From a virus: DNA of 53,136 nucleotides. Each line of letters opens with the position of its first letter. The first letter of the stretch is position 1. Below the pieces are notes generated by a model. It was not told the origin of the DNA and did not search any database. It was given only the letters and a program-made list of their open reading frames with translations. Positions 1 through 53,136 of the stretch are shown here, piece after piece. A program made the translations under genes and the position numbers. The stretch is taken from the IMG/VR virus record IMGVR_UViG_3300037585_000579, positions 1-53,136 of that record; one strand, given 5' to 3'.

Positions 1-2
1 GC

Positions 3-1496
3 TATGACTTATTTGAAGATGCTACAGCAGAGACAGATGCTGAAGAAAATAATGTGAAGCCTCACAATACTAAGATGGCTGTTGAAAAAAGATTTGAAGA
101 GTTTGCAAATCACATGGAGGTAACTAAAAATAAAAAGTTTACCTATGAATTACATAAAGGTAATGTCCGAGATACTCTGAAATCTAATTATGTAGATGAA
201 GTTGATCTTGCATTTATCGGTAGTGGTAACAGTGAACAAACAGTACGACATGAATATGATCGTCTAAAGAATGTTCCCATTGTAATCATGGATCACTTCT
301 TTACAAAAGAACGTGGGGACGAGGACAGCCCTGATCCAGATGCTATTCTTATACCTGATGAAAGGCATCAAGGAATTAAGAAAGTCTTTGACTCCGTACC
401 TACAAAAAAGGTACATGCAGAGAAAACTACAGATGATGGCTGGACAGAGTTTGATGAGAATGTTCCTACTCGTAAGTATGTCCTGCCCTCTACTGATAAA
501 GTTCTGCCAGCAGGGCATACACACCTTGCTATTTTGCTACATGACGAGACTTTGGAAGAGGTGCCGGAAGACTTGAAGCGTGTGCCAATAGTGGTACATC
601 CAAGAGATTCAGTATCAAAAGAATATATTGCCAACAACATTAAGTCTAATCTAAAAGAAATAGACAGTGATAGGTGGGTAAAGAAGCATCCACCTCATAA
701 AGAAGTTGGCGTGGTTGTTTCAGGTGGTCCTTACCTTGATTATAAAGAATTGAAAAAGTTTATCAAGGACAACCCCGGATGTAAAGTACTTACAGTTAAA
801 CATGCCCTTCCCGGTTTGATGAAAAACAATATTATACCGTGGGCATGTATTGTTCTTGATCCTCGACCAATCACTAAGAAAAGCACTCACAATATTGTAC
901 GTAAAGACTTGTTCAAAGATTTACATAAAGATACTAATTTCTTTGTAGCTTCCATGACTGATCCATCAGTGACTGAACATCTTAAAGAACGTGATGTTAG
1001 ACTGTGGGGATGGCACGCCTTCACTGATTCACTAAGAATAGAAGAAGAGCAGGGAGATCAGATAAAGAACCAGCAAGTTAAGCTGAACGAAGAGCTTGGT
1101 ATCCCGCAGGGAGCAACGCTTATTACTGGTGGTACATGTGCTGCGATGAGAGCTATCGGTCTGTTACATACGATGGGCTTCAGAGACTTACACTTGTTTG
1201 GATTTGACTGCTGCCGTGATGAGCCTTCTGACGAAGAGAAGACCGAAACCACTGGTGATCTTGAGGGTGGCGAGACTCCTAAACCTAAATATATACAAGT
1301 TAATGTTAAAGATCAAACTTATTGGACAACAGGTGAACTACTAGCTATGGCACAGGATTGTGAAAAAGTATTTAGCGATGCCGGTCTTGACGGTGTTCTC
1401 TGCTTTCACGGTGAAAATACTATGGTAGCTGATCTCTGGAAGATCAAAGAAGAACAAGATGCTAGAATTAAATTTAAAGGATACTACGATGTCTGA
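3..1496 (+). CDS. Methyltransferase-like / DUF115 (MptE-like) protein, 5' end cut by window
   Basis: The frame is open from base 3 with no stop, so this gene starts outside the window. A GTG at 54 is in frame but has no convincing ribosome site. The first ~80 residues look like the C-terminal half of a class I SAM methyltransferase: a YDLFED strand, then DLAFIGSGNS and a PIVIMDHFF strand. The later part matches the DUF115 fold: VVVSGGPYLD near residue 221 (counted from the GTG), CIVLDPR near 265, GGTCAAMRAIG near 358 and LHLFGFDCC near 383. DUF115 relatives include MptE-type pterin enzymes and flagellin-glycosylation proteins; the substrate here is unknown. It overlaps the next gene, another methyltransferase, by 8 bases, so the two probably work together. 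Family is fairly sure; biochemical role is not. Confidence 0.75.
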   Translation, partial: YDLFEDATAETDAEENNVKPHNTKMAVEKRFEEFANHMEVTKNKKFTYELHKGNVRDTLKSNYVDEVDLAFIGSGNSEQTVRHEYDRLKNVPIVIMDHFFTKERGDEDSPDPDAILIPDERHQGIKKVFDSVPTKKVHAEKTTDDGWTEFDENVPTRKYVLPSTDKVLPAGHTHLAILLHDETLEEVPEDLKRVPIVVHPRDSVSKEYIANNIKSNLKEIDSDRWVKKHPPHKEVGVVVSGGPYLDYKELKKFIKDNPGCKVLTVKHALPGLMKNNIIPWACIVLDPRPITKKSTHNIVRKDLFKDLHKDTNFFVASMTDPSVTEHLKERDVRLWGWHAFTDSLRIEEEQGDQIKNQQVKLNEELGIPQGATLITGGTCAAMRAIGLLHTMGFRDLHLFGFDCCRDEPSDEEKTETTGDLEGGETPKPKYIQVNVKDQTYWTTGELLAMAQDCEKVFSDAGLDGVLCFHGENTMVADLWKIKEEQDARIKFKGYYDV

Positions 1497-2175
1497 TATT
1501 AGTATAGATAATATTAACAGTAGACATAATCCATCAGATGATTATATCAATCTTGTTAAGATGTACGTGGAGAAGCACGATCAGGGAGAGGGTATGTTCA
1601 ATGGACGAAGCCTTCTTAAATTTGTAGACCTTATTAAACTATATTTGAAAAACAACGACTGTAAGTCTGTGCTTGACTATGGTTGTGGTAAGGGAGTGCT
1701 GTACACTGATAAGTTCTCAGAGATTACTGATGAGATTGACTGTCCTCTTCCTGAGTATTGGGAGTTGGATGAGTATGAACTCTTTGATCCCGGCTATAAA
1801 AAACACAGTAAGCTTCCCATACACAAAAAGGATGCTGTTATCTGTACAGATGTTCTTGAACATGTTGCAGAAGAAGACTTGGGCTGGGTAGTAGAAGAAA
1901 TATTTTCCTATGCAAAGAAGATTGTGTTTCTAAATGTAGCTTGCTTTGAAGCTCTAAAGGTTCTGCCTGATGGAAGGAATGCTCACATCTCTGTGTTCTC
2001 TCCTAATGATTGGATACAGATGTTAGCAGAAAAAAGTAGAAAGTTTAAACATCTAAAAATTTATCTCTTTGCTGATACAATGGAGAATCAAGATACTAAA
2101 ACTTTTTATACTGAAGGCTACAGGATAGATCAGTATCCCCGTGTTGTTAAACTTAAAAAAGAGGAGGAACAATAA
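1489..2175 (+). CDS. Class I SAM-dependent methyltransferase
   Basis: This 228-residue protein has the glycine-rich SAM-binding motif I, VLDYGCGKG, at residues 61-69 and the DAVICTDVLEHV strand at 115-126, both typical of class I methyltransferases. The ATG at 1489 is preferred over an in-frame upstream ATG (1459) because AAAGGA lies 7 bases before it and it overlaps the preceding stop by 8 bases, which suggests translational coupling. The target (DNA, glycan or small molecule) cannot be read from sequence. Its pairing with a DUF115 protein argues for a two-step modification of one substrate, an inference only. Confidence 0.8.
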   Translation: MSDISIDNINSRHNPSDDYINLVKMYVEKHDQGEGMFNGRSLLKFVDLIKLYLKNNDCKSVLDYGCGKGVLYTDKFSEITDEIDCPLPEYWELDEYELFDPGYKKHSKLPIHKKDAVICTDVLEHVAEEDLGWVVEEIFSYAKKIVFLNVACFEALKVLPDGRNAHISVFSPNDWIQMLAEKSRKFKHLKIYLFADTMENQDTKTFYTEGYRIDQYPRVVKLKKEEEQ

Positions 2176-2576
2176 TGTTAGGTATTGCAGAATCAGTTAT
2201 CGGTGTCGCCGGTAAAGTACTTGATAAGTTTGTAGAAGACAAAGACTTGAAGACTAAGTTAACGGCTGAACTTAATCAGCAGTTAGTATCACTGGACCTT
2301 GCTCAAGCACAGGCAAACATTGAACAAGCGAAACATCCCTCTATCTTTGTCAGTGGAGCAAGACCAGCTATCATGTGGGTGTGCTGCTTTGCTCTGGCAT
2401 GGCAGTTTATTTTTGCACCTGTTCTGTCTTGGGTTATTGTCACTTGGTATCCTATGATAACACTCCCTGTGTTAGAGACTAATGAATTGATCAGTCTGAT
2501 CATGGCACTTCTTGGGCTTGGCGGTATGCGTACAGCAGAGAAGTGGAAGGGTGTTGCCAGAAGTAATATGAAATAA
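2175..2576 (+). CDS. Holin, gene-transfer-agent three-TM type (GTA_holin_3TM-like)
   Basis: A 133-residue membrane protein. It has a charged amphipathic N-terminus (IGVAGKVLDKFVEDK), a helical stretch rich in Ala and Gln, then ARPAIMWVCCFALAWQF followed by a second hydrophobic run to about residue 92, and a third segment near 98-116 (ELISLIMALLGLGG). This order matches the three-TM holins used by alphaproteobacterial gene transfer agents and related phages for release. A strong GAGGAGG site precedes the start, and the ATG overlaps the previous stop (TAATG). The gene lies just before the small terminase rather than next to the endolysin, so a second holin-like gene at 3588-3878 may be its partner or antiholin. 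Confidence 0.75.
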   Translation: MLGIAESVIGVAGKVLDKFVEDKDLKTKLTAELNQQLVSLDLAQAQANIEQAKHPSIFVSGARPAIMWVCCFALAWQFIFAPVLSWVIVTWYPMITLPVLETNELISLIMALLGLGGMRTAEKWKGVARSNMK

Positions 2577-3055
2577 TGTTAAACGAAAAACAAGAAAACT
2601 TTGCCAAGGCTTACGTCTTACATCGTAATGCAACAGAAGCTGCCAAAGCCGCAGGATATTCAGACAAGTCAGCAGCTAATCAAGGTTATCGTTTACTACA
2701 AAATCAAGAAGTATTAGAGCGCATTGAAGATCTTGAGAAAGAACTTGAAACTAATATTAATGTTGTTGAAGAAATAGAAAATCAATATACCTTTGCAAAA
2801 GCAAACGGACATACCAACAGTGCTATTAAAGCTTTAGAACTTCTGTCTCGTATTCGAGGCGGTTCTGATGATGATCATATTAAAATTGATCAGGAAGGAT
2901 TAAAGACAGAGATTGCAAAAAATATAGATATTCTTGGTGAAGAAGAATTTTTACAAATTTTAAATCAAACTACTCTATTTAAAGACGTTATCCAAGAAGA
3001 AGAGGAAGAATACGAAAAAAATACTGACTTAGAAGAGGCTACAGTAGCCAACTAG
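2576..3055 (+). CDS. terS: Terminase small subunit
   Basis: A 159-residue protein whose N-terminus, LNEKQENFAKAYV followed by NATEAAKAAGYS and RLLQNQEV, is the helix-turn-helix DNA-recognition domain of Terminase_2 family small subunits. A coiled-coil middle (DLEKELETN) suits ring oligomerisation, and the acidic tail (near 138-155, EEEEEYEKN) is typical of the part that contacts the large subunit. It would select phage DNA for packaging. The start overlaps the holin stop (TAATG). Unusually, the large subunit is about 32 kb away on the other strand. This is the last gene before a convergent terminator. Confidence 0.85.
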   Translation: MLNEKQENFAKAYVLHRNATEAAKAAGYSDKSAANQGYRLLQNQEVLERIEDLEKELETNINVVEEIENQYTFAKANGHTNSAIKALELLSRIRGGSDDDHIKIDQEGLKTEIAKNIDILGEEEFLQILNQTTLFKDVIQEEEEEYEKNTDLEEATVAN

Positions 3056-3079
3056 ATACCTTCTGGTAGGGTACTATAT

Positions 3080-3107
3080 AAAAAAGGGAGCTACGAATGT
3101 AGCCCCC
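3080..3107 (-). terminator. Rho-independent terminator at the convergent junction
   Basis: Read leftward, a 9-bp stem (3086-3094 with 3099-3107, one mismatch) with a 4-base ATTC loop is followed by six T. It would end the long structural/lysis transcript. Read rightward the stem also forms but the tail is only CCTT, so it may act weakly on the terS transcript as well. Confidence 0.85.
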
Positions 3108-3134
3108 CTTGTAGCTCGTTACAGAGGATTTAAC

Positions 3135-3497
3135 TTATTTACCTCTTCTTTCGTTGGGAACAGGCGGATGTGATCCATTATGCATAGCATATAGTCTGTC
3201 ACAATCTTTTTGTAGTCTTTCAACATGCGTAACAATCTCTGCCAGTTGCATATGATCTCTTCTAAGATTTTCAGGACTTGCCATTTTAGCTAGGATGTTA
3301 ATCCTTTGTTCCTGAGTTTCATTAGAAGTGATTAACTTATCACTACGAGCATCCATCTTACGAAGACGTTGTTCAACATCATCCAGCTTTTCCACTAGCT
3401 GTCTAATCTGCATCTTGGCTACAGCACTGGCTCCTGCTACACTGAATAAGATACCAGCAATAGTTACGACCAGACGTATGTCGATTCCACCTTCCAT
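3135..3497 (-). CDS. Small membrane-anchored coiled-coil protein (spanin-like candidate)
   Basis: A 120-residue protein with one N-terminal hydrophobic segment (about residues 7-26, LVVTIAGILFSVAGASAVAK), then a long heptad-rich helix (QLVEKLDDVEQRLRKMD onward) and a polar tail. The ATG at 3497 is chosen over one 12 codons upstream because GGAGG stands just before it. Topology (one inner-membrane anchor and a periplasm-length coiled coil) and position beside holin and endolysin genes fit an inner-membrane spanin or other lysis accessory. No family was recognised and no lipobox partner was seen, so the role is inferred from context. Confidence 0.6.
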   Translation of the reverse strand: MEGGIDIRLVVTIAGILFSVAGASAVAKMQIRQLVEKLDDVEQRLRKMDARSDKLITSNETQEQRINILAKMASPENLRRDHMQLAEIVTHVERLQKDCDRLYAMHNGSHPPVPNERRGK

Positions 3498-3510
3498 ACT
3501 AACCTCCGTA

Positions 3511-3588
3511 TTATACGTTAGCGGGGCCAACAATTATAGCTGTTAGTATTACTGCTATAAAAAATATAATAAATGGATGATATGTCAT
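3511..3588 (-). CDS. 25-residue hydrophobic peptide
   Basis: A tiny ORF starts inside the stop codon of the upstream holin-like gene (TAATG) and encodes one probable membrane helix (FIIFFIAVILTAIIVG) after a short polar N-terminus. Coupled start, location in the lysis block and composition suggest a real micro-peptide, perhaps a holin modulator. There is no independent ribosome site and no family, so this is tentative. Confidence 0.4.
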   Translation of the reverse strand: MTYHPFIIFFIAVILTAIIVGPANV

Positions 3589-3878
3589 TATTTAATTCTA
3601 TTCATTAGTGCTTCTTCAAGTTTAGGAAGAAGACGTATACCACAATACCCAACAATGAATGCTAAACCAATTGCAACCTGATGATTAAACTTAAAGTATC
3701 CCATAGCTGCTGGAATTAGAAATTCTGCTGCGATCCAACCCACAAGAACTGCAACTAAAATATCTTTAATAGCACCTAAGTTCCATTTCTTTTGTGTTAA
3801 TATATTTGCTACACCGCCACATCCCGAAGCGAAGATACAGCATAGCTTTCCACCGAATGTCATTATTGCCCATTCCAT
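3588..3878 (-). CDS. Putative holin / small membrane protein
   Basis: A 96-residue protein with three hydrophobic stretches: about residues 4-22 with several Cys and Gly, 38-60 (ILVAVLVGWIAAEFLIPAAM) and 68-85 (VAIGLAFIVGYCGIRLL). It ends in a short charged tail (EALMNRIK). Size, multiple membrane spans and charged C-terminus fit class II/III phage holins of the LydA type. It sits directly downstream of the M15 endolysin gene. GAGGAGG lies 8 bases before the ATG. A second holin gene occurs at 2175-2576, so one may be an antiholin. Confidence 0.6.
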   Translation of the reverse strand: MEWAIMTFGGKLCCIFASGCGGVANILTQKKWNLGAIKDILVAVLVGWIAAEFLIPAAMGYFKFNHQVAIGLAFIVGYCGIRLLPKLEEALMNRIK

Positions 3879-3906
3879 AGTTTAGCCTCCTCAATAATGT
3901 TAAGTT

Positions 3907-4290
3907 TTACTTATAGCTCCAAAGCCACGGACGAGGATGGTGATCCCCATCTTCCATTGTATCAAGGTGCAGGAAGCGGCGTTCATACATGCCACGTTGA
4001 GACACACCTATACCCTTGAACTCATGTATGATAGCAAGACGTAGTAGTTTGAAAGCTTCGTGACCACCAATTACAATATCAGCAGCCCTGCCATAGATAT
4101 GTGCAGAGTTAGGTGAACCACCTATTGTAGTATTATATGCTATGTCCCTGTAGCCTGAAGATATGATCATTGGATTGTCATAGTCTCTTCTTAAACGAAT
4201 AAGCTTTTCCATAAACTCTTCGTCCATGTAGCACTCTCCAGTACCCTTGCAACGCATCTCATCTTCAGTAAAATGTTCCCAGTTAGTCAT
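3907..4290 (-). CDS. M15-family D-Ala-D-Ala carboxypeptidase, probable endolysin
   Basis: A 127-residue protein with the M15 zinc-peptidase pattern: SSGYRD near 44-49, SAHIYGRAADI at 62-72 giving zinc ligands His64 and Asp71, and FLHLD at 106-110 giving His108. It would cleave peptide cross-links in peptidoglycan. It has no signal peptide, so it should need a holin, and holin-like genes lie downstream (3588-3878) and across the terminator (2175-2576). AGGAG precedes the ATG. The length is normal for single-domain phage M15_3 enzymes. The fold is confident; the lysis role comes from context. Confidence 0.85.
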   Translation of the reverse strand: MTNWEHFTEDEMRCKGTGECYMDEEFMEKLIRLRRDYDNPMIISSGYRDIAYNTTIGGSPNSAHIYGRAADIVIGGHEAFKLLRLAIIHEFKGIGVSQRGMYERRFLHLDTMEDGDHHPRPWLWSYK

Positions 4291-4304
4291 TGTTACTCCT
4301 GTAC

Positions 4305-7300
4305 TTATTCTTTTAGATCTTCTTTGTTTAAATCAGCATACTTCCACATATTATGAAGGCTTCTTAAATCTTTAACGACATCTTGAAAGGGACGTTGAAA
4401 CTCGCTCCCAAAGTAATGCCCATCAGCATAAGCAATTCTTAATTTTTTAATAAACTCTTCGGACAATTCTTCAGGCATAAACTTATCTTTATTTATGTTT
4501 GAGATTTGTTTTAAGGATAAACTACCCCGAATTGGTTTACTTCTTATAATAGCTTGAAGTTGCTTCTGAGGTAATACCCTAGAATAAAGTCTAATTAACT
4601 TTGCAATGCCCTGTTGAGCTACAAACTGTTCTTCAAACAATTCGTTATATTCTTTAAGCATATCTTTTGAATCATAAGGCAAAGATGGATCACCAACTTT
4701 AGCAAGCACCTCTCTTTTAGTATCTGTTATATCTTTCAAGACATTTTTTTGTAGATTACGAGAGACATATGCAAATGTTTTTATTGGGTCCCATTCTTTT
4801 TCTCCTGAAGCAATTCCAAAAGTAGCAAGGACCGGACCATACTTTGTATTAACATTATGACGTGCTAAAAAAGAACTAAGATCTGCGGAATCTTTAAATC
4901 TTTTTCTTTGTTCACCATAATATAAAGGTCTGAAAGATCTTTCCATATCTGCTGTAAATGTAGAATGAGAGAATGCTCCGACATCCGCTGCTACTTCTGC
5001 GGTAGATTTTAAGGCTCCCGGAACCATTGTCTTTGCAATTTTAGTTAAGATTTTAGCTTGTTCTTCATCTGTGGGAGCTTTTGCATAGTCATAAAAGTAA
5101 CCCGCAACATCTGAAGCAAGAGAAGGTTCCATAAAACTACTAAGATAATTCCATACTGCTCTTGGAAATATTTCAGTTATAGCTTCTGTAGGATCTTCTC
5201 CTCTTGCAGCAGAGGCAAGATAAGGTGTAATGATATCAAGTACCGCAGCATCTGTATTAGAATAACTAAGATCACTATAGAAATACTTTCCATTCTTTCC
5301 TTTACGTACTGCAAGAGCATGGTCTTTTTGCCAAGGCATCAAACCTTCACGGATAGCATCTGCTGCTTCGGAAGTACCTTCTATTTGATTATAAGTATAA
5401 GCCATGGCAGCAGGTGCAGCGGCATAACCACTCTGTGCTAATATTCTTTTTGCTCCAGCCTTTACCATAGCCATGTTGCCTTTTTCAAAACCTTCTCTTA
5501 TTTCTGCACCGGCTGTCTTAAAGAGATAAAATTTATTACGTAAGTTCTCTGCTGGAAAAGCTGCAAAGTTACCAGCGATAGGAACGCCACGCATTTTTTC
5601 AATAATTTTAGGAATCCTGCTATAAATAGGAACAAGATCTAAGGTTTTACCTGCTGCTATTTCATAATTTAAATTATCATCAAACTCTTTAAGTAACTTG
5701 TTTTGACTAGGTGATAATTCTATATTCCTTGCTTTGTTATCTAATAGTATTCTAATGTTTTCCATCTGTTTAGAATTAAAAAATTCTTTTGCAAAGGAAT
5801 TATTAACATACTCATTACGTAAAGCCATCTTATCAACTTCACCCATTTCGTTCCAAATTCTTTTCTGTGTCATGGTTTCTCCAAACCACGTACCCAGTTT
5901 TCCAATATCATCAGTCATGCTATAAAGTTTAACTAAAAAATTATCTAGTTTAGTATTATCAAGAGCACCAAGCACCTGACCACTGGCAATACGGTGGGCA
6001 AGTTCCTTGCCAGTAACTTTTAAACCTACTTGTTTTTTTCCAACTCGATTTAATATTTGATTTAATTCAATCTGACTTCCTTTTAAACCAAGACGTTGAG
6101 CCATCTCAACTAACATTTTTTGTTCTTCTTTGGAAGCTGTTGTATAGAATTTAGCTAGGTGATAAAAACCAGAAATGTTACCAGAGTTAATCATATAACC
6201 ACCAGCACCTAAAGCATTACGTACTTCAGCAACAGGGTTATAAACAGTCTTACCTTTTTTCAAATATCCCTGCATTTGAGAAAAGAAATTTAATCCATAT
6301 CTTAAAAACTTTTGACCACCATCAACAGAATTACCTAATATATCTTCATTACTAAGCATTTCTTTATAGCGTTTAGCAAAGTCTTTTCTAATGTAATACC
6401 GTTGTGTGTTGATATCTGTAGGTAAAATTTTACCAGTAATATTATCTACTAAGTAACTTACAGGATTACCTTCGTTATCTCTCTTAATTATTTTCTGATT
6501 ATTCTCATCTAAGATAAACCTTTTATTAGCATCTGTTTCATAAACGTATCTTTTTATTCCTCTAGATCCTTCAAGATTAACTCCTAAATTAGCAGGTTCT
6601 ACTACACCTGAATCTAAGCCAAGATCTCTAGCTATTTGTTCAGGAACAAACTCACTTCTTTGTGGTAGTTGTATATCTCCACCAAGTTCTTCTGTAACAT
6701 AACGCCCCGGAATATTAAAAAGAGCGTCAGGATCTTCTATTACATCTACATCCAGACGATTACCATAATTATCAAAAACAGGTTCAGGAGATGGCTCTCT
6801 AGGATCAACTATTTTTTTAACTTCTCCATTTAAAGGAACCATCTCTTCGCCATTAGCTAGTAAACGTGCACCTTCAGCACTGTTTGCTGAGACAATTAAA
6901 GGATTTTCAGCAGTGCTTCTGGCTTGTAAGTTTTCCTTTAATGTTCCAGCCATTCTGACATCTTTAATAGTATTAATCATATCTCCTACTGTTTCAGCCA
7001 TACGTAAAGCAGGACTAAAGTTACGTCCCCATATTTGGTCTAAAACAGGATCTATATTTTTTTTCCTATACGTTATACCAAACTTAGCTTGCTGGTTTAG
7101 TTTAGGATCATATTCTTTTTTTATTTCTGAAAGTAATATTTTATCTACTTTCGCCTCGTCTAACTTACCATTTGTTAGAACCTCTTTATTATAATTTCTT
7201 TTATTATTAATATCTCTAGGAGTTTGGGAATTAAGTATACGTAATTTAATTAGCATAGAATCGTCTGGTACTACTGCTCCTTCGTTAGTCCTGTAAGAAT

Positions 7301-8642
7301 CAAAGGCTAACTTTTTATAATCCCCAAAGATATTAGAATTTTCAGGACGAGCCATAAACTTATCAAAGTCTTCCCGAAGAGTATAGAATTTTTCATGTAC
7401 ATCTCGCAGGTAGCTATCATTACCTTCAAAAATTTCTTTAAATTTATTACTTAGATAAGGAGTCTCTCCAACATCTTTTTGTAAAAACTTTACATCATTT
7501 CTAAAAGTTTCCATAGTATGCTCAACGTCAGGATTTATTTCTTTAAATTTTAAGTATAAAGAATTTTTAGCTTTAAGTTCTTTTAAACCTTTTTCAAGTA
7601 CAGGGATAGCTTGAGAATTTGTACCAGACCTAGCTTCTTCTATTCTAGCAAGTCTTAAAGCATCTTCTGCATCAGCTATTGCCCTAAGAGCATCTTCAGA
7701 CTTTCCTTCTATAATATCGTTTGTTATATTTCTTGCTGTAAGTTCATCAACTTCTTTAGCAAAGTTTGCTTCCGCTGCTAAAATTACTTGAGAATTCTGT
7801 TGTGTTCTATCATATACATTAGTATATCTTTCATCATTAAGTTCCATAAGACGTTGGGCTTGTCTATCTTGAGAAGCCGGTGGCAGGAAATTTCTTTTAA
7901 GCCATTCTTTTCCCCATCTTCCAGATTCTGTAGAGGAGACAGCAGCATTGACACCTTTTCCAATAGTAGCACCTGCCATATTTAAAGCAACACCTGCAAC
8001 AGGACTTAGAGTACCTTCAAGAAGACCTTGTAAAGCTATTGCTGAATAATCATAGTCTCCTTCTTTGCGACGACCTATATCCATATCAGTTTCTTGGCTT
8101 AAAGCAGCTTGAGTAACACCACCTGAACCAGCAATAGTACCTTCCAAAGCTAATGCTTTTAAAACAGGCTTACTAACAGAAGCTTTTAACTTAGCTTTTA
8201 ACATTTGCTTAACGCCTTGTTTAGCAACTTCTTTAGCACCCAAGACACCATAGGCACCAGCACCCCCAGCAGGAAGTGTAGCTGCTCCAGCAAGAACAGA
8301 TAGTAAATTAGTAGGATCTAAGAGGCCATAGTAACCATAATCAAGTATAGCTTTACCAGCAGGAGCGCCACCACTTTCATAAAAGTCTGGCATTTGATCT
8401 AGTTTATCTACTGCTCTTCTATAATACTTTTTAGTTTCATCTTGTGCTTTTTTAATATCAGACCCTTGGCTGTAAGTAGAAAAAACATTAACATCAAAGG
8501 CTCTACGTTTTTCTATAAAAGTATCAAGAATATCTTTCGGCTTTGTAGAAACAGATTCTCCAACGTCTTTAAGAAACCAGTAAGCATCAGCTATAAAATC
8601 ATCATCTTGCTGCAAACCCTCATATGTAACTTGTTCAGCCAT
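4305..8642 (-). CDS. Very large internal virion / DNA-ejection protein (candidate)
   Basis: At 1445 residues this is the largest protein in the window. It is mostly helical and charged. Two Ala/Gly-rich hydrophobic regions, near residues 105-130 (LLSVLAGAATLPAGGAGAYG) and near 205-230, could insert in membranes. I see no lytic transglycosylase or protease motif. Its place at the end of the virion block, just before lysis genes, and its size match internal or ejected proteins of podoviruses (T7 gp16-like in role, not in visible sequence). GGAGATAGGA precedes the ATG. The virion role is likely; ejection is inference. Confidence 0.6.
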   Translation of the reverse strand: MAEQVTYEGLQQDDDFIADAYWFLKDVGESVSTKPKDILDTFIEKRRAFDVNVFSTYSQGSDIKKAQDETKKYYRRAVDKLDQMPDFYESGGAPAGKAILDYGYYGLLDPTNLLSVLAGAATLPAGGAGAYGVLGAKEVAKQGVKQMLKAKLKASVSKPVLKALALEGTIAGSGGVTQAALSQETDMDIGRRKEGDYDYSAIALQGLLEGTLSPVAGVALNMAGATIGKGVNAAVSSTESGRWGKEWLKRNFLPPASQDRQAQRLMELNDERYTNVYDRTQQNSQVILAAEANFAKEVDELTARNITNDIIEGKSEDALRAIADAEDALRLARIEEARSGTNSQAIPVLEKGLKELKAKNSLYLKFKEINPDVEHTMETFRNDVKFLQKDVGETPYLSNKFKEIFEGNDSYLRDVHEKFYTLREDFDKFMARPENSNIFGDYKKLAFDSYRTNEGAVVPDDSMLIKLRILNSQTPRDINNKRNYNKEVLTNGKLDEAKVDKILLSEIKKEYDPKLNQQAKFGITYRKKNIDPVLDQIWGRNFSPALRMAETVGDMINTIKDVRMAGTLKENLQARSTAENPLIVSANSAEGARLLANGEEMVPLNGEVKKIVDPREPSPEPVFDNYGNRLDVDVIEDPDALFNIPGRYVTEELGGDIQLPQRSEFVPEQIARDLGLDSGVVEPANLGVNLEGSRGIKRYVYETDANKRFILDENNQKIIKRDNEGNPVSYLVDNITGKILPTDINTQRYYIRKDFAKRYKEMLSNEDILGNSVDGGQKFLRYGLNFFSQMQGYLKKGKTVYNPVAEVRNALGAGGYMINSGNISGFYHLAKFYTTASKEEQKMLVEMAQRLGLKGSQIELNQILNRVGKKQVGLKVTGKELAHRIASGQVLGALDNTKLDNFLVKLYSMTDDIGKLGTWFGETMTQKRIWNEMGEVDKMALRNEYVNNSFAKEFFNSKQMENIRILLDNKARNIELSPSQNKLLKEFDDNLNYEIAAGKTLDLVPIYSRIPKIIEKMRGVPIAGNFAAFPAENLRNKFYLFKTAGAEIREGFEKGNMAMVKAGAKRILAQSGYAAAPAAMAYTYNQIEGTSEAADAIREGLMPWQKDHALAVRKGKNGKYFYSDLSYSNTDAAVLDIITPYLASAARGEDPTEAITEIFPRAVWNYLSSFMEPSLASDVAGYFYDYAKAPTDEEQAKILTKIAKTMVPGALKSTAEVAADVGAFSHSTFTADMERSFRPLYYGEQRKRFKDSADLSSFLARHNVNTKYGPVLATFGIASGEKEWDPIKTFAYVSRNLQKNVLKDITDTKREVLAKVGDPSLPYDSKDMLKEYNELFEEQFVAQQGIAKLIRLYSRVLPQKQLQAIIRSKPIRGSLSLKQISNINKDKFMPEELSEEFIKKLRIAYADGHYFGSEFQRPFQDVVKDLRSLHNMWKYADLNKEDLKE

Positions 8643-8677
8643 TTATTTATCCTATCTCCTTTGCTTCTTTAGTTCTG

Positions 8678-10795
8678 TTATGTTCGTCTTCTAGGCTCTG
8701 GGTTCATCGCCTGTCCAGCACTTTGAGTTATTCTCATTATCTCTTTAACATGGTTAGGAACAAGTCTTAATTGTTCAGGATCCTCTTCAAAGGCTGTCTC
8801 TAACATATCAGTGATTGCTTCTTTGTTGGATTTTCCTTCAGCTTGAAGAATTGCAGCTTTTTCTAATATCTTTGCTTGCTCGTTATTTAATTTGTTTCTC
8901 TCTATATACATATCAAAGCGAGCTTTGTTACTAGCACTCAAAGCTTTAGATATAGCCGCCTTTGCAGTTAGACCTTTTAGTCTTAGCTCTTCTGCATCGC
9001 TCTTTGCCTTAATAAGAGCAGTTAAGGCTGCTACATCCCCATCGGCAGCCGCTATTGCAATCTTAGCATTAAGATCATCTATAGTATCTCCAACCGCTGC
9101 CTGACGGTCTGCTTCTGCCTGTCTACTTGCAGCCATTTGGGTAGTTGTCTTACCAAAAGCAGATCCAATGTTTGATTCAGGATCTAAAATATTTTGAGAA
9201 AAACGACCTAATGTTTGAACTAGATCACTGATGCGAGCTTGTTCTTTTCTTTCTGCATTTCTTTCTGATTTACTCTTTTTTGCACCTTCTAAAGCAGATT
9301 TTCTATCCGCTGCCTGTTTAATAATTAAATCATATAACTTCTGGGCATCTGATACAGTAGGCTCTGGTGGCCTTACACTTGAGCCTTTAGGTAAAGTTCC
9401 ATACATATCCGCTTCGCCCATACCAGCAGAACCTGCTTGAATCCTATCATCTTTTAAGTTAAAGCCTGTGGGTGAGTTAGGATCACGCCTTAAACCGGGA
9501 TTAAGAACTTCTGCTGTTCTTATTGCTTCTAATGCTGGAATATCTTCGATATTTATACCACTATCAGGAGATCCCGGCTCTATTTCATTTGAAAACTGTT
9601 TCTCTAAAGGAAGAGATACAGAAGCTTGTGCAGGATTAGCTCCAAGACCTATTGCTCGAATTGCATCTGATAACGTAATTTTTCCACCTACTCTTTCTGA
9701 TATTTGTTCTCTAGTAGGAAGTCCACTAGGCATTCTTTGCCCTGAAACACCGCCTGAAAAAGCTCTAGTTACAGGCAGTCCTGCAAGACCACCGCCAGCA
9801 AGACGCCTTACTTGACCGCCAGCAGCCTTTGATTTTGGGCTAGTACCAGTAGGAGTATAGGCACTACCAAAACCACCGGGACTAAATCCACCAAAGGAAC
9901 CATATAAAGAACCAAGTCCTGAAGCAGTACTTAAAAACTGTTGCATTCCCGTTGGCTGTCTAGTACTTGTAGTTACAATCTCATTTTTAAGATTTGGAAA
10001 ACCTTGAATAGTACTTTGATATCTTTGTAGCTGCTCTTCAGGAAATCTTCTTTCTTCAAGAAAGTCTTTATAATTTTCATCTAAACTTGTCTGTACTCTT
10101 GCACGTTCATCTTCTCCAATAGCTGTTAAACCAGCTAACTCTTTAGCTTGAGTACCATACTCTTGTGCAGCTAGTGCAGGAAAACGCTCTGCTGTCATAC
10201 CCTCTCTTCTTTTTTGAGCTTCAAAAGCTGCCCGACCAGCATCAAAAGCTGCGGCACTTCCTTTTGTCTGGATGTCCGAAAGATTCTGCATAAAAGCTTC
10301 TCCCAAGCTCCCTACTTGTACACCTGCTCTAGTACCAAGTCCAGACATTCCTCCAGCGTCTGAAGCAAATTTTTCAAACTTGGGCATAACCCTTCTTGAA
10401 AAATCTTCTTCTGCTTTTCGTAAAGCTACATCAGTCACTGCCTGTTGATAAGGATTCAGATATTCTTGGGCAGTATCGGCAGTAAACTTTTCAGTCTGCA
10501 AACCATACAGACGCCTAGCTTCATCATAGTCAGCTTGTTGACTTCCTACTAAACCTCGTATACCTTCTCTTGCGGTAAGCTCGTCTTGCGTAAGATCAGC
10601 TACTGTTTGTCCTTGATAAGGTTGATATCCTGCTTCTATTCTTGAATCATGAAGAGCTTGACTTTTTTCTAAAAGATCTTTATAAAAAGGAGCTATCTCT
10701 GCTGAAAGACCTTCTTCAGTAATAACAGTACCAGTAGGAGCAACTCTTGGAGCAGACTCGCCTATGCCCAGAACAGATGAAAAAATACTAGCCAT
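8678..10795 (-). CDS. Structural protein with GGQV motif, possible ejection protein
   Basis: A 705-residue protein. The first ~280 residues are Ala/Gln/Glu-rich helices, including LNPYQQAVTDVALRKAE and GGMSGLGTRAGVQ, a pattern common in uncultured marine phage virion proteins. A Gly-rich stretch follows (near 290-360) carrying KAAGGQVRRLAGGGL, and the C-terminus returns to long charged helices. Similar Gly-rich GGQV/GGLV elements occur in four virion-block proteins here. No enzyme motif is seen. Its place between the neck genes and the giant internal protein suggests an ejected or internal component, like P22 gp7/gp16/gp20 in role. Confidence 0.6.
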   Translation of the reverse strand: MASIFSSVLGIGESAPRVAPTGTVITEEGLSAEIAPFYKDLLEKSQALHDSRIEAGYQPYQGQTVADLTQDELTAREGIRGLVGSQQADYDEARRLYGLQTEKFTADTAQEYLNPYQQAVTDVALRKAEEDFSRRVMPKFEKFASDAGGMSGLGTRAGVQVGSLGEAFMQNLSDIQTKGSAAAFDAGRAAFEAQKRREGMTAERFPALAAQEYGTQAKELAGLTAIGEDERARVQTSLDENYKDFLEERRFPEEQLQRYQSTIQGFPNLKNEIVTTSTRQPTGMQQFLSTASGLGSLYGSFGGFSPGGFGSAYTPTGTSPKSKAAGGQVRRLAGGGLAGLPVTRAFSGGVSGQRMPSGLPTREQISERVGGKITLSDAIRAIGLGANPAQASVSLPLEKQFSNEIEPGSPDSGINIEDIPALEAIRTAEVLNPGLRRDPNSPTGFNLKDDRIQAGSAGMGEADMYGTLPKGSSVRPPEPTVSDAQKLYDLIIKQAADRKSALEGAKKSKSERNAERKEQARISDLVQTLGRFSQNILDPESNIGSAFGKTTTQMAASRQAEADRQAAVGDTIDDLNAKIAIAAADGDVAALTALIKAKSDAEELRLKGLTAKAAISKALSASNKARFDMYIERNKLNNEQAKILEKAAILQAEGKSNKEAITDMLETAFEEDPEQLRLVPNHVKEIMRITQSAGQAMNPEPRRRT

Positions 10796-10799
10796 ATCA

Positions 10800-11921
10800 T
10801 TAACCTCTCAAATTACTATTAATTGTTCGAAAGCCATCTAATTCTTTTTGTTGATTAGGAGTACCATAGGCTTCCATTCTCACTTGTTTACTAAAACGAT
10901 CCATATCATCAGCCCCTGCATCAGGATTACCATTACCAAGAATAGCCATTACATCAGCAGGAACTACATATTCTTTTGGACTTACAGCAAGCAAACCTTC
11001 AACAGGACCACCAGCTTCTCTTATTGCATAATATTGATCATCTTCCATACCATCACTTCTTCCGGGGACACGACCTTCAAAATCTAGACCAGCTAAACCA
11101 CCACTTTTACTCCTTTTAGTATATGTAAACTTAGGAAGTTGTCTTCTTCTAGGTTGTCTTCCTCTACTCACATTAAATATTGCTTCTTGAGTTCGTTGCG
11201 GCTGCCTTGGGTCATAGTCTAAAGGATCGTCAGGATCACGGGCTACGGAAGCCAATTTCTGACTGTTAAAGCCTGAATAGGGATCAATAGCCTTTTTAGT
11301 TTCTGGTTTATCATCTGTTTCAGTACCTGTTTCAGATGTCAAACCTTCAACTAGTAGAGCATCTGCTCCTCGTTTTTTTAAGTTGTCTAATGTAAATTGA
11401 TTTTCTGCTGCGGTTATCAAACGGGAACCAAAGTCATCACCCGGTGTACGTCCAAAATCTGGATCGCTCTTTTGTGGGAAAAAGTTACGAGGCCCCTCGT
11501 TTCTTAAATAGCTCATTCCTGCCGGAATTACTCCTTGTGCAACATTTTTTGCTATGTTTGTTTTTTTACCTGTTATCTTATCCATAAGAATTGATGTAAG
11601 GAAGCCAGCACCAGCACCGATCCCTAGTCCAGCACCAGCATCTATAGCCACATTAGCTGCAAACGACGGTATAACATTTCCTAACACACTTGCGATACCT
11701 CCAAAACTTCGATTAGAAACAGGAAGAGAAACAAGTCCTCCTTGATTCATATACATTGTTGTTGGAGGAGGCTGCATAGCCATAGGCTGCATAGCCATAG
11801 GCTGTGCAGGTGCTTCTTGCATTTGCATAGCTTCTAAAGTATCACCCCTTTGAAAAGTATCTTGAAAATCTAATAAGTCTTGTACTTTATTAGATGATTC
11901 TAAAGGTTTAGGTCTGATCAT
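10800..11921 (-). CDS. Gly-rich structural protein with membrane-active-looking segment
   Basis: A 373-residue protein. The N-terminus has a short direct repeat (QPMAMQPMAMQP) and MNQGGLVSL. A Gly/Ala hydrophobic stretch near residues 85-112 (AIDAGAGLGIGAGAGFLTSI) follows, and the C-terminus holds GRVPGRSDGMEDDQYYAIREAGG then KEYVVPADVMAILGNG. That last pattern recurs in marine phage virion proteins, where it is unexplained. The start overlaps the previous gene by 14 bases. It is probably an internal or tail-tip component; function unknown. Confidence 0.55.
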   Translation of the reverse strand: MIRPKPLESSNKVQDLLDFQDTFQRGDTLEAMQMQEAPAQPMAMQPMAMQPPPTTMYMNQGGLVSLPVSNRSFGGIASVLGNVIPSFAANVAIDAGAGLGIGAGAGFLTSILMDKITGKKTNIAKNVAQGVIPAGMSYLRNEGPRNFFPQKSDPDFGRTPGDDFGSRLITAAENQFTLDNLKKRGADALLVEGLTSETGTETDDKPETKKAIDPYSGFNSQKLASVARDPDDPLDYDPRQPQRTQEAIFNVSRGRQPRRRQLPKFTYTKRSKSGGLAGLDFEGRVPGRSDGMEDDQYYAIREAGGPVEGLLAVSPKEYVVPADVMAILGNGNPDAGADDMDRFSKQVRMEAYGTPNQQKELDGFRTINSNLRG

Positions 11922-12141
11922 TCTTTTTCCCCGGTGTTAGATAATTAGATGGAACTTTATAGGTATTTACATAACTATCATAAGCTTGTTGTATTTTTTT
12001 TATTGGCTCTAGTTTTTGCTGGGCAGTATACATATTAGGTGGAATAACTAATCCTTGATTAATTGCACTTATGAAAGTAATCCCCGGATCATTAATAAGT
12101 TTAATTTGATCATTAAGTTTATCTAGTTGAGATTTTGCCAT
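11908..12141 (-). CDS. Small hypothetical protein of the neck block
   Basis: A 77-residue, mildly basic, mostly helical protein (SQLDKLNDQIKLIND at the N-terminus) overlapping both neighbours by 14-19 bases. Such tight overlap points to co-translation with the adjacent virion genes. No domain or membrane segment is recognised. Confidence 0.5.
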   Translation of the reverse strand: MAKSQLDKLNDQIKLINDPGITFISAINQGLVIPPNMYTAQQKLEPIKKIQQAYDSYVNTYKVPSNYLTPGKKNDQT

Positions 12142-12398
12142 GATGTTTCCGATCCAAGACTGACATAGCCTTTAAATTTACCTGTACTTGCTGAGTATGC
12201 AATATCACCTTTTTGCGGTCTTCCTATATCTGTAATAGTCACAACTGTATATATATTTGTAGATGGTGTTGTATCTACTTGTATATCTCTGCTAGTCAAC
12301 TCATTAATTAAAATAGCTCCCCATCTTTGAATATCATTATACATCTTTTGCATGTCTTTCTGAGACATATTATAAGGGAGTGTGGGATATCTTGCCAT
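12123..12398 (-). CDS. Small neck/hub-associated protein
   Basis: A 91-residue protein with a helical N-terminal half (MSQKDMQKMYNDIQRWG) and a beta-rich C-terminal half (NIYTVVTITDIG, KGDIAYSASTGKFKGYV). The ATG at 12398 overlaps the stop of the upstream hub gene (TAATG), so it is preferred over a start 17 codons upstream inside that gene. The C-terminal pattern resembles short beta domains of phage fibre or neck proteins. No family is named. Confidence 0.55.
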   Translation of the reverse strand: MARYPTLPYNMSQKDMQKMYNDIQRWGAILINELTSRDIQVDTTPSTNIYTVVTITDIGRPQKGDIAYSASTGKFKGYVSLGSETSWQNLN

Positions 12399-14236
12399 TA
12401 TCTTTGACCATCCCCCTGATATCCTATTCGAAGTGATCCCCATCGCCAACTAGCATTATTAGATCCACAAGACACCCTCACCTTTGCTTGGCGGCCTCTG
12501 ATTCTAAAGTCAACTTTTTGAGTAGCTTCTGTAATCTTAAATTCTTTTGTTATAGCTTCCGAACTTTCTGGATATTGTTTCGTAGTAAATTTCATTTTAA
12601 TTTCACCGCCAGATAAAGCATAGTCTGGAATTACCTTATCCATAAACATAATATCATTACCATCTGCAATATCAAAATCACCAGACTCAATAAAAGATAT
12701 TAATGTTTCGCCACTTCCTGTAAAGACATCTTTAGGTTCGTTGTTATAAATATTATTACCGGCTGCTGTGACACCTGTAGTAATAGTATTTCCAAATACT
12801 TCCTTATCTGTGAAAGTTGTAAAGATCATTTCACCATAGACCCAGTAATCATCCACAGGATTATAAATGACATACTTATTACATTCTGTATTAGCTTCCG
12901 AAGGATATAACCAGATAATTTCATTAAACTCAGAATTAATACCTGTATATACTTTATCGTAGTAGTCACGATTAATATCATCAAAAATATATCTACGAAC
13001 AGTAGCACCTAAAGTTTCAACTTGACCTGTAAATCTATAAAAATTACCAAATCCCATCCAGTAAGAAACACCATTAAAATCAATACCAGCATGAGGACCA
13101 ACCATGCCACAGTTTGTACCCGCCTGATTAAATCTAAATGTAAAAGGTGGTCCCGCATATTCCATTAACCAAAGAGCATTATCAGTCCAAATATTAATTG
13201 CATTCTTAGCACGCAGACCCCCTACAATTTTTGTACCATCTGTGAGAACAACTTCACCAGCCGTGGTATTTAAAGAAGGAACCCAATTACTACGATTATC
13301 TTGATCAGACCATCTAACGAGCATAGGATCAAAAACTCCGCTTACAGTAGCTGTAGCTGAATAGGAGTTCACGCCTAAAGCTATAAGATGTCTATCATTT
13401 GGAGATACGACAATAGAATTAACACTAATAGGAGAAGTCGTAATAGATGTAGCTCTTGTTGGTATTGTGGAAGCATCACTATCATAGTAAAATATATTAC
13501 CACCCCGGCGATTAGCCACAATATCCTCACCCCAGTTGTCCAGACTCCACTGAGTAATATCAAATACAATGCCAGATGATCCCGCAGATGCTGGTTGATT
13601 CCATGCTCTTGTTTGGGAGGCACATACAGTTGCTTGATACTTAGCAGCACCATAGCCTAGACCAGCCGCTGCAACAGAATAGCCGGTTGGAATATAATAT
13701 TTAAATGTTGCTGATCCTGCATCACTGCCCGTAGCGTTAGCAGCATCGGTAACTGATATAGTAAATACATTAGCACTTTCCACAGAGATAACAGGATATG
13801 TATTTCCCTGCAAACTTACAGCATTAAAAGCTGCTGAAGATGTAAACAATACATAATCACCTACAGCCCTGCCATGTCCAGCAGCAGAACAACAAACTCT
13901 TGTACTTCCAGATGATGTACCAAAAACATTAGCAAGAGTAACTGCTGTCGTTATTGGAGTAATATCATATAGCTGATCTCCATTATGTTCATATAGTTTA
14001 TCTGGTGTACCAAAGATTGCTCTTTTTATATTGTCTGTATCTGCCCATGCAATTAAAGCTCTGGCTGAACCATCAAAAGTTGCATTTAAAGCTCTTGTTT
14101 CGTAACCACGCATATTCTCTGGACGCCCTGCACGGAAGCGTACATAGTTACCACTAAACCAACGCTGTCCTTCCGCATATTGCGTAGTTTCTCTATGGAA
14201 GCCTTGCTGAAATTCAAACTTTGCTAGTTTTGTCAT
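12398..14236 (-). CDS. Neck/hub protein, P22 gp10-like DNA-stabilisation type (candidate)
   Basis: A 612-residue, beta-rich protein. It starts with a Trp/Arg motif (RWFSGNYVRFRAGRPENM, residues 25-42) and continues with repeated short strands and aromatic turns, such as RWSDQDNRSNWVPS and ALWLMEYAGPP, like a beta-propeller. This N-terminus and repeat style are typical of podovirus packaged-DNA stabilisation or tail-hub proteins of the P22 gp10 kind, which plug the portal and bind tail spikes. Together with the P22-type portal it supports a short-tailed virion. The assignment rests on pattern only. Confidence 0.6.
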   Translation of the reverse strand: MTKLAKFEFQQGFHRETTQYAEGQRWFSGNYVRFRAGRPENMRGYETRALNATFDGSARALIAWADTDNIKRAIFGTPDKLYEHNGDQLYDITPITTAVTLANVFGTSSGSTRVCCSAAGHGRAVGDYVLFTSSAAFNAVSLQGNTYPVISVESANVFTISVTDAANATGSDAGSATFKYYIPTGYSVAAAGLGYGAAKYQATVCASQTRAWNQPASAGSSGIVFDITQWSLDNWGEDIVANRRGGNIFYYDSDASTIPTRATSITTSPISVNSIVVSPNDRHLIALGVNSYSATATVSGVFDPMLVRWSDQDNRSNWVPSLNTTAGEVVLTDGTKIVGGLRAKNAINIWTDNALWLMEYAGPPFTFRFNQAGTNCGMVGPHAGIDFNGVSYWMGFGNFYRFTGQVETLGATVRRYIFDDINRDYYDKVYTGINSEFNEIIWLYPSEANTECNKYVIYNPVDDYWVYGEMIFTTFTDKEVFGNTITTGVTAAGNNIYNNEPKDVFTGSGETLISFIESGDFDIADGNDIMFMDKVIPDYALSGGEIKMKFTTKQYPESSEAITKEFKITEATQKVDFRIRGRQAKVRVSCGSNNASWRWGSLRIGYQGDGQR

Positions 14237-14262
14237 CTGAATATATTCCTACTTAAACTAAT

Positions 14263-15057
14263 CTAGACGTTGCTATCTTCGTAACCTGAATTAATATCTA
14301 GTAATTCAAGTGCTTTATTATGAGGCCGTCCTCTGTAGATATAAGTTTTAGGATTTGCTTTTGAACGCCATTTTCCATAACTACCATACTTAGCAAAAAT
14401 TGAGTCAAGTTCGGCACCGCTTAAATCAGTACGTTTCTCTATGACGCTTTCATAAAGACAAGACATACAACGATATGATATGTCATTTGGATCGTGACGA
14501 GGGTTACACTTACTGGGAATAAGTTTTACTAATTCAGAAGGCATTTTCTCCCACTGCTCAAAACGACCCATCAGATCAGCAGCAATCATATTATAATTAA
14601 AATCTTTGCCTTGAGCAATAGGTATTAACTCACGACTACCTGAAAAATAGTTATCTACACCAGCAGTTTCAAAAAGATATCTTAGTCTTTCATGGTTATC
14701 AGTTGCTGTGTTTTCCAAGCTTATACCTATAACAATACCATCTGGTTTTTTGTCATCAATCAATTTTTTGTATCCATGATATCGGGGTTTTATCATACCT
14801 ATATCTAATGTATTACTAAAACCAACTCTTATACTTTCTTGTTTTGGAATATAATTAACCGGCCATTGAATCTTTTCAAACTCAAAGTTTCGGATATTAT
14901 CTTTTAGCCAGACAACAACAGATTCTTCATTATTAGGAGTATCAGACCACTGTTCTTCAGCACAGATTGCAGTTATCTCATGATCAGTATCAGATAACCA
15001 ACGCCATAATGCATATGTTGAATTAACACCGGCTGAAAAAGGAATAAGAATTTTCAT
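14263..15057 (-). CDS. PP-loop ATP pyrophosphatase, QueC-like or related
   Basis: A 264-residue protein beginning MKILIPFSAGVNSTYALW. SAGVNST (8-14) is a variant of the SGGxDS PP-loop that binds ATP for adenylation, and DGIVIGIS plus the later Arg/Lys-rich part fit the family. Near the C-terminus CNPRHDP and CMSCLYE give a spaced Cys set like the zinc site of QueC (7-cyano-7-deazaguanine synthase), though QueC normally has four Cys and a Gly-Gly PP-loop. It sits inside the tail-fibre block, where no enzyme is expected. It could make a modified base or modify a virion part; no other queuosine-pathway gene is visible in the window. Confidence 0.6.
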   Translation of the reverse strand: MKILIPFSAGVNSTYALWRWLSDTDHEITAICAEEQWSDTPNNEESVVVWLKDNIRNFEFEKIQWPVNYIPKQESIRVGFSNTLDIGMIKPRYHGYKKLIDDKKPDGIVIGISLENTATDNHERLRYLFETAGVDNYFSGSRELIPIAQGKDFNYNMIAADLMGRFEQWEKMPSELVKLIPSKCNPRHDPNDISYRCMSCLYESVIEKRTDLSGAELDSIFAKYGSYGKWRSKANPKTYIYRGRPHNKALELLDINSGYEDSNV

Positions 15058-15696
15058 TTAACCGACCGTTCCTAAAAATGTTCCTGTGGTTGAGATAGTT
15101 AGCCCATTCTTTCTGACAGCATACCCGGCAGCACCGCCAGCACCAGCAGGAAAATTTATACAATCCGCAGACCCAGAGCCGGGATTACTACCGTCAGCGC
15201 CCGCTTCTCCCAAACCACCTGCCGCTCCTGCGCTTCCTATGTATGTTGGAGTGGAACAAGACCCCGGACCTTTGCCGCCGCCACCATAAAAAGTCGAACG
15301 GCTTGCACCACCGCCGCCTCCACCGCCGCCTCCACCCCATGTTCCATTATTTATAATAGACCACGTTGAACCGCTGGCGGTAAATTCAGCATAAAACGCA
15401 TCACCACCTACCGCACCATCCGCTCCCGCAGAACCAACATCTCCTGTATATCCAGAAACAGTTCCATTATTTGTTATCGTAACAATTGAATTAGCAGGAA
15501 AATTACCTGAACTAATTGCATTAGTTGTTGTTCCAGATAATGTTATTCCGCTATTAATAATAATATTTAATATACCACCGGCACTAGCATCAAAGCCAAC
15601 AGCCACAGCATCCGACAGGAGATTAACATTAGTAGCGTCTGCTGAATATGTTAGTGTAGCTTCTTGAAGAAACCAGAATGAAGAAAACATCGTCAT
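15058..15696 (-). CDS. Poly-glycine-rich tail adhesin candidate
   Basis: A 212-residue protein whose C-terminal ~100 residues are strongly Gly-rich, including ten consecutive Gly and GAAGGLGEAGADG-type runs. The N-terminal half is beta-prone (GITLSGTTTNAIS). Gly-rich lattices of this kind are the receptor-contacting region of T4-type gp38 adhesins and similar tip proteins, so this is a candidate receptor-binding tip. Its ATG overlaps the stop of the upstream fibre gene, so fibre and adhesin are likely made together. Function by analogy only. Confidence 0.55.
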   Translation of the reverse strand: MTMFSSFWFLQEATLTYSADATNVNLLSDAVAVGFDASAGGILNIIINSGITLSGTTTNAISSGNFPANSIVTITNNGTVSGYTGDVGSAGADGAVGGDAFYAEFTASGSTWSIINNGTWGGGGGGGGGGASRSTFYGGGGKGPGSCSTPTYIGSAGAAGGLGEAGADGSNPGSGSADCINFPAGAGGAAGYAVRKNGLTISTTGTFLGTVG

Positions 15697-16745
15697 TAAG
15701 AAAAAGCTTTCTGAACTGCTCCAAGAAGTATGTTATCAGCACTCTGTACAAAGTATGGGACTACATCGACAGCATCAGCAGCCGTACTCAAAGTAATACC
15801 AGCACCTGACGCTGTTTTATATTGTGATCCAAGTGTTAGTGTTCTGGAACCAGTACCGTCTTGAATAAATGTAATTACACCTGCCTGACCAACTTGTTCT
15901 GTTGTGGGGTTGGCAAGCGTTAGATTTCCGGTAAGTGTCAGTATAAAATTTTGATTAGCAGCAAAATCAAGTGTCACGCTTCCTGTATTAGATGTATCAG
16001 TATCTGTGGTGGCAAGAAAAGTACCTGTAACTTGAGCACCTGTGTTTGTTGTTGCAAGTTTTACTGCATTATCATAATAAATACCAACAGCACCGTCTTC
16101 AGTAGCGTTAATCATGGTTTCGGTTGCGGCTGCATTAGAAATAATAACATTAGAACCAGCCACATACAAACTACCAGTACCAGTTTCCTGAACATAACTA
16201 TGTGATCCAGTATGATAAACTTGAAGATCGCTGCCTGTGCCAAAATTAGCTTTGGCATTATCAACAAACATAGCAGAAGTAGATACTGTTAAAACACTTG
16301 TAATAATACTGTTAAAAATATTACTTGTAACTGGTAGGACAGTTGTACCATTAGTAACATAAAGAGCAGTACTTCCCTGCTCAAGCGTAGAACCAGAATT
16401 ACCAGCAACTTTCAATACTACAGAATCTGTACTATCATTATATGATACAGAATTTCTAACTATATAAGATTTAGAGTTGTTAGGAACAAGGACAACAATA
16501 TCATCGTGAGTGCCGCCAACTGTGCCTTTAAATTCAAGAATAGCAGAACGAGATTGATCGCCAGCACCCTGAACATTAGTTAAAGTTACAGTTGCAGCAC
16601 TACCAAGTGATACAGTAGTGTACCCAGCAATAGCATCATCAACAAGACTGATAACTCCATCATTAAGAATAGCTCCCCAACTGTTTGGGTTCTCTCCATC
16701 TGCTTGCTTTGTCAGACGGAGATTAGTTGTATATGTGCTTGCCAT
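15696..16745 (-). CDS. Tail fibre protein
   Basis: A 349-residue, Thr/Ser/Val-rich beta protein. The N-terminus (NLRLTKQADGENPNSWGAIL) is a motif seen at the start of many marine phage tail fibres, probably the virion-attachment segment. The rest alternates short strands such as GSVTLDFAANQNFILTLTGN. It lies between a long repetitive fibre (16980-19844) and the Gly-rich tip candidate and is coupled to the latter. Little charge and no enzymatic motif are seen. Confidence 0.65.
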   Translation of the reverse strand: MASTYTTNLRLTKQADGENPNSWGAILNDGVISLVDDAIAGYTTVSLGSAATVTLTNVQGAGDQSRSAILEFKGTVGGTHDDIVVLVPNNSKSYIVRNSVSYNDSTDSVVLKVAGNSGSTLEQGSTALYVTNGTTVLPVTSNIFNSIITSVLTVSTSAMFVDNAKANFGTGSDLQVYHTGSHSYVQETGTGSLYVAGSNVIISNAAATETMINATEDGAVGIYYDNAVKLATTNTGAQVTGTFLATTDTDTSNTGSVTLDFAANQNFILTLTGNLTLANPTTEQVGQAGVITFIQDGTGSRTLTLGSQYKTASGAGITLSTAADAVDVVPYFVQSADNILLGAVQKAFS

Positions 16746-16954
16746 TAACTTGCCTTTCCTTTTTCTTTATTTTTCTCTCTACACTCAGACTTAAATATTG
16801 TTGCAGATGGTACTTGTTTAATTATATTTTCAACATGTTCTTTATATACTTGACATGCTTCTAAGTTATTAAAACTACCTGTAATAGATCTTTCTATGAC
16901 ACCCTGATTAGAAGACAACACTAAGATTCCTATTACAGATAAGTAATAAAACAT
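16745..16954 (-). CDS. Small secreted or membrane-anchored protein
   Basis: A 69-residue protein with an N-terminal hydrophobic segment (FYYLSVIGILVLSS) followed by a polar domain with two Cys (EACQVYKEH and FKSECREK) and a Lys-rich tail. It looks exported or membrane-anchored. It sits between two fibre genes and might be a superinfection or envelope-acting factor, but there is no family match. Confidence 0.5.
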   Translation of the reverse strand: MFYYLSVIGILVLSSNQGVIERSITGSFNNLEACQVYKEHVENIIKQVPSATIFKSECREKNKEKGKAS

Positions 16955-16979
16955 ATTATCTATATTTTCCTATAAGTTT

Positions 16980-19844
16980 TTATTCATGGGTGCTTTTCAA
17001 AGTCTCAACGATTAATTTGCCATTATTATCCGCCCATTCAGATTCGATCATTTTAGCGTCTTTCCGTTCGCCAATAACCATCCAGCTAACCGTATCAGTG
17101 CAAGCATTATCCTGCGCCGTGATGGTGAGCACGTTGCCGGAAACAGAACCTTTCAGAGCGGTCCAGCCGTCTTCGTTCGAAGTGAAGCACTGCACGTCAC
17201 CGCAAAGAACCTCGAAAGTGCCGTCAGTCATGCCCGCCGCAGTATCAATGTTTACGTCCACTGTCCCGGCCACTAGATCGACACGGCCCCGGTAAATCAG
17301 GTCAGCTTGCGGACCTTCGATACTGCTGTGCAGCAGATAGTGCGTATCTGTCTTCGCTGGCAGCGGGTGGTCAATTCTAAAAGTCTTCGTGCCAGCAGTG
17401 AAAGTGCCAGCCACGTTGACTGTCCCGGCGGCGGCAATTGTCATGCGGCTGGTGTCGCCTTGCGTGCGGAAATACATAATCCCATCGGTATCTACAACAT
17501 CAAAAAACATGGATTTTCCACCCGTCGCACCAAGCTGAATAACTCCCATGTTGGTGCCGGAATTTCTGAAACGTACAACGCTTCCCGCATTAGTGCCTGT
17601 TGAATTAAGATTCATGTTCACAGTACCGGCTTCAACATCAACTGTACTTGCAAAGTGTGCTGCTCCTCCTACTGATAATGTAGAAGCAAGTGATACTGCT
17701 CCTGCCACAGTAAGCGTACTGTTAAGATCAACTGCACCCTCCAGTGATGTTGCTCCTGCAACTCTAAGTGTACCTCCAAGAACAGTATTACCACTTACCG
17801 AAACATCATCTTCAAACTCTGCCTTGCCTGTGGTTATAAGTGTACCACCAATAGAAGTATTACCAGCTATATTTACCGCACCTGATACTGATACTGCATC
17901 TTCAAAGATTGCTGCACCAGCTACTGTAACTGTGGATGCAAAGTGTGCTGCTCCTCCTACTGAAAGAGTTGATGCTAGTGATACCGCACCAGCTACTGTT
18001 ACAGTACTTCCAAAGTTTGCTGCACCTCCTACACTAAGAGTAGATGCAAGAGATACTGCACCACCTATCGTTACAGTTCCGCCTATATTAACATTACCTG
18101 ATACCGATACACTATCTTTAAACGTACCGGCACCTACTACAGTAACTGTGCTTGCTAGATTTGTTGCTCCTCCTACACTAAGAGTAGATGCAAGAGATAC
18201 TGCACCTGTAACACTGAGTGTACCACCAATAGAAGTATTACCGCCAACGGCTAAGTTACCACTGACAGATACATCTCCATCATAAGTAATTCCTCCAGCA
18301 GCAAAGAGTGTTCCACCAACTGAAACATTGCCACCGACATCCAGATTACCGCTTACAGACACGCTGTCTTCAAAAATGGCTTTCCCGGCCACTGTGACGG
18401 TACTGGCAAGATGGGTAGCCCCACCTACCGAGAGAGTAGAGTTAAGGCTCACAGCTCCTGCTATGGTCACTGTAGAGGCAAAGTTTGCTGCACCTCCCAC
18501 ACTAAGGGTTGATGCAAGGCTGACTGCCCCACCTACAGTTACTGTACCACCAAGATTTGTATTACCACTTACTGATACGTCATCATCAAATGTGGCGGCT
18601 CCTGTGGTCATCAGAGTTCCACCTACTGAGGTGTTACCTGCTATATCCACATTGCCTGATACTGATACACTGTCTTCAAATATTGCAGCCCCTGCTACCG
18701 TTACAGTACCACCTACAAATAAGTTACCACCTATCGTAGCATTATTTACAGAAATGTTGCCTTCTATTGATGCAGTAATTCCAGTAAGATTAGAACCATC
18801 ACCATAATATGCACTTGCACATACTCTTGCATTTGATGCCTGAATATTTGTACCAGCAATAGTTACTGTGCTTGCAAAATTAGCTGCTCCACCTACACTA
18901 AGGCTGGATGCCAGACTTACTGCGCCACCTACTGTAACTGTGCCGCCAAGATTAGTATTGCCGCTTACACTTACATCATCTTTAAATGTTGCTGCACCAA
19001 CAACATTGAAAGTACCGCTTACTGATACATTACCACCAGCATTTATATAACCTGATACAGAGATGTTTGTGGCAATACCAAGTTCAGCTTCCACATTTGT
19101 AAGATTAGAACCATCACCATAATAGTATGCAGCCGTTACATTACCAACTACATTTATATTTCCGCTTACTGATACATCATCAGCAAAGTTTGCAATGCCT
19201 CCTACACAAACAGAAGAAGCAATATCCAAACGTCCGCTAACTGATACATCATTATCAAACTCCGCTTTGGAGGTAAAGGTAGCTGCACCAGCCACTGCAA
19301 ATGTACCACCAACAGTTACATTATTTTTTAGGGCTGCTACATTCTCTACTGTAACTGTAGATTTAAAAGTAGCTGCACCAACAGCAGTTACTGTACTTTG
19401 TAGTTGTGTTGCACCTGACACAGTTACCGTACTGGCAAACTGTGCGGCCCCACCAACTGATAAAGTAGACTGTAGGTGTGCAGCACCAGCAACTGTGGCT
19501 GTACCGCCTACATAGAGATTACCGCCTACTGTGGCATTGCTTACTGATATATTACCAGCAATCGTTGCAGTTACACCACTAAGGTTTGAACCATCGCCAT
19601 AAAAAGAACTTGCACATACTTTATCATCTACATGAAGACTTCCATCCAAAGATACAGCACCACCGACACCCAACGCACCAGTGATCTGTACTGCATTAGT
19701 AGCTACCTTCAGAGCAGTGTTAGTTCCATCACCTGTCTGCACCGCTTTCAGGGAAGTATTTACACCAGTATTGCTAGTTGAAGAACTAACAAGTATAATC
19801 TGTTTATATGTATTTGATATTAGTTGACTTGTTAAATCGCTCAT
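16980..19844 (-). CDS. Long repetitive tail fibre
   Basis: A 954-residue fibre. Residues ~80-730 consist of a degenerate repeat of roughly ten residues (TLSVGGAAHFASTVTVAG and SVSVSGNVNIGGT types), which should fold as a trimeric beta shaft. Three copies of a GDGSNL(S/T) element near residues 89, 253 and 359 mark insertions. The C-terminal ~170 residues leave the repeat and include KTFRIDHPLPAK and HSSIEGPQADLIYRG, a conserved fibre-tip domain. DNA coding for that end (about 17000-17580) is clearly more GC-rich than the shaft. The ATG at 19844 overlaps the upstream stop (ATGA). Confidence 0.8.
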   Translation of the reverse strand: MSDLTSQLISNTYKQIILVSSSTSNTGVNTSLKAVQTGDGTNTALKVATNAVQITGALGVGGAVSLDGSLHVDDKVCASSFYGDGSNLSGVTATIAGNISVSNATVGGNLYVGGTATVAGAAHLQSTLSVGGAAQFASTVTVSGATQLQSTVTAVGAATFKSTVTVENVAALKNNVTVGGTFAVAGAATFTSKAEFDNDVSVSGRLDIASSVCVGGIANFADDVSVSGNINVVGNVTAAYYYGDGSNLTNVEAELGIATNISVSGYINAGGNVSVSGTFNVVGAATFKDDVSVSGNTNLGGTVTVGGAVSLASSLSVGGAANFASTVTIAGTNIQASNARVCASAYYGDGSNLTGITASIEGNISVNNATIGGNLFVGGTVTVAGAAIFEDSVSVSGNVDIAGNTSVGGTLMTTGAATFDDDVSVSGNTNLGGTVTVGGAVSLASTLSVGGAANFASTVTIAGAVSLNSTLSVGGATHLASTVTVAGKAIFEDSVSVSGNLDVGGNVSVGGTLFAAGGITYDGDVSVSGNLAVGGNTSIGGTLSVTGAVSLASTLSVGGATNLASTVTVVGAGTFKDSVSVSGNVNIGGTVTIGGAVSLASTLSVGGAANFGSTVTVAGAVSLASTLSVGGAAHFASTVTVAGAAIFEDAVSVSGAVNIAGNTSIGGTLITTGKAEFEDDVSVSGNTVLGGTLRVAGATSLEGAVDLNSTLTVAGAVSLASTLSVGGAAHFASTVDVEAGTVNMNLNSTGTNAGSVVRFRNSGTNMGVIQLGATGGKSMFFDVVDTDGIMYFRTQGDTSRMTIAAAGTVNVAGTFTAGTKTFRIDHPLPAKTDTHYLLHSSIEGPQADLIYRGRVDLVAGTVDVNIDTAAGMTDGTFEVLCGDVQCFTSNEDGWTALKGSVSGNVLTITAQDNACTDTVSWMVIGERKDAKMIESEWADNNGKLIVETLKSTHE

Positions 19845-20116
19845 ATTAGATTCCAATACTTATCTGTTGATCCCCATGCGGTACTGGCCTGACTCCATGT
19901 AATATTACGTCCACCTGTATCAGGACGAGGATTAAGAATAGCTGGATTATCTCTCACATCAGGCACATGATTTTGAGGATGGTTCTCCAAGTCAAACTGT
20001 CCTTCAAAATCTTGTGGGCATACCAACATCCCATAACTGTTCATTTTCATAATACGATGTGGATATACAAACCCACACGTATCGCACATAGCTAGTGCAT
20101 TTTTAGTACTTGCCAT
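19841..20116 (-). CDS. Zinc-ribbon-like small structural-block protein
   Basis: A 91-residue protein with CDTCGFVYPH near the N-terminus and LVCPQDFEGQ about 20 residues later, a half-ribbon that could bind zinc with a neighbouring His or Asp. The second half (NHPQNHVPD) is Pro/Asn-rich. Small proteins with this signature are common beside neck and fibre genes in marine phages; role unknown. It is coupled to both neighbours by overlapping stop/start codons. Confidence 0.6.
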   Translation of the reverse strand: MASTKNALAMCDTCGFVYPHRIMKMNSYGMLVCPQDFEGQFDLENHPQNHVPDVRDNPAILNPRPDTGGRNITWSQASTAWGSTDKYWNLI

Positions 20117-20790
20117 TAAACATACCGAAGTCTTGGTGTAACTTTCATCACTGCTGTTTCTCTATTCGCTAGTAAAGCTCTGGAAAGTTTTTCTTCATAA
20201 ATAGATTTTAACATTTGAATTCTTGGCATATCTATACCGGGTCTTTTTACTGCCATATTATAAGCAAGACCGCAGGTTAAACACGGTAGAAAACTTTTAT
20301 GTACATCAGCATTTTGTATTGCAGATTTATCTACATCTTGTAACTCACTGACAATTTCCATTTTAAGAACATCTGTAGAATTATCAGGTAAAGGCCAAAC
20401 AGATAATGTAGGATTATTTACTCCTCTACGAAGAGAATACTGGCTTGGTCTTCCTGTTTGTTTTTTATTAGGAATAAGCAAATACTCTTCAGGGGTAATG
20501 CGAGTTAATTGAAGATCTGTATTATCTCTATTTAAAACAACTTCAAGTGCATCTATAGTCGATGAATCTAAAGAATAAGATGTAGTACTTGCAACAACTG
20601 TAACTGAAGAGACAGAAGTACTCCAAAGAAGTACACCCATATTCTGCCAATCTTTAAGCATAAGATTTATAGAACGACGAGCAGACGCAGGTTCATGACC
20701 AAGGGTCTGTTCTCCCCCAATCATTTCTATTGCTTCTTGTATAACCTCATCTATATCAAGGTTAAAATCATATGTACCTGATACTGCCAT
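20116..20790 (-). CDS. Head-tail adaptor, P22 gp4-like (candidate)
   Basis: A 224-residue protein. Residues 13-55 form helices (DEVIQEAIEMIGGE then ASARRSINLMLKDWQNMG), the pattern of podovirus neck adaptors such as P22 gp4 that dock under the portal. The middle is beta-rich (SYSLDSSTIDALEVVLNR), and it ends in charged helices. The ATG overlaps the stop of the Cys-rich mini-gene. Together with 24846-25526 it would make up the neck. Confidence 0.6.
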   Translation of the reverse strand: MAVSGTYDFNLDIDEVIQEAIEMIGGEQTLGHEPASARRSINLMLKDWQNMGVLLWSTSVSSVTVVASTTSYSLDSSTIDALEVVLNRDNTDLQLTRITPEEYLLIPNKKQTGRPSQYSLRRGVNNPTLSVWPLPDNSTDVLKMEIVSELQDVDKSAIQNADVHKSFLPCLTCGLAYNMAVKRPGIDMPRIQMLKSIYEEKLSRALLANRETAVMKVTPRLRYV

Positions 20791-20915
20791 TATTCCATAT
20801 CCACCGTAGAGTCACCCCATGCAGAATGTTTACAAGATTCACACCTACATTCACAACTTTCTTTGTCACAATGACAACAACAATTACACTCTTGACATTT
20901 TATTATATTACTCAT
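20790..20915 (-). CDS. Cys-rich metallothionein-like mini-protein
   Basis: A 41-residue ORF with ten cysteines and two histidines between residues 7 and 30: CQECNCCCHC, then CECRCESCKH. The CxxCxCCxC and CxCxCxxC spacings are those of metallothioneins and other metal-cluster proteins. Its ATG overlaps the upstream stop (ATGA) and its own stop overlaps the next ATG (TAATG), so it is embedded in a translationally coupled chain and is very unlikely to be chance. It should bind several Zn, Cd or Cu ions. Whether it is in the virion, stores metal or buffers the host is unknown. Confidence 0.75.
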   Translation of the reverse strand: MSNIIKCQECNCCCHCDKESCECRCESCKHSAWGDSTVDME

Positions 20916-21310
20916 GTCCTATACCTTTTTGTTTTAGCTGCTATTTTTTTTGGCTGCTTCACGAACTGCTTCCCGGCAGCAGTCCCTTTTCTCTTTGCTT
21001 TGGTGGTCGCTGCATATTCCTTTGACGACAGGGACTTGATTGCTTTTTCCGGTAGATAACGCTCTCCGGTTTTGCTGGAGGGTTTGCCTGACTTCGTGCG
21101 CCATTTTTGTTTGCTCCACTTTGAAAGTTTATTAGTAGACTTTTTCTTACCGCTGTATGATCCACCAGAATCTTTGTAATACTTAACAGCAAGCTGCATA
21201 GCTCTGGCAGAGTGCTTACCACCCATTTTACGCTTTGCTCTGGCCTTTGCCGCTGCCCATTTTTTAGGGTCACGTTTAGTAGCTGTGCCGCCTTTCTTAC
21301 GTAGAATCAT
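20912..21310 (-). CDS. Highly basic protein with DUF5872-type C-terminus
   Basis: A 132-residue protein rich in Lys and Arg. The C-terminal half, including WRTKSGKPSSKTGERYLP and QPKKIAAKTKRYR, matches the DUF5872 pattern known from marine phage and a few bacterial proteins. The N-terminal half (KKWAAAKARAKRKMGGKHS) is also very basic. Nucleic-acid binding is likely; packaging or condensing DNA in the head is plausible from its place in the virion block. Start overlaps the upstream stop (TAATG). Confidence 0.7.
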   Translation of the reverse strand: MILRKKGGTATKRDPKKWAAAKARAKRKMGGKHSARAMQLAVKYYKDSGGSYSGKKKSTNKLSKWSKQKWRTKSGKPSSKTGERYLPEKAIKSLSSKEYAATTKAKRKGTAAGKQFVKQPKKIAAKTKRYRT

Positions 21311-21468
21311 TATCGACCTACTTTTTTCATGGCTTTCTTATGAGCAGCCCCAAAAGTTTTTCCTTTTCTCATTGCCGTTTTCATACTAGACATGTGTTTT
21401 TTAGTATGATGTTTAGAATGTTTTTTAAGTGTAGTCTTTTGTCTATTTGTAAGTTTTTTAGGTGCCAT
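21310..21468 (-). CDS. Small very basic protein (52 residues)
   Basis: A 52-residue gene with about 17 Lys/Arg and six His, including LTNRQKTTLKKHSKHHTKKH. It is overlapped at both ends by neighbouring stop and start codons (TAATG), which makes it a real link in the coupled chain. Composition resembles histone-tail or protamine-like DNA-binding peptides. No family recognised. Confidence 0.65.
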   Translation of the reverse strand: MAPKKLTNRQKTTLKKHSKHHTKKHMSSMKTAMRKGKTFGAAHKKAMKKVGR

Positions 21469-21767
21469 TAACATCTCCATCTTTTACGAGCTTGTCTTAG
21501 TCTGCTATTAGGATTCTTAGCGGCCTTTGGAAACTTCTTCATTTGTCCAGCAGACCTTGCACAGTACGACTTACGTCTTGCTGCACGTTTGCCTGTAGGT
21601 TTCTTTTCAGTTACCGCAGTCTTTAGTTTAGAGCCGGGATTCTGCCTACGATATTTAGCCACACCCTTCTTAGTCATGCCAGCACCAGACTTGGTAGGAC
21701 GCTTCATGCCCCTGCCAATAGTCATGCCCTTCATGTTACTGGGCTTTCTTTTTTTCTTTACTGCCAT
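21468..21767 (-). CDS. Basic protein with DUF6321-type domain
   Basis: A 99-residue protein. GAGMTKKGVAKYRRQNPGSK followed by KPTGKRAARRKSYCARSAGQ and a WRC end match the DUF6321 pattern found in marine phages. It is strongly basic with two Cys that could bind metal or cross-link. A virion-associated nucleic-acid binder is the simplest reading. AGGAA lies before the ATG. Confidence 0.7.
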   Translation of the reverse strand: MAVKKKRKPSNMKGMTIGRGMKRPTKSGAGMTKKGVAKYRRQNPGSKLKTAVTEKKPTGKRAARRKSYCARSAGQMKKFPKAAKNPNSRLRQARKRWRC

Positions 21768-21775
21768 AACTATTC

Positions 21776-22429
21776 CTATGGTTTTATTCTAGCTTCAAGT
21801 AAGGACGTAAGACCAGATGTTCTCTGTTTAGCTGCCCCTCTCTGTGCAGTTTCTCTTTCTAAAGCAGAGGGCATTTCTTTAAGATTTTCTTTAGTTGCAA
21901 GTTCAGGCAACATACTTCTCATCTCTTTATCTGCTAACAAATCTAATATACTAAGACCTGCTATAACCGGACCTGATACAGCAAGTGTTGGGGGAAATGC
22001 TGCTCCTAGTCCTGCTGCTAAACCTGCTAGTCCCATGCGTTTAGCCCCAAATGTACCAAGCTGTCTTACAATAGCTTTAGTTGCTTGTTTATTTTTAGCT
22101 TTATCTAATGCTTGTTTTGCTTTCTTACGTCCTTTTGGTGTAAACTTACGACTAACATTAACAGCACCTTTACCACCCTGAAGAGCTAAAGATCCAAGTC
22201 CTGCAAGTTCTATAGCAGTTACAATATTTTTAACAGCTTCAGGACCAAGTTGCTCTCTACCATAGTCTCCCAAAGGATTTTCCATACCCACTGTAACACG
22301 GCCTACATCCAAAGCAGATTGTGTTACAGGAGAATAAGGATCTTGAAAAGCTGGATACATCAACTGAGATTGATTAACCGGACCTCTTTGATCTAGCAGT
22401 CCTCTATTATCTTCTGCAAACCTTTCCAT
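21776..22429 (-). CDS. Structural-block protein with Gly/Ala hydrophobic core
   Basis: A 217-residue protein with a basic middle (FTPKGRKKAKQALDKAKNK) followed by a Gly/Ala hydrophobic stretch (MGLAGLAAGLGAAFPPTLAV, about residues 133-152) and a helical end. A basic part beside a membrane-active-looking segment is typical of internal or ejected virion proteins. No named family. Confidence 0.5.
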   Translation of the reverse strand: MERFAEDNRGLLDQRGPVNQSQLMYPAFQDPYSPVTQSALDVGRVTVGMENPLGDYGREQLGPEAVKNIVTAIELAGLGSLALQGGKGAVNVSRKFTPKGRKKAKQALDKAKNKQATKAIVRQLGTFGAKRMGLAGLAAGLGAAFPPTLAVSGPVIAGLSILDLLADKEMRSMLPELATKENLKEMPSALERETAQRGAAKQRTSGLTSLLEARIKP

Positions 22430-22431
22430 AA

Positions 22432-23958
22432 TTAATCGTACATCATTGCTACAAGATCATTGCCACGTACTGATGTTTTAATCTTACGTTTAGGTTTACC
22501 TACTTGCCCACCGGCTTTCTTTTTATTTACTTTATATTCTGCACCTCTAATATCACCTAATTTATCAGTAACAAGTGTAGCAAGACCTTCTGTATCTGAT
22601 CGAGGTTGTCCTTTATCAATTGAGCGAGAAGGCTTAATATCATCCATTTCAATAGGAGAATCTACGGAACCTCTACCCATTTTATCTCTAAGTTGATCTA
22701 CTGTAAGCTCAGATAGTTTTTTTTCTTGAAGATCATTTCCTGCTCTTTTTCTAGCAGTTTTTAAATCATCGCCTTGATCAAGATAATCTTGAACTTTATC
22801 CATATAAAACTCTTGCTCTTCTTTATCAGGAAAGCCGGGATCAGCTCGAACATCTAATTTTATTACTGGAGAATTAGGATCTGATGCTTGTCCAACAATA
22901 TTAGGTAGCTGGCTTTCGTCATCTAATCCTTTAGCTGAATCTCTACTTGTTGTTCCTTTAGTAACTGTAACTTTACCAGTATCAGGATCACGTTTTTTTC
23001 TAGATGTTGGTCTTACTTTAACAGGCTCTCCTTTAGCAATTTTTTTTGTTTTAAATATTTCTCTTAATGCTTTTCTATCTTCTTTATTTGTTATTCTCTT
23101 AATTTTTTCTTCTATTGGTTCTTTAAGTGCCTCTGGAATTAAAACAAGTTTTCCATCTTTTGTACCAATTGGCTTTAGTCCAAGTTGTTTTCTTATTTTA
23201 GTTATTTCTTCTATATCTGTTCCTTTTAACTCAGCCTTTTCTAGTTTATTCATAAGTCTTACAAGTTCTTTTCCTTTAGCACTTTTTAAATCAACAGCTT
23301 TAGATCTTGTAAGAGTTGTAGGAGAAAGTTTAGCAATTTGACTAATTATATTTTTTCCTGATGTTGCTTCGGCAGGAACATCAGCTAAATTTTTTCTTGC
23401 TTCTTCTATAGACATGCCTGTTGGTATATCTATAACATCATCACCTGATTCTACTCGTTGACGTTTTATAGTAGCTAAAGGATTTTTTAAAATTTTATCT
23501 AATCTTTTTTCTTGTAGTATTCTATTTTCTTCAGGAGATCTAGTTGCTTTTGGTTTAGTTTTTTGTTTTTCAGATGTTTTAAAAATTAACTCACCATCTT
23601 TAGTTCGTTTTGGTTTTCCATCAGGAGTTAATTTAACCATGTCTTTAGTAATAATTTGAACATTGCCTCCATCATCACGGCGATATTGAATAATCTTTTT
23701 TGAATCAGAACTTTTTTCTGTTACAGGTTTCTTTATAACAGAGGGTTCTTTAGTTTTTGGTTTAATTTGTATGGGAAATTTAATATCTAAACGAGATGCT
23801 TCACCTCTTTTATATGGACCTCCCGGTATCATAGGTGCTAGGCCACGTCTAAGATCTTCCATTAAACGTGGATTAGAAACAGACATAGGTAATTCTTCTG
23901 GAGAATATCCAGCTTTAGCAGCTAATTTTTTTATAAGATATTTTTTAATAGCAGACAT
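22432..23958 (-). CDS. Large charged structural-block protein
   Basis: A 508-residue Lys/Glu/Asp-rich protein, largely helical or disordered, with no hydrophobic core segment. It ends KKKAGGQVGKPKRKIK then a short tail NDLVAMMYD. The GGQV element and the final YD are shared with the protein at 24367-24846 (SGGQVVASCYD), suggesting a common C-terminal tag. Codons are strongly A-rich. It may be a scaffold-like or internal head protein; this is inferred from the neighbourhood. Confidence 0.55.
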   Translation of the reverse strand: MSAIKKYLIKKLAAKAGYSPEELPMSVSNPRLMEDLRRGLAPMIPGGPYKRGEASRLDIKFPIQIKPKTKEPSVIKKPVTEKSSDSKKIIQYRRDDGGNVQIITKDMVKLTPDGKPKRTKDGELIFKTSEKQKTKPKATRSPEENRILQEKRLDKILKNPLATIKRQRVESGDDVIDIPTGMSIEEARKNLADVPAEATSGKNIISQIAKLSPTTLTRSKAVDLKSAKGKELVRLMNKLEKAELKGTDIEEITKIRKQLGLKPIGTKDGKLVLIPEALKEPIEEKIKRITNKEDRKALREIFKTKKIAKGEPVKVRPTSRKKRDPDTGKVTVTKGTTSRDSAKGLDDESQLPNIVGQASDPNSPVIKLDVRADPGFPDKEEQEFYMDKVQDYLDQGDDLKTARKRAGNDLQEKKLSELTVDQLRDKMGRGSVDSPIEMDDIKPSRSIDKGQPRSDTEGLATLVTDKLGDIRGAEYKVNKKKAGGQVGKPKRKIKTSVRGNDLVAMMYD

Positions 23959-23978
23959 GTTTTATCTCCTAATAAAAA

Positions 23979-24155
23979 TTAGTCTTCTACTTTAAAAGAT
24001 TTGCCTTGTTCGTAGTCTTCATCAACTACAACATCCTGTGGCGGTCCCTGAACTTGCGGTCCTTTACGTGCAGCACCATAGCCTTGTCCAGTAGGACGAC
24101 CTACAATATCATCAAGATTGTGAGGACGTTTAATTAGTGTGTGAGGTCCAACCAT
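23979..24155 (-). CDS. 58-residue Gly/Pro-rich structural-block protein
   Basis: A short gene (58 residues) rich in Pro, Gly and Asp, including GRPTGQGYGAARKGP and an acidic end (DEDYEQGKSFKVED). It is placed 1 base after the preceding stop, with a GAGAAAT-type site upstream. It lies in the run of small virion-block genes. No family recognised; probably a minor head protein. Confidence 0.55.
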   Translation of the reverse strand: MVGPHTLIKRPHNLDDIVGRPTGQGYGAARKGPQVQGPPQDVVVDEDYEQGKSFKVED

Positions 24156-24374
24156 TTAATTTCTCCTTTTACGGCCTTTAGCCGCCATTGCAGTCATTTT
24201 CTTTTTACCATACTTCTTGCGACCTATATAAGCTGCAAGAGCCTTTGGATTCTTAGCACCTTTCTTTTTAAGATCAGAACTAAGATTTTTAAATCGTTTA
24301 CCACTTCCAAGTTTAGGCTTACGCTTCTTGGGAGCTTTCATAACTTGTTGCCCAATACTGGAGCGATTAATCAT
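24156..24374 (-). CDS. Small highly basic protein (72 residues)
   Basis: A 72-residue protein with about 26 Lys/Arg, from KAPKKRKPKLGSGKRFK to the end KKMTAMAAKGRKRRN. The start overlaps the upstream stop. It is the fourth strongly basic small protein in a 3.5-kb stretch and probably binds DNA in the head or during ejection. No family recognised. Confidence 0.6.
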   Translation of the reverse strand: MINRSSIGQQVMKAPKKRKPKLGSGKRFKNLSSDLKKKGAKNPKALAAYIGRKKYGKKKMTAMAAKGRKRRN

Positions 24375-24846
24375 AGCAACTTGCTACAACCTGTCCACCA
24401 GACATTCTATAAGTTACCTTACCTCCACCCATCTTTTTATACACAGGATGACCATAATTAACCGCTACACCAGAAGCATCTAGTTGTTCTTCCATGGTAG
24501 GACGGCGTTTCATTGATCCAGCCGTTGGTTTAATCGTTGGTACTTTAGGAACAGGAGGTTTACGTTTAGGTTTAGGAACAGAAGCCTTTTTAGCTGTTTT
24601 TTTTGCAAGAGAATTTACTCCACCAGTTCCAGTAATATAATTACCTAATTTAGTAAGAATATTATTATCTGGACGCATCGCTTTTTCTGAGCGTTTATTA
24701 GCTCGTCGTGCTGCTGCATCTACATTCTTTTTAAGAGTTGCTGTTCCAATACGACCTCTGGAAGAATGAAGTGGTGAACGCTTTCCTTTACGTTTATGTC
24801 TTTGTTTAACATCTGAGGTAGATGGATTTGCTGGCTTTGTTGGCAT
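24367..24846 (-). CDS. Basic structural-block protein with C-terminal GGQV...YD tag
   Basis: A 159-residue protein, basic throughout (KQRHKRKGKRSPLHSSRG near the N-terminus; PKPKRKPPVPKVP in the middle). It ends KKMGGGKVTYRMSGGQV followed by VASCYD. The Gly-rich tail is a recurring element in this genome's virion block. It overlaps both neighbours, so it is co-translated. Function unknown; DNA contact likely. Confidence 0.6.
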   Translation of the reverse strand: MPTKPANPSTSDVKQRHKRKGKRSPLHSSRGRIGTATLKKNVDAAARRANKRSEKAMRPDNNILTKLGNYITGTGGVNSLAKKTAKKASVPKPKRKPPVPKVPTIKPTAGSMKRRPTMEEQLDASGVAVNYGHPVYKKMGGGKVTYRMSGGQVVASCYD

Positions 24847-25526
24847 TAGTTTGCTCCCTGTAATATAGTGTCAGGACCACCGGCAGGAGATCCCGGATTA
24901 GACATATCATCTTGTCTTGTGCGTCTTGCTTGATTGCGTAATCCATTAATACTTTCATTATATGTTTCCTGCCAGAATGGTACAGTATTCCAATCTTTTA
25001 TGTATATTGTAGCTTCAATCATACAAGCATTAAATAAAGCATTATAACAAAACTCACTAAAATAGTTAGTAGTCGTTACACTTGTTCCTGTGGCTGAAGC
25101 CAAGGCTAAAGGTTTTGACTGTGTTTGAATTTCTGTGGTAATTACTGAAACTGGTGTTGGTACTATTTTAATACTGGAGTTATTAACCCTTGCATAGTAA
25201 CGAGGGTTTCCTGTGGAAACACTTACGGGCCAATAATCGTTTGTATATTCTAGTGTTCTTTGCAGTAAATTTGTTTTTTCCGTACCTGTGCTTACAACGT
25301 AATTTACATTACGAACAATTCTTATTCTATCATTTAAAGATACAGTTGCTGCATTACCGGAAGATACTGAGACAGTATGGAATTCATCTAAACCAAAATC
25401 ATCTAACGAATAAGATAGACGTTGTTCTGCTTTCGTTATAAAGACAGACGTTTGAGTAGCAAATTCTGTTGAATCGTTCTCAGTTGTATTAATAAGGTCA
25501 GCTTTTAGATATGCGTAATTAGGCAT
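24846..25526 (-). CDS. Neck / head-completion protein (candidate)
   Basis: A 226-residue protein: an N-terminal helical region (TEFATQTSVFITKAEQRLSY), a beta-rich middle with repeated Thr/Val strands, and a C-terminal helical part (YIKDWNTVPFWQETYNES) ending in a disordered Gly/Pro tail. This architecture suits a head-tail connector subunit. The ATG at 25526 is preferred; an upstream TTG would lie inside the previous gene. Positioned directly after the capsid genes. Confidence 0.55.
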   Translation of the reverse strand: MPNYAYLKADLINTTENDSTEFATQTSVFITKAEQRLSYSLDDFGLDEFHTVSVSSGNAATVSLNDRIRIVRNVNYVVSTGTEKTNLLQRTLEYTNDYWPVSVSTGNPRYYARVNNSSIKIVPTPVSVITTEIQTQSKPLALASATGTSVTTTNYFSEFCYNALFNACMIEATIYIKDWNTVPFWQETYNESINGLRNQARRTRQDDMSNPGSPAGGPDTILQGAN

Positions 25527-25528
25527 GA

Positions 25529-25870
25529 CTAGCCAAGCATAGCAGTTAGAACACAACCATCCGTAGGACCAGAAACACTGACCACACCGTATATTGCAAC
25601 ACCCATGTCTCCGATATAAATATCAGAAGCTTCGTTGGCTGCTACTTGAAACTTAATAGCTGTACCTTCAGCCGTTTTGTTTGTAATCTGACGTTGACCT
25701 TTAATAGAATAAGAGCCAGCCGCTGTTGCCAAAGCATGAATAGCCATGATACGAGTAGTACTGGGAATGTTACTATCAGCAGTACCATTGCTTCCTACGG
25801 TCGTATCATCTTCTACATATTTAAGAACAGCATCACCAGTAGCTATTCCAACTTTAATATTTGTAGTCAT
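25529..25870 (-). CDS. Small structural protein, possible head decoration
   Basis: A 113-residue beta-rich protein (IKVGIATGDAVLKYVED at the N-terminus; GVAIYGVVSVSGPTDG near the end). GGGAG stands 7 bases before the ATG at 25870, which excludes the upstream alternative. It follows the major capsid gene after a stable UUCG hairpin, the usual place for decoration or head-completion proteins. Family unknown. Confidence 0.55.
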   Translation of the reverse strand: MTTNIKVGIATGDAVLKYVEDDTTVGSNGTADSNIPSTTRIMAIHALATAAGSYSIKGQRQITNKTAEGTAIKFQVAANEASDIYIGDMGVAIYGVVSVSGPTDGCVLTAMLG

Positions 25871-25894
25871 ATTATTCTCCCTTGAGAATGAAGA

Positions 25895-25916
25895 GAGAGT
25901 GGCCGAAGCCACCCTC
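25895..25916 (-). terminator. UUCG-capped hairpin after the major capsid gene
   Basis: A 9-bp stem (25895-25903 with 25908-25916, one G-U pair) closed by a TTCG tetraloop on the transcribed strand, 14 bases after the capsid stop. The tail is T-rich but broken, so it may be a weak terminator or an mRNA 3' stabiliser that raises capsid yield relative to downstream genes. Confidence 0.65.
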
Positions 25917-25929
25917 CCTTACTATAGTA

Positions 25930-26847
25930 TTAACCAGCACTACCGTACCAGCCACGCCAATCCGAAACACCGAAGCTATAACGCTCCCGTGCTTTGAACC
26001 GAAGATTGCCAGTATCGAAGTCCGGCTCCATCTTGGTCTGAAGCGGAGTACGAACAAACATCTTCGTGCCGTTCGGAACATCCGTTTTAACAAACCATGC
26101 GTCCGTGTCAGTAAAGCGACGGTTAATGAAGAAACCTTCAGGAACCATGCCCATGTGACGGGTAGCATTGATGGCGTTCGTATTCGGATTAGCCTGTGCA
26201 GCACTCGTCTGAGTGTTACCGGGGCTAGAAAGAACACGATCCGCAACCGCCCAGTAATCAACCGGGATATGTAGCGAAACAGCACTCGCACCAATCAGAA
26301 TACCTCGGTCATCCTTGGTTTTCTGAATAGCAGTAAGTGCAGTCTCAAGAGTTGCTTCTGACAGATCAGCCGCACCAAGAAGGTTAGACTGATTACCGTC
26401 AGAAATCGTCGGGTGAGCAGCAGAGAAGAAAGCAGCACCATCACCAATGGTATCAGCAAAACCATTGTTATAGATGTTAGCAGCTTTTACCTGCTTGGTA
26501 TTTGCCATCGCACGGGCAAGGCCCTTTGCACGAAGTTTGGCAAACGTGTCGTAAAGATTATCTTCCATCGCTTCTTCAGTGACAGCAAAGGCAAGAGCAA
26601 CGGTTTCCGCAGTATAACGGGCCGTATAGCTTTCCTGTGCGTCATCATAAGAAACAGCAGAGCCTTCACCTTTGGTGGGGGCAGTGCCGAAACCAGTGAA
26701 GAGGACTTCTTCTTCAAAGGCACGATCAGAATTTTCTACTTCATAAAGAGGTTCATGCTCATTATTGACCTCTCCATACTCCATTCCGAAAACGGCGTTA
26801 AGACCGGGAAGGAGTTCTTTGCTAATACTAGCTCTATTAATAGCCAT
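25930..26847 (-). CDS. Major capsid protein, Mu gpT-like
   Basis: A 305-residue protein with the features of gpT-like major head subunits: an N-terminal helix (ASISKELLPGLNAVFGMEYG), the acidic E-loop-like region near 40-75, a central helix (TAIQKTKDDRG near residue 165) after SAAHPTISDG, and a C-terminal aromatic strand (FDTGNLRFKARERYSFG then DWRGWYG). Length is normal for HK97-fold shells. It lies directly after scaffold and two small head genes, as expected. Its DNA is more GC-rich than most of the window, as is often so for highly expressed capsid genes. Confidence 0.85.
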   Translation of the reverse strand: MAINRASISKELLPGLNAVFGMEYGEVNNEHEPLYEVENSDRAFEEEVLFTGFGTAPTKGEGSAVSYDDAQESYTARYTAETVALAFAVTEEAMEDNLYDTFAKLRAKGLARAMANTKQVKAANIYNNGFADTIGDGAAFFSAAHPTISDGNQSNLLGAADLSEATLETALTAIQKTKDDRGILIGASAVSLHIPVDYWAVADRVLSSPGNTQTSAAQANPNTNAINATRHMGMVPEGFFINRRFTDTDAWFVKTDVPNGTKMFVRTPLQTKMEPDFDTGNLRFKARERYSFGVSDWRGWYGSAG

Positions 26848-26862
26848 AATAAATCCTCCCTA

Positions 26863-27477
26863 TTAAGCCGTTGACGCCGTAGCCGTTACATAACGGTCAC
26901 GATGTTGATTGAGCCATACTTCCACAATCGGATAAGCATCGGAATCCTTTTCATCAGGATACTGAGCTTTACCAATAACACGTACAGCAGCAGTAGCTTC
27001 CGTACCGGACGCACCATCAAGGTAGTAACTGGACTGACCCGTGGTCGTGCTACCGGAAGAAGCAGTAGAGCTTACGGTTACATTGTAGTTTTTGACAATA
27101 GCCAACTCAGCCGCCGAAAGCGACAGAGAAGCCTGAATGTAATACGTCTGATCGGGATCAGTGATTACAAAGAATTTAATGTCCGTGGCTGACACTCCAC
27201 CCGGCCAATACCGGGAGAATTTCTGTTCGCCATTTTCAACATACTGACAACCCATGAAAACACCGGAGGATTTCAGGGTAGCAGCAATGTAAGGTGAGAT
27301 CGTTGCAAAGTTTGCACCCGGAAGAACAACCGGATCACCAGTGAAAATGCTATTGGACGGTGACTGCGCCTGACCCGTTGAGGTAAGCGTAATCATGTCC
27401 GTGACGGCTTCGTTATTGTAGCCACCGCCTTTTTTGCGAGCAGGAATGAAACCACGAAATGCTTTAGTAGTAGACAT
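26863..27477 (-). CDS. Head protein next to the capsid gene, possible decoration
   Basis: A 204-residue, mostly beta protein with a basic N-terminus (FRGFIPARKKGGGYNN), SISPYI-like strands, a Ser/Thr/Gly-rich linker (VSSTASSGSTTTGQSS near residue 130) and a charged end (VWLNQHRDRY). GC content matches the capsid gene, and it is placed between scaffold-side genes and the capsid. It is likely a head decoration or minor capsid protein; no named family. Confidence 0.6.
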   Translation of the reverse strand: MSTTKAFRGFIPARKKGGGYNNEAVTDMITLTSTGQAQSPSNSIFTGDPVVLPGANFATISPYIAATLKSSGVFMGCQYVENGEQKFSRYWPGGVSATDIKFFVITDPDQTYYIQASLSLSAAELAIVKNYNVTVSSTASSGSTTTGQSSYYLDGASGTEATAAVRVIGKAQYPDEKDSDAYPIVEVWLNQHRDRYVTATASTA

Positions 27478-27503
27478 GTTTCATCTCCTTAATTATGAGA
27501 AAG

Positions 27504-27992
27504 CTAGTCCTGAAAGGACGGTTGTCTCCCTCTGGTTGTTACTGAACGGCTCGAATTAGTAATAGGCATACGAGAGTCAGAGCTTTTCATCAACTGTGCA
27601 TTAACTGCATCCATCTGATCATTAGCCTTATTCTCGTAAAACTTTCTACGAGCCGTAACTTTTCCAGCAGGCATTTTAACCAAGGCCACGTCCCCACGAC
27701 AAACTGCACCTTGATACCGGCCTTCGTCCCTCACGAAGGATGTTAGAGCCATTTCAGGAACTTCTTCTGGAGAAACAAAAACCCATCCCGCTTGTAGCTT
27801 CTTGCCAACATTTGTGATGTCATCTTTACCTTGAAGGGAGTAACGTATCCAACGTAATGCCATACCTTCGTTATCAAAACGTGCTTGTACGTTTTCTGGA
27901 ATAGTAAGGGCATTAGGCTCTTCAAAGGTCCATTCTTCTTCTCTAGTCGTCTGTTCTCTCAATTGTTCTGTACGTGATTCATTTCGTGTCAT
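27504..27992 (-). CDS. Conserved head-module protein
   Basis: A 162-residue protein, charged at the N-terminus (TRNESRTEQLREQTTREEEW), followed by a compact segment with MALRWIRY, GWVFVSPEEVPEM and GDVALVKMPAGKV, and a Lys-rich helix near 120-140. GGAGG is 8 bases before the ATG at 27992, so the upstream GTG is not used. The pattern between scaffold and capsid genes is common in marine podoviruses, but I cannot name the function. Confidence 0.6.
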   Translation of the reverse strand: MTRNESRTEQLREQTTREEEWTFEEPNALTIPENVQARFDNEGMALRWIRYSLQGKDDITNVGKKLQAGWVFVSPEEVPEMALTSFVRDEGRYQGAVCRGDVALVKMPAGKVTARRKFYENKANDQMDAVNAQLMKSSDSRMPITNSSRSVTTRGRQPSFQD

Positions 27993-28011
27993 ATTTCTTT
28001 CCTCCACGACT

Positions 28012-28947
28012 CTATGTTACAGCAGTATATTCGCCTTCAGCTTGACTTACTTTAAGCTTTTCGGCGGCATACTGTTCAAGCGGAATATTCCATTTCTGAG
28101 CTAATCTTATATCGTCTTGCGAAAGCTTAACTTTTTTACTAGAACTCGGAGACGAGCGTGAAGCCCCCGATACCACTTGAGCAGGTTTGTTCGTGTTTTC
28201 CTGCACACGTTCCGTAGCTTCTCCAAAATTTTGCGGAAAAGCCCTTTTAATCCTTTTATTGACTTCGTTATAAAAATCATCTTCATTAGGATCATATCCT
28301 TCTTCTTTTAACTCTGCATCTACAGCTAAAGCAGCAGCAGTCATAATTGAATCTTGACCAAACCATTCGTTATCACTTGCCCATTCCCGTGCTTTGGCAG
28401 ACGGTGGTTCTTTTCTGGAAGCTTGCTGTTGAACAACAGGCTCTGGCTGTTGATTAAAATATTGTTTTTTTTGAGAAATATTTTTTAAATCTGCCTGTGC
28501 ATCATTTAAAATTTCTTGAGCTTGCAGCACTTTTTCTTTATCACCATCCTCAAAAGCTTCCATATAAGCAAGTCGAGCTAAATGAACTTTATCATTAAGT
28601 TGTTTCTCAGATATATCCAAACTAGATTTTGATATACGAGTAACTTCCGAAGCTTTAGAAGTCAGTTCTTCCTGAAGTTTTTGATTCTCTTCGGCAAGAC
28701 TTTCAATCTGTTCTTCACGTTCTTTGCGCTGCTTTATAAGCTGTCTAATTCTTTTTTCTGCACCCTTAGTTTCAATTCCATCAAGTTCTTTAGGAGTATC
28801 TTCTTCTAGGTCTTCTCTATTTTCTTCTTTTTCTTCTTTTTCTTCTTCTGGAGAAACCTCTATAAGCTCTTCAGTTTCTTCAATTTCATATTCAATTTCT
28901 TCATTGTCGGTGGAATCAACTGTATCCCATCCATTATCGTTATTCAT
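28012..28947 (-). CDS. Capsid scaffolding protein
   Basis: A 311-residue protein with an extremely acidic N-terminus (residues 15-60, mostly Glu/Asp), a coiled coil (LAEENQKLQEELTSKASEV and neighbours, about 65-110), a Gln/Pro linker, and a small basic C-terminal helix region (SSKKVKLSQDDIRLAQKW). This is the standard plan of phage scaffolds that guide procapsid assembly through their C-terminus. GGAGG precedes the ATG and an extended -10 promoter lies 38 bases upstream. Confidence 0.8.
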   Translation of the reverse strand: MNNDNGWDTVDSTDNEEIEYEIEETEELIEVSPEEEKEEKEENREDLEEDTPKELDGIETKGAEKRIRQLIKQRKEREEQIESLAEENQKLQEELTSKASEVTRISKSSLDISEKQLNDKVHLARLAYMEAFEDGDKEKVLQAQEILNDAQADLKNISQKKQYFNQQPEPVVQQQASRKEPPSAKAREWASDNEWFGQDSIMTAAALAVDAELKEEGYDPNEDDFYNEVNKRIKRAFPQNFGEATERVQENTNKPAQVVSGASRSSPSSSKKVKLSQDDIRLAQKWNIPLEQYAAEKLKVSQAEGEYTAVT

Positions 28948-28991
28948 AATTACCTCCGTTGTGTACGAAACAAACGCTTTAACGTACTGCT

Positions 28992-29001
28992 ATTATAACA
29001 T
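28992..29001 (-). promoter_or_regulatory. Extended -10 promoter before scaffold and capsid genes
   Basis: Read leftward the sequence is ATGTTATAAT, a consensus TATAAT with the TGn extension. The -35 region is weak. Transcription would start near 28985, giving a ~38-base leader with a good ribosome site before the scaffold ATG. The same core stands before TerL and the HlyC-like gene. Confidence 0.65.
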
Positions 29002-29007
29002 ACTATT

Positions 29008-29433
29008 TTAATAAGAACCTATTCCAAGGTTAAAAGTTGGATCAAGATCTTTAGGATCTTCTACTTTCATGATAATTTGATCATCAAAGAGAAGGATAAG
29101 TCTTGTTCCTTTGTAAAATAATTTAGTTCCTGCATGCTTACCGTAACATACATAATCACCTACACTACACCAAGCACCGCTTGGAAATTTATCTTTATCC
29201 ATATAAGCCAAGTTTCCCAGAGAAAGTACCTGTGCTACGGTTGTTAAGTAAGACATATCCTCTCTTGTGGAGTCTGGTATAAAAATACCACCCTTAGTTA
29301 CACTTTTTACAGAAATAGGTCTTACTAAGACATGAAATCCCGGTAGATCGGGAAGTGGTGATGGATTAGGCGTTTCTTCTTCTGTGATCCATAAATCATT
29401 TTTTACGGAAGCACCTAAGTTTACCTGTTGCAT
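29008..29433 (-). CDS. GroES-like co-chaperonin
   Basis: A 141-residue protein with the Cpn10 fold signature: GFHVLVRPISVKS (32-44), the mobile loop TKGGIFIPDSTRED (46-59) with the hydrophobic IFI that would dock in GroEL, VAQVLSLG (66-73), VGDYVCYGKHAGTK (91-104) and the final LILLFDDQIIMKVED (112-126). Unlike host GroES it has ~30 extra N-terminal and ~15 extra C-terminal residues. Lying between portal and scaffold genes, it probably adapts host GroEL to fold the capsid protein, as T4 gp31 does. Family is confident; client is inferred. Confidence 0.85.
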   Translation of the reverse strand: MQQVNLGASVKNDLWITEEETPNPSPLPDLPGFHVLVRPISVKSVTKGGIFIPDSTREDMSYLTTVAQVLSLGNLAYMDKDKFPSGAWCSVGDYVCYGKHAGTKLFYKGTRLILLFDDQIIMKVEDPKDLDPTFNLGIGSY

Positions 29434-29664
29434 TTAATCGTCGTCCTCTCTATATAGTCGATTTTTTAAAATATTTGATAAATTATCTCTTGCCCATTCT
29501 ATACCAGATATGGAGCCTACAATTTGCCGATAATGTGAATAGTCTTCTGCAAGACCCTGTGATAAAGAAAGTCTTAAACGATTCGTTTCTTCACCATACT
29601 CAGCAATAACTTCATCCCATATATCAGGCACTACTTTTCTGAACTCTTTTCGTCTGCTTTCCAA
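29434..29664 (-). CDS. Small charged head-module protein
   Basis: A 76-residue helical protein (GEETNRLRLSLSQGLAEDYS in the middle) ending in an acidic tail (REDDD). The longest frame begins with TTG at 29664. A GTG 11 codons later overlaps the upstream stop and is an alternative start. The stop overlaps the co-chaperonin ATG. No domain recognised. Confidence 0.5.
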   Translation of the reverse strand: MESRRKEFRKVVPDIWDEVIAEYGEETNRLRLSLSQGLAEDYSHYRQIVGSISGIEWARDNLSNILKNRLYREDDD

Positions 29665-29792
29665 GAGTAATCATCCCACTCATTAAGCGCACTGCGAACA
29701 TTACGACCACCCGTAATATCCTGTGCGTATGCATCGCCAAAACTTTTGTTAGTATCCTTTACATGTTCAGGATAACCTTTACCTTTATTCAT
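29631..29792 (-). CDS. 53-residue hydrophilic protein after portal
   Basis: A short ORF begins inside the last codons of the portal gene (8-base overlap) and runs into the next gene. It encodes a polar peptide with GYPEHVKDTNKSFGDAYAQD and NEWDDYSW. Both overlaps imply co-translation. It resembles small conserved proteins seen beside podovirus portals; role unknown. Confidence 0.55.
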   Translation of the reverse strand: MNKGKGYPEHVKDTNKSFGDAYAQDITGGRNVRSALNEWDDYSWKADEKSSEK

Positions 29793-32394
29793 CATCGTCT
29801 TCTCCTTCTACTAATTTTGCTAAAAGTGTTTCAGCATGTCTTTGATTTGTGTTTTCTTCTTTTGTATTAAGTTCCATTAATTTCGAAAGGTTCTTCATTT
29901 CAGTTAGTTTAAGTTCTTTTTCAGTAACCTGCTGTTCTTTTAAAACCTTATGTAAAAGTTCTTGAGCTTTCTGGCTGTCCGTAGTTTCACTTTTATTTTG
30001 TTCTAAAAGAAGTTTTGCCAACAGATCAAGAGACTTCATTGTTTCTTTACTAAGCCGGTCTGCTTCAGACTTCTCTCTCTTAAAGTCTATATTAGACATA
30101 TTTTTATTCATGTCAAGTAGCTGAGCATTTTCTTTAAGATCCATTTCTTTTACTTTCAAACTAAACTCGGCATTCTGTACAGCAGCATCTATTTTTATTT
30201 TTTCCTTTTGAAGTTCAACCTTTGTAGTTTCTAAAGCTACTAGCTGTTGTTCAGGAGACTCTACTTTACCCATTGCTTGATTAGCATTAAGTATTTGTTG
30301 TGCAGCTTCTCCCATAATCATTTCTAATGAACTAGGGTTCTGAGCAACTTCTGGTCCCATTTGTTCCATACCTGCTCTAGTTATGCCATTAATCTGTTCT
30401 TGATATTTCATTATAGAATGTTCTTGTATGTTCGATTCCAAGACAGGTTTTAATCTATTCATTATTGGATTGGCACCGTTCATGGGATCTTGCATATAAG
30501 ACATCTTAACTTGAATATGTGCATCATGATTCTGTCCGGGGAATGCGGCAATGGGCATTCCTTTTGTAGCTGCCATAATATCAGAGACAGGATCTAAAGG
30601 CTGCGGTTCCAGTTTTGGTGGTAAGATTTCTTCAAGATTTGGCATGTTAGCTGCATGTAGAATAGTACGGTTTAATGCTTCCAGATTAAACATGCCGGGA
30701 GGAGACTGTTGTGCCATCTGTAATGCCATATTTGCCAGCATCATACGATGAGCATTACTTGGAATATTGGGATCACTGACAGGAATAATATCTATACGGC
30801 CATCAAAGTCCTTTTTAAGGATACTACGACTTTCATAAGGAACATCATATGGATATTCATCAGGAAGGTAATCATAATCAATACGAGCAAGAATCCTGAA
30901 TTCATCTTTCTGAGATTTATGCAGACGTTTATGAATAGCTGAGAAGAACTTACTACTAGCCTCAAGAAGTGCCATAGTAGTCCCAACAGGTCCATAGGAG
31001 GCAGCATCGGAAATAACCTGTTCTGTGCTGTCCGCAAACTTCTGTCCAGCAGTAGCTACAAAATTCAACATCTGGAAGAGAGTTTGGGAAGGCTCTTTAT
31101 AGGGAAGGGGAACAATAGCCTTTGACAAATCTACTCCAATTGCCTCAACCTCCTTGAACTCGCCGGGGGCGATTGGCGCATTATCGCCAACCATCCTTAC
31201 GCCTTTAGCCTTAAACCCTCCCGGTAAATTTGCAAATTGCCCTGCGTCTACTAAAGATCTCATTGCGGCAGTGGCAGTCATAGTCAAATTACCAAGGAAG
31301 TGTATAAGACCTAACCCGTAGAAACCAAAGCCCGGAACGAACTTGTAATGTACAAAATGATTTTGTTTTACTTTCGTTGGGTCGTCCTGTTTGTAATTTC
31401 TACGAATACTTAATACTTGTCGGCTTTTTTCTTCAACCGTAACAATATATGGAAGTGCTTCATCATCGTCTTCCAGATTTAAATAACAATGTTGTTCCAG
31501 CAGGACATACTGAGGATCAGTATCATAGCTGGGAGTCAGTCCTAGAATATTATCCAGCTTCTCAGTAAATGTTGAAACATTAAACTGTGAGGGGGACTCA
31601 ATATCTAAATCTCTATAAACACCAGCAAATATATCTTTTTGAAACTCTACCGGACTTTTATAAATTATATGGGTCGCTCTCTCAGCGCCCCGCAAATCTG
31701 AAGCAAAATAAGAAACATAAAACTGATCAATAGGTATAAATTCTGAAACAGGTCGTTTAAGAACTGAACTATAATAAACCTTTTTAAAAGCAGAACCGAT
31801 TAACGGGAGATGAAACAACATCCTTTCAAACTCATCAAAGTATTCAGGCATCTGTTCCGTAAGTTGATAGTTCATAAAGTTTTGAACACGATTGGCTTGC
31901 TGTTCTTTTTCGGGAGTGCCTTTTCCTAGAACATTAGCTTTGACAGGACCACTGGAAGGAAAGAGTTCGGCTGTGGCCTTTGCTTGAAACTTAACAGCAG
32001 ATTCTATTAAAAGAGGATGTACAGCAGTACAGGCTCCCTGAAAAGGATCACTACCTTCTTCTACTTTTAAACCAAGCAGATCAAAGCCACGTTCAAACAT
32101 GGACTCCCAATCTGCACGGGAATCTTTGTCGGCTGTAAAGTTATCTATAACATCATTACCAATTTCTCTAAGAACATCTTCTTCGACATCCTCTGCAAGA
32201 TTAGCATACCACTCTTCAATTTCTTTATCAGGAGACATCTCAATTTCTTGAGAAAAATCTACCATAACACCACCATCATCAGGATCAATTTCAAAAGTTG
32301 CTCCCATAGAAGCCTGTTGTTCAACATTTGGAAGAGTTACTACATTATCTGTATTATTACCCAGCGCTTCAAAAGGATTTTGTTCAATTGCCAT
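29785..32394 (-). CDS. Portal protein, P22-like
   Basis: An 869-residue protein. After an acidic N-terminus it has the helical portal wing and stem (for instance GACTAVHPLLIESAVKFQAK, then RVQNFMNYQLTEQMPEY), the clip and crown region (FVPGFGFYGLGLIHFLGN; PVGTTMALLEASSKFF) and a long C-terminal coiled coil (about 690-860, ETTKVELQKEKIKIDA and following). This matches large P22-type portals with a C-terminal barrel. It forms the DNA entry ring and packaging-motor dock. Its size favours a podovirus. Identification is good although TerL is two genes upstream rather than adjacent. Confidence 0.85.
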   Translation of the reverse strand: MAIEQNPFEALGNNTDNVVTLPNVEQQASMGATFEIDPDDGGVMVDFSQEIEMSPDKEIEEWYANLAEDVEEDVLREIGNDVIDNFTADKDSRADWESMFERGFDLLGLKVEEGSDPFQGACTAVHPLLIESAVKFQAKATAELFPSSGPVKANVLGKGTPEKEQQANRVQNFMNYQLTEQMPEYFDEFERMLFHLPLIGSAFKKVYYSSVLKRPVSEFIPIDQFYVSYFASDLRGAERATHIIYKSPVEFQKDIFAGVYRDLDIESPSQFNVSTFTEKLDNILGLTPSYDTDPQYVLLEQHCYLNLEDDDEALPYIVTVEEKSRQVLSIRRNYKQDDPTKVKQNHFVHYKFVPGFGFYGLGLIHFLGNLTMTATAAMRSLVDAGQFANLPGGFKAKGVRMVGDNAPIAPGEFKEVEAIGVDLSKAIVPLPYKEPSQTLFQMLNFVATAGQKFADSTEQVISDAASYGPVGTTMALLEASSKFFSAIHKRLHKSQKDEFRILARIDYDYLPDEYPYDVPYESRSILKKDFDGRIDIIPVSDPNIPSNAHRMMLANMALQMAQQSPPGMFNLEALNRTILHAANMPNLEEILPPKLEPQPLDPVSDIMAATKGMPIAAFPGQNHDAHIQVKMSYMQDPMNGANPIMNRLKPVLESNIQEHSIMKYQEQINGITRAGMEQMGPEVAQNPSSLEMIMGEAAQQILNANQAMGKVESPEQQLVALETTKVELQKEKIKIDAAVQNAEFSLKVKEMDLKENAQLLDMNKNMSNIDFKREKSEADRLSKETMKSLDLLAKLLLEQNKSETTDSQKAQELLHKVLKEQQVTEKELKLTEMKNLSKLMELNTKEENTNQRHAETLLAKLVEGEDDDE

Positions 32395-32416
32395 TTATTT
32401 AATTTCCTATTTTATT

Positions 32417-34375
32417 TTATAAAGTTGGCGGTATTTCACTAAGCATTATAGCTTCATCTAGTGTAAGAGGTTCTTCAGCTAATGAACTAGAAATAGGATC
32501 ACGTAACATTTCAAGTGTAGGATCAGACCTTGGTGTTCTATAATTTTTAAATGCTGCCTCCGCTGTTGCAACAGGACCGCTTTGTTTATCTTTATCCATA
32601 ACTGTTTGAACAGCTTCTATAAACTCTTCTTCTGTTGTTGCATTTTGAATTGCTAAATAATCTGTTGTAGTAATTGTACTTCCCGGCTGTTGTATCATAT
32701 TTGCTACTGTGTTTAAAGTATTATTTATAATATCTGGAGATATATTAGTAGACCTAGTTAATGTATCAGAAGGAGGTACTGTATTATAAGCATCTAAGCC
32801 CACATTCATCATGGACATAAGTTTATTTGTATCTGCATCTGATAGCGGTCTTTGGCTAGGAACAAGCTGTATTTCAACATCTCTTCTTACATCTTCTGGT
32901 ACAGCAGGATCTAAATAATCTTCTGCAGGAAGGCCACCAATATCTGTTATATTTTCCGGTCCGGTAGTATCAGGCAAGTTAGGATTAAAACTAATTCCCG
33001 GCAGACCAGCGATATTAGGATCAGCCATTGCTATTGCAGGATCATAAAGGGCTGATGCTTCAATCATATTTTCTGGAACTAAGTCGTCAACTGTTGGTTC
33101 AGGTGTATTATAAAAACCCTTTTCATTAAAATACTCTTGATTTGGAATACCAAAAAGTTCTGAAATTCTTTCTGCAATATCTTTGTTTTCTGGAATGACT
33201 GACGTTAAATCGTCTTTAACGTCCTTTAACACTTTCTGAGCAGCATTGGCTGGGTCTTCTATAGGTGTGCCAACAATATTTTCATTTACTTCAGTGATTA
33301 TATCTTTAATAGCGTCCGAACCAAATATGTTACTTATCATCATTGGATTAGACAGACTCATCGCCATCGGAAAGCCCTGTACAATACCCTCCATTGCCTT
33401 CATGTCCATGTAATCTGAAACACGATTTGCATTCATATTTTTATCTAAACCATAAATTCCGGGATCAATATTTTCTTTTTCAAAAATACTTCCAACTGTT
33501 TTTGAAGAGTCTTTTTCAACTTCATCCAAGGCCATCCTTAATTTTCCTGCCTGAGTCCCATCATGAGCCATAAATAAGTCTATATAGTTATTATATTGCT
33601 CTTTGGTCATGCCTTCTGGAGCTTGTACTTCAAAATCTCCTCTAATACCAAGACCCCATGTACGATCAAAACCCCCTCTTTCCAAAGAGGAAATATAACC
33701 AGTGCCATCTCTAATACCATTTTGTTGCATTGTACCAAGGATTTGATTAGAGGACATGCTTTGAGCAGCCCCTCTAATCGCATCGTCATACATTTTTTTA
33801 TATTCAGGATTTGTTTTAGCAGCCAAAAGAACAGGATCTGATAACATCTCCAACGGTCTGAACGGTTCTTTATATTTTTTAGTTGCGGTAAACGGGTCTA
33901 TTGGAGTCTCAGGAACAAATAAACCTCGAGGATCGAACTGTGCCTCACTTGGGTTTGGATTACTGAGCGCATCAAAGCTGGCCTGTTCTACATCCATTTC
34001 ATCTTGCGTTCGAGCGCCACCAAATTCCGCCCAACCTGCTTGTTGCGCAGCGAGGTCAGCTAGGCCTTGGATGTCAATTGCACCATAACCACCAATACTA
34101 TCCTCGTCCTCCCCACCCGGTCCGGGACCGGGGCCACCGGGTACTCCAGAATCACCTATACCTCCACTACCTTCGCCCTTCCCGGCAGCTCCACTACCTT
34201 TGCCCGCCCCGGCAGCCGCTTCCATACCAGCAAACCCGCCCGTGGACTCACCTTCAGCACCCTCACCACTACCGGCACCCTCAAAACAAAAATGTCTCTG
34301 CTCGTAAGGATTTAGACCTAGATAGTCTAGCTGTTCATAAAGATTATGTCTAGATTTTCTATAACAATGTAGCAT
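32417..34375 (-). CDS. Large structural-block protein with Gly-rich N-terminus
   Basis: A 652-residue protein. Residues ~30-95 are Gly/Glu/Pro-rich (GAGSGEGAEGESTGG, then a GGPGPGPGG run) and the rest is helical and acidic with no clear domain. The ATG at 34375 has a GGA site 9 bases before it, and the gene overlaps the HlyC-like gene by 17 bases. Placed between TerL and portal, it may be an internal head or tail-tip protein. Low-complexity Gly-rich ends also occur in phage fibres, but no fibre fold is seen here. Confidence 0.5.
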   Translation of the reverse strand: MLHCYRKSRHNLYEQLDYLGLNPYEQRHFCFEGAGSGEGAEGESTGGFAGMEAAAGAGKGSGAAGKGEGSGGIGDSGVPGGPGPGPGGEDEDSIGGYGAIDIQGLADLAAQQAGWAEFGGARTQDEMDVEQASFDALSNPNPSEAQFDPRGLFVPETPIDPFTATKKYKEPFRPLEMLSDPVLLAAKTNPEYKKMYDDAIRGAAQSMSSNQILGTMQQNGIRDGTGYISSLERGGFDRTWGLGIRGDFEVQAPEGMTKEQYNNYIDLFMAHDGTQAGKLRMALDEVEKDSSKTVGSIFEKENIDPGIYGLDKNMNANRVSDYMDMKAMEGIVQGFPMAMSLSNPMMISNIFGSDAIKDIITEVNENIVGTPIEDPANAAQKVLKDVKDDLTSVIPENKDIAERISELFGIPNQEYFNEKGFYNTPEPTVDDLVPENMIEASALYDPAIAMADPNIAGLPGISFNPNLPDTTGPENITDIGGLPAEDYLDPAVPEDVRRDVEIQLVPSQRPLSDADTNKLMSMMNVGLDAYNTVPPSDTLTRSTNISPDIINNTLNTVANMIQQPGSTITTTDYLAIQNATTEEEFIEAVQTVMDKDKQSGPVATAEAAFKNYRTPRSDPTLEMLRDPISSSLAEEPLTLDEAIMLSEIPPTL

Positions 34376-34769
34376 ATTGCAATGTCCTTCTTTTCCCCTT
34401 CTGCCTAAAGTACTGTACTTTTCCCGTAACACCAGCAGATTTAAGTCTATTTATTAACTGTGAGTCTTTACTTCTCATCTCTGCAAATACTCCGCCATAA
34501 GGAGCTATACAGTCTACTATCCAAGGTATAACTCCACTATTCCAATCTTCTGCTTGTAATTTTTTTCTTTGTGATGCATATTCATCAGAAATGTTTTGAG
34601 ATAGAAATGTCCACGTTGCAAAAAATAAAGGAGTTTTCTTATTAGATACAATAACATATTGATTAGATTTTACAGCAGGTAAAATTGTATTTACCATATT
34701 ATATATTGTATATTTTCTGTAGAGCGGTACTGTATTTAAAATATATATTATTCTTTCAAGATCAGTCAT
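34359..34769 (-). CDS. HlyC/ToxA-type lysine acyltransferase homologue
   Basis: A 136-residue protein resembling toxin-activating acyltransferases: PLYRKYTIYNMVNTILPAV (15-33), PLFFATWTFLSQNIS (47-61), LQAEDWNSGVIPWIVDCIAP (71-90) then YGG. In HlyC the catalytic pair is His23 and Asp92. Here the same spacing gives Tyr17 and Asp86, so the His is replaced. It might acylate a lysine on a phage or host protein, or be a non-catalytic relative. No RTX toxin gene is visible. An extended -10 lies so close that the ATG at 34769 would be at or near the mRNA 5' end; an upstream ATG would fall before the promoter start. Confidence 0.7.
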   Translation of the reverse strand: MTDLERIIYILNTVPLYRKYTIYNMVNTILPAVKSNQYVIVSNKKTPLFFATWTFLSQNISDEYASQRKKLQAEDWNSGVIPWIVDCIAPYGGVFAEMRSKDSQLINRLKSAGVTGKVQYFRQKGKRRTLQYATLL

Positions 34770-34775
34770 TCTACT

Positions 34776-34785
34776 ATTATAACAC
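34776..34785 (-). promoter_or_regulatory. Extended -10 promoter giving a leaderless HlyC-like mRNA
   Basis: Leftward, GTGTTATAAT has the TGn-TATAAT form, right at the TerL stop. The -10 ends 6 bases before the HlyC-like ATG, so transcription should begin at or next to the start codon. No good -35 is seen. Confidence 0.55.
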
Positions 34786-34787
34786 AC

Positions 34788-36332
34788 TTATGCTGCGAAG
34801 TTCCAATAAGTTGAATTCTTTTTCTTTGGCTCGTCTTCCCATTCAGGATCTTCAGGATGTGACAGATGCCATGAGTCCCGTAAATAATGTACAGCCATAA
34901 CCATAGCATCTACCTGATCATCGTGTGCAGCATTGGGAAACTTTAATAACTCGTCTATTAGAGTATCTCCCCACTTCTTCCCCTTGGGTATCCACAGTCT
35001 TCCAGCCTCTATCAAAGGACTTGCAGAATAAACTCTGGATACCTTATCCCTGTCAGGCATATACTCTCGGACAGGCAAACCAGACCTTCGCATATCCTGT
35101 ATCAGAGACTGTCCACTTGCTTTCTTTTCTATAATACAAATATCGGGATGGTGTCTATTATAGAGTTCATGTGCTTTACGCCGTAACTCTGGATACTCAA
35201 ACCTTTCTCTTACATTTCCCAGAAGAATCAGATTAGAAACATAGTCTTCATAACCATCCTCTTCTTCCTGAAACATAGAAAAGATACCCCATGTTTGTAT
35301 AACACTATAATCAGCCGTAGTTTTAGTAGAGAAAGCAGTATCATATGTTTGTATTACAAAGTCACAGGCCGGAGGATCATCATTTTTCCATTCCTGTAAC
35401 CATTGTTTTTTTATTAAACCTCCCTCTTCCGGGGTAGGATCTTGCATATACAATGAGTTCCAATAACGACTACCATTGCTTGCCTTGATCTCATTCTCAT
35501 CTACTCGTAATAGTTTATCTGACTTCCATTCAGGAAAGTAACTTCCTCCCGGTTCCATATCAAGTAATTCAGCCGCTTCTTCATCTAACCATGCAGGTAT
35601 ACGAATAACTTCCCAAGGGAGTGTCTCATACTCATCCATCTCCTGCTGTTGTTTTAGTAACCAACCACACAGATCATCATAATGATAACGAGTATTAATA
35701 ATAACTATAGAACCATTAGGCATAATACGTGTGCGTAAGCCCGCAGGATACCACTCTTTAACATAACGGCGTCCCGCCTCAGAGTAAGAATCCTCCTCAG
35801 ACATCACATCGTCAAGGATAGCTACGTGAGCACCACGTCCTGCAATCTGGGATCTAACACCAGCAGCGTAATACATACCACCATGATTTGTCTTCCACTT
35901 ACCAGCAGCCCGGACATCACTTCGAAGGGAGACACCCTTGAAGATGTTCGTAAACTGTTCTGTATTTACAATATCTCTGACACTACGTCCGAAATCACTG
36001 GATAACTGATCACTATGGGAGACAGTAAGTATCTCATGTTCAGGATTACGTCCAATATACCATGCTGGAAAGAGCTTTGAACATATCACAGACTTGGAAG
36101 AACGTGGTGGCAGAAAGACCATAAGTCTTTTTATTTCACCAGATTCTAACTTTTTTAATTTATTTGATATCACTTCAATATGTTTGCCCATACGCCAATC
36201 AGACACAAGAGTAGGGGCCACTAAACGCACAAAGGTCAGAAAATCATTTTTACTATTTTCTAAAACTTGTGTGGCTAGTAAACTATTAAGTTTTACAAGC
36301 GATACTAGGGAGTCTTTATCATTTTCTATCAT
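34788..36332 (-). CDS. terL: Terminase large subunit
   Basis: A 514-residue packaging ATPase-nuclease. Walker A-like PPRSSKS at 75-81, Walker B VAILDDV at 170-176, and the RNase H-like nuclease acids Asp331 (TYDTAFS), Glu402 (IIEKKASG) and Asp471/472 (HDDQVDAM) are all present. It pumps DNA into the procapsid through the portal and cuts the concatemer. It is the first gene of the leftward structural unit. There is no ribosome site before the ATG, and a promoter so close that the leader would be only a few bases. Confidence 0.95.
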   Translation of the reverse strand: MIENDKDSLVSLVKLNSLLATQVLENSKNDFLTFVRLVAPTLVSDWRMGKHIEVISNKLKKLESGEIKRLMVFLPPRSSKSVICSKLFPAWYIGRNPEHEILTVSHSDQLSSDFGRSVRDIVNTEQFTNIFKGVSLRSDVRAAGKWKTNHGGMYYAAGVRSQIAGRGAHVAILDDVMSEEDSYSEAGRRYVKEWYPAGLRTRIMPNGSIVIINTRYHYDDLCGWLLKQQQEMDEYETLPWEVIRIPAWLDEEAAELLDMEPGGSYFPEWKSDKLLRVDENEIKASNGSRYWNSLYMQDPTPEEGGLIKKQWLQEWKNDDPPACDFVIQTYDTAFSTKTTADYSVIQTWGIFSMFQEEEDGYEDYVSNLILLGNVRERFEYPELRRKAHELYNRHHPDICIIEKKASGQSLIQDMRRSGLPVREYMPDRDKVSRVYSASPLIEAGRLWIPKGKKWGDTLIDELLKFPNAAHDDQVDAMVMAVHYLRDSWHLSHPEDPEWEDEPKKKNSTYWNFAA

Positions 36333-36342
36333 TCTATGTAGT

Positions 36343-36370
36343 ATTATAACATACTTTTTAGAGACATCAA
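36343..36370 (-). promoter_or_regulatory. Sigma70-like promoter for the structural operon
   Basis: Leftward, TTGATG (36365-36370) is followed after 16 bases by TATAAT (36343-36348) with a TG extension. The start would lie about 36336, only a few bases before the TerL ATG, so the first transcript is close to leaderless. Confidence 0.75.
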
Positions 36371-36400
36371 GTAAGATTAAGAAAGATTAAGAAAGATAAT
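36371..36400. repeat. 10-bp AT-rich direct repeats
   Basis: Three 10-base units with an AAGATTAA core stand head to tail just upstream of the terL promoter. Such AT-rich iterons can be protein-binding sites or a DNA-unwinding element. Confidence 0.55.
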
Positions 36401-36449
36401 GATAATAAGTTATAAAGATCTTTAGAGACACCTGTAAAATTTAATTATT

Positions 36450-36478
36450 TTGACCCTTGTATTTTTGGTAAATATGTC
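36450..36478 (+). promoter_or_regulatory. Candidate rightward promoter of the early region (weak)
   Basis: TTGACC is followed after 17 bases by TATGTC, a poor -10. It would transcribe through the hairpin array into the first early gene. The surrounding ~200 bases are AT-rich with a GGGTG/CACCC inverted repeat near 36484-36511, and I see no gene in them. Confidence 0.3.
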
Positions 36479-36571
36479 TCAGGGGTGATATATATATAAA
36501 AGAAGACACCCAGTTTTTGGCAGGGGGTATATTATTATTATGTATGTGCCTTAGTTTGGCAGATTAAAGGA

Positions 36572-36658
36572 TACCTTACGGTACGCTTCGCTAGACCAAC
36601 GTATGCCGTTGGATCGCACCAACATCGCTGTTGGATCACGCCAGCGAGACACCGCTGG
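36572..36658 (+). repeat. Tandem hairpin array (22-23 bp units)
   Basis: Three perfect 6-bp hairpins stand in line: CCAACG/CGTTGG (36596-36612), CCAACA/TGTTGG (36619-36634) and CCAGCG/CGCTGG (36641-36658), with 5-, 4- and 6-base loops and 6-base spacers starting ATC. A smaller TACC/GGTA hairpin precedes them at 36572. The units start 23 and 22 bases apart. The second bases differ but pairing is kept, so structure rather than sequence is conserved. A leader RNA element, protein-binding array or origin are the likely roles. Confidence 0.75.
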
Positions 36659-36695
36659 ACCGTGTTCTAAGAGAGACCTTCCTTGTTGATAGAGC

Positions 36696-36739
36696 GAGGG
36701 ACTGCGCCCCCTCTATTGAGGGGCTACGTTCCCTCTTTT
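36696..36739 (+). terminator. Nested GC-rich hairpin with T tract
   Basis: An outer GAGGGA/TCCCTC stem encloses CCCCTC/GAGGGG (36708-36713 with 36718-36723) with a TATT loop, ending in four T. It can terminate or attenuate leader transcription just before the gene at 36765. Confidence 0.65.
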
Positions 36740-36764
36740 ACTTAACCTTCTAGGAGACTACACT

Positions 36765-37148
36765 ATGACTACATCTAACACTGCTACCCAGCTTCAGGGC
36801 TTGGATCTTAACTCGGTTGACCCCAAGACTTTGGTGGGAGTCATCATGGAGCTAAAGGCTAAAGTTGAGGAACTTGAGTCTAAAGGCAAGGCTGACCCCG
36901 GCACTGCTTGGCTCAACACTCCCGGTCCTAACTTCAGGATCTCGGAAGCACAGAAAGCCAACGGCTTCTGGACGGTGACAGACATGATCATGGACCAAGA
37001 CTATAAGAAGGGAGACGTCATGACTGTAACTCTTTGGAAACCATCAGAGAAAGCTCCCAATACTGCCATTGGGCGCTTGACTACTCAGCCCAAATGGACG
37101 GGAGAGGAACCTGTGGCTACTGACGACGACGATCTGTCAGTACTTTGA
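36765..37148 (+). CDS. Early protein of unknown function, acidic tail
   Basis: A 127-residue protein, the first of the rightward unit. A short coiled coil (IMELKAKVEELESKGKAD, 27-44) is followed by a Trp-containing domain (AWLNTPGPNFRISEAQKANG; GFWTVTDMIMDQDYKKGD) and an acidic end, DDDDLSVL. The acidic tail resembles those of ssDNA-binding proteins, but the body does not show an OB pattern I can recognise. TAGGAG precedes the ATG. DNA of this gene is less AT-rich than its neighbours, which suggests high expression. Confidence 0.6.
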   Translation: MTTSNTATQLQGLDLNSVDPKTLVGVIMELKAKVEELESKGKADPGTAWLNTPGPNFRISEAQKANGFWTVTDMIMDQDYKKGDVMTVTLWKPSEKAPNTAIGRLTTQPKWTGEEPVATDDDDLSVL

Positions 37149-37155
37149 TCTAACT

Positions 37156-37177
37156 GGGAGGGGCTTCGGTCCCTCCC
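37156..37177 (+). terminator. UUCG hairpin
   Basis: A 9-bp stem (37156-37164 with 37169-37177, one G-U) has a TTCG loop, directly after the first early gene and before a small membrane-protein gene. No T tract follows, so attenuation or RNA protection is as likely as termination. Confidence 0.6.
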
Positions 37178-37196
37178 TAACCTTTAGGAGTTTAAC

Positions 37197-37376
37197 ATGA
37201 GAGCAATATTCGCAGTATTTCTAGTTTTGGTTGGTGTGTTCCTTGTTGTAAGTGGGATGCACTTATACGATCCTGCTAACCTGCCGGGATACGTTGGGTA
37301 TGTAGTAGGAGCAATGCTTTCAATCATGGGCATATGCTCTGCACTGGCAGGTACTTTGCTGCTAAGTAACAACTGA
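37197..37376 (+). CDS. Small two-helix membrane protein (59 residues)
   Basis: A short gene with a TAGGAG site 6 bases before the ATG. It encodes two hydrophobic helices (IFAVFLVLVGVFLVVSG, 4-20; VVGAMLSIMGICSALAG, 36-52) joined by a polar loop (HLYDPANLPGYVG). Flanked on both sides by UUCG hairpins. Early small membrane proteins often block superinfection or alter the envelope; that role is inference. Confidence 0.65.
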   Translation: MRAIFAVFLVLVGVFLVVSGMHLYDPANLPGYVGYVVGAMLSIMGICSALAGTLLLSNN

Positions 37377-37382
37377 AGAGAC

Positions 37383-37410
37383 AGGAGGAGCTTCGGCTCT
37401 TCCTTTCTTT
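37383..37410 (+). terminator. UUCG hairpin terminator
   Basis: A 9-bp stem (37383-37391 with 37396-37404) with a TTCG loop and a TTTCTTT tail, just after the small membrane-protein gene. It has the form of an intrinsic terminator. Confidence 0.75.
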
Positions 37411-37765
37411 AAAGTTTGTATCCTAACCTATAAAAAAAATACATTTAATTGTATTTAACACTCAATTATATATCTTAACCGTTAAAAAAGACGCACTAAT
37501 CTGTGTAATTCGTCCCCTTTACGTGTGTGTTGCATAATAAACCACCACCGTAATAATCTAACCAATCTATAAAGACTAACAAATACAAGGGACTAATAGC
37601 TGTTGTATATATATCACACTATCAAACTGATTTATATATTCTCATCATCTATGTGTAGCCTGAAGAGTATCATGATGATAGCTTTGACGAACTCTCTCGC
37701 TTTTGAAACACCCACTTCGTTGAGGGCGTTTCATCCGCTTACTGTCTATCTATAGGAGATATAAT
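37411..37765 (+). other. AT-rich intergenic region without a supported gene
   Basis: About 355 bases hold no convincing gene. It contains an AAATACA/TGTATTT inverted repeat near 37438-37457, an AT-rich stretch, and a TGAAAC/GTTTCA hairpin with an inner CCC/GGG pair (37704-37733). A 34-codon ORF at 37651 lacks a ribosome site. AGGAGAT stands before the next gene. Confidence 0.5.
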
Positions 37766-38125
37766 ATGTCATTTGATTTAGTTGTTGCTGGCAGTAGAGA
37801 CTTTATGCATTATGCTTTGTTAGAGAAGACATTGGATAAACTGTTAGTGAACAGGGTTGATGAAGGTGTAAGAATAATAAGTGGAACAGCTAGAGGGGCT
37901 GATGAGTTAGGACAAATGTATGCAGATAATAAAGGCTATGATGTAATACTAAAGCCAGCTAAATGGAATCTGCATGGTAGGTCAGCAGGATATAAAAGAA
38001 ATGTAGAGATGGCAGACATAGCTGATGCTGTTATATGTTTCTGGGATGGTAGATCCAGAGGCACTAAGCATATGATAGATATTAGTGAGTCAAAGGATAT
38101 ACCATTACGTGTAATAAGATTTTAA
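37766..38125 (+). CDS. SLOG-family protein (DUF2493, YspA/cpYpsA-like)
   Basis: A 119-residue Rossmann-like protein with GSRDF (9-13), ISGTARGADELG (38-49), KWNLHGRSAGYKRNVEMADI (66-85) and FWDGRSRGTKHMI (92-104), the conserved motifs of the DUF2493/YspA branch of SLOG domains. SLOG proteins bind nucleotides or nucleotide-derived ligands and often act in stress or defence signalling. In a phage it may sense or consume a signal nucleotide; that is inferred. GGAGAT precedes the ATG. Confidence 0.8.
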   Translation: MSFDLVVAGSRDFMHYALLEKTLDKLLVNRVDEGVRIISGTARGADELGQMYADNKGYDVILKPAKWNLHGRSAGYKRNVEMADIADAVICFWDGRSRGTKHMIDISESKDIPLRVIRF

Positions 38126-38134
38126 TAATCGCTC

Positions 38135-38161
38135 CAACACCCCCCTCTTCGAGGGGCGTTG
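38135..38161 (+). terminator. GC-rich stem-loop of the early intergenic family
   Basis: CAAC/GTTG outer pairs enclose CCCCTC/GAGGGG with a TTC loop. It follows the SLOG gene and precedes the tRNA-like RNAs. It lacks a long T tract. Confidence 0.55.
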
Positions 38162-38216
38162 TCGCTTCTCATACTTACTTTATCTTAAGGTTCGTAGTCA
38201 AGACATGACCTCTTGT

Positions 38217-38384
38217 GGAGAGTCTGGTTGAGTTTATGTTGAAATTCCATGCACTGTTTCAACAGGGTAGTCTTAAAACAGATGAGTGCGAGACAGACAT
38301 CTGGCTGCATCTGGATCGTGGTCGTTCCAAGCTTTGCAGTATTAATCAACTACCTAACAGAGGGTTCAATTCCCTCTCTCTCCA
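38217..38384 (+). ncRNA. tRNA-like RNA element 1 (168 nt)
   Basis: GGAGAGT (38217-38223) pairs with TCTCTCC (38377-38383), a 7-bp acceptor-like stem with a U-U at the last pair. A perfect T-arm follows the tRNA rule: GAGGG, loop TTCAATT, CCCTC (38360-38376), with A as discriminator and no CCA. Between them are CTGGTTGAGT instead of a normal D-arm, an 8-bp helix TGTTGAAA/TTTCAACA (38237-38264) and a GGTAGT/ACTACC helix (38266-38271 with 38349-38354) holding a 77-base structured insert. No anticodon arm is recognised. An exact CTTACTTTATCTTA repeat stands before this and the next element. Confidence 0.75.
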
Positions 38385-38400
38385 TCTTACTTTATCTTAT

Positions 38401-38522
38401 GGAAAGTCTGGTTGAGTGAATGTTGTAAACCTATGAAGGCATGACTATCATGTTGGAGGTCTGTACAATGCAACAAGGTGAGTACAGTCACCTAACAGAG
38501 GGTTCGATTCCTTCTCTTTCCA
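38401..38522 (+). ncRNA. tRNA-like RNA element 2 (122 nt)
   Basis: It has the same plan as element 1. GGAAAGT (38401-38407) pairs with TCTTTCC (38515-38521) with the same U-U. The T-arm is GAGGG, TTCGATT, CCTTC (38498-38514), and CTGGTTGAGT is shared. Helix A TGTTGTA/TGCAACA (38421-38475) now holds the longer insert, and helix B AGGTGA/TCACCT (38476-38493) is a tight hairpin. TAACAGAGGGTTC before the T-loop is common to both. Changes in the acceptor, such as A for G with T for C opposite, keep pairing, which supports a selected RNA fold. Confidence 0.75.
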
Positions 38523-38545
38523 GCTTACTTATAAGGATATACAAG

Positions 38546-38746
38546 ATGAACAACTTTTATACTGGATACATGTCCGCTGATAAAGATCTCAGAGAAGCAA
38601 TTCAAAATAATCAAATAGGTTGGCTCAATAAAGCATTAAAAAGTTTCGATAACGATCCCCCAAATAGTTCTTTTCAGGAAGGATATAAACAACTACTCAT
38701 TGAAGAATTTAAAATGAAAGGATTAAAAGATGAGTTTAGATTATAG
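38546..38746 (+). CDS. Small early protein (66 residues)
   Basis: A 66-residue hydrophilic helical protein (MNNFYTGYMSADKDLREAIQ at the N-terminus). The ATG at 38546 has AAGGAT upstream. In-frame ATGs further upstream fall inside the tRNA-like RNA and are not credible. It overlaps the next gene. No family recognised. Confidence 0.55.
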   Translation: MNNFYTGYMSADKDLREAIQNNQIGWLNKALKSFDNDPPNSSFQEGYKQLLIEEFKMKGLKDEFRL

Positions 38747-38885
38747 AATTGAAAATGCCAGAGAAGATATGTTCTGGAGTTTCTTTGATGAGATTCGAAA
38801 AGAATTAATAGCTGATGGCATGGCTGAACTAGAAGCAGACATACATGCAAAAGAGATGGCCGAGGAGAAGTTAGATGGAATATGA
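38730..38885 (+). CDS. Small early protein (51 residues)
   Basis: A 51-residue acidic helical protein (ENAREDMFWSFFDEIRKELI; EADIHAKEMAEEKLDGI). AAAGGA precedes the ATG. It overlaps both neighbours, as is usual in this run of small early genes. Confidence 0.55.
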   Translation: MSLDYRIENAREDMFWSFFDEIRKELIADGMAELEADIHAKEMAEEKLDGI

Positions 38886-39051
38886 TTTTAAATCAATGGC
38901 TCAACCTATCTTAACTATTAAAGAGTTTAAAGAGCTACAAGAAATGAAAGGTATAGAACTATCTCAAACTGATTTGTTCTTAACATATAATAAATATATA
39001 ACACATGCAAAAAAATTCAATAAAGCTTATGGAGATATAGAAAATGTCTGA
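38875..39051 (+). CDS. Small early protein (58 residues)
   Basis: A 58-residue mostly helical protein (TIKEFKELQEMKGIELSQTD in the middle) with a Lys-rich end. GAGGAG lies 8 bases before the ATG and the gene overlaps the next by 8 bases. Function unknown. Confidence 0.5.
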   Translation: MEYDFKSMAQPILTIKEFKELQEMKGIELSQTDLFLTYNKYITHAKKFNKAYGDIENV

Positions 39052-39241
39052 CTATGCACAGAACGAAAAAGATTTTCAAGAGAGAGTATTTGATTATCTT
39101 GATGAACTAAGAGAGCTTGGAGTAACTAATATGTTTAGTGCTACTCCATATATTACTTCTGTTTTTAGTGTTGATAAATTTGAAGCAGGTAATCTTTTAG
39201 AAAATTGGATGAAGACATATCCAAGAAAGAGGAACCAATGA
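39044..39241 (+). CDS. Small early protein (65 residues)
   Basis: A 65-residue protein, acidic at the start (SDYAQNEKDFQERVFDYLDE), with a basic end (KTYPRKRNQ). The stop overlaps the hydrolase ATG. Its role is unknown; the coupling suggests joint expression with the hydrolase. Confidence 0.5.
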   Translation: MSDYAQNEKDFQERVFDYLDELRELGVTNMFSATPYITSVFSVDKFEAGNLLENWMKTYPRKRNQ

Positions 39242-39738
39242 AATGGGTAGTACTGCTGATAGTTGGTTTAGCTATAGCAGTTTATTTTAATCCTGTAAAA
39301 GCAAGCAAAGGATTAACAGATGAAGAGTATGAAGAAAGACGATGCTTAGTAGAAGCTATATACTTTGAAGCTAGATCAGAGTCAATACTAGCACAGCTTG
39401 CAATAGCTAATGTAATACTTGAACGAGTTAAGTTAGCAAACTTTCCCAACACAGTATGTAAAGTAGTAAAACAAGGACGGTATTATAAAGGCCATCCAAT
39501 ACGACATAAGTGTGCGTTCTCTTACTGGTGTGATGGTAAGTCAGAGAAAATGTACAACAATAAAGCTAAACAAAATGCTATAAAGGTAGCAGCTATGGCA
39601 GCCAGTGGTATTTTTGTAGATCAAACGCTTTATTCTACACACTATCATGCTACTTATGTTAATCCTTACTGGGCATCTAACGAAAGGTTTAAAATTGTTG
39701 CACAAATAGACTCACATATATTCTATATACAACATTGA
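39238..39738 (+). CDS. SleB-type cell-wall hydrolase with N-terminal signal or anchor
   Basis: A 166-residue protein starting with a hydrophobic segment (WVVLLIVGLAIAVYF, 3-17) that looks like a signal peptide or SAR anchor. It has the SleB/Hydrolase_2 core: LVEAIYFEARSES (37-49, putative catalytic Glu44), AIANVILERV (56-65), CAFSYWCDG (92-100) and the closing YHATYV and HIFYIQ. SleB enzymes are peptidoglycan lytic transglycosylases. AAAGAGG precedes the ATG. It is in the early module, away from the M15 lysin, so it may remodel the wall early or be a second export-dependent lysin. Confidence 0.8.
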   Translation: MKWVVLLIVGLAIAVYFNPVKASKGLTDEEYEERRCLVEAIYFEARSESILAQLAIANVILERVKLANFPNTVCKVVKQGRYYKGHPIRHKCAFSYWCDGKSEKMYNNKAKQNAIKVAAMAASGIFVDQTLYSTHYHATYVNPYWASNERFKIVAQIDSHIFYIQH

Positions 39739-39765
39739 AGACCGTGATTGGTCAAAGGATAAATT

Positions 39766-39972
39766 ATGTCTGAATTAACACAAGAAGAATGGGCTAAACG
39801 TCGTACAAAAGATTACAATTATCATGTTGAAAAGTGCAAGACCCATAACCTGCCACCAATGGATTGGGAAACATATAAACATTGGTTCGATAGTAGGGAT
39901 ACGACTGAAACAAACCATCAACGGGTTGAGGAACTATTATTTAAACATAATTTACGCAACATGAAAAGGTAA
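39766..39972 (+). CDS. Small early protein (68 residues)
   Basis: A 68-residue, Lys/Trp/His-rich hydrophilic protein (YHVEKCKTHNLPPMDWETYK). AAAGGAT precedes the ATG. No domain recognised; seven bases separate it from the next gene. Confidence 0.5.
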   Translation: MSELTQEEWAKRRTKDYNYHVEKCKTHNLPPMDWETYKHWFDSRDTTETNHQRVEELLFKHNLRNMKR

Positions 39973-39978
39973 ATAAGT

Positions 39979-40179
39979 ATGAAATTAACTAGAGAACAAA
40001 GGATAGCATTAAAAAAAGTTTATGATAGAGAATGGAATAAACCTGATAGCTACCTAACTTTTCGTCGGACAGTAATACCGGAAATATGTGGTGATGCAGT
40101 CATGGTTCCTTTTGTTAATATGTGGTTATATATAGAACTTAATGGGTATACACTGCAATATGAAAAGGTAATACAATGA
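39979..40179 (+). CDS. Small early protein (66 residues)
   Basis: A 66-residue protein, basic at the start (LTREQRIALKKVYDREW), with a hydrophobic middle (CGDAVMVPFVNMWLYIELNG). It may bind nucleic acid or membrane. The stop overlaps the next ATG. Confidence 0.5.
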   Translation: MKLTREQRIALKKVYDREWNKPDSYLTFRRTVIPEICGDAVMVPFVNMWLYIELNGYTLQYEKVIQ

Positions 40180-40391
40180 AAACCTATAGAGTATCATGGC
40201 TAAAGGGTAGACGTGCAGGAGCGCAGGGTAAACACTATCCTGATAGTGTGGTAGTACAGGCAGAGAATGAAAAAGCTGCACACTTAAAAGCATATGAGAC
40301 ACACGAACATCTAATGTGTGTAGACATAACAGAAATAGACAAGCCAAGGACAGTTGAAAACAATATAGATCGACAACGCCCCCTCTCTTGA
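40176..40391 (+). CDS. Small early protein (71 residues)
   Basis: A 71-residue protein (SWLKGRRAGAQGKHYPDSVV, then QAENEKAAHLKAYETH) whose last codons run into the following stem-loop. The middle pattern resembles small phage proteins of unknown function. AAAGG precedes the ATG. Confidence 0.5.
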   Translation: MKTYRVSWLKGRRAGAQGKHYPDSVVVQAENEKAAHLKAYETHEHLMCVDITEIDKPRTVENNIDRQRPLS

Positions 40392-40402
40392 GGGGCGCTG
40401 TC
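40372..40402 (+). terminator. GC-rich stem-loop of the early intergenic family
   Basis: GACA/TGTC and CGCCCC/GGGGCG stems with a TCTT loop overlap the end of the preceding gene and lie before the ParB-like gene. Confidence 0.55.
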
Positions 40403-40435
40403 TCTCTCTGAAATCTTAACCTATGGAGATATGAT

Positions 40436-41209
40436 ATGTTTGCTACTGATTTATTAAAAGAACTAAAGACAGAACGTCAAGTATATTTAGTAACACCAGA
40501 AGATAAATTATATTATGCCCTTGAAATAATTCATTGTAATAGAGAAGTACCCCAAAGCAATATTAATGCCTTGAAAAAATCTATTGAAAAAAATAACGCA
40601 CTGTATCTAAAACCAATAACAATAGATAATAAATACAATATCATTGATGGTCAGACAAGATACAGAGCTTGTCAAGAACTTAATATGCCTTTCTATGTGG
40701 ACATTGTAGACTCAATGGAATGGTCTAATGAAGATCTTATATCTATTAATACAACACAACGTAACTGGAAGCTGGTAGATTACTTACATTATTATGTAAA
40801 ATTTGCTATGAACCCTTATGTAGTTTTTCAAACATTCCTTGATTCACATAAACATATTACAATACAAATGTTAATTGCTATATTTAATAATACAAGTCAC
40901 AGAAATTGTTTAAATAGTAAAGCATTTAAAAGCGGTGAACTAAAATATGATAATAGAAATAAAACTAATATATTGAAATGGCTTGCTTGGTTGGAAGAAA
41001 TAAATACAGCTCCAATTTATCCATCATTGGATAACAGGACAAAAAGAAACCAAGAGTTTCAAACATCATTGCTTAAAAAGTTTCAATCTCCTAATTGGGA
41101 TAACTGTAAATTTATTAGACTGTTATCTGAATATCCTCATCAATTAAATAAACTAAAAAGAATAACTGACTTTGATCAGGAAATAGAAAATATTTATATG
41201 AGTGCCTGA
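40436..41209 (+). CDS. ParB-like nuclease-domain protein
   Basis: A 257-residue protein with the ParB/Srx fold signature: the LKPITID strand (58-64) and NIIDGQTRYRACQELNM (68-84), where GQTR is the phosphate-binding box. The remainder is helical and Asn/Lys-rich. Phage ParB-domain proteins act as regulators or nucleases, and some bind or hydrolyse CTP. No ParA partner is seen. AGGAGA-like sequence and a stem-loop precede the start. Confidence 0.7.
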   Translation: MFATDLLKELKTERQVYLVTPEDKLYYALEIIHCNREVPQSNINALKKSIEKNNALYLKPITIDNKYNIIDGQTRYRACQELNMPFYVDIVDSMEWSNEDLISINTTQRNWKLVDYLHYYVKFAMNPYVVFQTFLDSHKHITIQMLIAIFNNTSHRNCLNSKAFKSGELKYDNRNKTNILKWLAWLEEINTAPIYPSLDNRTKRNQEFQTSLLKKFQSPNWDNCKFIRLLSEYPHQLNKLKRITDFDQEIENIYMSA

Positions 41210-41214
41210 TCGGT

Positions 41215-41241
41215 AAAGACCCCTTCTTGTGAGGGGTCTTT
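41215..41241 (+). terminator. GC-rich stem-loop of the early intergenic family
   Basis: A perfect 10-bp stem AAAGACCCCT/AGGGGTCTTT (41215-41224 with 41232-41241) with a 7-base loop. It is preceded by TCGGT and followed by a CCCTCTCT tract. Confidence 0.65.
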
Positions 41242-41262
41242 CCCTCTCTATGGAGAAAAATA

Positions 41263-41388
41263 ATGTGCGATGATGACGATAAAACTTTATATAAAGAAGC
41301 TATTGATGATCTTTTCGGTGCCCACATTACAGGTGCAGAGTTAGAAATCTTAGCAGCTTATCTTGCAAAGTTAAGAGAGGAAAAATAA
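41263..41388 (+). CDS. 41-residue acidic early protein
   Basis: A 41-residue acidic helical peptide beginning MCDDDDKTLYKEAIDD. GGAGA is well spaced before the ATG and the stop touches the next ATG. No family recognised. Confidence 0.5.
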   Translation: MCDDDDKTLYKEAIDDLFGAHITGAELEILAAYLAKLREEK

Positions 41389-41610
41389 ATGGAATACCGA
41401 GTAACGAAAAAAAGTCTTCAGAAAAAAGTAGATCTTTTAAATAAAAAAATAAGAATAAATGCTTTAAAGGTTGAGCTAGATCATGCCGCATGTTATGGTG
41501 GCTATGCTTTAATAGACTATGATGGATCGCATCACCTTACACCCCGTATGGCACCAAGAGAAATGAATCAGTATCTTGAAGGTGCATTAGATTGGATAAC
41601 AGCAGAATGA
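41389..41610 (+). CDS. Small conserved-type early protein (73 residues)
   Basis: A 73-residue protein with a helical start (SLQKKVDLLNKKIRIN) and a compact end (ACYGGYALIDYDGSHHL then EGALDWITAE). The GGYAL pattern is common in small phage proteins of unknown function. GAGAGG precedes the ATG. Confidence 0.55.
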   Translation: MEYRVTKKSLQKKVDLLNKKIRINALKVELDHAACYGGYALIDYDGSHHLTPRMAPREMNQYLEGALDWITAE

Positions 41611-41646
41611 ATGCTTGGTGGGATATTCTTGATGGAGATGACAATG

Positions 41647-41868
41647 GTTCAAACTAAGGTACATGTAAATCAACATGTAATTAAAGCTAATCGTAAATCA
41701 GGAAAAAAAGATCCTGTATTAACTGTAAAAACTTATAAGAGTAATACATATGCAAAAGAAGTTTATATAACAGGACCATGTACAGTAAAATATAGTCCTG
41801 ATAAACCACTCTCTTGTGGTGCACAGGTCTGGATACATACCGAATCTGAAGTGGAGATCATAGAATGA
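41647..41868 (+). CDS. Small beta-rich early protein (73 residues)
   Basis: A 73-residue beta-rich protein (VLTVKTYKSNTYAKEVYITG, then GAQVWIHTESEVEIIE). The ATG at 41647 with GGAG six bases away is preferred to a start 12 codons upstream. A 16-codon ORF (41607-41657) overlaps it and might be a leader. Confidence 0.5.
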   Translation, partial: VQTKVHVNQHVIKANRKSGKKDPVLTVKTYKSNTYAKEVYITGPCTVKYSPDKPLSCGAQVWIHTESEVEIIE

Positions 41869-41877
41869 AAGATAAAG

Positions 41878-42057
41878 ATGTCTAAGATAATGAACTGGAT
41901 GATGAGCGTGGAAGATTTTGTAAATGGGTACTCTTATGGTGGTATGAATGATTACACTGTTGATGAAGTAGTAGAAGATGTTGACATGTATTTTAAGTCT
42001 GGTGAAGCAGTGAAGTATGCTCGACGGTATATGGAAAAACAAATGGAAGAAAGATAA
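41878..42057 (+). CDS. Small early protein (59 residues)
   Basis: A 59-residue protein, Met-rich and acidic (VDEVVEDVDMYFKSGEAVK) with a charged end (YMEKQMEER). The stop overlaps the GcrA-like ATG, so the two are co-translated. Function unknown. Confidence 0.5.
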   Translation: MSKIMNWMMSVEDFVNGYSYGGMNDYTVDEVVEDVDMYFKSGEAVKYARRYMEKQMEER

Positions 42058-42470
42058 TGAACTCAGATAAATTTAAAAGATTTGTATTAGAATCATGGTA
42101 TGCTGGTATGGCTGCAAGAGATATAGCAAACAGCCCAACAGCTAAACAACTATACGCTGAAAATTCATCAAGAAATTTAACAAGAAATGCTATCATTGGT
42201 ATCATTAATCGTAATGGTGGAGCATTTAAAAAAGGTATGCAATCTGAAATTTATCAAAATGAAAATAAAGAAAAAATTTCTTTAGCTAAACAAATAGAAG
42301 AAGCACGATTAAAAATAAGAATGAAAAAAGGAAAGAATAAATATAGAGAACGTAAGTGTTTAACCTGTCAAGAAAAAAGTATAATGGAAAAGAATATGTT
42401 TATATGTAGAAGATGTAAAGAAAATAATATAAGATATGGAAGTGTAGATAGCTACAAAGTTCACATATAA
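42057..42470 (+). CDS. GcrA-like transcription factor
   Basis: A 137-residue protein with the GcrA HTH core: FVLESWYAGMAARDIANS (9-26) and LTRNAIIGIINRNGG (41-55), then a linker and a C-terminal Cys set CLTC (101-104) and CRRC (117-120). In Caulobacter GcrA binds sigma70-RNA polymerase and GANTC-containing promoters. A phage copy could redirect host transcription. The family is largely alphaproteobacterial, so this gene is the best host indicator in the window. The zinc-like tail goes beyond minimal GcrA. Confidence 0.7.
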   Translation: MNSDKFKRFVLESWYAGMAARDIANSPTAKQLYAENSSRNLTRNAIIGIINRNGGAFKKGMQSEIYQNENKEKISLAKQIEEARLKIRMKKGKNKYRERKCLTCQEKSIMEKNMFICRRCKENNIRYGSVDSYKVHI

Positions 42471-42479
42471 TAGTTCGGT

Positions 42480-42504
42480 AAAGCCCCTTTCAACGAGGGG
42501 CTTT
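42480..42504 (+). terminator. GC-rich stem-loop of the early intergenic family
   Basis: A perfect 9-bp stem AAAGCCCCT/AGGGGCTTT (42480-42488 with 42496-42504), 7-base loop, with TTCGGT just before it. Confidence 0.65.
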
Positions 42505-42527
42505 CCCTCACTTCAATGGAGATTGAT

Positions 42528-42731
42528 ATGGCTATACCTAAGTTTAAAACAAAACAAGAAATTCTTGACTATGCTTTTAATGGTTCTGATCATTGGATTG
42601 TACCTATGATAAGACATAAGATTGAGCAAAGTGGTGCTTCTTTAAGTGTAGTTGATGTTAATAATTACATTGACAGAGAACTTAAATCTTTTCAAAACGA
42701 CTATGACGAGTGGTTAGATAATCATGGCTAA
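42528..42731 (+). CDS. Small early protein (67 residues)
   Basis: A 67-residue protein (TKQEILDYAFNGSDHWIVPM at the start) with a helical acidic end. The ATG at 42528 is chosen because GGAGAT stands 5 bases upstream. Overlaps the next gene. No family recognised. Confidence 0.5.
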   Translation: MAIPKFKTKQEILDYAFNGSDHWIVPMIRHKIEQSGASLSVVDVNNYIDRELKSFQNDYDEWLDNHG

Positions 42732-42867
42732 AAAATCTACAAGCACATACGATCCTAATTTAAATCGGATTAAAAAAAGAACATCAATAGGATATAGTGT
42801 CAGATCCAAACCTAATAATAAAAGTAAAAGACTATCTTGGAAAAAATATAGAGGACAAGGTAGATGA
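42724..42867 (+). CDS. 47-residue basic early protein
   Basis: A 47-residue, Lys/Arg/Ser-rich peptide (NRIKKRTSIGYSVRSKPNN; KKYRGQGR end) that overlaps both neighbours. Probably binds nucleic acid; otherwise unknown. Confidence 0.5.
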   Translation: MAKKSTSTYDPNLNRIKKRTSIGYSVRSKPNNKSKRLSWKKYRGQGR

Positions 42868-43091
42868 TTGAAGATACTACATGGTTAGTAGAAAACTATT
42901 GTAACGAATGTGAAGATGGTAAAGTATATAATAATATGGTAACATCTACAGGTCGAGACTGCTCTGAGTGTGATGGTACTGGTCACATAGAAAGAACAGT
43001 GACAATGTATGAAACAGAATATGAGGTGAAAGAAGATTATCCTGAAGCAATTAAAGTTATAAAGATCCATTCGGCTCGTCCCCTCTTTTGA
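42864..43091 (+). CDS. DnaJ-type zinc-finger-like small protein
   Basis: A 75-residue protein with two Cys pairs, CNECEDGKVYNN and CSECDGTGHIE, matching the CxxCxGxG repeats of the DnaJ central zinc domain. No J-domain is present. DnaJ-type fingers occur in some marine podovirus genomes. It might assist protein folding or bind DNA; only the zinc site is reasonably sure. Confidence 0.6.
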   Translation: MIEDTTWLVENYCNECEDGKVYNNMVTSTGRDCSECDGTGHIERTVTMYETEYEVKEDYPEAIKVIKIHSARPLF

Positions 43092-43097
43092 GGGACG
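43077..43097 (+). terminator. GC-rich stem-loop of the early intergenic family
   Basis: CGTCCC-TC pairs with GAGGGACG with one bulged C and a TTTT loop. It overlaps the end of the preceding gene and is followed by AAAGG and the DUF932 start. Confidence 0.55.
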
Positions 43098-43127
43098 ATC
43101 CTCATTCATAACTTAAAGGTAAAGACA

Positions 43128-44102
43128 ATGCAAATGTTTGATCACAGTCAAATTGAATTTAACGTAGATACTTTTAATATTCCTGATGTACCTGAAGAAC
43201 TTGGTAAAGTTCTTAAACGTACTGATACAGGACAACCTCTTGCTATAGTATCTAAAGACTACACACCAGTTCAATATATAGATATTGTTCAAAACATTGA
43301 AGAAGCTTTAACGATAGCATCTCAAGATGAATCTACAAAACTTGATCTAACTGACACAGAATTTACTATTGATGTACTAAATGAAGGACAACAGCTAGAA
43401 CTTAAAGCTAAGTTTCACGGACAAGAAACTTTTCTTGATGGTGGTGAAGGCTTTTTAGGAAAAGGTAAAAGTGAATTGATTATTCCTGAGTTTGTTTTTC
43501 GTACATCACATAACAGAACATGGGCTAACAATGGTATGATGGGTGTATGGCGTTCTAAATGCTGGAACACTCTGGTAGCTGGTAACAAGCTTGCCCATGT
43601 ATATGGAAGACACAGTAAGAACTTTGATCTTGTTGGCTTTGCAGGAAAAATTGGTACAGCTACTAAATTTATTAGTGGTGATGGTATTAATCAAATGAAA
43701 AGATGGTATAATACACCTGTACATCGTGAATCAGTTATTAGTTTATTTAAAAATACAATAGCTAAACGTTTTGATAATGTTGAAAGAAAGAACGTTGGCA
43801 ATAAGGTTATGCTCTCTAATCTTATGAAGATTTTCGATGAAGAAAGCAGACACATTACTGGTCGTGGTGCTTATCAAAAGTACGGTACAAATAATGGAGG
43901 AACGTTATATAATGTGTACAATGCTGCTACTTATTGGTCTTCTCATCCTAGTTTAATGTCACATAAAAGTGGTGGTACTTTTTATCAAGGTAAGGATACC
44001 AAAGACATTAAAGAAAATCGTAACACTGTGAAGCTTAGAGAAGACAGAGTATCAGATATGCTTATCTCTAACCAATGGAAAGAATTAGAAATGATTACAT
44101 AA
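43128..44102 (+). CDS. DUF932 protein
   Basis: A 324-residue protein with the DUF932 pattern: LAIVSKDYTPVQYIDIV (38-54), PEFVFRTSHN near 120, MGVWRSKCWNTLV near 138 and a C-terminal charged part. DUF932 proteins are common in phages and plasmids near recombination or anti-defence genes and have no settled function. Here the gene is followed by a small unknown gene, SSB and a RecB-like nuclease, consistent with a recombination-linked role. AAAGG precedes the ATG. Confidence 0.75.
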   Translation: MQMFDHSQIEFNVDTFNIPDVPEELGKVLKRTDTGQPLAIVSKDYTPVQYIDIVQNIEEALTIASQDESTKLDLTDTEFTIDVLNEGQQLELKAKFHGQETFLDGGEGFLGKGKSELIIPEFVFRTSHNRTWANNGMMGVWRSKCWNTLVAGNKLAHVYGRHSKNFDLVGFAGKIGTATKFISGDGINQMKRWYNTPVHRESVISLFKNTIAKRFDNVERKNVGNKVMLSNLMKIFDEESRHITGRGAYQKYGTNNGGTLYNVYNAATYWSSHPSLMSHKSGGTFYQGKDTKDIKENRNTVKLREDRVSDMLISNQWKELEMIT

Positions 44103-44112
44103 AGGATGCAGA

Positions 44113-44316
44113 ATGTCATATATTTTAGTAGAGTGTTGTCCAGATGAGATTGGTTCCGGTGTCCTTGACACTATTAATCCAATGACCAACGATGCCGGAA
44201 CCAAGGTTGAAATTTTTAAAACAGAACAAGATGCTCTTAAAGTTTTATACAATCTTCGATCATTCGTTTGTGAAGATACTTGGGATATGGATATAATTAT
44301 TGAACGTATCCATTGA
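44113..44316 (+). CDS. Small early protein (67 residues)
   Basis: A 67-residue acidic protein (YILVECCPDEIGSGVLDT at the N-terminus; EQDALKVLYNLRSFVCEDT later). It resembles small hypothetical phage proteins; no role seen. AAAGGATGCAG precedes the ATG. Confidence 0.5.
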   Translation: MSYILVECCPDEIGSGVLDTINPMTNDAGTKVEIFKTEQDALKVLYNLRSFVCEDTWDMDIIIERIH

Positions 44317-44324
44317 CTTTTTTG

Positions 44325-44354
44325 TTGACAGTGCTATATAGAGTATGTTAGAAC
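44325..44354 (+). promoter_or_regulatory. Sigma70-like promoter before the SSB gene
   Basis: TTGACA (44325-44330) is followed by an extended -10, TGTTAGAAC (44346-44354), with an 18-base spacer to the hexamer. It gives an mRNA with a ~25-base leader and a GAAAGGA site for the SSB gene. The -35 is consensus; the -10 is imperfect. Confidence 0.6.
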
Positions 44355-44385
44355 TTGTTAGTCATTATAACTTGAAAGGAATACG

Positions 44386-44841
44386 ATGACTGTAATATCA
44401 GGTACTGCTTATTGGGCTTCTATCTCGCAGCCCAACACCACATTTGAACCATGCTGGACTATCGATGTAAGTCTGGATGCTGAAAACCTTGCTAAAGTTA
44501 AAGACGATGGGTTGTCAGTAAAAAACAAAGGCGATGAACGTGGTGATTTTGTAACTATTAAGCGTAAAGTAGAAGGAAAGAATGGTACTAATCAGGCACC
44601 AGAACTTGTAGATTCTATGCGTCAAGCAATGTTTAATACATTAATTGGTAATGGATCTAAAGTTAATGTTCTTTATCGTCCTTATGATTGGACTTGGAAG
44701 AATAAAGAAGGCAAGTCTGCCGATCTACAGAAGATACAGGTTACTGAACTTGTACCTTATGCATCAGAAGATAGTGAGGATTTCGATGTAGTCGAGTCTG
44801 GTTACACATCTGATGATGATGATATTCCTTTTGCATCATAA
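44386..44841 (+). CDS. Single-stranded DNA-binding protein
   Basis: A 151-residue protein with an OB-like N-terminus (GTAYWASISQPNTTFEPCW, with many aromatic and beta residues) and a charged middle. It ends SDDDDIPFAS, very close to the DDDIPF tip by which bacterial SSB recruits replication and repair enzymes. It would coat ssDNA during phage replication and may recruit host SSB partners. It has its own promoter and lies before a RecB-like nuclease. Confidence 0.8.
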   Translation: MTVISGTAYWASISQPNTTFEPCWTIDVSLDAENLAKVKDDGLSVKNKGDERGDFVTIKRKVEGKNGTNQAPELVDSMRQAMFNTLIGNGSKVNVLYRPYDWTWKNKEGKSADLQKIQVTELVPYASEDSEDFDVVESGYTSDDDDIPFAS

Positions 44842-44850
44842 CCTGAAAGG

Positions 44851-44874
44851 GGGGGTCACGTTCTGTGACTCCCC
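44851..44874 (+). terminator. GC-rich stem-loop after SSB
   Basis: GGGGG-TCAC pairs with GTGA-CTCCCC (44851-44859 with 44865-44874, one bulged T), loop GTTCT, then ATTTT. It may reduce read-through into the nuclease gene or mask the start region of that gene. Confidence 0.6.
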
Positions 44875-44882
44875 ATTTTCCC

Positions 44883-45749
44883 ATGCCTAAAAAAAATATT
44901 AATAATCTAGTCAAAGATATCTATAGTCTTTTTGATGATGGTAGTTTAAATAAAAAACAACTTGAAGAACTACCAAAACATTTAAATAAATTTACTGAAG
45001 AAGTTTCTAGTCAGATTGCATTATCTCTTTGTGAAGATAGAAAAGATGATAATAAATTAAGATTGTCTGCTATAGGAAAACCTAATCGACAGCTATGGTA
45101 TAGGTCTAATCTAAAACAAAAAAGAAATCCTTTACCTCCTTCCACAAAAATTAAATTCTTATATGGTCATATCCTTGAAGAGCTTCTTCTTCTCCTTACC
45201 CGTGTTGCAGGTCATACTGTAAAAGAAACTCAAAAAGAATTAGATATACAAGGTATTAAAGGACATCAAGATGCTGTAATAGATGGTGTCTTAGTTGATT
45301 GTAAAAGTGCTTCAGGAAAAAGCTTTGAAAAGTTTAAACAAAACAAGCTTTATGAAGACGATCCCTTTGGATATATTTCTCAGATATCTGCATATGCTCA
45401 AGCAAATGAAGTAGATGAGGCTGCATTTCTTGCTATAGATAAATCAACTGGTGAAATATGTTTAACTCCAGTACATTCAATGGAAATGATTAATGCTACA
45501 GAACGTGTGCAATACCTTAAAAGAATGGTGTCAGCTAATAGTGTACCTGATCGGTGCTATTCTGATATACCTGATGGTAAGTCTGGCAACTATAAGCTTC
45601 CTATTGGTTGTATTTATTGTGACTATAAGCGAGAGTGCTGGTCAGATGCTAATGATGGTCAAGGACTTCGTGTGTTTAATTATGCACAAAATAAAAGATA
45701 TCTTACAAAAATAGGACGACAGCCAGAGGTTGAAGAGCTAACAGAATAA
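44883..45749 (+). CDS. PD-(D/E)XK exonuclease, Cas4/RecB-like
   Basis: A 288-residue protein with the nuclease motifs GHILEE (95-100), GHQDAVIDGVLVDCKSAS (127-144; Asp130, Asp139, Lys141) and QISAYAQ (167-173). Its C-terminal Cys residues 225, 243, 246 and 252 could hold an iron-sulfur cluster as in Cas4 and AddB. The usual N-terminal Cys before the RxxWY box is not there (PNRQLWYR). The ATG at 44883 has no clear ribosome site. A GTG at 44865 has a G-rich tract upstream and is the alternative. Likely role: DNA end processing or host-DNA degradation. Confidence 0.75.
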   Translation: MPKKNINNLVKDIYSLFDDGSLNKKQLEELPKHLNKFTEEVSSQIALSLCEDRKDDNKLRLSAIGKPNRQLWYRSNLKQKRNPLPPSTKIKFLYGHILEELLLLLTRVAGHTVKETQKELDIQGIKGHQDAVIDGVLVDCKSASGKSFEKFKQNKLYEDDPFGYISQISAYAQANEVDEAAFLAIDKSTGEICLTPVHSMEMINATERVQYLKRMVSANSVPDRCYSDIPDGKSGNYKLPIGCIYCDYKRECWSDANDGQGLRVFNYAQNKRYLTKIGRQPEVEELTE

Positions 45750-46468
45750 TGCATTGGACTTACAATAAAAAAGTAAAACCAAATCCTGATAAGTATTTTG
45801 GTTTTGTCTATAAGATTACTAATAAAAAAACAAAGCAAGCTTATATAGGATGTAAACAATACTTTGTAAAAAGAAATGGAAAGACTGTTGTTTCTAACTG
45901 GAAAGAATACATGGGGTCTTCTAAAGCTTTGCTTGAAGATATTAAAAAGATAGGAAAGAAAAATTTTACATTCGTATTAATAGATCAGTACGAAAATAAA
46001 AGAACAATGAAATACTATGAACTTCATTATCAAATTAAGCTTGGAGTTCTTATAAAAATACTTGACGGTACAGATAAATATGCCTACTATAATAATTATG
46101 TTGGAGGAAGGTTTACCCGACCAATTAAAGGAGCAGAAGAAATGGTAGAAATTGATAAAGAAAAACAACTTCTTACCAAGCAAGTTAATTCATTGAAAAG
46201 ACAGCTAAACCGTTATAAAAAAAGGATTGATATGTTGACTAAAGATTTAGAAAAAGTTAATGGAATTTCTGTTGATAAATCATGGAAAGTTGAAAAACAA
46301 AATGAAAATGTAATAGACTTTGAAGCTTACAGAAAAAAAGTAAATACAAGCAAAGAAGAATACAATGCACTAAATGAATTTATGATTGAGTGTGGTTATG
46401 ATCCTTATGATGTTGAAGATACAGCAAAGTTTTGGAATGATCTTGAAGAAGGTAGCGAATTTAGTTAG
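45749..46468 (+). CDS. GIY-YIG endonuclease-like protein
   Basis: A 239-residue protein with the GIY-YIG core: GFVYKITN (18-25), AYIGCKQYF (31-39), NWKEYMGSSKALLEDIKK (50-67) and a Glu-containing YYELHY (89-94). This is a phage-typical variant with FVY in place of GIY. A coiled coil (QLLTKQVNSLKRQLNRY, about 145-175) and an acidic tail follow. It may be a repair-type or homing nuclease. Start overlaps the upstream stop (TAATGC). Confidence 0.7.
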   Translation: MHWTYNKKVKPNPDKYFGFVYKITNKKTKQAYIGCKQYFVKRNGKTVVSNWKEYMGSSKALLEDIKKIGKKNFTFVLIDQYENKRTMKYYELHYQIKLGVLIKILDGTDKYAYYNNYVGGRFTRPIKGAEEMVEIDKEKQLLTKQVNSLKRQLNRYKKRIDMLTKDLEKVNGISVDKSWKVEKQNENVIDFEAYRKKVNTSKEEYNALNEFMIECGYDPYDVEDTAKFWNDLEEGSEFS

Positions 46469-46654
46469 ATGTCTAAAAATATTTGGCAAAAAGAAAGAAA
46501 ACAAATTTTTAAAGAACTTACTTCTCAATATAAGAACGAGGGGTATGACTCTAAAACTGCAAAGAAACTTGCCAAAGAAGAACTACAAGATATGGTAGCT
46601 GATCAAAATGAATTTCTACAAAATATTCAAAATGATATTGATGAGTATAGTTAG
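46469..46654 (+). CDS. Small basic helical protein (61 residues)
   Basis: A 61-residue Lys-rich helical protein (WQKERKQIFKELTSQYKNEG, then a Lys/Ala helix) with an acidic tail. It starts directly after the nuclease stop with no clear ribosome site of its own. No family recognised. Confidence 0.5.
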   Translation: MSKNIWQKERKQIFKELTSQYKNEGYDSKTAKKLAKEELQDMVADQNEFLQNIQNDIDEYS

Positions 46655-46660
46655 TTCGGT

Positions 46661-46689
46661 CAACACCCCCCCTCTGTGCGGGGGCGTTG
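46661..46689 (+). terminator. GC-rich stem-loop of the early intergenic family
   Basis: CAAC/GTTG with an inner CCCCC/GGGGG pair, preceded by TTCGGT. Its G-rich right arm lies 4-14 bases before the next ATG, so it could also hide a ribosome site. Confidence 0.6.
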
Positions 46690-46693
46690 CCCG

Positions 46694-46891
46694 ATGAAAA
46701 ATATTTGGAATATGCATCTTAAATATGATAAAAAAGAAAAAATAATAGAATCTTTTAATACTTATAAAGATGCTAAAGAAGCTCTTGATTCTCGATATCT
46801 ACTTTGGTATCATTTAGGATCTGATCCAAAGTTTAAATACACTATTAAAAAGGCTAAGACTAATGACGGAAACACTAATTACTGTTTATAA
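46694..46891 (+). CDS. Small hypothetical protein (65 residues)
   Basis: A 65-residue protein (HLKYDKKEKIIESFNTYKDA, then EALDSRYLLWYHLGSD). The start is right after the stem-loop; the only possible ribosome site is the loop's own G tract. Function unknown. Confidence 0.5.
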   Translation: MKNIWNMHLKYDKKEKIIESFNTYKDAKEALDSRYLLWYHLGSDPKFKYTIKKAKTNDGNTNYCL

Positions 46892-47054
46892 AAGAGAAGG
46901 AAGACAAAGCCCGATAGTTACTTTTGAAGAAAACTTTAATAAGCTTGAGAGAGTTGATCAAATTGAATTTTTAATATCTATGGAAAAAGAGGTAGTAGCT
47001 AAAAGAAAAAACATCACTGATGAAATGTTTAAATACAGCAAAGGAAAATGGTAA
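46863..47054 (+). CDS. Small hypothetical protein (63 residues)
   Basis: A 63-residue charged protein (TVYKREGRQSPIVTFEENFN at the start; a helical EFLISMEKEVVAKRKN later). Overlaps the previous gene by 29 bases and touches the primase start. No family. Confidence 0.5.
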   Translation: MTETLITVYKREGRQSPIVTFEENFNKLERVDQIEFLISMEKEVVAKRKNITDEMFKYSKGKW

Positions 47055-48700
47055 TGGCCGAAGGCTGGTTATCAAGAGGTCCATGTCTTGACTGTGGATC
47101 AAGTAACGGGAATGTCCAACATAGCGATGGGCATTCCTTTTGTTTTGTTTGCAATACACGTTTTTCTAATAATGAGGATTCTTACATGCAATCTAATACT
47201 ACAACACCAGCGTCACCTTCATCACTTAAAAGTGCAGGGTATTTAGCAGCACTTACTGATCGGAAAATTTCAGAGAACTCTGCTAAAGTTTATAATACAT
47301 TTGTAAATGATAATGGAGGCACGGATCAAAGCCATCATATCTATAAATACTTTGATAAAGATGGTGAGCATATAGCATCTAAGGTTAGAAAAACAGAAAG
47401 CAAAGACTTCTGGGTTGAAGGTGATTTATCTAAAGCTGTTCTGTTTGGTGAGAACTTATTCGGTAAAGGCGGAAAGTATGTCACCGTAGTAGAAGGTGAG
47501 CTTGATGCTATGAGTGCTTATGAATTGCTTGGATCAAAGTGGCCTGTAGTATCTGTAAAGAATGGTGCACAGGCAGCAGCTAATAACTGTAAAAAATCTT
47601 TTGATTTTCTTAATAGCTTTGAAAATATTGTTATATGTTTTGATAACGATAAGCAAGGTAAAGATGCAGCCGAAGATGTAGCCAAGTTATTCGAGCCTAA
47701 CAAATGTCGTATTGTTAATCTTGATCTTAAAGATGCCAATGAATATCTTCAAGTAAATCAACGAGAAAGATTTACAAAGTCATGGTGGAATGCTGAACCA
47801 TATACTCCTGCTGGTATTATTAACCTTGGCTCTTTTGGTGACGAACTCTTTGAAGAAGATTACTGTGATACTTGTCTATATCCTTGGGAAGGCTTGAATA
47901 AGAAAACATATGGTATCCGTACTGGAGAGCTTGTATGCTTTACATCTGGCGCTGGTATGGGTAAGTCAAGTATTATCAGGGAGCTTGCTCACCATCTATT
48001 AAAGAATACTAAAGATAATATTGGCTTCTTTGCTTTAGAAGAGAGTGTGAGGAATACAATATTTCATCTAATGTCTGTTGAAGCTAATGCTAGACTTTAT
48101 ATTAAAGAGATTAGAGATCAACATAGTTTAAATGATTTAAGAGAATGGCGTGATAAGACCACAGGAACTAATAGGTTTTTTGCTTTTGATCACTTTGGTA
48201 GTGTTAGTAACGATGAAATCTTAAATCGTGTTCGCTTCATGGCTAAAGCTATGGATACAAAGTGGGTGATATTAGATCACCTATCTATCTTAGTATCTGG
48301 TCAGGAAGATAACGGAGATGAACGTAAGTCCATTGATATATTAATGACTAAGCTAAGATCTTTAGTTGAAGAAACAGGTATATCTTTATTGTTGGTAAGC
48401 CATCTGAGAAGGCCAATGGGTGATCGTGGTCATGAAGATGGTAGAGAAGTATCTCTGTCTCATCTACGTGGTTCAGCAGCTATTGCACATCTATCTGATT
48501 CGGTAATAGCTTTAGAACGTAATCAGCAAGCCGATGATCCTATCGAAGCAAACACAACTGTATTACGTGTATTGAAGAATAGGTATACTGGAGATACTGG
48601 TGTAGCTGCCTACTTGCATTATGATAGTGAAACTGGTAGGATGACTGAGATAGATCGCACCGAACAAGAAGAGGACGATGAATATGATCAAACCCTTTGA
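47054..48700 (+). CDS. Primase-helicase (T7 gp4-like)
   Basis: A 548-residue bifunctional enzyme. The zinc finger has Cys11, Cys14, Cys30 and Cys33, typical of phage primases. The TOPRIM part has VVEGELDA (145-152, Glu148) and VICFDND (193-199). The DnaB-type helicase has Walker A-like SGAGMGKSS (298-306) and Walker B WVILDHL (404-410). It unwinds DNA and makes RNA primers at the fork. The ATG at 47054 overlaps the upstream stop, with AAAGGA at a good distance; an ATG 6 bases earlier is too close to it. Confidence 0.9.
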   Translation: MAEGWLSRGPCLDCGSSNGNVQHSDGHSFCFVCNTRFSNNEDSYMQSNTTTPASPSSLKSAGYLAALTDRKISENSAKVYNTFVNDNGGTDQSHHIYKYFDKDGEHIASKVRKTESKDFWVEGDLSKAVLFGENLFGKGGKYVTVVEGELDAMSAYELLGSKWPVVSVKNGAQAAANNCKKSFDFLNSFENIVICFDNDKQGKDAAEDVAKLFEPNKCRIVNLDLKDANEYLQVNQRERFTKSWWNAEPYTPAGIINLGSFGDELFEEDYCDTCLYPWEGLNKKTYGIRTGELVCFTSGAGMGKSSIIRELAHHLLKNTKDNIGFFALEESVRNTIFHLMSVEANARLYIKEIRDQHSLNDLREWRDKTTGTNRFFAFDHFGSVSNDEILNRVRFMAKAMDTKWVILDHLSILVSGQEDNGDERKSIDILMTKLRSLVEETGISLLLVSHLRRPMGDRGHEDGREVSLSHLRGSAAIAHLSDSVIALERNQQADDPIEANTTVLRVLKNRYTGDTGVAAYLHYDSETGRMTEIDRTEQEEDDEYDQTL

Positions 48701-49148
48701 TAAAGACTTATATGATAAGTCAGATCCCCCTGCTAAAAAAGCAATGATAAAATGGTTGAATCTGAATGGTTATATAAATATAGATGATAAAGAAACAATG
48801 TCGTTTGATTTAGTTTGTAATAAGATTGATCATGATATTTCTAAGATTAAGCCCAAAGAATATTTTTATGAAGTTGAAATAAAATATTCTTGGAAAGGTG
48901 AATGGCCTGATAATTGGAAAGATGTACGTATACCGTTTAGAAAAGAAAGGTTGATTAAGCGTTGGCAAAAAGAGTTTCCAAATGATAAGTTAACATTTGT
49001 TGTATTTAGAAATGATTGTAAGCAAGCTTGGCATATTTCAGGACAAACTGTAGCAGAAAGCAAAGTTAAAAAAGCTTATGGTCGTAACACAAGAAATGAA
49101 GATTATTTTCATATTAATGTAGAGGATGCAGAGCTAGTAGATATGTGA
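48684..49148 (+). CDS. Possible PD-(D/E)XK endonuclease-like protein
   Basis: A 154-residue protein with FDLVCNKID (about residues 43-51) and EYFYEVEIKYSWKG (about 68-81), where EVEIK is an ExK-type nuclease motif after an upstream Asp. The rest has RIPFRKERLIKRWQKEF and TFVVFRNDCKQAWHI. Small phage nucleases of the T7 gp3 kind have this size and position, next to the primase and DNA polymerase. The match is weak, so treat as a candidate. The ATG at 48684 suits the GAGGA spacing. Confidence 0.45.
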   Translation: MIKPFDKDLYDKSDPPAKKAMIKWLNLNGYINIDDKETMSFDLVCNKIDHDISKIKPKEYFYEVEIKYSWKGEWPDNWKDVRIPFRKERLIKRWQKEFPNDKLTFVVFRNDCKQAWHISGQTVAESKVKKAYGRNTRNEDYFHINVEDAELVDM

Positions 49149-50779
49149 TGAAAGCAATCATAGATATTGAAACTGATTCGTTAAATGCAACAAAGATACA
49201 TTGCATTGTTTCAAAAGATTATGATACAGGAGAAATAAAAACATGGTCGCTTGATGAATGTAAGAAGTTTCCCGAATGGTCTAAAAAAATAGATCAATTT
49301 ATTATGCACAATGGGGTATCTTTTGATGCCCCTATTCTTAATAGACTTCTAGGCTGTAACATAAAAGTATCTCAAGTCAGGGATACTTTAATAGAGTCAC
49401 AGCTTTTTAATTCTATTAGAGAAGATGGTCACTCCTTAGAATCTTGGGGTAATCGTTTGAACTATAACAAAGGAGACTTTAATGAGTTTGCTTCCTACAG
49501 TAAAGACATGCTGGAATATTGTATCCGTGATGCGGAACTTACTTGGAGAGTTGCACATTACTTGGAGAAAGAGGGTAAAGATTTTTCACAAAAATCTATA
49601 AGACTAGAACATAACATACGAACTATAATAGATCAGCAGCAGAAGAATGGCTTTGCATTTAAATTAAGAGAAGCTATAATTCTGCTTTCTCAACTACAGC
49701 AGGAAGAAAGAAAGCTTGAAGGAGAGGCTCAAGAAATATTTCCTCCAACGGAGATACAATTAAAAACTAAAGTTAAATACATACCTTTTAATATAGCAAG
49801 CAGAAAACAAATAGCAGAACGTCTACAACAAAAAGGATGGAAGCCAAAACAATATACTGATAAAGGTAACGTCATTGTTAATGAAAAGATTTTAAATGGA
49901 ATTAACATGCCGGAAGCTAAAATGTTTAGTCGTTTTTTTCTATTGCAAAAAAGAACTGGATTATTAAAAGCATGGATAAAACAATGTGAAGAAGATGAAA
50001 GAGTCCGAGGTAGAGTTCTTACATTAAAAACTATTACAGGAAGAATGGCACATCATAGCCCTAATATGGCGCAAGTACCTGCTGTTTATAGCCCCTATGG
50101 AAAAGAATGTAGAGATCTCTGGACAATAAAAGATCCTGATAACTATTCTTTAGTAGGCACAGATGCTTCTGGTCTGGAACTAAGATGTCTTGCTCATTAC
50201 ATGGGAAACAAAAGATATATAGAAGAAGTCTTGGAAGGAGACATACACACAGCTAATATGAAGTTAGCAGGTCTTAAAGATAGGGACCAAGCAAAAACTT
50301 TTATATATGCTTTTCTTTATGGAGCAGGAGCAGCCAAGATAGGTAAGATCGTAGGAGGAAATGCAGCTAAAGGACAAAGACTAGTAGATACATTTTTAAA
50401 TAACTTACCGGATCTAAAAGAGTTAAGAACTAAAATACAAACAGAAGCCGAGATTGGTAAGATAAAAGGTTTGGATGGTAGGTATTTAAAAATAAGATCT
50501 GAACATGCTGCCCTTAATACTTTACTGCAAGGAGCAGGAGCTATTGTATGTAAGAAATGGTTGATACATATTATAAAGAAGATTAATATGTCCGGTATAG
50601 ATGCAAAACTTGTAGCATCGATACACGACGAGTATCAATTTGAAGTATTAAATAAAGATGTTAATCGTTTTTGTGCGATTACAAAAGAAGCTATTGACTT
50701 AACAACACAGACATTAAATATGAAATGTAAATTAGATTGTGACTACAAAGTAGGAAAAACATGGGCGATGACGCACTAG
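49148..50779 (+). CDS. polA: DNA polymerase I family (PolA) with 3'-5' exonuclease
   Basis: A 543-residue replicative polymerase. The exonuclease acids Asp6 and Glu8 (DIETDSL), Asp60 (NGVSFDAP) and Tyr124/Asp128 (YCIRDAEL) are intact. The polymerase has motif A DASGLELR (339-346), an O helix with Arg379, Lys383, Tyr387 and Tyr391, and motif C SIHDEYQ. Tyr387 corresponds to E. coli Phe762; Tyr at this site is found mostly in virulent phages. No 5' nuclease domain is present. The ATG overlaps the previous stop (TGATG). Confidence 0.95.
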   Translation: MKAIIDIETDSLNATKIHCIVSKDYDTGEIKTWSLDECKKFPEWSKKIDQFIMHNGVSFDAPILNRLLGCNIKVSQVRDTLIESQLFNSIREDGHSLESWGNRLNYNKGDFNEFASYSKDMLEYCIRDAELTWRVAHYLEKEGKDFSQKSIRLEHNIRTIIDQQQKNGFAFKLREAIILLSQLQQEERKLEGEAQEIFPPTEIQLKTKVKYIPFNIASRKQIAERLQQKGWKPKQYTDKGNVIVNEKILNGINMPEAKMFSRFFLLQKRTGLLKAWIKQCEEDERVRGRVLTLKTITGRMAHHSPNMAQVPAVYSPYGKECRDLWTIKDPDNYSLVGTDASGLELRCLAHYMGNKRYIEEVLEGDIHTANMKLAGLKDRDQAKTFIYAFLYGAGAAKIGKIVGGNAAKGQRLVDTFLNNLPDLKELRTKIQTEAEIGKIKGLDGRYLKIRSEHAALNTLLQGAGAIVCKKWLIHIIKKINMSGIDAKLVASIHDEYQFEVLNKDVNRFCAITKEAIDLTTQTLNMKCKLDCDYKVGKTWAMTH

Positions 50780-51060
50780 AAAAAAAGTATCGTAAATTAT
50801 ATACATCAGTTATTGTTCAAGCTTTGATGGATCTTACAAAGCTTAATACATCTGTAACTGATACAAGTATCTCAATCACTAGAGATAATGCACACGCTTG
50901 GTTTTTTTCTACACAAGAAGAAACAGAAAAAGATTTTGAAGAGATCTGTGATAATGCAGGAGTAAATCCTTCTTTTGTCCGTGTCTTTGCTTCTTCTGTT
51001 GTCAATCAAAAAGGAAATAAAAATGTTAGAAAAAGAATTATCAGATTCTTTGACGAATGA
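50761..51060 (+). CDS. Small conserved phage-type protein (99 residues)
   Basis: A 99-residue protein containing NAHAWFFSTQEETEKDFEEI then CDNAGVNPSFVRVFA, a pattern I associate with uncharacterised phage proteins near replication genes. It overlaps the polymerase gene by 19 bases, with AGGAAAAAC before the ATG. It is basic at the end (RKRIIRFF). Role unknown. Confidence 0.6.
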   Translation: MGDDALEKKYRKLYTSVIVQALMDLTKLNTSVTDTSISITRDNAHAWFFSTQEETEKDFEEICDNAGVNPSFVRVFASSVVNQKGNKNVRKRIIRFFDE

Positions 51061-51316
51061 AAGTAATTATAAATACTATCTTAGACGCATGAAAGAAGAA
51101 AGAGCTTCAACAAAACAGATAGGTGGAGAACATTACAAAGATTGTAAGATACAACCTGTTGAATATATTCACAAAAATAAACTAGATTACTTTGAAGGAA
51201 ATGTAGTTAAGTATATTACTAGGCATAGAAAAAAAGGAGAAGGTCGCAAAGATATTGAAAAAGTAATACACTATGCACAGTTAATATTAGAATTAGATTA
51301 TGGAGAAGGGGAATAG
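51023..51316 (+). CDS. DUF3310 (SaV-like) protein
   Basis: A 97-residue protein whose C-terminal two thirds, including KQIGGEHYKDCKIQPVEYI, KNKLDYFEGNVVKYITRH and DIEKVIHYAQLILEL, match DUF3310, a small domain often found near phage nucleotide-metabolism genes. The ATG at 51023 with AAAGGAAA is preferred to an earlier in-frame ATG inside the previous gene. Role unknown; position before the RNR gene fits nucleotide metabolism. Confidence 0.75.
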   Translation: MLEKELSDSLTNESNYKYYLRRMKEERASTKQIGGEHYKDCKIQPVEYIHKNKLDYFEGNVVKYITRHRKKGEGRKDIEKVIHYAQLILELDYGEGE

Positions 51317-51317
51317 T

Positions 51318-53003
51318 ATGGCACAGTTTAGATCAAACGAGAATCCTATGTTTCGCTCTAAGTTTAGCGAAGACATTTTTAAACACAAATATGCCCATCA
51401 TGGGTGCGAGACATGGGATGCATTGTCATCTACTCTGGTAGACGATGTGTGTCAGGACTACCTAAGTAAGGACGACAAGGACGAACTGAAACGTATGATC
51501 ACTGACCTGAAGTTTATTCCCGGTGGTCGTTATCTTTATTATGCAGGACGTGATAATAAGTTTTTTAACAACTGTTATTTGCTTAAAGCAGAAGAGGATA
51601 GTAGAGAAGATTGGGCTGATATCTCTTGGAAGTCTGAGTCCTGTCTTATGACAGGCGGTGGTATCGGAGTGGACTACTCTGTGTACCGTGAGGAAGGACG
51701 TATCCTTAACGGCACAGGTGGCCTTGCCTCTGGTCCTATACCAAAGATGCAGATGATCAATGAAATTGGCAGAAGGGTTATGCAGGGTGGTAGTCGCAGG
51801 TCTGCTATCTATGCCAGCCTAAACTGGAAACATGCTGATGTAGATAAGTTTCTTGCCAGTAAGAACTGGTATAATATGCCTGTAGGAGATACAGGTTTCT
51901 CTATTGGTCAGGTAAAGGAACAGGACTTTAACTTTATTGCACCTCTGGACATGACAAATATCAGCGTCAACTATGACACAGAATGGTTGCTTAATTATTG
52001 GAAGACAGGAGATACAGGAGATGTTTTCAAAACAAATGTTAGACAAGCACTATCAACAGCGGAACCGGGCTTCTCGTTTAACTTTTTTGACAAGGAAAAT
52101 GAGACGCTGCGTAATGCTTGCACGGAGGTTACATCTGAAGATGATTCTGATGTTTGTAATCTTGGTTCTATTAATATGGGGCGTATTGACGATCTGAAAG
52201 AGTTTGCAGATTGCGTAGAACTTGCTACTAAGTTTCTTCTATGCGGCACACTCAGAGCCAAGCTTCCTTATGATAAGGTATATAAAACCAGAGAGAAAAA
52301 TCGTAGGCTTGGGCTTGGTCTTATGGGTATGCATGAATGGCTTATCAAGGGAGGAGAGAAGTATGAAGTTACGGAAGGTCTTCACAAGTGGCTATCGGTT
52401 TATAAAGGGGTTAGTGATCACGTTAGTACCAGCTTTGCTAGTGTTCTTGGTTGTAGTGCTCCTGTCGCTAATCGTGCCATTGCTCCAACTGGATCAATAG
52501 GTATTCTTGCAGGAACATCCACAGGTGTAGAGCCTATCTTTGCTGTTGCTTACAAACGCAGGTATCTGAAGGGTGGTAATCGTTGGCACTATCAATACGT
52601 GGTGGACAGTGCAGCACAGGAAATTATTGACTTGTATGGCGTTGATCCAAAAGGCATTGAGTCAGCACTTGATCTTGCAGAAGAATACAAGAGGCGTATA
52701 AAGTTTCAAGCAGATGTACAGGACTATGTTGATATGTCTATCAGCAGTACAATCAATCTGCCCAAGTGGGGGAGTAAGCTTAACAATGAAGATACAGTTG
52801 AAGAGTTTACTGATACTCTTGCTTCTTATGCTCACAGGTTGCGAGGTTTCACGGTGTACCCTGATGGATGTAGGGGAGGACAGCCTCTATCTTCGGTGCC
52901 GTATTCTGAAGCTGTAGAAAAGCTTGGTGAGGAGTTTGAAGAAGGTCTGGAGACACATGACATTTGCGACATTACAGGACATGGTGGTTCGTGCGGTGTA
53001 TAA
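51318..53003 (+). CDS. nrdJ: Class II (B12-dependent) ribonucleotide reductase
   Basis: A 561-residue reductase. NNCYLLK gives Cys86, NACTE at 266-270 gives the radical Cys268 and Glu270, and CNLGSINMG gives Cys280, the second redox cysteine. GSIGILAGTSTGVEPIF matches the conserved PTGS/active-site loop. The C-terminus CDITGHGGSCGV supplies the reducing Cys pair. No small-subunit gene is seen nearby, which fits a cobalamin-dependent enzyme working without one. It turns host ribonucleotides into deoxynucleotides for phage DNA. The ATG at 51318 is supported by GGAGAAGGGG six bases away. Confidence 0.9.
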   Translation: MAQFRSNENPMFRSKFSEDIFKHKYAHHGCETWDALSSTLVDDVCQDYLSKDDKDELKRMITDLKFIPGGRYLYYAGRDNKFFNNCYLLKAEEDSREDWADISWKSESCLMTGGGIGVDYSVYREEGRILNGTGGLASGPIPKMQMINEIGRRVMQGGSRRSAIYASLNWKHADVDKFLASKNWYNMPVGDTGFSIGQVKEQDFNFIAPLDMTNISVNYDTEWLLNYWKTGDTGDVFKTNVRQALSTAEPGFSFNFFDKENETLRNACTEVTSEDDSDVCNLGSINMGRIDDLKEFADCVELATKFLLCGTLRAKLPYDKVYKTREKNRRLGLGLMGMHEWLIKGGEKYEVTEGLHKWLSVYKGVSDHVSTSFASVLGCSAPVANRAIAPTGSIGILAGTSTGVEPIFAVAYKRRYLKGGNRWHYQYVVDSAAQEIIDLYGVDPKGIESALDLAEEYKRRIKFQADVQDYVDMSISSTINLPKWGSKLNNEDTVEEFTDTLASYAHRLRGFTVYPDGCRGGQPLSSVPYSEAVEKLGEEFEEGLETHDICDITGHGGSCGV

Positions 53004-53009
53004 CTAACG

Positions 53010-53086
53010 GCACTTGTAGTTCAACTGGATAGAACAACAGACTTCTAATCTGTAGGTTGCAGGTTCGAGTCCTGCCAAGTGCGCCA
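53010..53086 (+). tRNA. tRNA-Arg (anticodon UCU)
   Basis: A canonical cloverleaf: acceptor GCACTTG/CAAGTGC, D-arm GTTC/GAAC, anticodon stem ACAGA/TCTGT with loop CTTCTAA (anticodon TCT), T-arm GCAGG TTCGAGT CCTGC, discriminator G and an encoded CCA. It reads AGA, a codon common in this AT-rich genome. It lies right after the RNR gene. Confidence 0.97.
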
Positions 53087-53095
53087 AAAAAGTCC

Positions 53096-53124
53096 TTGAC
53101 AAATCATATAAGAGGTAGTATAAT
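53096..53124 (+). promoter_or_regulatory. Consensus sigma70 promoter reading out of the right edge
   Basis: TTGACA (53096-53101), a 17-base spacer and TATAAT (53119-53124) form a perfect consensus promoter. It reads rightward out of the window; if the genome is circular it drives the + strand genes at the left end. An ATG at 53127 is only two bases beyond the -10. Confidence 0.85.
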
Positions 53125-53136
53125 ATATGTGTGATG

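Follow-up and report, generated by a model that had tools for sequence, protein, structure and literature searches.

The stretch of DNA analysed here – the window – is the whole of IMG/VR virus record IMGVR_UViG_3300037585_000579, 53,136 bases of a marine phage. Between a gene of the YspA/SLOG family (37766–38125, plus strand; Pfam PF10686, 7.9e-13) and a run of small genes, beyond which lies a cell-wall hydrolase gene (39205–39738; Pfam PF07486), stand two tandem tRNA-like RNA elements, both on the plus strand: element 1 at 38217–38384 (168 nt) and element 2 at 38401–38522 (122 nt). A first-pass annotation had proposed the pair and both were found where it placed them. It had also noted an exact 14-base repeat ahead of each element. 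The repeat, CTTACTTTATCTTA, is indeed exact (38174–38187 and 38386–38399, plus strand), and its second copy, between the elements, abuts element 2; the first, however, lies some 30 nt ahead of element 1. The same repeat stands immediately 5′ of the element in the related contig L002.

A tRNA-Arg at 53010, with CCA encoded, is the one RNA that ARAGORN, or Rfam at gathering scores, calls in the window. Neither ARAGORN, run for tRNA and tmRNA, nor Rfam at gathering called anything at 38217–38384 or 38401–38522 – in keeping with the earlier view that these are not ordinary tRNAs – and a permissive Rfam scan of the elements returned T-arm or sub-threshold matches only. A descriptor comprising a 6-bp acceptor, TGG just downstream, a 6-bp T-stem and a T-loop matched elements 1 and 2 alone in the window, and had no match in 60 dinucleotide shuffles. 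Megablast of window bases 1–25000 against isolated phages gave no match. Other features of the early region include UUCG-type hairpins between genes, partly terminator-like (37155–37180, 37383–37404, 37705–37740 and 38130–38160, of which 37383–37404 is a scan match), and a SegE-like GIY-YIG homing endonuclease gene (45749–46468; Pfam PF19835, 9.7e-25).

Anatomy of the two elements

Element 1 opens with the acceptor strand GGAGAG (38217–38222), which pairs with CTCTCC at 38378–38383 and leaves A38384 as the discriminator. There follow CTGGTTGAGT (38224–38233), near-invariant across 22 members and bearing a D-loop-like GG without a D-stem; helix A, formed by TGTTGAAA and TTTCAACA (38237–38264), taken from the MFE fold and covarying in the family; helix B, GGGTAG/CTACCT with an insert of about 79 nt (38265–38355), assigned from sequence and MFE fold; and the T-arm AGAGGG-TTCAATT-CCCTCT (38359–38377). 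A candidate kiss joins TGCACT (38250–38255) to AGTGCG (38285–38290) through five Watson-Crick pairs and one G.U, the strands here, as in L057, having been picked by eye. Element 1 matches the descriptor and scores 72.4 bits against covariance model R1.

Element 2 (85.9 bits against the same model) has homologues in L002, L067, L001 and L119–L128. Its acceptor strand GGAAAG (38401–38406) pairs with CTTTCC (38516–38521), the discriminator is A38522, and CTGGTTGAGT recurs, invariant, at 38408–38417. Helix A (TGTTG/CAACA, 38421–38475) contains the insert and, at 38461–38466, the strand CTGTAC (K1), which pairs with the loop GTACAG (K2, 38482–38487) of helix B, AGGTGA-GTACAG-TCACCT (38476–38493). 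The T-arm, AGAGGG-TTCGATT-CCTTCT, occupies 38497–38515. A protein reading of element 2 was considered and rejected: a small open reading frame runs through it (38441–38746) and has a relative in L067, but that relative sits away from the element, so element 2 is not conserved as protein.

Much of the first-pass description survives: the shared CTGGTTGAGT, the TGTTG..CAACA helix, the TAACAGAGGG that follows the GGT..ACC helix, and inserts at different sites (helix B in element 1, helix A in element 2). So too does the lack of an encoded CCA after the discriminator of either element, unlike the window's own tRNA-Arg. Two details required revision. The acceptor-like stem exists but is not of 7 bp, being a 6-bp acceptor combined with a 6-bp T-stem, with T7 unpaired and invariant; and the GGT..ACC helix, also real, is in fact of 6 bp with an A-U or G.U outer pair. 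The complementarity between the loops of helices B and A, absent from that account, is the central feature.

A family of kissing-hairpin RNAs

Pattern scans of viral contigs in IMG/VR gave 22 distinct member sequences, 91–179 nt in size, the shortest (91–94 nt) being those of L025, L070 and L078; sampling was by exact patterns, and more diverged members – the second copy beside L078, for example – were surely missed. Read 5′ to 3′, the common plan consists of a 6-bp acceptor, T7, TCTGGNNGAGTNNATG, helix A, helix B, AAC, a 6-bp T-stem and the acceptor 3′ strand. The segment after T7 reads CUGG NN GAGU NN A. Helix A has at least 5 bp, usually with a U-A outer pair followed by G-C; helix B has 6 bp, an outer A-U or G.U, and a 6-nt loop. 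The T-loop consensus is TTCRAYY, the position after the acceptor 3′ strand is usually A, and no CCA is encoded. Acceptor and T-stem total 12 bp as in tRNA (7+5), yet are split 6+6. Helices A and B occupy the places of the tRNA D- and anticodon-arms, and GG precedes helix A instead of lying in a D-loop.

The kiss is between the 6-nt loop of helix B (K2) and a complementary stretch (K1) inside the helix A loop. Instances are CUGUAC/GUACAG in element 2, CUAUAC/GUAUAG in L001, UGUGAG/CUCACA in L003, L025 and others, UGUGAC/GUCACA in L078 – where both kissing loops are of 6 nt – and CUAGAC/GUCUAG in L070. Around this core, inserts occur at three sites: in helix A (element 2, L003), in helix B (element 1, L057) and in the CUGG–GAGU segment (L001). 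A constant core with inserts at three places is at odds with an antisense or a coding function.

The structure was evaluated on an alignment of the 22 cores, inserts removed and cut by eye, in which standard pairs make up 98.7% of cells and both sides have changed in 24 of 29 pairs. The covariation score, 0.664, compares with 0.253 ± 0.016 in shuffles (0/500), and the signal collapses when partners are slid; the 16-member alignment of the first members gave the same outcome. Each of the five helices, the kiss among them, has several doubly changed pairs, including five of six in the acceptor and four of six in the T-stem, the latter being 100% paired over the 22 members. The positions of acceptor, T-stem and helix B were fixed by sequence (helix B with the exception of element 1 and L057). 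K1 was located by its complementarity, and its 100% pairing is therefore in part a consequence of how it was chosen; the existence of an exact kissing complement, for which the chance is about 0.7–3% per element, and its change in step are not. At least five different complementary 6-mers make up the kiss among members (CTGTAC, CTATAC, TGTGAG, TGTGAC and CTAGAC). Folded as single strands, the elements have moderately low energies (z from −1.8, in element 2, to −3.2, in element 1). The earlier expectation of compensated changes, with structure kept despite divergence, is thus borne out by homologues that covary as a family. That a tRNA top half and two adjacent hairpins joined by a 6-bp loop–loop kiss constitute a structural class is, we consider, very nearly certain. 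The conserved bases outside the helices – T7, CUGG, GAGU, AAC and the T-loop – agree with what is expected of a tRNA elbow.

Elements 1 and 2 are paralogous members of this family, and two copies per genome recur (the window, L078 and L119/L123/L125). The second copy in L078 (7309–7401, minus strand) is diverged: it has GGAAGA...TCTTCC and the T-arm GAGGGG-TTCGATT-CCCCTC, with CACTGGGCC in place of TCTGG..GAGT, and may mark another subfamily.

Members fall into two phage lineages. The first comprises the window, L001/L005, L002, L004, L067 and L068, with the element at the same genomic place, together with a distant relative, L057; L119–L128 are contigs placed here by the lineage-1 sequence with which they were found. 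In this lineage the element holds a constant position between genes of one strand, in most relatives with the YspA/SLOG-family gene likewise upstream, and judged by the ribonucleotide reductase its nearest phages in culture are Roseobacter phages CRP-3 and CRP-212 (76% identity). The second lineage contains L003, L008, L009, L015, L020, L021, L025, L029, L030, L033, L040 and L042, as well as L070 and L078. Judged by the sequences of the DnaB helicase, UvsX and baseplate hub in the L030 record, it is a marine T4-like group; the L030 helicase is 71% identical to that of Methylophilales phage Melnitz and 65% to that of Pelagibacter phage HTVC008M. A terminator-like hairpin (GAGAGTGTC...GACACTCTC, then a T-run), with a conserved apical part of about 60 nt, lies 5′ of the element in L003, L008, L030, L070 and L078, and several lineage-2 elements have a T4-late-promoter-like TATAAATGCAATA on their 3′ side.

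Comparison of window proteins with proteins near lineage-2 elements revealed no relative at E < 1e-5, and yet the RNA cores are closely alike across the lineages. Because the RNA is common to two lineages whose neighbouring proteins are dissimilar, it is the RNA itself that has been selected. Kissing-hairpin tRNA-like RNAs are a previously unclassified family common to unrelated phages. No convincing match to the element was found in CRP-3, CRP-212, HTVC008M or Melnitz; given that many related phages are without it, the element is not generally required. In GTDB, 84,980 bacterial and archaeal genomes were scanned with a pattern covering small to middle-size members, which returned only tRNAs or chance matches and no family member.

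T4 species 1 RNA and other tRNA-like molecules

A known phage RNA has the same overall plan: species 1 RNA (RNA C) of T4, encoded by rnaC at 70908–71046 of T4. It is a discrete stable RNA on Northern blots (PMC9697503) and a late RNA of unknown function (PMC9697503, PMC3014915, PMC12685909). The statement in the first-pass annotation that no described phage element follows this plan must be qualified accordingly, although it holds in so far as the searched papers lack that description: a kissing tRNA-like fold for rnaC was not found in the literature searched, older subscription papers lying mostly outside it.

Our T4-type set consists of rnaC and six homologues from other Straboviridae (n=7; cores cut by eye), the homologues being situated inside tRNA clusters. 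These RNAs combine an acceptor of 7 bp with a 5-bp T-stem and T-loop; the loop of their helix B, CGUCAA, is complementary to UUGACG, the loop of an upstream hairpin. In Yersinia phage fHe-Yen9-01 the kiss has changed in a compensated way, to UUGAUG/CAUCAA, and Watson-Crick pairs take the place of the acceptor's two central U.U mismatches; over the whole alignment 13 of 30 pairs are doubly changed (0/500 shuffles). The marine covariance model ranks rnaC top in the T4 genome at 29.5 bits, but this is only some 5 bits more than the best ordinary tRNA scores (24.7), and the model places an alternative 5′ border inside rnaC. A descriptor free of family sequence – a T-arm, a helix with a 6-nt loop, its upstream complement and a loose acceptor – was applied to both strands of 2.5 Mb, a target rich in the family by selection, and recovered the family, the T4-type RNAs and one unrelated chance match.

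The likenesses comprise the acceptor and T-arm, kissing hairpins with complementary 6-nt loops, the want of an anticodon, UAAC just ahead of the T-stem or extending into it, and compensated changes in all helices including one in the kiss. Unlike the marine family, the T4 RNA has a 7-bp acceptor (with two central U.U in most) and a 5-bp T-stem, AGGA after the acceptor as against UCUGGNNGAGUNNA, and a basal helix A that is unsupported. On this basis we claim a shared architecture; common descent we put no higher than plausible. Two further T4 candidates were rejected: rnaD, which has no T-loop, as a relative, and an alternative acceptor, CGGAACG/CGTTTCG, which neither fHe-Yen9-01 nor Melville preserves. 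In Enterobacter phage SonariX the rnaC homologue (L088: 354–448, plus strand) was deposited as tRNA-Met.

With tRNA (RF00005; tRNA-Sec, RF01852) the marine elements share the 12-bp acceptor/T stack, the TTCRAYY loop, two more arms and a short spacer before the T-arm; they differ in the 6+6 split, the lack of a D-stem around GG and the lack of an encoded CCA. The loop in the anticodon place has 6 nt and is paired to helix A. No Rfam tRNA match reached gathering, the best being tRNA-Sec at 16.4 bits against a threshold of 47, and ARAGORN miscalls the L030 element as tRNA-His. Resemblance to tmRNA (RF00023, RF04321) lies in a tRNA-like domain without a D-stem but with CUGG, and in extra loop pairings. 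Identity with tmRNA was nevertheless rejected: the elements, at 91–179 nt, have no tag frame (in element 2 the frame from the conserved AUG ends after two codons, AUG UUG UAA) and no D-loop motif GGNUUCGAC, an ARAGORN tmRNA search of the window found none, and the Rfam tmRNA match, of the T-arm only, scores 11.4 bits against 47. Genuine tmRNAs of the permuted two-piece type are present in the L030 record (L095: 9647–10133, minus strand; tag ANDNANYGDYALAA) and in Melnitz (L101: 45984–46436, plus strand; tag ANDNYVPVDYALAA). The 3′ tRNA-like structures of plant RNA viruses (Tymovirus, RF00233) provide another instance of viral tRNA mimicry with long-range loop pairing; they, however, end RNA genomes, are aminoacylatable and carry a CCA end, whereas the phage elements are internal in a DNA record. 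The Tymovirus match (15.5 bits, E = 0.32) is at chance level.

Possible roles

That the elements yield a discrete stable RNA is probable. Host tRNA-processing enzymes would excise both RNAs from the early transcript, RNase P cutting the 5′ end and RNase Z or an exonuclease the 3′ end; the products would persist, resistant to nucleases, and could occupy in trans a protein that recognises the tRNA elbow and acceptor, candidates being RNase P, RNase Z, the CCA-adding enzyme, EF-Tu, SmpB or a tRNA-attacking defence nuclease. The pairing of the loop in the anticodon place excludes decoding; and with CCA not encoded, it would have to be added if the RNAs are to mature as tRNAs do. Recognition as a tRNA elbow is what the conserved unpaired bases and the T-arm suggest. 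We regard action as an elbow ligand or decoy in trans as a tentative proposal, at rather less than even chances, and processed, stable RNAs acting in trans on an elbow- or acceptor-binding protein as a reading that falls just short of them.

One alternative is that the fold acts in cis. It might recruit RNase P and RNase Z to cut the early polycistronic RNA, the excised RNA being only a by-product; the SLOG transcript upstream would be separated from the small genes downstream, and their stability set. The tRNA top half is a classical RNase P substrate, and the setting is suggestive: a constant place between same-strand genes in lineage 1, and a position between terminator-like hairpin and T4-late-like promoter motif in lineage 2. 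But cutting needs the acceptor and T-arm alone, which leaves unexplained the kissing hairpins, the conservation of CTGG..GAGT and AAC, and the recurrence of two copies per genome. That recurrence, the constant core with its wandering inserts, and the tRNA-gene neighbours – a tRNA-Tyr gene adjoins the element in L126, and the T4 types lie among tRNA genes – favour a trans-acting RNA over a cis signal, which we consider rather unlikely. Decayed or intron-bearing tRNA genes without function would account for the tRNA-like ends and for the tRNA-His miscall; pervasive compensatory change contradicts such decay, as do acceptor and T-stems fully paired in 22/22, a conserved non-helical core and presence in unrelated phages, and we give this explanation almost no credence.

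Two further alternatives were weighed. The elements could be sacrificial or blocking tRNA mimics, substrates or antagonists of host defences that cleave tRNA (anticodon nucleases, retron effectors). Phage tRNAs do counter such defences, as T5 tRNA-Tyr does retron-Eco7 (PMC11555353), and a mimic with no free anticodon would presumably be an uncleavable competitor; the known cases, however, are true tRNAs with the cleaved anticodon, and the window offers no link between the element and a defence system; we consider this account unlikely. Less probable still, the elements could titrate trans-translation as SmpB ligands, being the tRNA-like domain of tmRNA in reduced form. An acceptor/T domain that lacks a D-stem and carries CUGG is reminiscent of that domain, sub-threshold Rfam tmRNA matches exist, and marine T4-like relatives – Melnitz and the L030 record – carry tmRNA genes (PMC9004378). 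Those matches, though, are mostly to the T-arm and far under the gathering score, the D-loop motif and tag frame are wanting, and the L030 record has a full tmRNA besides its element.

More broadly, the marine RNAs and T4 species 1 RNA may belong to one widespread class, kissing-loop tRNA-like RNAs, acting in trans on the host tRNA machinery or on defences that attack tRNA – a possibility we hold open at somewhat below evens. If correct, a T4 RNA known for decades and never explained gains both a class and a testable function; Rfam 15 has no structural family for it or for the marine elements. The marine family supplies many diverged examples, some of only 91 nt, whose shared core shows which bases matter, together with a defined architecture that includes a loop–loop kiss, and it makes the role of RNA C directly testable in T4 and E. 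coli. For annotators there is a warning: kissing-loop elements are overlooked, or miscalled as tRNA-His or tRNA-Met.

Some matches from the searches proved to be something else. Those in Hafnia phage SarahDanielle, phi92 and Klebsiella phage KP13-26 (L112: 359–439; L114: 501–587; L115: 501–591; all plus strand) were rejected as members on account of an anticodon loop CTCCAAA, G73 and an encoded CCA, and L092 and L093, matched by a gapped pattern, are ordinary tRNA clusters. The former three are unusual tRNA-Trp genes with a very short D-loop, unannotated or overlooked by annotators.
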